A stretch of 36,606 nucleotides of DNA from the NCBI GenBank assembly GCA_003131625.1, contig PKVY01000066.1:105429-142034 (forward strand), written 5' to 3'. The first letter of the stretch is position 1, and each line of letters begins with the position of its first letter. A model generated the notes under the pieces. The model did not search any database and had not been told where the DNA came from. It saw nothing but the letters and a program-made list of their open reading frames with translations. This DNA comes from Acidobacterium sp. GTDB taxonomy: Bacteria; Acidobacteriota; Terriglobia; Terriglobales; Acidobacteriaceae. Position numbers and translations under genes: made by a program. Shown in pieces: positions 1 to 36,606 of the stretch.

Positions 1-2999
1 ACGATGCCGATGAGCAGAATGATGCCGATGATGGCGACCACGCTCAGGTCCTGCCGAAAGATCATGAGCGCCAGCAGCGCACCCACTCCCGCCGACGGCA
101 GTGTGGAAAGAATCGTGACCGGGTGAATGAAGCTTTCATACAGGACGCCGAGCACGATGTAGACCGTGACCAGCGCGGCGAGGATCAGCAGCGCTTCATT
201 CGAAAGCGAACCTTTGAAGGCCGCCGCCGTCCCCTGGAAGGACGACTGCAGACTCGCGGGGAAATGCAGATCCGTCGCAGCCTTGTCGATATCCGTGATC
301 GCCGTGCCCAGCGAAGTATTGTCCGCCAGGTTGAAGGAAACCGTCACCGACGGGAACTGTCCCTGATGATTGATCGACAGCGCCTCCGTCGTCGTGGTGG
401 CATGCGTAAAGGCGCTCAGCGGGATGGCGCTTGCGCCCACACTGGACGTCGTCGTGTTGGGAGTCGTCCCCGCGGTGGTGCCGCCGCTTGCCGATGACGT
501 CCCCTGCGTGCTCGTGGTCCCGCCCAGCACCCTCGCGGGCGCGGTCACCACTCCGGACGACGGCGTGTACTTGACCGAGCTGGTAAGCGCGTTCGACCCT
601 GCCGACGCTGACGCGGACGACGAAAACGAAGTGACGGCGCCCGCCCCGCTTGCCCCGGAAGACGCGCTGCTCTGGATGTAGAGGTCGCCCAGGTTTGCCG
701 GATCCTGCTGCCACTGGGGCGAGGTTTCCAGCACCACGTGGTACTGGTTGAGCTGCGTATATAAGGTGCTGATCAGGCGCTGGCCAAAGGCGTCGTACAA
801 CGTGTTATCGATGGTCGTCGGTGCAATGCCCAGCCGCGAAGCCGTCACGCGATCGATGATCAGCGAAACCGCCTGTCCCCCCGTCTGCTGATCCGTAGCC
901 ACGTCTTCCAGCTCCGGCAGCTTCTTCAACTGCGCCACAAACTTGTTCGTCCACTCGTTCAGCTCGTCCGTATTCGGATCTTCCAGCGTGTACTGGTACT
1001 GGGTGCGGCTCACGCGATCGTCCACCGTGATGTCCTGCACGGGCTGCATATACATGTGCATCCCGGTCACGGCAATGTTGTTCTGCAGCCTCCGGATCAC
1101 GTCGGACGCGCTGATGCTTTTCGGGGACCGCTGCTTCAGCGGCATCAGGTTGATCGAAATCCGCCCACTGTTCAGCGTGGTATTGATCCCGTCCGCGCCA
1201 ATAAAGGACGAAACGCTCTCGACCGCCCCGTCCTGCAGTATCTCGTTGACCAGCTGTTGCTGGTTCGCTGCCATTGCTTTGAACGAAATGTCCTGCGGCG
1301 CCTGGGAGATACCCTGAATCACGCCGGTGTCCTGCACCGGAAAGAAGCCCTTGGGGATCACGATGTACAAAACGATGGTCAGCACCAGGGTGCCCAGCGC
1401 CACCAGCAGCGTGATCCCCTGATAGCGCAGCACCACCCGCAGCGTGCGCCCATAAAAATCGATCATGCTTCTGAACACCCGCTCCGACGCGCGGTAGAAG
1501 CGGGTCTGCTGCGCCTCCGGGTTGTGGCGCAGGATGCGCGCGCACATCATCGGCGTCAGGGTCAGCGAGACCACCGCCGAAATCACGATCGTCACCGCCA
1601 GCGTCACGGCGAATTCGCGGAACAGCCGCCCTACCACGTCGCCCATGAACAGCAGCGGGATCAACACCGCGATCAGCGAGACGGTCAGCGAAATGATGGT
1701 GAACCCAATCTGCTCCGCGCCGGTCAGCGCCGCCTCCATCGGCGTCATCCCCTCTTCCAGGTAACGCGAGATGTTCTCGATCATCACGATGGCGTCGTCC
1801 ACCACAAAGCCGGTGGATATGGTCAGCGCCATCAGCGAAAGGTTATCGAGGCTGTAGCCCAGCATGTACATCGCCGCAAACGTGCCTACCAGCGAGAGCG
1901 GCACCGCCACACTGGGAATAATCGTCGCGTACAGACTGCGCAGGAAAAGGAAGATGACCAGCACCACCAGGCCGATGGTGAGCATCAGTTCGAACTCGAC
2001 GTCGTCCACGGAAGACTGAATGCTGGTGGTCATGTCGGTTAGCGTCGACACGCGAATCGACGCCGGCAAATTCGCTTCCAGCTGCGGCAATATCTTCTGA
2101 ATGCTTTTGACAACGGTGATCGTGTTAGCGCCCGGCTGTCGCTGGATGTTAAGAATGATGGCCGGCGTTTTGTTCATCCACGCGGCCTGCAGGTTGTTTT
2201 CCACGCCGTTGATCACGCTGGCGACGTCGTGGACGAATACCGGCGCTCCATTACGGTACGCGACAACCACGTCCGCATAGTCGCTGGCTTCGGTGATCTG
2301 ATCGTTGGAGTCGATCTGGTAATCCTGGCGCGGCCCGTCGAAGTTGCCCTTCGCGGAATTCACGCTGGTATCGGTCAGCGCGGTGCGCAGGTCCTCCATG
2401 TTCAGGCCGTAGGAGGCCAGCTTGACCGGATTAGCCTGGATGCGCACCGCCGGCTTCTGCCCGCCGCTGATGCTCACCAGCCCCACGCCACTCAGCTGGG
2501 AAATCTTCGGCGCCAGCCGCGTGTCCACCAGATCCTCCACCTGCGACAGAGGCATCGAATCCGACGTGATCGCCATGGTCAGGATCGGCGCGTCGGCAGG
2601 ATTGGTCTTGTTGTAGACCGGGGGCGCCGGCAGATCGGAGGGCAGGAACGATTGCCCGCCGTTGATCGCGGACTGCACTTCCTCCTCGGCCACGTCGATC
2701 GACAGCGAAAGGTTGAATTGCAGCACGATGACCGAAACGCCCCCGGCGCTGGTCGAGGTCATCTGGCTCAGGCCCTGCATCTCTCCGAACTGCCGCTCCA
2801 GAGGCGCGGTGATCGTGGTCGCCGTCACGTCCGGGCTCGCGCCAGGGTAAAACGTCAGCACCTGAATCGTCGGATAGTCGACTTCAGGCAGCGCCGAGAC
2901 CGGTAGCTGCGTGAACGCCACGATGCCCACGAGCAGAATCGCGGCCATCAGCAGCGACGTCGCCACCGGCCGCAGAATAAATGGGCGGGACGGACTCAC
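1..2999 (-). CDS. RND multidrug efflux permease, MdtB/MdtC type (3' end beyond window)
   Basis: Inner-membrane RND permease that would drive proton-coupled export across the envelope with the adjacent fusion protein. The frame is open from GTG 2999 to base 1, giving 999 residues with the C-terminus outside the window; the family is about 1040 aa. The start (SPSRPFILRPVATSLLM) is typical. TM4 carries the proton-relay pair in GFVVDDAIVMIEN, and two porter/TM repeats are recognisable. GTG 2999 shares GTGA with the stop of the upstream fusion-protein gene, so the two are translationally coupled. Odd: about 80 Ser/Thr/Gly/Ala-rich residues (about 777-858) are inserted between LYIQSS and PLSAFTH, where MdtB has only a short loop of the docking subdomain. 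No outer-membrane factor is seen; it may lie beyond base 1. Family confident, substrate unknown. Confidence 0.93.
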   Translation of the reverse strand, partial: MSPSRPFILRPVATSLLMAAILLVGIVAFTQLPVSALPEVDYPTIQVLTFYPGASPDVTATTITAPLERQFGEMQGLSQMTSTSAGGVSVIVLQFNLSLSIDVAEEEVQSAINGGQSFLPSDLPAPPVYNKTNPADAPILTMAITSDSMPLSQVEDLVDTRLAPKISQLSGVGLVSISGGQKPAVRIQANPVKLASYGLNMEDLRTALTDTSVNSAKGNFDGPRQDYQIDSNDQITEASDYADVVVAYRNGAPVFVHDVASVINGVENNLQAAWMNKTPAIILNIQRQPGANTITVVKSIQKILPQLEANLPASIRVSTLTDMTTSIQSSVDDVEFELMLTIGLVVLVIFLFLRSLYATIIPSVAVPLSLVGTFAAMYMLGYSLDNLSLMALTISTGFVVDDAIVMIENISRYLEEGMTPMEAALTGAEQIGFTIISLTVSLIAVLIPLLFMGDVVGRLFREFAVTLAVTIVISAVVSLTLTPMMCARILRHNPEAQQTRFYRASERVFRSMIDFYGRTLRVVLRYQGITLLVALGTLVLTIVLYIVIPKGFFPVQDTGVIQGISQAPQDISFKAMAANQQQLVNEILQDGAVESVSSFIGADGINTTLNSGRISINLMPLKQRSPKSISASDVIRRLQNNIAVTGMHMYMQPVQDITVDDRVSRTQYQYTLEDPNTDELNEWTNKFVAQLKKLPELEDVATDQQTGGQAVSLIIDRVTASRLGIAPTTIDNTLYDAFGQRLISTLYTQLNQYHVVLETSPQWQQDPANLGDLYIQSSASSGASGAGAVTSFSSSASASAGSNALTSSVKYTPSSGVVTAPARVLGGTTSTQGTSSASGGTTAGTTPNTTTSSVGASAIPLSAFTHATTTTEALSINHQGQFPSVTVSFNLADNTSLGTAITDIDKAATDLHFPASLQSSFQGTAAAFKGSLSNEALLILAALVTVYIVLGVLYESFIHPVTILSTLPSAGVGALLALMIFRQDLSVVAIIGIILLIGI

Positions 3000-4432
3000 G
3001 GGGCGTTACTCTCACCAGAAATGGTCGTTTGCGTATCCGGTATGCCGACTTTGGAGATGATGATGTCAGATTGGTCCTGCAGTTTATCGAAGCTGCTGTC
3101 GGCCACCATGACGCCGGATTGAATCCCCGTCACCGCGGTCCATCCATTGTCGGTGGCTCCAGTCTTCACGATCTGCATCACGACGTGGAACTGGGCTTTT
3201 CCGCCGCTCCCACTCGCGCCACCGCTCGCGCTCCCGCTCCCCTTCTGGCCCGCGCCGGTTCCCTGGCTTCCTCCGCCCTTCTGGCTCCCGCCGCCAGAAC
3301 TCGTGCCGCCGCTCGGACTCGAGCTGCTGCCACCCTGCGACGACGCACTCGGGTTTCCCGGTCCCGGCTTGATCAGATAGACAAACGCCGTGTCCCCATT
3401 GTGCTGGATCGCCGAGGACGGAACCATAATCTGGTTCTCGAGCGTGTTCACCAGCAGCCGTGTATTGACGAATTCGTTGGGGAACAGCGCCCCGGTCGCG
3501 TTCTGAAATTCCGCGCGCAGCTTCACGGTGCCCGTGGTCGTGTCGATCTGATTGTCGACTGTGGCCAGCCTTCCGGTCGCGACTTGAGTCGTGTTGGTGC
3601 GGTCCCACGCTTCGACGCTCAGTTTTGCCCCCTTGCGCATCTGCGCCAGCACCTGGCCCAGATTGTCTTCAGCGAGCGTGAAAATGACGGTGATGGGCTG
3701 CATTTGCGCCACCACCACCAGGGTCGTCGTCGAGTTCGCCGTCACCAGATTGCCCGGGTCCATCAGGCGCAGGCCCACGCGGCCGCTGATCGGCGAAGTG
3801 ATATGGCAGTAACCCACCTGCACCTGGTCGTACTGCACTGTGCCCTCGTCGTTCTTCACCGTCCCCTGGTCCTGCAGCACCAGCTTTTCCTGGTCCTCCA
3901 GCGTTTGCCGCGGGATCGCATTCTTCGCCCATGCCTGCTGATAGCGCTCCAGATCCATCTGCGCTTCGGCCAGCAGATTTTGATCGCGTTCCAGCGCCCC
4001 CTGCGCCTGTGCCAGCTGCGCCTCATAAGGGCGGGCGTCGATATCGACCAGTGGATCGCCTTTTTTCACCATCTGGCCCTCGCGATAATGCACCTCGGCG
4101 ATGACCCCCGTGACCTGAGCAGTGATCGAATCGGTGTACACCGAGGTGACCGTCCCGATGGCTGGCAAATAAATGCCGAGGCTGCCCGTTTTCGAGGTTG
4201 CGGGAACCACCGGCACCGGCACTCCGGCCAACATTCCGCGTCGCCCGCCGCCGCCCATAGCCGCTGCCTGGCTTTTTTGGTGCTGTGTGATGACCCAGTA
4301 AAAGAGCAGGCCAAAGGCGATCAGAACCACCGCCCAGATCCAGCGGTGGCGGCGCTTCCGCGCTGGAGGCGTGGTGGACGGAGGCTGCTGATGATCCGGC
4401 GGGGCAATCGAAGCGGAAGGTTGGGAGCTCAT
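2996..4432 (-). CDS. RND efflux membrane fusion protein, MdtA-like
   Basis: Periplasmic adaptor of a tripartite RND pump, 478 aa from ATG 4432. That start puts a short Ser/Pro-rich cytoplasmic tail before a single anchor (about 30-52, WIWAVVLIAFGLLFYWVI); an in-frame extension to 4552 adds residues with no family likeness. Order of parts: anchor, first beta strand (GIYLPAIGTV), lipoyl half-motif (VHYREGQMVKKGDPL), alpha-hairpin (AQAQGALERDQNLLAEAQ), second lipoyl half (ITSPISGRVGLRLMDPGNLV), beta-barrel and membrane-proximal domain. Odd: a Gly/Ser-rich stretch of about 55 residues (about 357-411) splits a beta-hairpin between VYLIKPG and QFHVVMQIVKTG. The stop overlaps the RND start by 4 nt. 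It is likely the first gene of the operon; no convincing promoter was found upstream. Confidence 0.93.
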   Translation of the reverse strand: MSSQPSASIAPPDHQQPPSTTPPARKRRHRWIWAVVLIAFGLLFYWVITQHQKSQAAAMGGGGRRGMLAGVPVPVVPATSKTGSLGIYLPAIGTVTSVYTDSITAQVTGVIAEVHYREGQMVKKGDPLVDIDARPYEAQLAQAQGALERDQNLLAEAQMDLERYQQAWAKNAIPRQTLEDQEKLVLQDQGTVKNDEGTVQYDQVQVGYCHITSPISGRVGLRLMDPGNLVTANSTTTLVVVAQMQPITVIFTLAEDNLGQVLAQMRKGAKLSVEAWDRTNTTQVATGRLATVDNQIDTTTGTVKLRAEFQNATGALFPNEFVNTRLLVNTLENQIMVPSSAIQHNGDTAFVYLIKPGPGNPSASSQGGSSSSPSGGTSSGGGSQKGGGSQGTGAGQKGSGSASGGASGSGGKAQFHVVMQIVKTGATDNGWTAVTGIQSGVMVADSSFDKLQDQSDIIISKVGIPDTQTTISGESNAP

Positions 4433-4938
4433 CTTCTGTTTTGTCGGTAGTTTTTTCGGTCTGAATCGTTCAAAGTGGGTTTTCCGAGGGGGAACAACGT
4501 GGCCGCCCGAACAGGCGGCGGGCGAAATCGCGTCAAATCCGGAGTTTATCACCGCAGCGAACTGCCCTGCCCCGAATCCAGAGAACGAATCCTATGGCCG
4601 ACAGCGGTTCCGTGGCAGAGGCACAAAGAGATCGGTCCTGCCGCGGCATTGCAGTTAAGGACGAGTGAACCGGACAAATGGTCGCAAACTGGATCACAAC
4701 CCCGACCCATGCCGAAAGTAGCCTCGGCTTCACCGAGGTCGCACCTCGAAAATCCTTCTTACGGAACCGTTACTGGAAGGTATCCGGGGACCCGACGAGT
4801 CCAGCCCGCCAGGGTACTATCGACTCATCGGTAACAACTTACGACTGATGCGACTGCATCCAACCCACTACCCTGACGTGGCTCCGCCGCAACCATTTCC
4901 CCTGCGTCCGCAGCCTGAAGAACTCCTCTTGTGACTGC
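4433..4938. other. Divergent intergenic region between fusion-protein and ABC exporter genes
   Basis: No convincing gene here; the short frames lack a ribosome site and protein-like composition. It should hold the promoters of both flanking operons. Visible structures are an 18-nt hairpin GCCGCC-CGAACA-GGCGGC at 4502-4519, and overlapping alternative hairpins at 4722-4748 (CCTCGG/CCGAGG versus CGAGGT/ACCTCG). A weak -10-like TACTAT lies at 4815-4820 on the plus strand without a good -35. A TTGACG on the minus strand (4531-4536) has no matching -10. Confidence 0.5.
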
Positions 4939-6762
4939 ATGAGCGGCAAAGGTAATTCGGGTACCCACCACGCGTGGGGCGATCGCATACGCGCCCTGCG
5001 CAACGTGCCCACGGTCCTGAAGATTCTCTGGGAGTCCGGCCCCGCCGTTGTTACATGGGGATTAATCCTGCGCGTGGTCGTCTCCTTTACCCCATGGGCC
5101 ATCGGGTTCGCGGCCTCGCGCATCATCGGCGGCGTCAAACAGGCCATCGACCACCAGCCTCTGCCGGCGCATTTCTGGTGGATCGTCGCTGCCGAAGTCG
5201 CCTTCGCGCTGCTCAACGGTGCGCTCTCCCGCGCCATCGACTACAGCGATTCCCTGCTCTCCGATCGCTACACCCACTACGTTAGCGTCCGCGTCATGCG
5301 TCAGGCCGCGCGCCTCGACCTCACCACCTACGAGGACCCCGACTTCTACGACCGCCTCGAACGCGCGCGCGTCCAGGCCACCGACCGCCTCGCCATGATC
5401 CAGCAGATGGGCCGGCTTTTCCAGCAGACCCTGACCACGCTGATCTGGTCCATCCAGCTGGTTTGGTACTCGCCCTGGCTCCTGTTGCTGCTCATCGTCG
5501 GCGTTGCGCCTTCCTTCGTCGCCGAAACCCACTTCGCTTTCCTCGGCTACGCGAAGAATTTCCGCCAGACCCCCGTCAAGCGCATCATGGACTACCTGCG
5601 CATGGTGGGCGGCAGCAAAGAAGCCGCCAAAGAACTCAAGCTCTTCAATCTCAGCGATTACATTACTCGACGCTTCACCACCCTTTCCGAGCAGATTTAC
5701 CGCGAAAACGTCGCACTCTCCAGCAAAAAGCTGCTCGTCGGCGGCCTGCTCTCGCTGATCGGCACCTGCGGCTACTATGGCGGTTATCTCTACGCCATCA
5801 TCGAGGCCGTCCATGGCCGCTACTCCATTGCGTCCTTCTCGCTGATCACCATCGCCATCCAGCAGTCCAGCGCCAATCTGCAGCAGGTCTTCTCTATCTC
5901 TTCCGGCATCGCCGATCAGGCGCTCTTCCTCACCGACCTCATCGCCTTCTTCGACATGCAGCCGACGGTGCAGTCCAGGCCCAACGCGCTGCCCGCGCCC
6001 AAGCCCATCCGCCGCGGCTTCGAATTCCGCAACGTCTCCTTCGCCTATCCCGGCAGCGAGCGCCGCGTCCTCAAAAACTTCAACTTCACCATCGAGCCCG
6101 GCCAGCGCGTCGCGCTCATCGGCGAAAACGGCCAGGGGAAAACCACCGTCGTCAAACTCATCACGCGCCTCTACGATCCCACCGAGGGTCAGATCCTTCT
6201 CGACGGCGTCGACCTGCGCGACTATTCGCTCGACGACCTGCATCGCGAGATGGGCGTCATCTTCCAGGATTTCATGCGCTATGAAATGACCGTCCGCGAG
6301 AACATTGGCGTCGGCCAGATCGAAGTCTCCCATAGCGATGCGGACATCGCGCTCGCGGCACAGAAGAGTCTCGCTGCCGAGGTCGTTAAGAAGCTTCCCG
6401 GTGGCTACGACCAGATGCTGGGTCGCCGCTTCGTCACCGGTCTCGATCTCTCCGGCGGAGAATGGCAGCGCATCGCCCTCGCCCGCGCCTACCTGCGCGA
6501 CGCGCAGCTGCTGATCCTCGACGAGCCGACCGCGGCCCTCGATGCAAAAAGCGAGCTGGAAGTCTTTCAACGCTTCGCCGAGCTGACCGCGGGCAAAATG
6601 GCTCTGCTCATTTCCCATCGATTTTCAACGGTGCGCATGGCCGACCGCATCGTAGTGCTCGCCGGCGGCCGTCTTGTTGAAGATGGAACCCACCAGCAAC
6701 TGATCGCGCTGGGCGGCCAGTACGCGGAGATGTTCGAGATGCAGGCGGCAAGTTATCGCTAG
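4939..6762 (+). CDS. ABC exporter, fused membrane and ATPase domains (NdvA-like context)
   Basis: 607-aa half-size ABC exporter expected to act as a homodimer in the inner membrane. Residues about 30-330 form the six-helix membrane domain (WESGPAVVTWGLILRVVV; LVWYSPWLLLLLIVGVAP; LLVGGLLSLIGTCGYYGGYL). The ATPase domain follows with Walker A GENGQGKTT (about 395-403), signature LSGGEWQR (about 504), Walker B LLILDEPTAALD (about 524) and switch histidine LLISHRFST. The signature, Walker and His residues are all intact, so it should be active. The glucan synthase-like gene starts 37 nt downstream on the same strand, suggesting one operon and a role in exporting its product, as NdvA/ChvA does beside NdvB/ChvB. 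The membrane domain does not by itself identify a glucan exporter; a peptide or lipid substrate is possible. The ATG has only a weak ribosome site. Confidence 0.93.
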   Translation: MSGKGNSGTHHAWGDRIRALRNVPTVLKILWESGPAVVTWGLILRVVVSFTPWAIGFAASRIIGGVKQAIDHQPLPAHFWWIVAAEVAFALLNGALSRAIDYSDSLLSDRYTHYVSVRVMRQAARLDLTTYEDPDFYDRLERARVQATDRLAMIQQMGRLFQQTLTTLIWSIQLVWYSPWLLLLLIVGVAPSFVAETHFAFLGYAKNFRQTPVKRIMDYLRMVGGSKEAAKELKLFNLSDYITRRFTTLSEQIYRENVALSSKKLLVGGLLSLIGTCGYYGGYLYAIIEAVHGRYSIASFSLITIAIQQSSANLQQVFSISSGIADQALFLTDLIAFFDMQPTVQSRPNALPAPKPIRRGFEFRNVSFAYPGSERRVLKNFNFTIEPGQRVALIGENGQGKTTVVKLITRLYDPTEGQILLDGVDLRDYSLDDLHREMGVIFQDFMRYEMTVRENIGVGQIEVSHSDADIALAAQKSLAAEVVKKLPGGYDQMLGRRFVTGLDLSGGEWQRIALARAYLRDAQLLILDEPTAALDAKSELEVFQRFAELTAGKMALLISHRFSTVRMADRIVVLAGGRLVEDGTHQQLIALGGQYAEMFEMQAASYR

Positions 6763-6799
6763 CGAAAGTCGCGTACTACGGAGCTGATGGAGCTGTGTT

Positions 6800-9700
6800 A
6801 TGACGGGTCAGGCGACAATGATCAACGAACAGCGCTTGCGGGACGCGGGTCTGGTGCCGGAGAAGCTCCGCGCCGCCGCACGCGAAGACGCGCATCGCTG
6901 GGGCGCGGCCCACGGCTCCAGGGACCTCGCCGCTTTTGACGCGCGCGTCGAATCCGTCCGCCGGCATCTGGAGGCTTTGTTCCGCGAGCTCGATCAGCTG
7001 CCGACCGAAGGCTGGCCCGGACCCGAGCCTCTGCTCGAAATTCGCGAGAATCCGCGCATGATGCACTCTGTCCTGGCGGAACTCCGCACCGTGCGCCGCA
7101 AACTCCGCCGCCTGCCCAGCGCTGTCACCGGCGATCATCAGGATGAACCCCGCGCCACCGCGGTCGCCGCCGCCTATCTCGCCGCCAGCGCCTCCATCTG
7201 GAACGCGGATGCGTTCCGCATCTACCTCGACGAGCTCCAGCGCGCGGAGCCTCTGTTGCTCGAAGAACTGTGGGTCCTGCCCGTCGCGCTGCGCTTCCTT
7301 CTGCTGGAGCAGATCCTGGATCAGGCCGCGCCTCGCCTCGAGGCTCTCTCCTTTCCCGATGATGCTCCGCACTTCGAGGGCCCAGCCGCCGACCCCGCTT
7401 TCGCCAAACTCCTCGCCACCCGCATTCAGTCCCTGCGCGAAATCGCCTACGTCGACTGGTTCTTCGTCATGGAGCCGCTCGTCGTCTTCGATGCGATCCT
7501 CCGCGAAGACCCGGCTGAAGCCTATTCGAGCATGGACTTCGACAGCCGCGAGGTCTATCGCAAACAGGTCTCCCGCATTGCCCGCTATTCCGACAGCACG
7601 GAGAACGAGGTTGCTCGCTGGGCCATCCAGCTGGCCACGGCCGCCAGGCAGCGCCCCATCGTCGACGAGCGCGTCCACGTTCGCCGCGCCCACGTCGGCT
7701 ACTACCTCATCGATCGCGGATTCGAAGAGCTGAAGTCGCGCATCGGCTACCATCCCCGCTTCATCGACCGCGTCCGCGATGCGCTGCACCGTTATGCCGA
7801 CGACTTCTACATCGGCGGCATCGAGGTCCTTACCGTCGTTCTCATCGGTGCGGTACTGCTGCCGTTGATTCCGAACCACTCCATCCTCGGTGGGTTGACC
7901 CTGGCGTTTCTGCTCCTGCTCATCCCCGCGACCCAGGGCGCGGTGGACCTGGTCAACAACACCATCTCTTCCGTCTTTCGCCCCCTGCCGCTGCCGAAAA
8001 TCGACCTGACCGACGGCATCCCCGCCGACTTCACCACGCTGGTGGCCGTCCCCACCCTCCTCCTGAACGAGACCCAGGTCCGCGAGCTGGTGCAGGATCT
8101 CGAAGTTCGCGGCCTCGCTAACCCCGATCCGAACCTCCACTTCGCCCTGCTCACTGACTTGCCCGACTCGGTCAGCCGCCCCCGCGAAAACGACAGGGAT
8201 CCGCTGGTCGATCTCGCGATTCGCCTCATCGACGATCTGAACGCCCGGTATCAGGGCCAGAGCAAATACGGCCACTTCCTCCTGCTCCATCGGCATCGCA
8301 TCTTCAATGCACGCCAGGGCGTCTGGATGGGCTGGGAGCGCAAGCGCGGCAAGCTGCTCGACCTGAACAATTTCCTCATCAGCAATTTCGACGCATTTCC
8401 GGTGAAGGCCGGCGATATCGGCGTGCTCCGGCGCGTGCGCTACATCATCACGCTCGATTCTGACACCCAGCTGCCGCGCGGCACCGCCCACGCCATGGTC
8501 GGCGCCATGATGCACCCGCTCAACCGCGCTGTCATCGACCCGGAGCGTCGCATCGTCACCGAGGGTTACGGCATCCTCCAGCCGCGTGTCGGCGTCAGCG
8601 TCCACTCCGCGGCGCAGTCGCGCATGGCCAACATCTACTCCGGCCAAACCGGCTTCGACATTTACACGCGCGCCATCTCTGACGTCTATCAGGACCTCTA
8701 CTCGGAAGGCAGCTTCACCGGCAAAGGTATCTACGAAGTCGCCACCCTGCACGCCGTGCTGGAAAAGCGCTTCCCACGCAACGCCCTGCTCAGTCATGAC
8801 CTGATCGAAGGAGCCTACGCCCGCGCCGGCCTGGCCACCGACGTTGAAGTCATCGACGACTACCCCTCGCACTACAGCGCGTACACGCGCCGCAGGCATC
8901 GCTGGGTGCGCGGCGACTGGCAAGTCGCGCAGTGGCTCTTCGGTCGCGTGCCCGACGAGTCCGGCAAATTCGTCCGAAATCCCATCTCCACCATCGCTCG
9001 CTGGAAAATTCTCGACAATCTCCGTCGCTCCCTGGTCGAACCCGCGACCATGGTCCTGCTCGTTGCTGGCTGGCTCGGCCTGCCTGGCGGAGCGCTTTAC
9101 TGGACCCTCGTCACGCTTTTCCTGCTCTTCGTTCCGGTCTTCATCCAATTGATCTTCGGCCTCGGTCGCTCCATGTTTATCGAGCAGGAAGGTGCTGCCC
9201 AGGATGTGGTCGCGGGATTCCAGCAGGCGCTTTTCACCACCCTGCTGACGCTCGCGTTTCTGCCCCACCAGACCATGTTGGCCATCGACGCCATCGTACG
9301 TGCCATGGTCCGCCGCATGGTCACCGGGCAACGCCTGCTCGAGTGGGAAACCGCCGCGGAAGCCGAATCCTCCCAGCGCCGCACCACGGCCGTCGACCGC
9401 TATCTGGCCTTCACTCCGATTGTCGCCGTGATGCTGGCCGCCATCGTTGGCGTTACCCACCCCATCTCTCTGGTGGCTGCGGCGCCCATCCTCATCCTCT
9501 GGGGTTTCGAGCGCGACATCACGCGGTGGCTCAACAAGCCGCCTCGCGAGCCGCGCCAGCAGTTGGATCGCGAAGACGACCTCTTCCTGCGCGAGCACGC
9601 CCTGCGTGTGTGGCGGTTCTTTCACGAATTCGGCGGTGCACGCCACAACTACCTCATCCCCGATAATGTCGAGGAAGAGGGCCTCTTCGAAGCCGCCCGC

Positions 9701-11389
9701 GTTTCCCCCACCAATCTCGGTCTGCTTTTCAACGCCCGCCAGGCCGCCTGCGAATTCGGCTTCCTCACCGCGCCGGAGTACGCCGAGCTCATGCACCGCA
9801 GCTACGCGACCATGGCGAAGCTGCCCCTGTACCGCGGCCATCTCTACAACTGGTACACCACCGATACGCTGGAGCCGCTGCTGCCCATCACCGTCTCCTC
9901 CGTCGATAGCGGCAACCTCGTCGCTTCGCTCTACACGCTGAAAACCGGAACCCTCTCGCTGCTGAAGCGGCCTCTTCTCGAACCGCGCCTCTTCGATGGC
10001 ATCGAGACGCACCTGCGCCTCCTGCAGTCTTTGAAGGATGTGTCCGAGCCGCTGGCGAAGCTGCGGCCTCCCGAAGACCCCGGTGCCTGGCTCCCGTGGG
10101 TTCTCTCCTCCGAAACGCAGGCCGCATTCGCCAATCTGCCCCCTTACTCCGAACCATCACCCGACGAACAACTCTGGTGGTCGAACGAAACCCGCGCCCG
10201 CCTGAAGGCAATCGCCACGCTGGTCAGCGACTATCTGCCCTGGCTCAAGCCGGAATACGCATCGCTCCACAGTCTGCTGTTCGAAAAGCTCCCCGTCGAC
10301 GCGCCGCTTCGCCCAACGCCTGCCCTCGCAGCACCAGGGGCCACCGTTGTTCCTCCTGCGCTGGAGGATTCTCCCGGCTTCCTCGCTGCTATCGAGCAAC
10401 GGCTCAGCCGACCGCACCTCATGCCCGACTCGGCCGAGACAGCGGCGCTTATGGAACGGCTGCGCATCGATCTCGTCGCCGCTGGCGACCGTCTGCGAAA
10501 CCTCATCGAAAGCCTGCGCCTGGTCTCCTCCGAAGCCAGCCGCCTTGCCGATGAGACCGACTTCGCCTTCCTCGTCAACAAGGATCGCCTCCTGCTCTCC
10601 ATCGGATACGAGTTTTCGACTGGCAAGATTCACTGGGCGTGCTACGACATGCTTGCGTCGGAGGCCCGCATCGCCACCTACATCGCCGTCGCCCGCGGTG
10701 AGCTCAGCCAGCAGGGCTGGTTCAAAATGTCGCGCGTCCACACCCAGGCCTATGGATGCTCGGTGCTGCTCTCCTGGACCGGCACCATGTTCGAGTACCT
10801 CATGCCCGCGCTCTGGATGCGCAGCTACCCCGAGACCCTGCTTTCCAACTCTCTCCTGGGCGCGGTCGGAATTCAGCGCGCCTTTGCCCGCGAGCACAAC
10901 CTTCCCGTCTGGGGAATCTCAGAGTCCGGCTACGCGGCGAAGACCGACCAGGGCCACTACCACTACCAGGCTTACGGTATTCCCCAAATCGCGCTCAAGT
11001 GGGATGCGACCGCCGGCCCGGTCATCTCGCCCTACTCAACGTTTCTGGCGCTCAACGTCGAGCCCACTGCCTCCATCCGCAACCTGCGCCGCATGGCCGA
11101 TCAAGGATGGACCGGCGCTTACGGCTTCTACGAGGCCATCGACTTCACTGGAGGCAAGCCCGAAGCTGTACGCGAATGGATGGCTCACCACCAGGGCATG
11201 TGCATCCTTGGCTTGCTCAATCTGCTCGAGGAGAACGCCATGCAGCGCTGGTTCTACTCGAACGCGCAGATGCGCTCGGTGGAGCTGCTGCTCCACGAAA
11301 AGCCCATGCGCGAAGCCGCGACAAAATCGGCCAGCCCACCCACCTCCAAAAAAGCGAAGCGCCCCGCCGCTCTCAAAAAAGCCGGCTGA
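6800..11389 (+). CDS. Cyclic beta-1,2-glucan synthase-like protein (GT84 + GH144/GH189-like, no GH94)
   Basis: 1529-aa membrane glycosyltransferase. ATG 6800 has TGGAG 7 nt upstream. The N-terminal third is a helical region specific to the family. A membrane pair (about 350-395) precedes a GT2-fold catalytic domain: LDSDTQLP (about 551-558, the DxD), SFTGKGIYE, SHDLIEGAYARAG (about 665, catalytic acid) and RRRHRWVRGDW (about 697, the (Q/R)xxRW motif), the arrangement of GT84. Further membrane spans lie at about 750-910. The C-terminal part (about 980-1510; WGISESGYAAK, HYQAYGIPQIALKW, EWMAHHQGM) is the 'glycoamylase-like' fold related to GH144/GH189, the middle domain of cyclic glucan synthases. 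Those enzymes are about 2800 aa and end in a GH94 phosphorylase domain controlling chain length; here the protein stops before it and the next gene is metH. The product may therefore be linear or longer beta-glucan. Substrate is inference. Confidence 0.88.
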   Translation: MTGQATMINEQRLRDAGLVPEKLRAAAREDAHRWGAAHGSRDLAAFDARVESVRRHLEALFRELDQLPTEGWPGPEPLLEIRENPRMMHSVLAELRTVRRKLRRLPSAVTGDHQDEPRATAVAAAYLAASASIWNADAFRIYLDELQRAEPLLLEELWVLPVALRFLLLEQILDQAAPRLEALSFPDDAPHFEGPAADPAFAKLLATRIQSLREIAYVDWFFVMEPLVVFDAILREDPAEAYSSMDFDSREVYRKQVSRIARYSDSTENEVARWAIQLATAARQRPIVDERVHVRRAHVGYYLIDRGFEELKSRIGYHPRFIDRVRDALHRYADDFYIGGIEVLTVVLIGAVLLPLIPNHSILGGLTLAFLLLLIPATQGAVDLVNNTISSVFRPLPLPKIDLTDGIPADFTTLVAVPTLLLNETQVRELVQDLEVRGLANPDPNLHFALLTDLPDSVSRPRENDRDPLVDLAIRLIDDLNARYQGQSKYGHFLLLHRHRIFNARQGVWMGWERKRGKLLDLNNFLISNFDAFPVKAGDIGVLRRVRYIITLDSDTQLPRGTAHAMVGAMMHPLNRAVIDPERRIVTEGYGILQPRVGVSVHSAAQSRMANIYSGQTGFDIYTRAISDVYQDLYSEGSFTGKGIYEVATLHAVLEKRFPRNALLSHDLIEGAYARAGLATDVEVIDDYPSHYSAYTRRRHRWVRGDWQVAQWLFGRVPDESGKFVRNPISTIARWKILDNLRRSLVEPATMVLLVAGWLGLPGGALYWTLVTLFLLFVPVFIQLIFGLGRSMFIEQEGAAQDVVAGFQQALFTTLLTLAFLPHQTMLAIDAIVRAMVRRMVTGQRLLEWETAAEAESSQRRTTAVDRYLAFTPIVAVMLAAIVGVTHPISLVAAAPILILWGFERDITRWLNKPPREPRQQLDREDDLFLREHALRVWRFFHEFGGARHNYLIPDNVEEEGLFEAARVSPTNLGLLFNARQAACEFGFLTAPEYAELMHRSYATMAKLPLYRGHLYNWYTTDTLEPLLPITVSSVDSGNLVASLYTLKTGTLSLLKRPLLEPRLFDGIETHLRLLQSLKDVSEPLAKLRPPEDPGAWLPWVLSSETQAAFANLPPYSEPSPDEQLWWSNETRARLKAIATLVSDYLPWLKPEYASLHSLLFEKLPVDAPLRPTPALAAPGATVVPPALEDSPGFLAAIEQRLSRPHLMPDSAETAALMERLRIDLVAAGDRLRNLIESLRLVSSEASRLADETDFAFLVNKDRLLLSIGYEFSTGKIHWACYDMLASEARIATYIAVARGELSQQGWFKMSRVHTQAYGCSVLLSWTGTMFEYLMPALWMRSYPETLLSNSLLGAVGIQRAFAREHNLPVWGISESGYAAKTDQGHYHYQAYGIPQIALKWDATAGPVISPYSTFLALNVEPTASIRNLRRMADQGWTGAYGFYEAIDFTGGKPEAVREWMAHHQGMCILGLLNLLEENAMQRWFYSNAQMRSVELLLHEKPMREAATKSASPPTSKKAKRPAALKKAG

Positions 11390-11415
11390 CTGCCCCGCCT
11401 CCTGGCTCTGATAGT

Positions 11416-11457
11416 GCTGACCGCTTTTTCGCCGACCGGACCTTGGTTGACCGGAGT

Positions 11458-11475
<18 letters not shown>
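11416..11475. repeat. Four tandem 15-nt repeats (G-Y-Y-GACCG core) at convergent gene ends
   Basis: Four consecutive 15-nt units start at 11416, 11431, 11446 and 11461, each opening with GCTGACCG, GCCGACCG, GTTGACCG or GCTGACCG and then diverging. They lie between the stop of the glucan synthase-like gene and metH, and the last unit encodes the final five residues of MetH. On the plus strand they read as pentapeptide-like ADRxx units, but no ribosome site or conserved frame supports a gene. They are probably a local micro-duplication. Confidence 0.6.
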
Positions 11476-14207
<2,732 letters not shown>

Positions 14208-14211
<4 letters not shown>

Positions 14212-15347
14212 CGGCTGCCCTCGCTCAGCAGGAGGCTGGACTCCTCATCGTGCGTGGTCAGCCTGCGCGGGGGGTCGCCTTCAAGCGCCTTGGCAATCGC
14301 CGCAATGTGCTCGGGGGTGTTGCCGCAGCAGCCGCCTGCAATATTGATCAGCCCTCCTCGCGCGAATTCGCTCAGGTACCGAGCCATATCCGAAGGCCCC
14401 AGATCGAACCCCGTTGGCGAAAGCGGATTGGGCAAACCCGCGTTCGGATAACACGAAATCGCCACATTCGCCTTTTCGCTCAGCTCCTCGAGAAACGGAT
14501 ACATCAGGTCAGGGCCGAGCGAGCAATTGAGCCCGATCGAAAACGGACGGGCGTGCTCCATCGCGTTCCAAAAGGCCCCAACCGTTTGCGCAGAGATCAT
14601 CGTCTCGCCGCCACGTCCCACCGCGGCGGAGATCATGATCGGCAGTTCCTTATTCCCGGCAGTCAACCCGTCCTCATCGAATACCTCCCGAATCGCAACC
14701 AGCGCCGCCTTCGCATTCAGTGAATCGAAAATCGTCTCAACCAGCAGAAGATCGGCGCCGCCCGCGATCAGCGCACGCACCTGCTGCTTGTATGCAACCC
14801 TTACCTGATCGAAAGTGACGACCCGGAACCCGGGATCATCGGCATCGGGCGAGTTGGAAAGCGATACGGTGAGCGGTCCGATCGCTCCGGCCACGAACCG
14901 TTGTCGCCCCGTTGCGTTCGCGATGCGATCTGCCCACTCGCGGCATTGCCGCGCCGACTGCTCGTTGATCTCCCACGCCAGGTTGCCCAGGAACGGATCG
15001 TCGATCACCTTCTGGTAGAACGCAGGATCCTTGCGCCCCCCGTGCTCCCGCGGATCCTCGACAAAAAACTCGCTCTGCGCGATGCTGGTTGCCCCAAACG
15101 TGTTCGTCTCGATGATGTCGGCGCCCGCTTCCAGAAACCGCCGGTGAATGTCGCCGATCATCTTCGGCTGGGTCAGCGTAAACAGATCGCCGTTGTTCAG
15201 CAGATCCTTCTTCGCATCCGCGAAGCGCTCCCCGCGAATATCGGGCTCCTTCATCCCGTACGTGCGAATGGTCGTGCCCATGGCGCCGTCGATGATGGCA
15301 ATGCGGTCCTCGAGGATCTTGTGCAGCGGATGCTGGATGTCTGTCAT
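14208..15347 (-). CDS. Methionine synthase homocysteine-binding subunit (MetH N-terminal module)
   Basis: 379-aa homocysteine S-methyltransferase barrel. The N-terminal [13 protein letters not shown] is the hallmark of the MetH N-module, and the zinc ligands are visible as Cys275 (GLNCSLGPD) and Cys340-Cys341 ([12 protein letters not shown]). It ends where the module normally joins the folate domain, and its stop overlaps the next start by 4 nt. This is therefore one MetH encoded as two coupled polypeptides, not an independent methyltransferase. A B12-independent role with another methyl donor cannot be excluded. The ATG has only a weak ribosome site (TAAGGT about 15 nt upstream). A plausible promoter at 15378-15406 would leave a leader of about 25 nt, too short for a B12 or SAM riboswitch. 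Confidence 0.93.
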
Positions 15348-15377
15348 CGGAAAGGGGTCTTTACCTTATTAACTCTG

Positions 15378-15406
15378 ATGGTAGCGAACCTTCGGCGAAT
15401 CTCGAA
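15378..15406 (-). promoter_or_regulatory. Candidate promoter of the split methionine synthase operon
   Basis: On the minus strand TTCGAG (15401-15406) is followed after 17 nt by TACCAT (15378-15383), preceded by CGC. The spacing is ideal and the -10 resembles others in this window. The -35 is weak. Prediction only. Confidence 0.4.
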
Positions 15407-15476
15407 CCGCCCGGCGGGCAAGCGGCCAATCTCGGCATCCAATGTGCCAATTCGCGCCGCAAATGGAGGGCCTTGC

Positions 15477-16040
15477 TTATTGCTTCGCGTCCGGATCCAT
15501 CAGATTCAGTCCCGTCTTCTCGTCATACCTCTTCATCAGCGGCGTCGAATCGGCGGTCACCCAGACCTCCAGAAGAGGAGAAACATGGCCGCCCAAAACG
15601 TGTCCTCCCCGGGTGGTTCCGTCGCTCATCGAGACCACGCAGTGCATGTGGACCGAGGGCTTGCCGTTCAGCAGCGCGATGTCCCCCACCAGCGAATCCA
15701 CCTCTCCCGGTTGATCGATGGGAATCACGCGGTACATCTTCTTTTGGATGTCGAACCAGGCCAGCCGAGCATCATGCACCCCGCCCACCGCCGTCAGGTG
15801 CGCGCTCTGGATGTGATACTCCTCCGCGAACCGTGTCAGCCCGGCAAAGAATTCGTCCCCGATCTGGAACACGACCACGAAATCCCGCTGGCCGTTGCCT
15901 TCGCTCAGCAGTTTCACCTTCATCCCCGGCGCAGACCCATACGGGCCGGCTTCGGAGCTCGGCACATACTCCGGCGCACTCTGCGCGCTGGCGAAAATCG
16001 AAAAGGCAGTCATCGAGGCCAGCAGAACAAAGGTCTTCAT
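15477..16040 (-). CDS. Secreted PPC/DUF296-domain protein
   Basis: 187 aa. A signal peptide (MKTFVLLASMTAFSIFASAQ, cleavage near Ala-Gln-Ser) precedes a PPC (DUF296) domain: FVVVFQIGDEFFAGLTRFAE, SAHLTAVGGVHDARLAWFD and a histidine-rich core PSVHMHCVVS...GGHVLGGHVSP with His131, His133, His147 and His152. In related structures such histidines bind a metal, and the fold forms trimers. Cytoplasmic members include the AT-hook proteins of plants and stand-alone bacterial proteins annotated as DNA-binding; an exported copy cannot be a DNA-binding regulator, so a periplasmic metal-binding or enzymatic role is likelier (inference). ATG 16040 has AGGAG 7 nt upstream. The nuoI-like gene ends 58 nt upstream on the same strand. 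Substrate unknown. Confidence 0.85.
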   Translation of the reverse strand: MKTFVLLASMTAFSIFASAQSAPEYVPSSEAGPYGSAPGMKVKLLSEGNGQRDFVVVFQIGDEFFAGLTRFAEEYHIQSAHLTAVGGVHDARLAWFDIQKKMYRVIPIDQPGEVDSLVGDIALLNGKPSVHMHCVVSMSDGTTRGGHVLGGHVSPLLEVWVTADSTPLMKRYDEKTGLNLMDPDAKQ

Positions 16041-16055
16041 CGGATTGCTCCTGTT

Positions 16056-16085
16056 TTATGGATGCAAAGCCCCAGCCCAGGGCTG
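16056..16085. repeat. TTATGGATGC plus palindrome CAGCCC-A-GGGCTG (copy 1)
   Basis: TTATGGATGC at 16056-16065 is followed by the palindrome CAGCCCAGGGCTG at 16073-16085, in the leader of the DUF296 gene. The same ten bases next to a CCC-A-GGG palindrome recur at 19230-19257, also just upstream of a minus-strand gene. It may also weakly terminate the nuoI transcript. Confidence 0.4.
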
Positions 16086-16098
16086 CGAAAACGCGACT

Positions 16099-16593
16099 CT
16101 ACTTCACCGAATCGGACTGCGCCGCCATCTGCCCCGGCATCCCCACCGTCGGAACCAGCATGTCTTCCTTGCGCATCACCAGATTCGTCGCGTTCAGGCT
16201 TGCTAATTCGAACCCGTGCCCGTGCGTGATCGCGTCCGTCGGGCACGCCTCTACGCAGTAGCCGCAAAAGATACAGCGGTTGTAGTCGATGTTGTAGGTC
16301 TTCGCATAGCGCTCGGCGCTCGAAATCCGCTTCTCAGCGGTGTTCTCAGCCGCCTCAATGAAAATGCAGTTCGAAGGGCACGCCGCCGCGCACAGAAAAC
16401 AGGCTACGCACTTCTCCAGGCCATTCTCGTCCCGCTGCAGCACATGCGCGCCGCGAAAACGCTCCTGCAGCACCGCGCCCCGCGTCGGCCCCTTGCCGTC
16501 CGGGTAATTCTCAACCTCGGTAGGCTGAAAGATCTCGCGAAAGGTGATGCTCATCCCCTTCGCAATCGCCGCCGCGTTGCGCACAATCGACAT
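16099..16593 (-). CDS. nuoI: NADH-quinone oxidoreductase subunit I (NuoI), solitary
   Basis: 164-aa 8Fe ferredoxin subunit of complex I, which passes electrons through two [4Fe-4S] clusters toward quinone at the membrane. Both motifs are complete: Cys62, 65, 68, 72 (CVACFLCAAACP) and Cys107, 110, 113, 117 (CIFCGYCVEACP). The N-terminal MSITFREIFQP and the RFRGAHVLQRDENG spacer fit NuoI rather than a free ferredoxin. No other nuo gene is within this window, so it is either a dispersed subunit of the main complex or part of a second, partial one. No Shine-Dalgarno precedes ATG 16593; instead a -10-like TATACT lies 6 nt before it, suggesting a leaderless mRNA. The C-terminal GMPGQMAAQSDSVK tail is non-conserved. 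Confidence 0.93.
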   Translation of the reverse strand: MSIVRNAAAIAKGMSITFREIFQPTEVENYPDGKGPTRGAVLQERFRGAHVLQRDENGLEKCVACFLCAAACPSNCIFIEAAENTAEKRISSAERYAKTYNIDYNRCIFCGYCVEACPTDAITHGHGFELASLNATNLVMRKEDMLVPTVGMPGQMAAQSDSVK

Positions 16594-16599
16594 AGATTC

Positions 16600-16605
16600 A
16601 GTATA
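16600..16605 (-). promoter_or_regulatory. -10 element for leaderless nuoI transcript (candidate)
   Basis: Minus-strand TATACT ends 6 nt before the ATG of nuoI, so transcription would start at or next to the start codon. No ribosome site exists in the gap. The -35 position (16623-16628) matches poorly. Confidence 0.45.
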
Positions 16606-16629
16606 CGAGACAGATGGTTTCGATCACGC

Positions 16630-16917
16630 CTACCGAAACAGAGCCGGAAGGTCGCGCCCGCCGTAGATCACTCGCTCAATCCGTACCCTGTCTGCGGTGA
16701 CCCGAAAGAGAATCACGTAACGGCCGGCGACCGCGAGGCGAGCCTGTTTGCCCACATCGGGCCGCAGCTCGTAGAGCAGCGGATTACGACCGATCCTCCC
16801 GATTTCCTCCCGAATTTCCCGAATGAAGCTGACCGCGCGGGCGGGGTTGTCCTCTGCGATGTAGTCGGCAATCAGGCTCAGATCGCCCTCGACGAACCGG
16901 GAGAACTCAATGCGCAT
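16630..16917 (-). CDS. ParE/RelE-family toxin
   Basis: 95-aa plasmid-stabilisation-type toxin. The start is MRIEFSRFVEGDLSLIADYI. The family pattern continues with an Arg-rich amphipathic helix (AVSFIREIREEIGRIGRNP), ELRPDVGKQARLAVAGRYVILFRV and the terminal strand VRIERVIYGGRDL. The ATG (16915-16917) shares one base with the antitoxin stop (TGATG), giving coupled translation; the frame also runs open upstream, but that stretch overlaps the antitoxin out of frame and is not protein-like. ParE members poison DNA gyrase and RelE members cut mRNA at the ribosome. With a ParD-type partner ParE is more likely, but the activity is not proven by sequence. Confidence 0.88.
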   Translation of the reverse strand: MRIEFSRFVEGDLSLIADYIAEDNPARAVSFIREIREEIGRIGRNPLLYELRPDVGKQARLAVAGRYVILFRVTADRVRIERVIYGGRDLPALFR

Positions 16918-17195
16918 CAGCTGGAAGCGTCGGCCCGGCGCTGATACTTCTGCTCCAGACGCGCGAGCACGTCTTCCCCATCCACGCCGGGTGCATGATC
17001 CTCCAGAGCCTGCTGCCACAGCTTGCGCAGCTCCTTCAGTCCCTGCTTCTGAGCCATTCGCTTCCGGCCCCAGTCGCGCAGCGCTTCGCGCACCACTTCG
17101 CTGCTGGAGGCGTATTCGCCGCCGTCCACGGCTTTGCGAAGCTGTTTCACCATCTCGGGGGGAAGCGCAATGCTGATTTTCTCGACAGCAGGCAT
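16917..17195 (-). CDS. ParD-family ribbon-helix-helix antitoxin
   Basis: 92 aa. The N-terminal KISIALPPEMVKQLRKAVDGGEYASSSEVVREALRDW has the exact layout of a CopG/ParD ribbon-helix-helix: DNA-binding strand, first helix, the 'YASSSEVVREAL' turn and second helix. The rest (about 45-92) is a charged helix expected to wrap the toxin. It comes first in the operon and overlaps parE by one base, as usual. A 17-bp palindrome lies 11 nt upstream, so it should repress its own promoter. Confidence 0.9.
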   Translation of the reverse strand: MPAVEKISIALPPEMVKQLRKAVDGGEYASSSEVVREALRDWGRKRMAQKQGLKELRKLWQQALEDHAPGVDGEDVLARLEQKYQRRADASS

Positions 17196-17206
17196 GATGC
17201 AATCCA

Positions 17207-17223
17207 GTAGGAATATTTCCTAC
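17207..17223. promoter_or_regulatory. ParD operator palindrome GTAGGAA-TAT-TTCCTAC
   Basis: Perfect 7-bp inverted repeat with a 3-nt centre, 11 nt before the parD ATG. A minus-strand extended -10 (TGC-TATGCT; hexamer 17228-17233) would start transcription at about 17221, inside the palindrome, so a bound repressor would cover the start site. The symmetrical pair of 7-bp arms suits two ribbon-helix-helix dimers. Confidence 0.65.
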
Positions 17224-17256
17224 CGCCAGCATAGCACCTCGACCGCCCCTGTGCCC

Positions 17257-17287
17257 TTGAAAATCCGACGCGTCTTCGTGCTATCCT
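17257..17287 (+). promoter_or_regulatory. Candidate promoter of the aminotransferase gene
   Basis: TTGAAA (17257-17262), 19-nt spacer, TATCCT (17282-17287), the latter preceded by TGC (extended -10). The spacer is slightly long, which an extended -10 tolerates. It would give a leader of about 275 nt. Confidence 0.45.
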
Positions 17288-17570
17288 CACGACAAGCAGA
17301 CCTATGCGCCGCGCCTCTTCCATCCCGGCCGTTTTCAGCCCTCAGAGCTGGAACGAAGCCTTTGTGCGCGCCATCGCCCCGCGGCGATATAGCAGGATTC
17401 TGCCTACCCGTACGCGACCGAGTCTCTTCGGCAGCGACTAGTCATCGCAGCCCTCGACGCCGCTCACCGCGCGCGTCGTGCACGAAGACGACCTCTCTCA
17501 TCAGCAGCGCCGTCCCGATCTTCGGATCAGTCAGCGCCCCAAGCCAGCGCACGACCCGTAAGGAGAGAAC

Positions 17571-18968
17571 ATGACCGTCGCATCCGCAATCCTCGCCCAG
17601 TACGGCCCCAGGTTGAAGACCGCCCTCCCCGGCCCCGAAGCGCGCCGCATCGTCGAGGCCGACGACCGCCTCATCTCGCCCAGCTACACCCGCTCCTATC
17701 CCCTGGTCGCGAAGCGCGGCCGCGGTCTGCGCGTCGAAGATGTCGACGGCAACGAGTTCCTCGACTTCGCCGCCGGCATCGCCGTCGTTTCCACCGGCCA
17801 CTGCCATCCTGAAGTCGTCGCCGCCATTCAGAAGCAGGCTGCCGAACTCATCCACATGTCCGGCACCGACTTTTATTACGAAGCCCTCGTCACCCTCTCC
17901 GAGCGCCTCTCCTCCATCGCGCCCATGCCCGGACCGCATCGCTTCTACTACGGCAACTCCGGCGCCGAAGCCATTGAGTGCGCCCTCAAGGTCGCCCGCT
18001 ACCACACCGGCCGCCAAAACATCATTGCCTTCTTCGGAGCCTTCCACGGCCGTACCATGGGCGCGCTTTCGCTCACCGCTTCAAAACCACAGCAGCGCCG
18101 CCGTTTCGCCCCGCTCGTGCCCGGCGTCACCCACGTCCGCTATCCCTACGCCTATCGCGGCTGTAGTGGAGGCCCGCAGGAAGAAGAAGCCTTTGCCCTC
18201 GGCTGCGCCCGCTACATCGAAGAGAAGCTCTTCCACACCACCCTGGCGCCCGAAGAAGTCGCCGCCATCTTCGTCGAGCCCATCCAGGGCGAAGGCGGCT
18301 ACGTCGTTGCGCCCGCCATTTTCATGCAGGAGCTGCGCCGCATCTGCGATAAGTACGGCATCCTCCTCGTCGCCGATGAAGTCCAGTCCGGCGCGGGCCG
18401 CACCGGCAAATGGTGGGCCATCGAGCACACCGGCGTCGAGCCCGACATCGTCTGTATGGCCAAAGGCATCGCCTCCGGCATGCCCCTCGGCATTTGCATG
18501 ACCCGTGCCGCCATCATGGACTGGAAACCCGGCTCCCACGCCTCCACCTTCGGCGGCAATCCCATCTGCATTGCCGCGGCACTGGCGACCATCGATATTC
18601 TCGAACGCGAAGGCTTGGCCAACGCCACCAGGCAGGGCCAAAATATATTCGCCCGCCTCCGGCACTGGCCGGCAAAACATCCCATCATCGGCGATGTCCG
18701 CGGACGCGGCCTCATGATCGGCCTCGAGATCGTCAAGGACCAGCGGACCCGCGAATCCGCGCCTCTCGTCCGCGATCGTATCGTTGACCTCGCCTTCGAG
18801 CGCGGACTCCTCATCCTCGGCTGCGGCGAAAACTCTATTCGCCTCGCGCCGCCACTCATCGTCAACGAGCACGAATCGGCCATCGCTCTCGACATTCTCG
18901 AGGAATGCATCAAAGTTGCCGAAGAAGAATTAGCACATCCGCCGGCGCTGGCTGGCTCAGCGGTTTAA
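17571..18968 (+). CDS. Class III PLP aminotransferase (acetylornithine/4-aminobutyrate family)
   Basis: 465-aa fold-type I, class III aminotransferase in the cytoplasm. Seen: GxxLxDxDGNEFLDFAAGIAV at the N-terminus, phosphate-cup YYGNSGAEAIECALKVAR, AFHGRTMGALSLTAS, the PLP-ring Asp in ADEVQSGAGRTG, and Schiff-base lysine Lys298 in CMAKGIASGMP, followed by STFGGNPI. Length and the GCSGG/EEK insert around 185-225 match the group often named 'acetylornithine aminotransferase family', which includes GABA and ornithine omega-aminotransferases and some amino-acid racemases. Sequence alone does not choose between these, and no arginine or GABA pathway genes are nearby. AAGGAGAG ends 3 nt before ATG 17571, a strong though close ribosome site. 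It is probably monocistronic, with a hairpin just after its stop. Confidence 0.9.
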   Translation: MTVASAILAQYGPRLKTALPGPEARRIVEADDRLISPSYTRSYPLVAKRGRGLRVEDVDGNEFLDFAAGIAVVSTGHCHPEVVAAIQKQAAELIHMSGTDFYYEALVTLSERLSSIAPMPGPHRFYYGNSGAEAIECALKVARYHTGRQNIIAFFGAFHGRTMGALSLTASKPQQRRRFAPLVPGVTHVRYPYAYRGCSGGPQEEEAFALGCARYIEEKLFHTTLAPEEVAAIFVEPIQGEGGYVVAPAIFMQELRRICDKYGILLVADEVQSGAGRTGKWWAIEHTGVEPDIVCMAKGIASGMPLGICMTRAAIMDWKPGSHASTFGGNPICIAAALATIDILEREGLANATRQGQNIFARLRHWPAKHPIIGDVRGRGLMIGLEIVKDQRTRESAPLVRDRIVDLAFERGLLILGCGENSIRLAPPLIVNEHESAIALDILEECIKVAEEELAHPPALAGSAV

Positions 18969-18991
18969 GGTCAGCAGCCCGGCGGTTGGGT

Positions 18992-19018
18992 CGCGGGACC
19001 GGGCAACGCGGTCCCGCG
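18992..19018. terminator. Convergent hairpin CGCGGGACCG / CGGTCCCGCG
   Basis: Perfect 10-bp stem with a 7-nt loop (GGCAACG), 23 nt after the aminotransferase stop and just before the end of the converging small gene. There is no T-tract on either side, so intrinsic termination may be weak. Confidence 0.5.
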
Positions 19019-19024
19019 CGAAGC

Positions 19025-19225
19025 CTACTCCAGTGGCCGCCGCCCGTTGCCGCGCCCAGGCCGTTTCGCCATCCGCCCAAAGAAGATCCCGGCAGCCAGA
19101 AACACCGCGGAGATAACCGCGTTCGTCAACCCCATCCGCAAACTCCCGTGGCGCATCGCCAGCGCGGCGTTCAGGAACCATACCGCCGCCCCCAGATACC
19201 AGATCCAGTTGAAATTGCGGCTCAC
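19025..19225 (-). CDS. Small two-span membrane protein, unknown function
   Basis: 66 aa starting at GTG 19225 (MSRNFNWIWYLGAAVWFLN). Two hydrophobic segments are predicted (about 7-24 and 33-50: LTNAVISAVFLAAGIFFG), joined by a short polar loop, with a basic Arg/Gly-rich tail, so the tail is probably cytoplasmic. I do not recognise the family. The clear membrane topology and a purine-rich AAGAAA just before GTG support a gene; opposite-strand frames here are not protein-like. It stands alone, convergent with the aminotransferase gene. Confidence 0.65.
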   Translation of the reverse strand: MSRNFNWIWYLGAAVWFLNAALAMRHGSLRMGLTNAVISAVFLAAGIFFGRMAKRPGRGNGRRPLE

Positions 19226-19229
19226 TTTC

Positions 19230-19257
19230 TTATGGATGCGCCGCCCAGGGCGGGCGC
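19230..19257. repeat. TTATGGATGC plus palindrome GCGCCGCCC-A-GGGCGGGCGC (copy 2)
   Basis: Second copy of the element at 16056-16085: identical TTATGGATGC (19230-19239) merging into a GC-rich inverted repeat with the same CCC-A-GGG centre (one bulged C). It again lies immediately upstream of a minus-strand gene. Confidence 0.4.
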
Positions 19258-19342
19258 TACCTCTCCATTTCCATAGTAAAACGTCAATTCTGCAGACACC
19301 GGAAGCGCCGCGTTTGTTCCCGCTCCAGCCGGCAGACTCCTC

Positions 19343-19374
19343 TGTGCTACAATCTCATTGAGTTTGTGCTACAA
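19343..19374 (+). promoter_or_regulatory. Promoter/operator of TA module 2: two TGTGCTACAA repeats
   Basis: TGTGCTACAA occurs at 19343-19352 and 19365-19374, start to start 22 nt (about two helical turns). The first includes an extended -10, TGC-TACAAT (hexamer 19348-19353). The second ends one base before the GAGGAGG ribosome site. Paired direct repeats over a promoter suggest autoregulation by the antitoxin. Confidence 0.55.
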
Positions 19375-19387
19375 GAGGAGGGTGGCT

Positions 19388-19687
19388 ATGCCTGTAAATG
19401 CCGGCAAAAGGAAGCGCGCTCCCATGCCTCGTGGCATGTCGCGGCTCAAGATGCATGCCATGCGGACAATGGCTGAGGAAAAGGGCTTGCTGAATGGGAA
19501 AACGCAGATGCTGCGCGGGCGAATGCCTGAAACTCTGGTGCGAGCGGCCAGGAAGAACACTGGAATCGAGTCCGACACGGAGCTGATCCGGCTTGGGCTG
19601 GAGACGCTCGCAAATCAGGACAACTATGGAACCTGGCTAATGAGTCATTACGGCACCATCCCGCCGGGCGTCGATCTTGAGTACTGA
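19388..19687 (+). CDS. Putative antitoxin (ribbon-helix-helix-like C-terminal half)
   Basis: 99 aa. ATG 19388 (MPVNAGKRKRAPMPRGM) is preferred over an ATG 30 nt upstream because AGGAGG lies 6 nt before it. The N-terminal half is strongly basic (KRKR, RLKMHAMR) and could bind DNA. The second half (RMPETLVRAARKNTGIESDTELIRLGLETLA) has the strand-helix-helix spacing of a CopG/Arc fold. The acidic, aromatic tail (WLMSHYGTIPPGVDLEY) may bind the toxin. It overlaps the PIN gene by 11 nt. I do not recognise a named family; the antitoxin call rests on position, overlap and composition. Confidence 0.75.
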   Translation: MPVNAGKRKRAPMPRGMSRLKMHAMRTMAEEKGLLNGKTQMLRGRMPETLVRAARKNTGIESDTELIRLGLETLANQDNYGTWLMSHYGTIPPGVDLEY

Positions 19688-20234
19688 TCTAGCCGGCGCA
19701 CTGGCAAAACTTCAGCCCTCTTCCACTCGCCTCCAGCGGAGGGCTGATAACTCCCTTCAATTCTGCGATGCTGTGCTGCTGCCGGAACCAATCCTGTACG
19801 ACACGACGGTCTACATCGACGTGTTGCACGGCAAGCTATCGAACCATCTGAAACGCGAAATCGCCAGGCTGGAACCGTGGCACTGCTCCGTGACTGAATC
19901 GGAGATGACCTATCTCTGCGGTCGCCTCGACCCAGCTCACCCCGGAACCGCAGCGGTCGTCCGTGAGATCGGCAGCATCGTGGACCATTGGCCCCCCAGC
20001 CGCGTCCTCCTCCCCGACCGCGCAATCTGGCGCGAAGCCGCCATCCTCACCGGCATTCTCTCGCGTCTCCAAAATACCCGAGCCGAAGACCGGGGACGAA
20101 CTATGAATGATGCCCTGATTTTTCTGTCAGCCCTCCAACATGGGTGCACCGTGCTCAGCCGCAACGTCCGCGACTTCGACTTGCTGATGCAGCTGGTTCC
20201 GGCCGGAAAGGCCGTCTTTTACCGTATCCAGTAG
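19677..20234 (+). CDS. PIN-domain toxin (VapC-like ribonuclease)
   Basis: 185 aa from TTG 19677, which overlaps the antitoxin gene by 11 nt. The PIN core has acidic residues at the expected places: Asp42 (ILYDTTVYIDVL), Glu74/Glu76 (VTESEMTYL), Asp145 (MNDALIFLSA) and Asp166/Asp168 (VLSRNVRDFDLL). PIN toxins are Mg2+-dependent RNases that usually cut tRNA or rRNA. Residues 1-35 are low in predicted structure, and GTG 19773 would give a more usual 153 aa, so the start is uncertain; neither has a good ribosome site, in keeping with coupling to the antitoxin. The target RNA cannot be read from sequence. Confidence 0.8.
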   Translation: MSTDLAGALAKLQPSSTRLQRRADNSLQFCDAVLLPEPILYDTTVYIDVLHGKLSNHLKREIARLEPWHCSVTESEMTYLCGRLDPAHPGTAAVVREIGSIVDHWPPSRVLLPDRAIWREAAILTGILSRLQNTRAEDRGRTMNDALIFLSALQHGCTVLSRNVRDFDLLMQLVPAGKAVFYRIQ

Positions 20235-20273
20235 CTCACAGTCCCTTTCCCCACACCCCCACCTCCGCTGTGC

Positions 20274-20279
20274 TACCAT
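20274..20279 (+). promoter_or_regulatory. Extended -10 (TGC-TACCAT) upstream of the EF-G-like operon
   Basis: TACCAT preceded by TGTGC, about 310 nt before the EF-G-like start and about 10 nt before the GTG of the 99-codon frame at 20290. No -35 is evident. Confidence 0.4.
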
Positions 20280-20289
20280 CCCTGTTCCT

Positions 20290-20589
20290 GTGGACCAGGG
20301 ACCGGAGAAGCCGCGAAATCCCGCCTCCTCAGGACCGCTTTTTATGCCGGACGAGGACCGATCTCCCGAGCCTCCGGCACGCATCCGCCGCGCGCCGGTA
20401 CCCATCCCGCCTCGCACGAGACGCCCTCCGCGACGCCGTGTGGAAATCCCTGTGCCCGGTAAGCCTGTATCCGCCGTCACAGTGAGCATCCTGCTTTTGA
20501 TTTCTACTGGCCTGTTTTTGCCATGCGATACATTCACGGCTGCGCCCTGCGCACGCCGCGCACCTCGCTTTACAAGGAGCACTCCATGA
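20290..20589 (+). CDS. Possible small Pro/Arg-rich single-span protein coupled to EF-G-like gene
   Basis: 99 codons from GTG 20290, or 81 from ATG 20344. The first two thirds are Pro/Arg-rich (RRAPVPIPPRTRRPPRRR). One hydrophobic segment follows (SAVTVSILLLISTGLFLP), then a short basic tail. Two things support translation: the stop overlaps the EF-G-like ATG as ATGA (20586-20589), and the frame begins about 10 nt after an extended -10. Against it: no strong ribosome site and a composition that GC-rich chance frames can also give. No family recognised. Confidence 0.4.
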   Translation: MDQGPEKPRNPASSGPLFMPDEDRSPEPPARIRRAPVPIPPRTRRPPRRRVEIPVPGKPVSAVTVSILLLISTGLFLPCDTFTAAPCARRAPRFTRSTP

Positions 20590-22742
20590 AAGCCTATCCG
20601 GGAAGTGAGATCCGCAACGTAGCTGTAGTCGGGCATGCGCACAGTGGGAAGACCACGCTCGTCTCCGCTCTGCTGCATGCCGCCAAAATGACCCCCACCC
20701 TCGGTCGCGTCGAAGATGGATCGGCCGTCACCGCCTACGACGAGGAAGACGTCGCCCGCGGCACCACCATGCAGAACGCGCTGGCCTTCGCCGAATGGAA
20801 CGGCGTCAAGGTCAACTTCATCGACACTCCCGGCTTCCACATGTTCGTGCACGAAGCCCGCTGCGCCATGGCGCCCGTTGAGACCACTCTCGTCACCGTG
20901 AACGCCGTCACCGGCGTTGAGCCCATGACCGAGCGGGTCTGGAAGTACGCCGAAGAATTCAACCTGCCCCGCGCCCTGGTCATCAATCAGATGGACCACC
21001 CCCGGGCCGCGGCGTCCGCCGAATCGACACTGACTGCACTCACCGAGCGCTTCGGCCGCCAGTGCATCCCCGTCCAGCTGCCCATCGCGGACGGCAAAGG
21101 TTTTGAAGGCATCATCGATCTCGTCACCATGGAAGCCTTCTTCTACACGCCCGGCGGCGACGGCCACGGCAAGATCGGCGAAATCCCCGCGTCTCTGAAA
21201 GAACCTGCGCAGCGCGCGCACGAGACCCTGGTCGAGTTAGTCGCCGAAGGCAAAGACGAGCTGATGGAGGAGTATTTCCGCGAAGGCACTATCCCCGAGC
21301 AGCACCTCATCAGCGCTCTCCACGAAGCTATCCGCGAGGACCGCATCTTCCCGGTGCTCTATGCGAGCGGCCTCGCCAACGTCGGCACCGATCATCTTCT
21401 CGACTTCCTCAAGGTCTATGCTCCCGCGCCTGTCGAGCGCGAGCCGGTGGCCGCCCGCGCCGCCCTGCACGCCATGGCCGCCACCAACGGCGAAGCCGCC
21501 GTTGCGGCCAGCGCGGATCAGTCGCCCGAAATCGTCATGCGCAAGGTGTCCGACACCGAGCCCCTCTCCCTCTTCGTCTTCAAAACCATGACCGACCCCT
21601 TCGCCGGACGTATCAGCTTCTTCAAGATCTTTTCCGGCGTCCTCAAAAACGACGGCACCGCGCAGAACTACTCCCGTCGCACCGCGGAAAGATTCTCCCA
21701 CCTCTCCATCATGCAGGGTCGCACCGCCGTCGCCGTTCCCGAGCTCCACGCCGGCGACCTGGGCGCCGTCGCGAAACTCAAAGAAACTCTCACCGGCGAT
21801 ACCCTCGGCGACAAGAGCCACGAAATCTTCTACGAGCCGGTCACCTTACCCGAGCCCGCCATGACCTGGGCTATCGAACCCAAATCCCGCGCCGACGAAG
21901 ACAAGCTCGCCCCCGCCGTCCACAAGCTCATGGAAGAGGACCCGATGCTGCGCTTCTTCCGCGATGCCCAAACCAACGAATTCCTGATCGCCGCGTCGGG
22001 CCAGTCCCACATCGAGTCCCTCGTCAGCAAGCTGCGCCGCCGCTACCATACCGAAGTCACGCTCAAGGCTCCGCGGGTGCCCTACCGCGAAAGCATTCGC
22101 GGCCGCGCCGACGCCCAGGGACGCCACAAGAAGCAAACCGGCGGCCACGGCCAGTACGGTGACTGCAAAATCAAAATGGAACCGCTCCCTCGCGGCGCCG
22201 GCTTCGAGTTCGTCAACGATGTCTTTGGCGGAGCCATCCCGCGCAACTACATTCCCGCTGTCGAGAAGGGCATTCAGGAGTCAGCCGCCCGCGGCTACCT
22301 CGCCGGCTACCCCGTCGTCGACTTCCGCGTCACGGTCTACGACGGCAGCTACCACGACGTCGATTCCAACGAGCTCTCCTTCAAAATGGCCGGCCGCATC
22401 GCCTTCCGCAAATGCATGGAGCAGGCCAAGCCCACGCTGCTGGAACCCATCATGAGCGTCGAGATCGAAGCTCCGCAGGAATTTGCCGGCGCGTTGATGG
22501 GCGATTTGAACCAGCGCCGCGGTCGCGTCCAGGGCATGGACAGCCACGGAGCCACCAACATCATCCACGCCGAGGTGCCCATGTCCGAGATGCTCACCTA
22601 CGGCCAGACCCTCACCGCCGTGACCCAGGGCCGTGGCAGCTTCCACATGGAGATGAACCACTACGACATCGTCCCGCAGCTCATCGCGGACAAGATCGTC
22701 GCCAATGCCAAGAAGCCGACCGGCGACGAAGAGGAAGAATAG
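20586..22742 (+). CDS. Elongation factor G paralogue with altered G-motifs (FusA2-like)
   Basis: 718-aa translational GTPase with the full EF-G layout: G domain (about 8-290), domain II (about 350-440), and domains III-V (GGHGQYGDCKIKMEPL at about 521; the C-terminal MDSHGATNIIHAEVP region). The P-loop is GHAHSGKTT (16-24), switch I RGTTMQ (59-63), G3 DTPGF (80-84) and G4 NQMD (134-137). Canonical EF-G has GHxDxGKTT, RGITI, DTPGH and NKMD, so the catalytic His of switch II is Phe here and the G4 Lys is Gln. This fits the secondary EF-G class, whose members are often weak in ribosome-dependent GTP hydrolysis. ATG 20586 has AAGGAG 6 nt upstream; a longer frame from 20523 lacks one. Role may be recycling, stress or none in elongation (inference). 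Confidence 0.92.
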   Translation: MKAYPGSEIRNVAVVGHAHSGKTTLVSALLHAAKMTPTLGRVEDGSAVTAYDEEDVARGTTMQNALAFAEWNGVKVNFIDTPGFHMFVHEARCAMAPVETTLVTVNAVTGVEPMTERVWKYAEEFNLPRALVINQMDHPRAAASAESTLTALTERFGRQCIPVQLPIADGKGFEGIIDLVTMEAFFYTPGGDGHGKIGEIPASLKEPAQRAHETLVELVAEGKDELMEEYFREGTIPEQHLISALHEAIREDRIFPVLYASGLANVGTDHLLDFLKVYAPAPVEREPVAARAALHAMAATNGEAAVAASADQSPEIVMRKVSDTEPLSLFVFKTMTDPFAGRISFFKIFSGVLKNDGTAQNYSRRTAERFSHLSIMQGRTAVAVPELHAGDLGAVAKLKETLTGDTLGDKSHEIFYEPVTLPEPAMTWAIEPKSRADEDKLAPAVHKLMEEDPMLRFFRDAQTNEFLIAASGQSHIESLVSKLRRRYHTEVTLKAPRVPYRESIRGRADAQGRHKKQTGGHGQYGDCKIKMEPLPRGAGFEFVNDVFGGAIPRNYIPAVEKGIQESAARGYLAGYPVVDFRVTVYDGSYHDVDSNELSFKMAGRIAFRKCMEQAKPTLLEPIMSVEIEAPQEFAGALMGDLNQRRGRVQGMDSHGATNIIHAEVPMSEMLTYGQTLTAVTQGRGSFHMEMNHYDIVPQLIADKIVANAKKPTGDEEEE

Positions 22743-22758
22743 GAACGAGGAGGCGGCC

Positions 22759-22789
22759 GCCCTGGGTGCCACACCCCAGGGCTTGCTTT
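22759..22789 (+). terminator. Intrinsic terminator after EF-G-like gene
   Basis: Stem GCCCTGGG (22759-22766) / CCCAGGGC (22775-22782) with an 8-nt loop, then TTGCTTT. The T-run is short. The same TTGCTT serves as the -35 of the next promoter. Confidence 0.6.
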
Positions 22790-22811
22790 AGGTGTACACA
22801 TTGAGTACACT
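22783..22811 (+). promoter_or_regulatory. Promoter and GTACAC operator of TA module 3
   Basis: TTGCTT (22783-22788), 17-nt spacer, TACACT (22806-22811). GTACAC occurs twice (22794-22799 and 22805-22810), 11 nt apart, covering spacer and -10; the first lies in the self-complementary GTGTACAC. A Phd-type antitoxin bound here would block the promoter. Confidence 0.6.
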
Positions 22812-22831
22812 TCAGAAAGAGGTCGTCATGT

Positions 22832-23110
22832 ATGCCCGCCATCCGAGTCGGCGTGCGCGAGTTTCGCGAACGTATCGCCACTTTTCTTGAATCCGATAAG
22901 CCTATCGCCGTCACCCGTCGCGGGGAGACCCTCGGCGTTTATGTTCCCGCGCTTCGGAGGCATAAGGATACGGCCAGCTTCGCAGAGCTCCGTGCAGCCG
23001 CTGACCGGTTAGCCGAAGCTTTGGCCGATGTGGATGAGGAAGAGTTCGTCGCAGAGTTCAAAAAGCTGCGCCGCGCCGGCGCCCGAGATACACACAAGCG
23101 ATCGAAGTGA
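22832..23110 (+). CDS. Phd/YefM-family antitoxin
   Basis: 92 aa. The N-terminal half matches the prevent-host-death fold: IRVGVREFRERIATFLESDKPIAVTRRGETLGVYVP (a helix over a small sheet that binds DNA as a dimer). The charged C-terminal half (FAELRAAADRLAEALADVDEEEFVAEFKKLRR) is the likely toxin-binding helix. AAGAGG lies 9 nt before ATG 22832; an out-of-frame ATG at 22828 is ignored. The stop overlaps the toxin GTG by 4 nt (GTGA). Autorepression via the GTACAC repeats is likely. Confidence 0.88.
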   Translation: MPAIRVGVREFRERIATFLESDKPIAVTRRGETLGVYVPALRRHKDTASFAELRAAADRLAEALADVDEEEFVAEFKKLRRAGARDTHKRSK

Positions 23111-23550
23111 TCGTTCTGGACGCGAACATCATCATCCGCGCTGTTCTGGGCCGGCGGGTAAGACAGATCATCGAATCCTGGTCTGCGCAGGGAGTGCGCT
23201 TTTTCGCTCCAGATGATGCTTTTGCCGATGCCGAACGCTACCTGCCACTACTGCTTGCCAAGCGGAACCAGTTGGAATCCGAGGCTAAATCAGCCGTCGA
23301 ATACCTGCGCCTCAAAATTGAGGCGGTCGATGCGGATACCTACGCGCAGTTCCAGGACGAGGCGCGACAGCGACTGAGCCGCCGAGACGAGGAGGATTGG
23401 CCTGTCCTCGCTGCGGCTCTCGCGTTATCTTGCCCAGTGTGGACCGAGGACGCAGATTTCTTCGGTACCGGCGTTGCGGTTTGGACAACGAGCCGCGTGC
23501 AAATCTACCTGAAAGCTCGCGCAGCCGAACACGCCTCTCACCAGGAATAG
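23107..23550 (+). CDS. PIN-domain toxin (VapC-like)
   Basis: 147 aa from GTG 23107, overlapping the antitoxin stop by GTGA. PIN signature residues: Asp5 in IVLDANIIIRAVLG, Glu43 in ADAERYL, Asp94/Asp97 in RRDEEDWPVLAAALAL and Asp115/Asp117 in WTEDADFFGTGVAVWTT. All catalytic acids are present, so it is probably an active Mg2+-dependent RNase. It is unrelated in detail to the PIN toxin at 19677-20234 and has a different antitoxin type. A strong terminator follows 25 nt after the stop. Confidence 0.88.
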   Translation: MIVLDANIIIRAVLGRRVRQIIESWSAQGVRFFAPDDAFADAERYLPLLLAKRNQLESEAKSAVEYLRLKIEAVDADTYAQFQDEARQRLSRRDEEDWPVLAAALALSCPVWTEDADFFGTGVAVWTTSRVQIYLKARAAEHASHQE

Positions 23551-23575
23551 AGCACCTGCCATCGGCCTCAACAGC

Positions 23576-23605
23576 AAGGCCCGCCATTTCCGGCGGGCCT
23601 TCTGC
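23576..23605. terminator. Bidirectional terminator AAGGCCCGCC / GGCGGGCCTT
   Basis: Perfect 10-bp stem (23576-23585, 23592-23601) with loop ATTTCC, between the plus-strand PIN toxin and the minus-strand YIP1-family gene. The stem ends in AA/TT and TTCTG follows on the plus strand. Confidence 0.8.
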
Positions 23606-23623
23606 CTTTGCTGGCGCGGTTCA

Positions 23624-24373
23624 CTAAGAGAACATCGCGGGAAGCACTTTCAGGAGGATCGTCACCACGACCCACCATCCCCAAATGGCAACGGCCGCCT
23701 GCCCCTTCTTGATGTTGCCTACGATCGCGCAGCCGATAGTCAACAGCACCAGCGCCCAGATGGTGAAAATATCGACTGCCGTGCCCAGCGCGATCAGCGT
23801 CTTCGGCCAGTCGGTCGGCATGTAGTACCCGAGATTCGTCCCCACAAAATTTTTCAGGTTGAACGAATCCGGGTCCACAAACCACGTGGCGACAATCCCC
23901 AGAATTCCCTGGATCGCCCACGGCAGCGTCGCATACATCCACACCGCCAGCATTTGTCCAAACTTCGCCGTGCCCCCGAAGCCGAAATTCACAGTCGCCA
24001 TCAGAACGGCCGCCGCGATGATTGCCGAGATCAATCCCAGTATCGGCACACCCCAGAAGCTGTATTTCGTGATATTCGCGCCCATCGCGATCGCCTTGGC
24101 CTGCTGATCGGCGGGCAACTGCTCTATTCTTTGCTGCTGCGCCGGACTCTGATGCAGGATGTTGGTGTAGGTCTTTTCCCAGCCAATCTTCTGCTGGACG
24201 ACGTACCCGAAAGCCCCCGTGATGATCACTCCGATCAGCCACGGCATCCACCAGCTCGCGCTGCGCTTGATATCCGTAAATGTCTTGGAAGGAGAAACAA
24301 AAGCATCGACCACCCGCTGGATCTCGTTCAGCGGCGGAGCGGATGATTCGGGTTGAGCAACAGCATCGGCCAT
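23624..24373 (-). CDS. YIP1-family integral membrane protein
   Basis: 249 aa. After a soluble stretch (NEIQRVVDAFVSPSKTFTDIKRSASWW, the typical 'FxxPxxxFxxI' lead-in of bacterial YIP1 proteins) there are about five spans: WMPWLIGVIITGAFGYVV, ISAIIAAAVLMATVNF, FGQMLAVWMYATLPWAIQGI, FTIWALVLLTIGCAIVG and AAVAIWGWWVVVTILLKVL. Function in bacteria is unknown; eukaryotic relatives act in membrane traffic. CGGAGGAA ends 5 nt before ATG 24373. It is transcribed divergently from the DUF5715 gene and has its own promoter (24429-24457). Confidence 0.85.
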   Translation of the reverse strand: MADAVAQPESSAPPLNEIQRVVDAFVSPSKTFTDIKRSASWWMPWLIGVIITGAFGYVVQQKIGWEKTYTNILHQSPAQQQRIEQLPADQQAKAIAMGANITKYSFWGVPILGLISAIIAAAVLMATVNFGFGGTAKFGQMLAVWMYATLPWAIQGILGIVATWFVDPDSFNLKNFVGTNLGYYMPTDWPKTLIALGTAVDIFTIWALVLLTIGCAIVGNIKKGQAAVAIWGWWVVVTILLKVLPAMFS

Positions 24374-24428
24374 AGCAATTCCTCCGGAAATTCCTGCGTG
24401 ATTCTCTGCCTTCTCGCGATTTCCAGGA

Positions 24429-24457
24429 ATTGTACTCCCCGCCCCGCCCAGCCAGAA
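24429..24457 (-). promoter_or_regulatory. Promoter of the YIP1-family gene
   Basis: Minus-strand TTCTGG (24452-24457), 17-nt spacer, TACAAT (24429-24434), giving a leader of about 50 nt before ATG 24373. The -10 is near consensus, the -35 fair. Confidence 0.5.
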
Positions 24458-24626
24458 TGAAAATCGCAGCCGCGCGAACCTCTATCCTCAAGACCTGTCA
24501 CCGCTTCCAGCCGTTCACTGTCCGCTTCAACCGCTGGCCTGTTGCCTCCCTGTGATCCCGCTACTTTTCTCCCGCCTTCGGGTCAGGTACTCTGGTATTG
24601 CTTTTATTGACAACCCCGGACCCCCG

Positions 24627-25583
24627 ATGCGCATCCGTTTCTCCCTCGTCTCTGCGGCCGGCTTTCTGCTGGCGCTGCCTGTTCTCGCCTCTACCGTGAG
24701 CCCTGCCGCTCCCATGCATCGTCGGCATGCGCATCACGCGCGCGCCACAACTTCGCAGTGCGGCCGGGTTGCCGGCCACGCGAGTCACACCGTCCTCGCC
24801 AACCCCGCCGCAGTGCCCTGCCGTGTTGCAGCCGCGCCTCTCGCTCCTGTCCAGACGCCCGCCGATCCTGTCTCGCAACTCGACGCCGCTACTGCGCAAC
24901 CCCTGCCGAGCCCCGCCAACCTGGCCCCTGTCACCCGCGTCCGCGCTTCCGCCTCCCGGCCCCGCGCCAGGATGGCCCGCGCCCGTTTCGTCCCGCCGCT
25001 GCGCGGCTCTCTCGAATCCCTGATGCGCCAAAATGAGCGCGACGAAGCGGAGGGTTTGATTCGCATCGAAAACGACGCCCAGCTCGAGCAACTTGAGGCC
25101 GGCCGGGACATCGTCCCTGTGCCCGCCAGCTACTCGCTGCGCGTGAATCCCGATCTGCCCGTCAACCGACGCTACTGCCGCCCCTGGACCGCCCACTTCC
25201 TCACTGACCTCGCGCGCAACCACTACGCGCGCTTTCATCGCTCCCTGCAGGTCAACTCCGCTGTCCGCACCGTCGAGTACCAGCGCTCCTTGATCGCGAT
25301 CAACGGCAACGCCGCCCCCGCGGATGGCGACATCGCTTCTCCTCATCTCACCGGTGCCGCCGTCGACATCGGCAAGAAGGGCATGTCCTTCTCTGAGCTG
25401 TCCTGGATGCGCGCCTGGCTGCTCCCTCTGCAAACCACCGGCAAAATCGACGTCGAAGAGGAGTTCTACCAGTCCTGCTTCCACATCACCGTCTACCGCG
25501 GCTACGCGCCGCCCCCTCCGCCTCGTATGATCGCGCACCGCCGCCACACATCGACCACCCTGCTCGCCACCGGCGTGCACTAA
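24627..25583 (+). CDS. Secreted DUF5715 / peptidase M15-like protein
   Basis: 318 aa from ATG 24627. This start begins a clear signal peptide (MRIRFSLVSAAGFLLALPVL-AS); 25 further in-frame residues upstream would spoil it. Residues 30-125 are a His/Ala/Pro-rich disordered linker. The C-terminal domain resembles VanY/M15 zinc peptidases: NSAVRTVEYQRSL (209-221), SPHLTGAAVDIG (238-249) with His240 and Asp247, and CFHITVY with His286, the three expected metal ligands. M15 enzymes trim peptidoglycan stem peptides; a periplasmic wall-remodelling role is inferred. A possible promoter is TTTTCT (24565-24570)-N17-TACTCT (24588-24593). The ribosome site is weak. After its stop comes the structured region at 25584-25939. 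Confidence 0.82.
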   Translation: MRIRFSLVSAAGFLLALPVLASTVSPAAPMHRRHAHHARATTSQCGRVAGHASHTVLANPAAVPCRVAAAPLAPVQTPADPVSQLDAATAQPLPSPANLAPVTRVRASASRPRARMARARFVPPLRGSLESLMRQNERDEAEGLIRIENDAQLEQLEAGRDIVPVPASYSLRVNPDLPVNRRYCRPWTAHFLTDLARNHYARFHRSLQVNSAVRTVEYQRSLIAINGNAAPADGDIASPHLTGAAVDIGKKGMSFSELSWMRAWLLPLQTTGKIDVEEEFYQSCFHITVYRGYAPPPPPRMIAHRRHTSTTLLATGVH

Positions 25584-25585
25584 AC

Positions 25586-25616
25586 TTGATCCGAACTTCG
25601 GTCGATTTGCTAAACT
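25586..25616 (+). promoter_or_regulatory. Candidate plus-strand promoter facing the small-peptide gene
   Basis: TTGATC (25586-25591), 19-nt spacer, extended -10 TGC-TAAACT (hexamer 25611-25616). Transcription would start near 25624, at the first base of the hairpin at 25624-25652, and run antisense to the 34-codon frame. The TGC-TA extended -10 is the form seen elsewhere in the window. Prediction only. Confidence 0.4.
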
Positions 25617-25623
25617 GAACTTG

Positions 25624-25652
25624 CTTCCGGAAGGATACGACCCTCCCGGAAG
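25624..25652 (-). terminator. 11-bp hairpin after the small-peptide gene
   Basis: Minus-strand arms CTTCCGGGAGG (25652-25642) and CCTTCCGGAAG (25634-25624) pair over 11 bp with one G-U wobble around a 7-nt loop, starting 6 nt after the TAG. The downstream tract has some T (CAAGTTCAGTTT) but no clean run. In the opposite strand the wobble becomes an A-C mismatch, favouring a minus-strand RNA. Confidence 0.55.
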
Positions 25653-25658
25653 GTTCTG

Positions 25659-25763
25659 CTACCTCATCAGCAGCAGGAGTACCAACGAGACGATTGCCAG
25701 TACTAGCCGCCTGTCGACGGCCAGTGTGATTTGCAACCGCATACGGGATGATTTCTCATCCAA
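25659..25763 (-). CDS. 34-aa single-span membrane peptide, unknown function
   Basis: Minus-strand frame from TTG 25763 to TAG (25659-25661). AAAGGAGG, a near-perfect Shine-Dalgarno, ends 8 nt before TTG, the best ribosome site in this part of the window. The peptide has a charged head (MDEKSSRMRLQ), then ITLAVDRRLV, then a hydrophobic run (LAIVSLVLLLLMR) ending on Arg. Size and build resemble type I toxins and other stress membrane peptides (TisB- or Ldr-like in form only; no sequence likeness claimed). An ATG 4 nt later in another frame gives only 18 non-hydrophobic residues. It sits between two convergent genes, is preceded by a structured RNA and followed by a hairpin. No known family recognised. 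Confidence 0.5.
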   Translation of the reverse strand: MDEKSSRMRLQITLAVDRRLVLAIVSLVLLLLMR

Positions 25764-25771
25764 GGGCCTCA

Positions 25772-25929
25772 CCTCCTTTCATCGGTAACGGCCTCGCAGG
25801 TCGTCTTCGCGACTTGCGAGACCGTTGGCCCGATATTCCGGACCAATTTCAGCGCAGCCGCTTTCGCACTCTGAAAGTAGGTAGTCTCAGCCTAAGTTTT
25901 CCTGATTGGGCGCGACAGATTACCGATGA
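25772..25929 (-). ncRNA. Structured leader RNA ending at the ribosome site of the 34-aa peptide
   Basis: Read on the minus strand, TCATCGGTAA (25929-25920) pairs perfectly over 10 bp with TTACCGATGA (25788-25779). The last A of that helix is the first A of AAAGGAGG. Inside lie a long hairpin (25825-25788; ACGGTCTCGCA/TGCGAGGCCGT plus GTCG/CGAC around a 6-nt loop), GGTCCG-GAATAT-CGGGCC (25832-25849), a CTTTC/GAAAG hairpin (25862-25878) and possible CCAAT/ATTGG pairing. Where arms are imperfect, most are G-U on the minus strand and A-C on the plus strand, favouring minus-strand RNA. The multi-branched, helix-closed form next to a Shine-Dalgarno is riboswitch-like. I cannot match it to a known class. 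Confidence 0.5.
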
Positions 25930-25939
25930 GCGTCGCCCG

Positions 25940-27322
25940 CTATCCCCGTTCCGCCTTCACATCAATGCCCAGTTGCAGGCACTTCTTGTAGAAGTGACTC
26001 CGCTCCAGCCCCAGCGCTTTCGCCGCATTCGTGACATGTCCCTGGCTCCGCTCGAGCTCAGCCAGCAAAGTCGCCCGCTCGAACTCCGCCACCCGCTGCG
26101 CTAAGGGACCACTCGCCGCCGCGCCCTCTGCGCCAACAACCCCGTTCTCCACCGATCCCGAACGCCGGGGCAGCGCCAGTTCCACCGTCGCTACATCCAC
26201 GCTTTCCCCCGCGAGCAGCAGCAACCGCTCCACCGCATTGCGCAGCTCGCGAATATTCCCCGGCCACGGATACTCCCGCAAAGCCTCAACCGCTTCCGCC
26301 GTGAACGGCTCCGGCTTCCAGCCGTTCTGCGCGCACACCTGCCGCACGAAATACTCCACCAGCGCCGGTATATCTTCTCGCCGCGCACGCAGCGGCGGCA
26401 GCGTGATCGGGAAAACGACGACCCGATGATACAAATCCCGGCGAAAACTCCCCGCTTCCACCATCTCCTCGAGATTCCGGTGCGTCGCCACCACCACGCG
26501 CACATCCACGGCCACCGGCTTGTCTCCGCCGATCCGCTCCACTTCCGATTCCTCCAGCACCCGCAGCAGCCGCGTCTGCATCGCCACCGGCATATCCCCA
26601 ATCTCGTCGAGGAACAGCGTCCCGTGATGCGCCTGCTCGAATTTCCCGATGTGCCGCTGCGCCGCCCCGGTGAATGCCCCCTTCTCATGCCCAAACAGCT
26701 CTGACTCGATCAGCTCCGCCGGAATCGCCGCGCAGTTCAGCGTCACGAACGGCCCCGCGGCGCGTGGGCTCTTCTCATGCAGCGTGCGCGCTACCAGCTC
26801 CTTTCCCGTCCCCGTCTCCCCGTAAATGCACACCCGCGACTCGCTGGCCGCCACGCGATCGATCTGCGCCATCACCCGCCGCATCGCCTCGCCCGTCCAC
26901 ACCAGCTCGTGTTTCCCCACGCGACGCCGCAGTTCCAGGTTCTCCGTCTCCAGCCGCTTCAGCTTCAATGCGTTCTCTACCGTCAGCAGCAGTTTGTCCG
27001 TCGAGAGCGGCTTCTCCAGGAAATCCATTGCGCCCAGCCGCGTCGCTTTCACCGCCATTTCGATGTGCGCCTGCCCCGACATCATCACCACCGGCGCGGC
27101 CACGCCGCTCGACTTCAGATCCTCCAGCAGCGCCAGCCCGTCGCGTCCCGGCATCACCACATCCGACAGAATCAGATCGAACGGCCGCGATTTCGCCAGC
27201 TCCAGCGCCTTCGCCGCGTTATCGCACACCGTCGCCTCATGTCCGGCCAGCCGAAAGGCGCGCGCCAGCGACGCCAGCGTGTTCGCCTCATCGTCGACAA
27301 TCAGAATGTCGGCTTTGCTCAT
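25940..27322 (-). CDS. Sigma-54-dependent response regulator, NtrC/NtrX-like
   Basis: 460 aa from ATG 27322; upstream in-frame residues overlap the kinase gene out of frame and are not family-like. The receiver domain (1-120) has Asp10-Asp11, phospho-acceptor Asp54 (LILSDVVMPG) and Lys104 (FLEKP). The AAA+ domain (about 140-375) has Walker A GETGTGKE (168-175), the sigma-54 contact loop GAFTGA (215-220), Walker B LFLDEIGD (236-243) and the arginine-finger region. The C-terminal Fis-type helix-turn-helix is about 415-455 (NAAKALGLERSHFYKKCLQLGI). All key residues are intact, so it should activate sigma-54 promoters when phosphorylated by the kinase encoded just upstream, whose stop overlaps by ATGA (27319-27322). 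The FYKKCLQLGI ending is closer to NtrX than NtrC. Target genes unknown. Confidence 0.94.
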   Translation of the reverse strand: MSKADILIVDDEANTLASLARAFRLAGHEATVCDNAAKALELAKSRPFDLILSDVVMPGRDGLALLEDLKSSGVAAPVVMMSGQAHIEMAVKATRLGAMDFLEKPLSTDKLLLTVENALKLKRLETENLELRRRVGKHELVWTGEAMRRVMAQIDRVAASESRVCIYGETGTGKELVARTLHEKSPRAAGPFVTLNCAAIPAELIESELFGHEKGAFTGAAQRHIGKFEQAHHGTLFLDEIGDMPVAMQTRLLRVLEESEVERIGGDKPVAVDVRVVVATHRNLEEMVEAGSFRRDLYHRVVVFPITLPPLRARREDIPALVEYFVRQVCAQNGWKPEPFTAEAVEALREYPWPGNIRELRNAVERLLLLAGESVDVATVELALPRRSGSVENGVVGAEGAAASGPLAQRVAEFERATLLAELERSQGHVTNAAKALGLERSHFYKKCLQLGIDVKAERG

Positions 27323-29091
27323 GCTTCCACGCTCTCCGCAAAGGGCAGCCCGATGACGAACCTCGCTCCGCCACCCTCCACATTCTCCACCGCAATCGTC
27401 CCGTTGTGATCGGCGATCACCGACTGCACGATGGCCAGCCCCAGTCCCGTTCCATGCTGCTTTGTCGTGTAGTAAGGAGTGAAGAGCCGCTCGCATTCCT
27501 CCGGCGTCAGCCCCGCTCCGGTGTCCGCCACCGAAATGCGCACCATCTCGCGAGCCCGGACCGCCGAAACTGTCAGCGTCCCTCCTTCCGGCATCGCGTC
27601 CATCGCGTTCAGCACCAGATTCGACAGCGCACGGTGCAACAGCTCGGAATCGCCCAGGATGGGCAGCGGCTCGGCGCTGATCGCCGTTCCCAGTTCAATA
27701 TGCTTCTCCTCGAGCGCCGGCCCATAGAGTTTCACAACGCGCCGCACCGCCTCGCGCGCATCCATTTCCAGCGCCTGCGGCTTGGGCAGCTTTGAAAAAT
27801 CGCTGAACCGCCCCACAATCGTCTTCAGATTCTCAATCTCCGCCTCAAGCGTCGCGGTGCTCTCTTTGAACACTTCGTCAAACTGCTTCTTCGGAAGCTT
27901 CTTCGCGCGCACCATGTTCTCCACGGTGATCTGCAGCGGCGTCAGCGGATTCTTCAGCTCATGCGCCAGCCGCCGCGCCAGCTCGCGCCACGCCGCTACC
28001 CGCTCCGTCTGCACCAGCCGCTCGCGCTGCTCCGCCAGCTGCCGCGTCATGTTGTTAAAACTGCGCGCCAGCGCTCCCACCTCATCCATCGTTCGAATGT
28101 CGACGCGCGTCTCCCAGTCACCCTCCGCCACCCGGCCCGCCGCCCTCGCCAGTTCCTCAATCGGACGCGAAATCCGAGCCGCAATCCAAAGACTCGCCAG
28201 CACCGCAAAAATGATCCCAAGGCCCGCGATGCCGTACGCAATGTCGCGAATGTGACGCTGCACCTCCACCATGCTCCGCCGAGAATTCGCCACCACCAGC
28301 ACCGCCAGCACATCTCCCTCCATCCCTTTCAGCGGAATCGCGGTCACGCTCATGCTGTCCTCGCTGTGGCTCGTCGGATAAACCACGCCTTCCGCATTGC
28401 GAGCATTCGACCGGGCATCATCCACCAGCGCCTGGTAGTGTTCCCCGCTGTCCGGCCCCTGCAACGGACCCGCAAAGTTATGCGCGTCAAACGGCCCGGA
28501 GACATTCTTGTAGATAAAAATCTGCGTCCCCGCCGGCACAGAAAAATCCCGCAGAAACCCGGCGTCGAGTTGCCGTCCACCCGCCACGTACAGCGGCGGA
28601 TCGGACCCGGCCACCGTGCGTACCGCAAACAACCCAACCTGTGAGCTGCCATCCGGCAAATCTTCCTGCTTCAGGAATGCGGGCTTCCCTGCCGCGGTGA
28701 TCGCCGGCTCCTTGTAGCCGAACCGCGCCGTCCATTGCAGCGACGAAATGATGCTGCCGTCGTGCGCGATCAGCTCCAGATAATCGAGCCGATACTCCTC
28801 CGCCAGCGGCACCGCGACCGTGAGATAGGGAGCGCTGTCGCCACCGTTGTTCAAATCGAACGCGATGCGCCGCAGCGTATCGCTGGCCGCCATACGATCC
28901 ACCGCCGCTGCCGTGTCGCTGGCGCGCTGGTTGAATTCGTGCTGGAACTGACCCACCAGCAGATCCGTCTGTTGCCGGTCCATGTCTTCGAAGACGTGCC
29001 CTACCCTGACCGAGCCCGTCCACCCCACCGCTGCCACCACGCCCATCACCGTCAGCGCGAGCATCAGCAGCATCTTTTGTCGAAGCGTCAC
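27319..29091 (-). CDS. Membrane sensor histidine kinase, NtrY-like
   Basis: 590 aa from GTG 29091, which overlaps the stop of the solute-binding protein gene as GTGA. TM1 is about 7-25 (MLLMLALTVMGVVAAVGW), followed by a periplasmic sensor domain of about 255 residues (35-280, Cache-like length), TM2 about 284-306 (IAYGIAGLGIIFAVLASLWIAA) and HAMP about 307-360. HisKA carries phospho-acceptor His377 (AHELKNPLTP). The ATPase has the N box NLVLNAMDAM, DTGAG (523-527) and GTGLGLA (547-553). HELKNPLTP and the layout match NtrY. Lying downstream of a secreted protein and a solute-binding protein in the same operon, its periplasmic domain may read a ligand they carry (inference). The partner regulator follows directly. 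Confidence 0.93.
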   Translation of the reverse strand: MTLRQKMLLMLALTVMGVVAAVGWTGSVRVGHVFEDMDRQQTDLLVGQFQHEFNQRASDTAAAVDRMAASDTLRRIAFDLNNGGDSAPYLTVAVPLAEEYRLDYLELIAHDGSIISSLQWTARFGYKEPAITAAGKPAFLKQEDLPDGSSQVGLFAVRTVAGSDPPLYVAGGRQLDAGFLRDFSVPAGTQIFIYKNVSGPFDAHNFAGPLQGPDSGEHYQALVDDARSNARNAEGVVYPTSHSEDSMSVTAIPLKGMEGDVLAVLVVANSRRSMVEVQRHIRDIAYGIAGLGIIFAVLASLWIAARISRPIEELARAAGRVAEGDWETRVDIRTMDEVGALARSFNNMTRQLAEQRERLVQTERVAAWRELARRLAHELKNPLTPLQITVENMVRAKKLPKKQFDEVFKESTATLEAEIENLKTIVGRFSDFSKLPKPQALEMDAREAVRRVVKLYGPALEEKHIELGTAISAEPLPILGDSELLHRALSNLVLNAMDAMPEGGTLTVSAVRAREMVRISVADTGAGLTPEECERLFTPYYTTKQHGTGLGLAIVQSVIADHNGTIAVENVEGGGARFVIGLPFAESVEA

Positions 29092-30434
29092 TTCGCGCCC
29101 TCCAGCGACGCATCGGCCAACAAAGGCTCGCCGTCGACGGAAAGCCGCAGATCGCGCACCCGCTCGCCCGCGGCCCACGCGCGCGGCAGCCACAGCAGCG
29201 GCACAGTCACCTCATTGTCCAGGACCCCGCGCTCTGCCTGCCACAACGCCGCCGCATCTGTGCCGTTCACCGTACCATTTTGCCCGAACCGCGCCAGCAT
29301 TTCGTCAAGCGCCGGGCGCGGGCTGGCCGCCTCGAGATGCACGCGCCGCAACACCAGTGCCGGCGGCTGCCGCGAACCCGCCTGCGTCACCTGTACGTTG
29401 AACCCCGCCTCATGCAGATTCAGCGCCAGTCGCGCCGCCGCCAGCTGCATAGTCGCGCCCGTGTCGTCCGCGCCCAGCATCACCAGCGAAGGGTTTGCCC
29501 CGCCGCGCAGCGCGCGCGCCCGATCCAGGTCGCGATCCGAAGGAAAGAGGAATGCATATCCGCTCAGCCCCTCCGGCAACAGACTTGCTGTCACCTCGCC
29601 CTGCTTTTGAAAGATCACGTTGTAAAGCGCTGTGCGATCCACAGCCAGCGCCACGGCCTCCCGCATCTCCCGGCTCGCAAACGCTCCATTCGGGCTCATC
29701 GTCAGCGCCAGCAAATCCACCGGCCGCGACACCAGCACATTCAAATGTTGCTGCTGGGCCTGGCGCAACAACTCTGGCGGGACCTCCACGATATCCGTCT
29801 TCCCCACGCTCAGGTCCAGCCACTGATCGCGGATCGTACGCCGTGTCCGCACTTCCACCGCATCGGCAAACGGCCTGCCCGCCCAGCAATCGTCATTCGC
29901 CACCAGGGTCAGCGCGCCATTCACAAATCCCGTCACTCGAAACGGCCCCGTTCCCACCACCGCGCCCGAAGCATCCTGGCGGCCAATTCCAAACAGCGTT
30001 TGCGCCAGTAATTCCGGCAGATCCGGAACCGGCGAATCGCTGGTGAACACCACTGAAGGCCCAACTCCGTGAACGGCGCTCCACGGACAAGCCGCTGCCG
30101 GGTGCGAACACGCATCGGTCAGCGCCGCAGCAACCGCGTCGGCGGTGAGCGCCTCGCCATCCTGAAAGTGAACGCTGGACCGAATCCAGAACTCCCAGCG
30201 ATGCTCCGCGTTCTGCGACTCCCAGCGCACAGCCAGCGCCGGCTGCGCCCCACCGCTATCGCCCACCGTCGTCAGCGTGTCCAGCACCAGCCGCCGCGCG
30301 ATGCCGTCCGGCATCTGCCACGGGTCGCCCTGCGTTTCGATGCGCAATGTGCCGCCATAATGCGGACGCGTCCTCGCCGCAGCCGAAAGCGCGGCGCAGG
30401 CCAGCACCGCGCTAATTACAAAACGCCGACCCAT
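29088..30434 (-). CDS. Family-5 solute-binding protein (peptide type), no permease nearby
   Basis: 448 aa from ATG 30434, chosen because GAGGTG lies 5 nt upstream and a signal sequence follows (MGRRFVISAVLACAALSAAA); VLAC could be a lipobox, so it may be a lipoprotein. Features of the SBP_bac_5 family: HYGGTLRIETQGDP at the mature start, the FWIRSSVHFQDGEALTADAVAAAL block ('F-DG-..-T--DV'), VVGTGPFRV and ALAVDRTALYNVIF. At 448 aa it is shorter than DppA/OppA (about 500+), and the binding lobe looks reduced. No ABC permease or ATPase gene is near. It overlaps the 419-aa gene by 23 nt upstream and the kinase by 4 nt downstream, so it is more likely a sensing partner than an importer component. 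Confidence 0.85.
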   Translation of the reverse strand: MGRRFVISAVLACAALSAAARTRPHYGGTLRIETQGDPWQMPDGIARRLVLDTLTTVGDSGGAQPALAVRWESQNAEHRWEFWIRSSVHFQDGEALTADAVAAALTDACSHPAAACPWSAVHGVGPSVVFTSDSPVPDLPELLAQTLFGIGRQDASGAVVGTGPFRVTGFVNGALTLVANDDCWAGRPFADAVEVRTRRTIRDQWLDLSVGKTDIVEVPPELLRQAQQQHLNVLVSRPVDLLALTMSPNGAFASREMREAVALAVDRTALYNVIFQKQGEVTASLLPEGLSGYAFLFPSDRDLDRARALRGGANPSLVMLGADDTGATMQLAAARLALNLHEAGFNVQVTQAGSRQPPALVLRRVHLEAASPRPALDEMLARFGQNGTVNGTDAAALWQAERGVLDNEVTVPLLWLPRAWAAGERVRDLRLSVDGEPLLADASLEGAK

Positions 30435-31671
30435 TCCACACCTCGTACCGCGCGGGCGCATCCCGGCGCACAATCACCATCGCACTCGCCCCATCTGTCG
30501 CCGCATGGATCGCCGTCACCGCTCCCTCGACAGTCAGCGGAGCGCTCACCGCCATCGCCTCTCGTCCGGCGATCTCATACGCGCGCAGGTCGTCTCCCGT
30601 CGCCGCCGCACCCGACCCCGACACCAGCACCTGCACGCCCGATCCGCATTCCGAGCGGATCACCCCAAAGTCGCTCCCCCAGTCATTCGCTCCATTCACC
30701 GGCTTCAGCACGTTATTCTCGATCAGCATCACTCTGCCATCGATGCCGTTCAGCAGCATTCCCGTTCCCGTCGGCCGCGGAATATCCGACCCCTGATAAA
30801 AAGGTGGTAGCTCCATGCCGAATCCCGGCGCCAGCACGCCGGTGAAGTAATCGCGCATCGCGTTGTAGAACGCTCTCTGCGACGCGCTCACCGGCCATGG
30901 ATCATCGCTGTCGGCGCACGCAACCGTAATCTGCGCGCCCGTCGTTGTCCCGCTGCACAGCACCCCCGGCAGATACGTATCGAACAAATGATCCTGCCGC
31001 GCAACCAGCTCCCCGCGTATGTCGCGCGGAAATGGCCGTGTGTGCGTAATCGCGAAATGCTGATCCTCGATCCAGTTCCCGCTCGCCGCCCCCGCAGGCG
31101 CAAGCACCGCCGCGTTCCGGACGTAGCTCACGATCCGCTCCGGTTCCAGCACCACCAGCCGCTGCACGCCTCCGATCGAGAACATCTGTGCGTCGAGCAC
31201 CGGATCCGGCTCCGTCATCAGCAGCGTCCGCCGCAGCGTCACGCTCGGCCCCCCGGTCGCCGCAGCCGTCGTAGCGCCCAACGTCACCGGCAGCATGGTT
31301 ACGCGCGTCTCGGTCCCCTCCACCACTTCGGCAACCCACAACCCGCCCTGCAAATTCTCCGAGAGCGTTACCCGGATCAGCGTGGCGCTCTCGCTGCCCC
31401 CGGCAACGACCCCGAATCCGCGCAGATCGCGCTCCAGCAGCTTCCGTATCCCAGGAATCTCACCGCTGGCCAGGGAAGAATCGTTCCGAATCGTCAGCTT
31501 CACCGATCCGGGCCCCGCCAGTGCCGCAATCTGCTTTGCCAGATCGCCCACCGGCTGCTCCCAGTTCGCCGCGTGCGCCGCGGGCAACAGCAACATCAGC
31601 GCCACCACCACTGGCCAGAAGCTTCGCTTGTAGATCATTCGCTGGGGCGGATTATATCCTGCGCTCTTCAT
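30412..31671 (-). CDS. Secreted protein of unknown function, first gene of sensory operon
   Basis: 419 aa. ATG 31671 is chosen for GGGAGG 7 nt upstream; ATG 31638 is an alternative closer to the signal segment (YKRSFWPVVVALMLLLPAAHA-AN). The mature protein begins with a small alpha/beta region (VGDLAKQIAALAGPGSVKLTIRNDSSL) like a nucleotide- or lipid-binding N-domain. About 150-400 is rich in short beta strands (QRLVVLEPERIVSY; MLLNGIDGRVMLIENNVLKP; ADGASAMVIV-like segments), suggesting a beta-propeller, but repeats are too divergent to count. Two or three cysteines (LCSGTTTG, VACADSD, RSECGSG) could form disulphides. I recognise no family. Its stop lies inside the start region of the solute-binding protein gene, so it is probably part of the same signalling input. 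Confidence 0.75.
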   Translation of the reverse strand: MKSAGYNPPQRMIYKRSFWPVVVALMLLLPAAHAANWEQPVGDLAKQIAALAGPGSVKLTIRNDSSLASGEIPGIRKLLERDLRGFGVVAGGSESATLIRVTLSENLQGGLWVAEVVEGTETRVTMLPVTLGATTAAATGGPSVTLRRTLLMTEPDPVLDAQMFSIGGVQRLVVLEPERIVSYVRNAAVLAPAGAASGNWIEDQHFAITHTRPFPRDIRGELVARQDHLFDTYLPGVLCSGTTTGAQITVACADSDDPWPVSASQRAFYNAMRDYFTGVLAPGFGMELPPFYQGSDIPRPTGTGMLLNGIDGRVMLIENNVLKPVNGANDWGSDFGVIRSECGSGVQVLVSGSGAAATGDDLRAYEIAGREAMAVSAPLTVEGAVTAIHAATDGASAMVIVRRDAPARYEVWNGSAFCN

Positions 31672-31697
31672 CGCTCTTCCTCCCGCACCCTCTCAAC

Positions 31698-31738
31698 AAA
31701 AACCCACCTCGGCTGCCCAGTTGTGACAACCGAGGTGG
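31698..31738 (-). terminator. Terminator (or attenuator) CCACCTCGG / CCGAGGTGG with T-tract
   Basis: Minus-strand 9-bp stem (31738-31730 with 31712-31704) and a 17-nt loop, followed by GGTTTTTG (run at 31698-31702). It ends transcription from the SPFH gene, yet lies only about 26 nt before the next start codon (31671). It could therefore control read-through into the sensory operon. A further CCCTCTC/GAGAGGG stem with a 22-nt loop is at 31751-31786. Confidence 0.75.
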
Positions 31739-31802
31739 TTAGCCGGCCGCCCCTCTCCCGAGCCTGTGCTTTACAAGCCGAGAGGGCCAGCGGAACGCCG
31801 CA

Positions 31803-33176
31803 CTAATGTCCAGCGCCTTCGGCGGCGGGCGCAGGATCATCCATCTGTTGCTGCATTTGCTGCTTCAAGGCAGAGTTGGCATCCATCCCCTTAAAAAGAT
31901 CGTTCGCGAAGAAGAACTTCCCATCCGACGGCACCATCACCATCTGGATCTTGTCCGACAGCCGCTCCGCAATAATCTTGTTGATCAGCAGCGGAGACTG
32001 GTTCAGCAGCTTCGCCTCGCTCGTCATCCGCTCCGCGTCTGCCGCCGCCGTCACCCGAATCCGATTCGCCTCCGAGTCCGCCAGCATATTGCGCCGCTGC
32101 ACCTCCGCCTTGCTGTCGATCACCTTGGCCTGCGCCTCGGCATCGGCGTTTTCGATCGTCGCCTCCTTGCGTGCTTCCGCCTCCAGCTTCGACTGCTCAA
32201 TCTGCTTCTGCTTCAGCGGCAGCGTGTACTGCATCGCGTCCGCCTCGCCCTTGGCTTCCACCACCTTCGCGTGTGCGTCGCCCTCGGCCTCCTTCACCTT
32301 CTGCGCCGCGTCCGCCTCCGCCTGCAATTCTGCAATGCGCACCTGCTTCTGCTGCATATCCGTCTGCACCGTCAGCTGATCGTCCTGTTGCTCCTTCAGC
32401 AGCAGGTCCTGCAGTCCCTTCGCGTACTCCGGCGGAAGCTGGATGTTCCGCAGCATCACTTCTTCCACCAGAATCCCGTCCGCCCCCAGCTTTTTCGTGA
32501 TCGTCCCCGCCGCCTCCGAGCGAATCTCCTCGCGTTTCACGCTGAAGATATCCCGCACCGTATACCCTGGCGTCAGCTCGCGCCACGCGCTCGCCACCAC
32601 CGCCGGGACCATCTGCGAATCCACCGGCTGGGGCAAGTGGCTCTCGATGTAGTCGAGCCGGTGCGGGTCCAACCGGTACCGCACCGTGATCGCCAGCCCA
32701 ATGTCCAGCCCCTCCTTTGACTGCACATCCAGTGGCTGCATCTCCATCGCCGTTTTCTGAACGGCCCCGGAAGGAGCCGCCGCACCTTCCACAACTCCAG
32801 CCGTGAACAGCTTGTCCCGCAGATCGAACATCTGCACGCTCTCCACCAGCGGCGTCACAAAATGCGCGCCGGAGTAGAGCGTTCCCGGCAGCGTTCCGCG
32901 CATCTGGCTCACCCGCACGCCGCCCATCCCGGCCGGAATCACCACAATGCTGTCCGCTATCAGCAGCGGCAAACAGGCAGCCACGGCCAGAGCGACCGAG
33001 GTCCGCCAGCGTACCGAACCAGGCTCCGGCATCGTCTCCGTCATTCCCTCCGCACCAGAAGCAGCCAGCTTCCGGCGATACTCGAACATCTTCCACAGGT
33101 CATACAGCGTGATGGCGAATGCGGCAGCCAGAAACAGCACTCCCGCGGCGATCAGCAGATCCTTCAGTGCAAGCAT
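31803..33176 (-). CDS. SPFH/Band 7 (prohibitin-like) membrane protein
   Basis: 457 aa. TM1 is about 4-26 (LKDLLIAAGVLFLAAAFAITL) and TM2 about 59-80 (VALAVAACLPLLIADSIVVI). The SPFH domain spans about 78-265 (IPAGMGGVRVSQMRGTLPGTLYSGAHFVTPLVESVQMFDLR; PLDVQSKEGLDIGLAITVRYRLDP; RELTPGYTVRDIFSVKREEI; VEEVMLRNIQLPPEY). Next is a long Ala/Glu/Lys coiled coil of about 265-400 (AELQAEADAAQKVKEAEGDA) and a Gln-rich tail. Prohibitin-type proteins form large rings that organise membrane domains and regulate FtsH; no FtsH or NfeD gene is adjacent. Two N-terminal spans instead of one are unusual. It is third in an apparent operon with an L,D-transpeptidase and a 60-aa protein (gap 6 nt). Confidence 0.92.
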   Translation of the reverse strand: MLALKDLLIAAGVLFLAAAFAITLYDLWKMFEYRRKLAASGAEGMTETMPEPGSVRWRTSVALAVAACLPLLIADSIVVIPAGMGGVRVSQMRGTLPGTLYSGAHFVTPLVESVQMFDLRDKLFTAGVVEGAAAPSGAVQKTAMEMQPLDVQSKEGLDIGLAITVRYRLDPHRLDYIESHLPQPVDSQMVPAVVASAWRELTPGYTVRDIFSVKREEIRSEAAGTITKKLGADGILVEEVMLRNIQLPPEYAKGLQDLLLKEQQDDQLTVQTDMQQKQVRIAELQAEADAAQKVKEAEGDAHAKVVEAKGEADAMQYTLPLKQKQIEQSKLEAEARKEATIENADAEAQAKVIDSKAEVQRRNMLADSEANRIRVTAAADAERMTSEAKLLNQSPLLINKIIAERLSDKIQMVMVPSDGKFFFANDLFKGMDANSALKQQMQQQMDDPAPAAEGAGH

Positions 33177-33182
33177 TTCCGT

Positions 33183-33365
33183 TCACCCTTCCCTTCCCAG
33201 TTCCTTCCGCTCTGTTGCCCGGCTGGTCAGCGGCTGGCGGCTGAAGAACAGCCTCACCAGCCCCCCGAACAGCATCTCCTCCACCAGCAGCCCGCACGAG
33301 ACGCTCAGCAGCATCGCCCCCACCACGCTCAGACCTTCCGCAAACAGTTCCATGGCGATCCTCAT
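33183..33365 (-). CDS. 60-aa membrane protein between L,D-transpeptidase and SPFH genes
   Basis: 60 aa from ATG 33365 (ATG 33353 is possible and has GAGG at better spacing). One hydrophobic stretch of about 35 residues (LFAEGLSVVGAMLLSVSCGLLVEEMLFGGLVRLFF) could make one long or two short spans with an acidic EE in the middle; a basic tail follows (SRQPLTSRATERKELGREG). It lies 12 nt after the upstream gene and 6 nt before the SPFH gene, so it is clearly in the operon. No family recognised. A small partner of the SPFH ring is plausible by position only. Confidence 0.7.
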   Translation of the reverse strand: MRIAMELFAEGLSVVGAMLLSVSCGLLVEEMLFGGLVRLFFSRQPLTSRATERKELGREG

Positions 33366-33377
33366 TTCCTCTCGTGC

Positions 33378-34061
33378 TTACTGGCTCACCGGCACCACCG
33401 CCGTCACCATCGCTGTCGCGGCAACATCGGCCGCTGGGCTCTGTTCTGACTCCGCAGGCGCTGCCTTGGCCGTCACCACCTGCGCAGCACTCGCGGCCCC
33501 CGGCGTCATCGGCTGGCCAAAAATCGACGCAGTCTCCTCGTTCCTCTCGCCCACGATCTCCACAGTGTCGCCGCTCCTCATTTCCGCGAACAGCTCCTCG
33601 AGATCCTTCTGCCCCATCCGGATGCAGCCATGCGACGCCGCCTTCCCAATCGAACGCGGCTCGTTGGTCCCGTGAATCCCGTAGCCCTTCTGGCTTAGCC
33701 CCATCCAGCGCGTGCCCACCGGATTGTCCGGCCCTGGAGGAATCACCTTGCCATCGTGGTAATAAGTCGGGTTCTCGACGCGCTGCACGATGGTGAACGT
33801 CCCCGTCGGACTCGGCGACGTACCCCGACCCACCGCAACCCGGTAAACCTTCTTCACCGTGCCGTCTTCCACCAGTGCCAGCCGCCGATCCTCGAGGCTG
33901 ACCACGATCACCCGCGTCCCCCCGTGCTCCTGCGCCGCCGCCGTCCGGATCGCAACCGCCGGAGCCGCCTCCACCTTCGCTTGCGTCTTCTGCGCGGAAA
34001 CCTGCACCAACGAGAGAACCATGCAGCTTGCCGCAATCATCGCTTTCATCGGGCTCTTCAT
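33378..34061 (-). CDS. Secreted L,D-transpeptidase (YkuD domain)
   Basis: 227 aa from ATG 34061, which follows GAGGCGACAAG and starts a signal peptide (MKSPMKAMIAASCMVLSLVQVSA); longer in-frame starts add non-signal residues. The YkuD domain (about 50-172) has VSLEDRRLALVEDG, VGRGTSPSPTGTFTI and the active site GIHGTN...SIGKAASHGCIRM with His130, His144 and nucleophile Cys146. Such enzymes make 3-3 peptidoglycan cross-links or anchor proteins to the wall in the periplasm. The C-terminal 50 residues are Ala/Val-rich and disordered. First gene of a three-gene operon with a 60-aa membrane protein and an SPFH protein. Confidence 0.93.
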   Translation of the reverse strand: MKSPMKAMIAASCMVLSLVQVSAQKTQAKVEAAPAVAIRTAAAQEHGGTRVIVVSLEDRRLALVEDGTVKKVYRVAVGRGTSPSPTGTFTIVQRVENPTYYHDGKVIPPGPDNPVGTRWMGLSQKGYGIHGTNEPRSIGKAASHGCIRMGQKDLEELFAEMRSGDTVEIVGERNEETASIFGQPMTPGAASAAQVVTAKAAPAESEQSPAADVAATAMVTAVVPVSQ

Positions 34062-34398
34062 CTTGTCGCCTCGTATCGTCCAGCCTTGCGCCGCGACAAA
34101 GTGCACCCTGCGAACCAATCACCCGCGCCCGGAAAACAAATGAGTTAACCGTCCGAAGCCCCGCGAAACCACGTGTCCCGCCAGACACGCCGTGTCACCG
34201 CGGACACGCCTCCGTCCGCTCCGCTGAGCGCGCTGTCGTCGTCTCCGTCGACAACACCAGCGTGGCTCACCCGTGACCATCGCCAGCCGTCCAATAGAGC
34301 GCCCCGACGCCTCGTCGGGAATTTGGGCATAAGATTTCAAGTAACAACTCATCCGATGTTTCAGGCACAATAGCGATGGTTTCCGGAGGTCGCCGCCG
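34062..34398. other. Divergent intergenic region with inverted-repeat arrays
   Basis: No gene seen. It holds two tandem 19-nt palindromes (34172-34208), a hairpin CCCGACG-CCT-CGTCGGG (34303-34319) and -10-like TAAGAT (34330-34335, plus strand). Both flanking genes encode exported proteins and are transcribed away from it, so it should contain both promoters. Confidence 0.5.
34172..34208. repeat. Tandem palindromes CGTGTC-N6-GACACG, period 19 nt
   Basis: CGTGTC (34172-34177)-CCGCCA-GACACG (34184-34189), one C, then CGTGTC (34191-34196)-ACCGCG-GACACG (34203-34208). The arms are identical and perfect while the 6-nt centres differ, the pattern expected of a double operator for a dimeric regulator rather than a simple duplication. 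It lies between the divergent L,D-transpeptidase and VirB10-like genes. Confidence 0.6.
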
Positions 34399-35304
34399 AT
34401 GACCAACTACCGCCTCACCCTCACCGCATTCCTGCTCGGGGGAACCCTGGCTGCCGCCGCGCAAACAGCGCCGCCCGACTCGACTGCGGCTCCGCCCCCT
34501 GCTGCAGCGACCGCGCCCACCCCCCAGGCGACACCCGCTCCCACCCAAACCGCCGCCGTAACGCCGGCGCCCGCAGCCGTGGCCGCACCTGCCACCGCCC
34601 CCAACATCATCGATATTCCCGCGGGAACAAGAGTCCTCCTCGAAGTCCGCAGCGCCATCAACACCAAAAGCGCCCGCCCCGGCGACGGTGTCTATCTCTC
34701 CTCTATCTTCCCTGTCGTCGTCGGCAACCGCGTCGTCATTCCCTCCGGCGTCTATGTCCAGGGAGTCGTCGACAGCATCGTCCGCCCCGGCCGCGGCGTC
34801 GGCGCCAAAAAGGCCCAGCTCAACATGCACTTCACCTCCATGATTTTCTCCAATGGCTCCGTCGTTGAAATTCCCGGCGTCGTCAACAGCATGCCTGGCG
34901 CTGAACACCAGAAAGTCAACGGTGACGAAGGCACCATCGAGCAGGATGGCGGCAGCAACAAAGGCCGCAACGCAGCCGAAACCGCCAAGGTCGCCGTGCC
35001 CACCGGTGCCACCATCGGCTCCATCGGCGGTCTCGAAGGCGGCCATCCTCTCGCCGGAGGCCTCGAAGGCGCGGGCGCCGGACTCGCCGCTGCCGGCCTG
35101 GTGGCCCTCTTCACTCGCGGAGCCGACGTCAACATCCCTTCGGGCACCCAGGTCGAAATGGTCCTCCAGCGTCCGCTGCAGGTCCAGGAAGCAAACCTCA
35201 ACGGCCCGACCAGCCTGGTCCCCGCCACCAGCCAGCAGCAGCCTTTGCCCAAGCCGCGCCGCGAGCAGATTCTCTGTCCCACCGGGAGCCTCGGTTGCAG
35301 CTAG
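34399..35304 (+). CDS. Secreted protein with VirB10/TrbI-like beta domain
   Basis: 301 aa. Signal peptide MTNYRLTLTAFLLGGTLAAAA-QT, then a Pro/Ala/Thr-rich linker (about 22-70). A beta domain follows with the VirB10/TrbI pattern: IPAGTRVLLEVRSAINTKSARPGDGVYL, VVVGNRVVIPSGVYVQGVVDSI, LNMHFTSMIFSNGSVVEIPG and finally IPSGTQVEMVLQRPLQV. A Gly/Ala-rich segment (GGLEGGHPLAGGLEGAGAGLAAAGLVALF) sits between. VirB10 spans the envelope in type IV secretion, but this has no N-terminal cytoplasmic anchor and no secretion genes nearby, so it is likely a stand-alone periplasmic or outer-membrane protein. GGAGG lies 9 nt before ATG 34399. Fold assignment is by motif resemblance. Confidence 0.75.
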   Translation: MTNYRLTLTAFLLGGTLAAAAQTAPPDSTAAPPPAAATAPTPQATPAPTQTAAVTPAPAAVAAPATAPNIIDIPAGTRVLLEVRSAINTKSARPGDGVYLSSIFPVVVGNRVVIPSGVYVQGVVDSIVRPGRGVGAKKAQLNMHFTSMIFSNGSVVEIPGVVNSMPGAEHQKVNGDEGTIEQDGGSNKGRNAAETAKVAVPTGATIGSIGGLEGGHPLAGGLEGAGAGLAAAGLVALFTRGADVNIPSGTQVEMVLQRPLQVQEANLNGPTSLVPATSQQQPLPKPRREQILCPTGSLGCS

Positions 35305-35381
35305 CCCACCTCCATCGTTACCCGCGGGCTCGGATACTCCCGGCGCCGCCCCCTGCAACGGGGCACGGCTGCGCCGCCCAG

Positions 35382-35408
35382 GATTTTCACGGACCGATTT
35401 TCACAGAC
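35382..35408. repeat. Tandem direct repeat GATTTTCAC(G/A)GAC upstream of lepB
   Basis: GATTTTCACGGAC (35382-35394) and GATTTTCACAGAC (35396-35408), 14 nt apart, one mismatch. They lie about 30 nt before the signal peptidase start and could be a regulator site in its promoter. Confidence 0.45.
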
Positions 35409-35437
35409 TCGAAACCACGTGAAGGCGGGATAAATTA

Positions 35438-35977
35438 GTGACTGTGAGGAAACTACTCTCCGTGTTCAATCCCCGCTTCCGCGTCTGGGCGCGCGACATC
35501 GGCATCTCCGTCATCGCCTCCCTGATCATCGTCACCGTCCTCTACCAGCCCGTGCGCGTCGAAGGCACCAGCATGCAGCCCGGACTGCGCGACCAGGACC
35601 GCCTCTTCATCGACAAATTCTTCTTCCGCTTCGAGAAAATCTCCCGCGGCGACGTCGTCGTCTTCCACTACCCACGCGATCCCGAAAAGAGCTACATCAA
35701 GCGGATCATCGCCCTGCCCGGCGACTCTATCTTCATCGATCACGGTCGCGTCTGGGTCAATGACCAGCCGCTCGACGAGCCCTACGTCCCCCATCGCTAT
35801 CTCGACACGCGCTCCATGCCCGAAATTCTCATTCCCTCCAGCGACTACTTCGTCATGGGCGACCATCGCTCCATTTCCAGCGACTCGCGCGACTTCGGCC
35901 CCGTCGATCGCGACCTCATCTACGGCAAAGCCACCTTCATCTACTGGCCCGCCGATAACATGGGCGTCGTTCGCTAG
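35438..35977 (+). CDS. lepB: Signal peptidase I
   Basis: 179-aa membrane-bound serine/lysine endopeptidase that removes signal peptides of exported proteins. One N-terminal anchor is about 20-38 (DIGISVIASLIIVTVLY). Box B has the nucleophile Ser45 in VEGTSMQPGL; box D has the general base Lys88 in YIKRIIALPGD; box E is GDHRSISSDSRDFG. It is the short form without the large beta insert of E. coli LepB. The start is GTG 35438, or GTG 35444: a -10-like TAAATT at 35431-35436 would begin transcription at about 35443, making the second a leaderless start. The only purine-rich site (AAGGCGGG) is weak. Many exported proteins are encoded nearby, but no operon partner is clear. Confidence 0.93.
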   Translation: MTVRKLLSVFNPRFRVWARDIGISVIASLIIVTVLYQPVRVEGTSMQPGLRDQDRLFIDKFFFRFEKISRGDVVVFHYPRDPEKSYIKRIIALPGDSIFIDHGRVWVNDQPLDEPYVPHRYLDTRSMPEILIPSSDYFVMGDHRSISSDSRDFGPVDRDLIYGKATFIYWPADNMGVVR

Positions 35978-35994
35978 GCAACGCCAAGCAGCGG

Positions 35995-36024
35995 TTTACA
36001 ACCCCATCCCTCCCCTGCTAAAAA
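35995..36024 (+). promoter_or_regulatory. Promoter of the C-terminal small secreted protein gene
   Basis: TTTACA (35995-36000), 18-nt spacer, extended -10 TGC-TAAAAA (hexamer 36019-36024). It starts 18 nt after the lepB stop and gives a leader of about 45 nt. Confidence 0.5.
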
Positions 36025-36074
36025 AGAATCCCCCGCTCACTCATCCCTGATTCGTGAATGACTGGAGGCTCGCG

Positions 36075-36569
36075 ATGCAATCCCTTCGAATCCCTGTGCT
36101 CCTTCTCTCCGCCTCAGCCTTTGCCATGGCCCTTCTGCCCGCAACCTCCATCGCTGCGGAAAAATTCGACGGCCACTGGCTCACCACCCAGGACTGCCCC
36201 GCACAGGGCAAAATGGAAGAGCTAATTCGCAAAATTCCCACCACCATTGACGGCAACACCCTCAAGGGTGACAAGGGCACCGCCGATCAGCCCGGTTACG
36301 AAATCATCACAGGCAAGATCGGCGACGACGGCAACGCCAAACTCGACGTCAACGGCGTACTCGCCAACCGCGCCAACGCCCACGGCCTTTTCGCGCACAA
36401 AGGCGAAGACTACCACTACACCGTCAAAGCTCACTTCGATGGCGACAAAGGTACAGGCACCCGCGACACCGGCCTCGGCATCGAGAGCCGCCCCTGCAAC
36501 TTCACCTTCGAGAAACAACCCGAAGGCGCCGCGCCTCCGCCATCCGCGCCAGCCCCTACCCCACAGTAG
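36075..36569 (+). CDS. Small secreted protein, unknown function
   Basis: 164 aa from ATG 36075, chosen because GGAGG lies 6 nt upstream and a signal peptide follows (MQSLRIPVLLLSASAFAMAL...SIAA-EK); an in-frame ATG at 36054 lacks a site. The mature part is small and beta-rich (KFDGHWLTTQDCPAQGKMEELIRKIPTTIDGNTLKG; YEIITGKIGDDGNAKLDVNGVLANRANAHGLFAHKGEDYHYTVKAHFDGDKGTGTRDTG; SRPCNFTFEK). Cys near 37 and Cys near 141 probably form a disulphide. The Pro/Ala tail (PPPSAPAPTP) is disordered. It resembles the 'FDGxW...C...G' class of small periplasmic proteins found in several phyla, with no known activity. Confidence 0.8.
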   Translation: MQSLRIPVLLLSASAFAMALLPATSIAAEKFDGHWLTTQDCPAQGKMEELIRKIPTTIDGNTLKGDKGTADQPGYEIITGKIGDDGNAKLDVNGVLANRANAHGLFAHKGEDYHYTVKAHFDGDKGTGTRDTGLGIESRPCNFTFEKQPEGAAPPPSAPAPTPQ

Positions 36570-36606
36570 CGATAACAAGCGACCGCTACCCGCTACTGGC
36601 TACCGG

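Follow-up and report, generated by a model that had tools for sequence, protein, structure and literature searches.

A GT84-GH189 synthase without a GH94 domain and its adjoining ABC exporter: a putative two-gene cyclic beta-1,2-glucan system in Acidobacteriaceae

Gene organization of the locus

A gene pair encoding an ABC exporter and a glucan synthase was identified in the window, a stretch of 36,606 nucleotides from Acidobacterium sp. (contig PKVY01000066.1 of assembly GCA_003131625.1). The two open reading frames lie on the same strand and are separated by 37 nt (Table 1). The exporter also has an ABC_membrane score of 17.9 bits, which is below the cut-off of 28 for that model (Pfam). The next gene past the synthase is metH, which is located on the opposite strand (11458-14211), so that less than 70 nt is available for any GH94 remnant. 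The first-pass annotation had described a 1529-aa protein that ends before the GH94 domain and a fused ABC exporter upstream of it, and this layout was borne out by the coordinates of the open reading frames and by Pfam. The architecture is not a chance arrangement, as it recurs across the family.

Several other features of the window were observed. A divergent membrane-fusion protein with HlyD/biotin-lipoyl domains is encoded on the minus strand at 2996-4552, adjoining the pair. The cobalamin-dependent methionine synthase appears to be encoded by two adjacent genes on the minus strand (11458-15347), one for the homocysteine S-methyltransferase domain (379 aa) and one for the pterin, B12 and activation domains (917 aa). 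An open frame of 1078 aa runs antisense to the synthase (6776-10012, minus strand); it is probably a codon-usage shadow, and further long antisense frames are present elsewhere in the window.

Table 1. Coordinates of the two genes and of the synthase domains in the window
Feature	Coordinates	Strand	Evidence
ABC exporter, TMD and NBD in one chain, 607 aa	4939..6762	+	ABC_tran 125 bits; paired with the synthase
GT84-GH189 synthase without GH94, 1529 aa	6800..11389	+	8rf0 match, E 1.8e-208
N-terminal domain, residues 1-204	6800..7411	+	predicted part of a Cgs-like fold
GT84 catalytic domain, about residues 401-760	8000..9079	+	D553, D555, Y622, D667, R701, W702, Q708; fold matches 8rf9/8rf0
GH189 cyclisation (transglycosylase) domain, about residues 918-1506	9551..11317	+	E1288 acid/base, E1375 nucleophile, H1463/H1464
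C-terminal tail, residues 1507-1529	11318..11386	+	predicted unstructured

Domains and catalytic residues of the synthase

The synthase aligns to Cgs/NdvB of Agrobacterium tumefaciens (8rf0) over query residues 207-1059 and 1231-1523 and also to the GH189 domain of TiCGS (8wy1), and PF10091 was detected at residues 1284-1486 by Pfam. No GH94 model was matched in the protein (Pfam, E 0.01), and the open reading frame stops at the GH189 boundary. The AlphaFold2 model of residues 1-915 (mean pLDDT 88.7) matches 8rf9/8rf0 with query TM scores of 0.82/0.83, and that of residues 895-1529 (mean pLDDT 90.2) has 8wy1 as its best Foldseek match (TM 0.80/0.88). The pLDDT falls below 50 from residue 1512, within the tail, and the GH94 region of Cgs starts at about the position where this tail lies.

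For comparison, 119 synthase sequences were chosen, and removal of three identical duplicates left 116, comprising 44 of the short form (without GH94) and 72 of the full-length form. The short loci L120 and L129 (split or cut) and the full-length locus L085 (GH189 part without a BLAST piece) were left out. A GH94 match was found in the locus of 0/44 short and 72/72 full-length sequences, and in all 44 short sequences the tail after the last GH189 position is only 6-42 aa long. The numbering of residues was anchored on those named in excerpts of PMC10901819, PMC10834661 and PMC11842490. The GT84 residues listed in Table 1, which include Y622, the aligned equivalent of the priming tyrosine, were invariant in 44/44 short and 72/72 full-length sequences, as were the GH189 residues E1288, E1375, H1463 and H1464. 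The threonine of the TGKG motif is variable, being kept in 40/44 short and 37/72 full-length sequences.

The GT84 motifs and the GH189-like domain proposed in the first-pass annotation were therefore confirmed by homology to 8rf0 and 8wy1 and by the retained residues. Loss of the GT84 active-site residues, which that annotation had named as counter-evidence, was not observed in any of the aligned sequences. In its predicted fold and catalytic residues the C-terminal half has the properties of the TiCGS cyclisation domain and belongs to GH189.

Distribution and phylogeny of the short form

A synthase match was found in 168/300 genomes of the family and in 104/396 genomes of the phylum. Among the family matches listed that span query residues from 130 or before to 1470 or beyond, the open frames measure 1365-1690 aa, and several of them read through an in-frame stop. 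The exception is a frame of 2024 aa with an internal stop in G033, where the open reading frame itself is 1489 aa. At least five family genomes contain the full-length form (G064, G065, G084, G166 and G171). Outside the family, most of the listed frames are about 2650-3120 aa, with one of 3319 aa, and shorter ones may be cut by contig ends; short forms occur there in G437 and G650 (family f67) and in G043 and G041 (family f2). The best 80 of 587 confirmed named loci include 23 short forms, all with Acidobacteriota titles (one of them, L129, runs off its contig before a GH94 domain could follow); the other 57 come from many phyla, are full-length and match GH94. The synthase of Terriglobus roseus DSM 18391 (L131) measures 1493 aa. 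The closest named relative among the loci listed is L107, from Acidobacterium sp. palsa_345.

The short form is thus usual in the family and is not a broken gene. Degeneration to a truncated, inactive synthase, or an artefact, is scarcely credible. A few relatives are split between frames, and some of the listed family matches carry an in-frame stop; against this, the length is similar across the family, the catalytic residues are invariant in 44/44 short sequences and the gene pair is conserved. A pseudogene or assembly artefact was accordingly rejected, as the short form is family-wide and its catalytic residues do not vary. The frame-split relatives are the synthase of G011 (L012) and the exporter of G005 (L003/L107), and these splits reflect either sequencing error or decay.

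In G437, a genome of another family, a short synthase (1424 aa) and a full-length synthase (2844 aa) are encoded together on one contig (L078 and L079), which suggests that the two forms have different roles there.

Short and full-length synthases are separated by a single branch with SH support of 100 in an unrooted FastTree tree of the 116 sequences, and the same split was obtained with IQ-TREE from 52 sequences (SH-aLRT 100, unrooted). The midpoint of the FastTree tree falls on this branch. In the IQ-TREE tree the short group is joined to the full-length synthases of G581 and of a Parachlamydiales MAG (SH-aLRT 94). Because the trees are unrooted, both a loss and a late gain of GH94 would be compatible with them; the wide spread of full-length forms favours loss.

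As a measure of divergence, the distance within each domain was scaled to that of the GT domain, using alignment columns occupied in both groups and with intervals obtained by resampling sequences; the pairs compared are not independent. The ratio for the N-terminal domain is 2.24 [2.18-2.33] in short forms versus 1.23 [1.19-1.25] in full-length forms. The corresponding values are 1.42 versus 0.94 (GH189C) and 1.46 versus 1.05 for GH189, 1.76 versus 1.33 for residues 205-400, and 1.75 versus 1.48 for the stretch 761-905. In the short forms the distance relative to GT is thus raised in every other domain, and most of all in the N-terminal domain. The stretch before the GT domain is also about 90 aa shorter (median) and more divergent in short than in full-length synthases. 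The N-terminal domain and GH189C are domains that contact GH94 in Cgs. There, a subdomain inserted in the GH94 region is in contact with the N-terminal domain, and a glucan-binding surface extends between the CY (GH189) and GH94 pockets (PMC10901819, excerpt). The order of divergence would fit a release from contacts with GH94, as support and not as proof; as all domains shift in the same direction, a slower GT domain in the short forms may explain part of it.

The paired exporter

An intact exporter open reading frame of at least 540 aa was present in 39 of the 44 short sequences; in L107 it lies in two frames, and in L021 it is partly covered (1.5 kb flank). L082, L099 and L100 begin at a contig edge, which leaves 41 short sequences with upstream sequence. 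An exporter relative was found directly upstream and on the same strand in 41/41 of these, so that the linkage to a beta-1,2-glucan synthase that is one criterion of NdvA/ChvA proteins is present. The gaps for the 39 intact paired exporters range from -423 to 132 nt, the negative values reflecting mechanically chosen starts. Upstream sequence is shorter than 1 kb in seven of the 72 full-length sequences and reaches at least 4 kb in 58; no related exporter lies directly upstream in any of the 65 with at least 1 kb. An ABC match of at least 100 bits was found in the flanks of 2/72 full-length sequences, namely about 4.4 kb upstream in L155 and 384 nt upstream of the synthase in L165, where the match is marginal (100 bits, exactly the threshold). 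Downstream flanks of the named full-length loci are mostly about 2 kb, and the exporter search on that side extends to that distance.

The association was also compared across 68 genomes, which were picked from earlier listings and not at random, with matches counted at E 1e-60 or better. A relative with at least 58% identity (at least 753.9 bits) was found in 21/21 short-form genomes versus 0/47 others, the latter comprising 15 with a full-length synthase, one with a remnant and 31 without a synthase. Among these 47, G581 holds a relative of 51% identity (650.1 bits), and the rest give 323.9 bits or less. The 39 paired exporters cluster together (SH-aLRT 94), and the closest protein outside this cluster is that of G581. 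Identities of exporters and synthases are correlated (r 0.85 over 741 pairs), as expected for jointly inherited genes. Since the short form and the pairing each need one change on the tree, their association across lineages amounts to one event followed by long inheritance. Further support for it comes from three genera (g9, g48 and g50) in which some genomes lack both genes and others contain both.

In G581 the exporter relative is located about 300 kb from the full-length synthase of that genome. It adjoins a divergent PF10091 protein of 484 aa, which is not a synthase (L171:6617-10129, contig C2).

The first-pass annotation had compared the pair with ndvA-ndvB, and this comparison holds in part. 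Like NdvA, ChvA and Cgt, the exporter is a one-chain ABC protein that adjoins the synthase. Unlike them, it scores far below the ChvA and glucan-ABC equivalog cut-offs (TIGR01192, 190.3 bits versus 585.4; NF010178, 245.3 bits versus 733) and thus falls outside NdvA/ChvA by these curated models; its relatives at 58% or more are confined to short-form genomes among the 68 chosen, and it has no counterpart directly upstream of the 65 full-length synthases with at least 1 kb of upstream sequence. Its best solved relatives are exporters of the ABCB1, ABCB19 and MsbA types.

Exporter relatives occur in seven of 35 named genomes with a full-length synthase, with identities of 37-49% at best. These are two Devosia, Dyella, a Gemmatimonadaceae MAG, Komagataeibacter, Pseudomonas oryzihabitans and a Steroidobacteraceae MAG. 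No synthase or GH144-like open reading frame was found by BLAST near the distant exporter relative in 6/7 of these stretches. In Komagataeibacter a 44% exporter lies about 4.4 kb upstream of a full-length synthase, with other open reading frames between them, and the frame just before the exporter looks regulator-like by eye. This protein was read as a generic exporter, yet it comes closest to a counter-example.

Proposed function of the gene pair

The locus is best read as a two-gene cyclic beta-1,2-glucan system that makes larger or more variable rings and has a dedicated exporter, with a probability of roughly 0.6; we infer the linkage of the product, ring closure, ring size and the cargo of the exporter. 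In the proposed mechanism the GT84 domain would prime itself on tyrosine Y622 and elongate a beta-1,2-glucan from UDP-glucose, and GH189 would free the chain as a ring via transglycosylation. As the protein has no GH94 phosphorylase, phosphorolytic trimming would not occur in the same protein, and ring size would be set by elongation versus cyclisation by GH189. Rings would then be expected to exceed the usual DP 17-25 or to vary more in size. The adjacent exporter, dedicated to the synthase, would carry the rings across the inner membrane.

Known proteins bear on this proposal in different ways. When Brucella Cgs is truncated in its phosphorylase domain, the rings become larger and are retained by the cell, also when the Cgt exporter is present (PMC11071196, excerpt); a normal exporter that does not secrete large rings would explain why the short form has its own. 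The GH189 domain of TiCGS on its own forms rings from DP 17 upwards, with no hydrolysis (PMC10834661, excerpt), and synthesis of 1,2-beta-glucan by the GT domain is possible in the absence of GH94 (PMC3960220, excerpt). When the GH94 region of the Agrobacterium enzyme is truncated, wholly or in part, function is lost in a hypo-osmotic assay (PMC10901819, excerpt), so activity without GH94 cannot be assumed.

A linear beta-1,2-glucan, in which GH189 would only remodel the chain because it is ill-positioned without the GH94 scaffold, is an unlikely product. It would agree with the proposal that the GH94 surface of Cgs is a platform arranging the chain before cyclisation (PMC10901819, excerpt) and with the greater divergence of GH189 relative to GT in short forms. 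Both catalytic glutamates and both histidines are nevertheless kept in 44/44 short sequences, and the TiCGS domain cyclises by itself; on these grounds a cyclic product appears likelier than a linear one. By analogy, larger rings would also fit the Brucella truncation better than a linear product does.

A glucan of another kind, in which a GT84 domain of altered specificity would introduce a different linkage or an additional sugar, is very unlikely. The exporter is not NdvA by model, and GT is the slowest domain relative to the rest, more so in the short forms, which may reflect a constraint of its own. Such a product is at odds with the invariant GT84 motifs, with the presence of GH189, whose known activity is on beta-1,2-glucan, and with the PF10091 protein that adjoins the closest exporter outside the group (G581, 51%); the window's genome also encodes a protein related to solved beta-1,2-glucanases.

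The proposed cyclic system can be extended, though this extension is doubtful: the short synthase and the exporter may act as one coupled machine for synthesis and export, in which ring closure and export, and not phosphorolysis, set the size of a distinct large-ring envelope glucan of Acidobacteria, the GH94 scaffold that Agrobacterium requires being dispensable.

Comparison with known cyclic glucan synthases

The N-terminal half and GH189 of the window's synthase are homologous to those of A. tumefaciens Cgs (8rf0) in sequence and predicted fold, and the catalytic and priming residues are identical; the window's synthase differs in having no GH94 region and a shorter, more divergent N-terminal domain. 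From the full-length Cgs sequences in general, the short forms are set apart by one branch and by the exporter directly upstream. The fold and the Glu/Glu/His catalytic residues are shared with the TiCGS cyclisation domain (8wy1), although GH189 there is the middle domain of a three-domain protein. The engineered Brucella Cgstr, which makes larger rings, also has no phosphorylase function (PMC11071196, excerpt). These rings remain intracellular when the normal exporter is present, whereas the window's form is natural and has its own exporter adjoining it.

Known Cgs homologues share the GH94 active-site residue (PMC10901819, excerpt), and no description of a natural GH94-less CGS was found among the open-licence PMC papers listed. 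A lineage in which GH94 is missing and the synthase each time adjoins a member of one exporter group can serve as a natural experiment on the coordination of chain length, ring closure and export, and offers a natural test of how bacteria, here soil Acidobacteria, set the size of their envelope sugars. It also suggests that Acidobacteriaceae have a beta-1,2-glucan that has apparently gone unstudied, and offers biotechnology a synthase roughly half as large as the usual ones.

Other glucan-related genes in the window's genome

One synthase match was found in the assembly of the window's genome (93.7% complete, 148 contigs). A full-length CGS elsewhere in the genome, which the first-pass annotation had regarded as evidence against its reading, was rejected on this basis. 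A separate GH94 gene, for which a search had been suggested, was not found in this assembly with PF06165, and PF17167 gave one weak match (about 42-43 bits) on another contig. The matching locus (L001, G000:C139:18294-19169) contains an open reading frame (L001:196-2595) of 799 aa with a weak Tat-signal match, a weak GH94-superfamily match and a DWND motif, and the protein faintly resembles cellobiose phosphorylases (E 3.6e-07). From its sequence it may be an unusual GH94-related enzyme located in the periplasm.

Trimming of the rings in trans, by a separate GH94 enzyme or another glucanase, is quite unlikely. Stand-alone GH94-like open reading frames of 806-882 aa with strong PF06165 matches do exist in the short-form genomes G304, G316, G126 and G112, and the PF17167 protein of the window's genome might be counted with them. 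However, PF06165 has no match in the window's genome and is found in 25/200 genomes of the order, where part of the matches are the full-length synthases themselves, so that a separate GH94 as a rule is unsupported; the Tat-like signal would also place the PF17167 protein probably apart from the cytoplasmic synthase.

A GH144-like protein of 471 aa with a Tat-like signal by eye is encoded in the window's genome (L175:6782-8197, G000:C99). It matches 8xul with an E value of 4.4e-60 and is related to solved beta-1,2-glucanases, which makes turnover of beta-1,2-glucan in the window's organism plausible.
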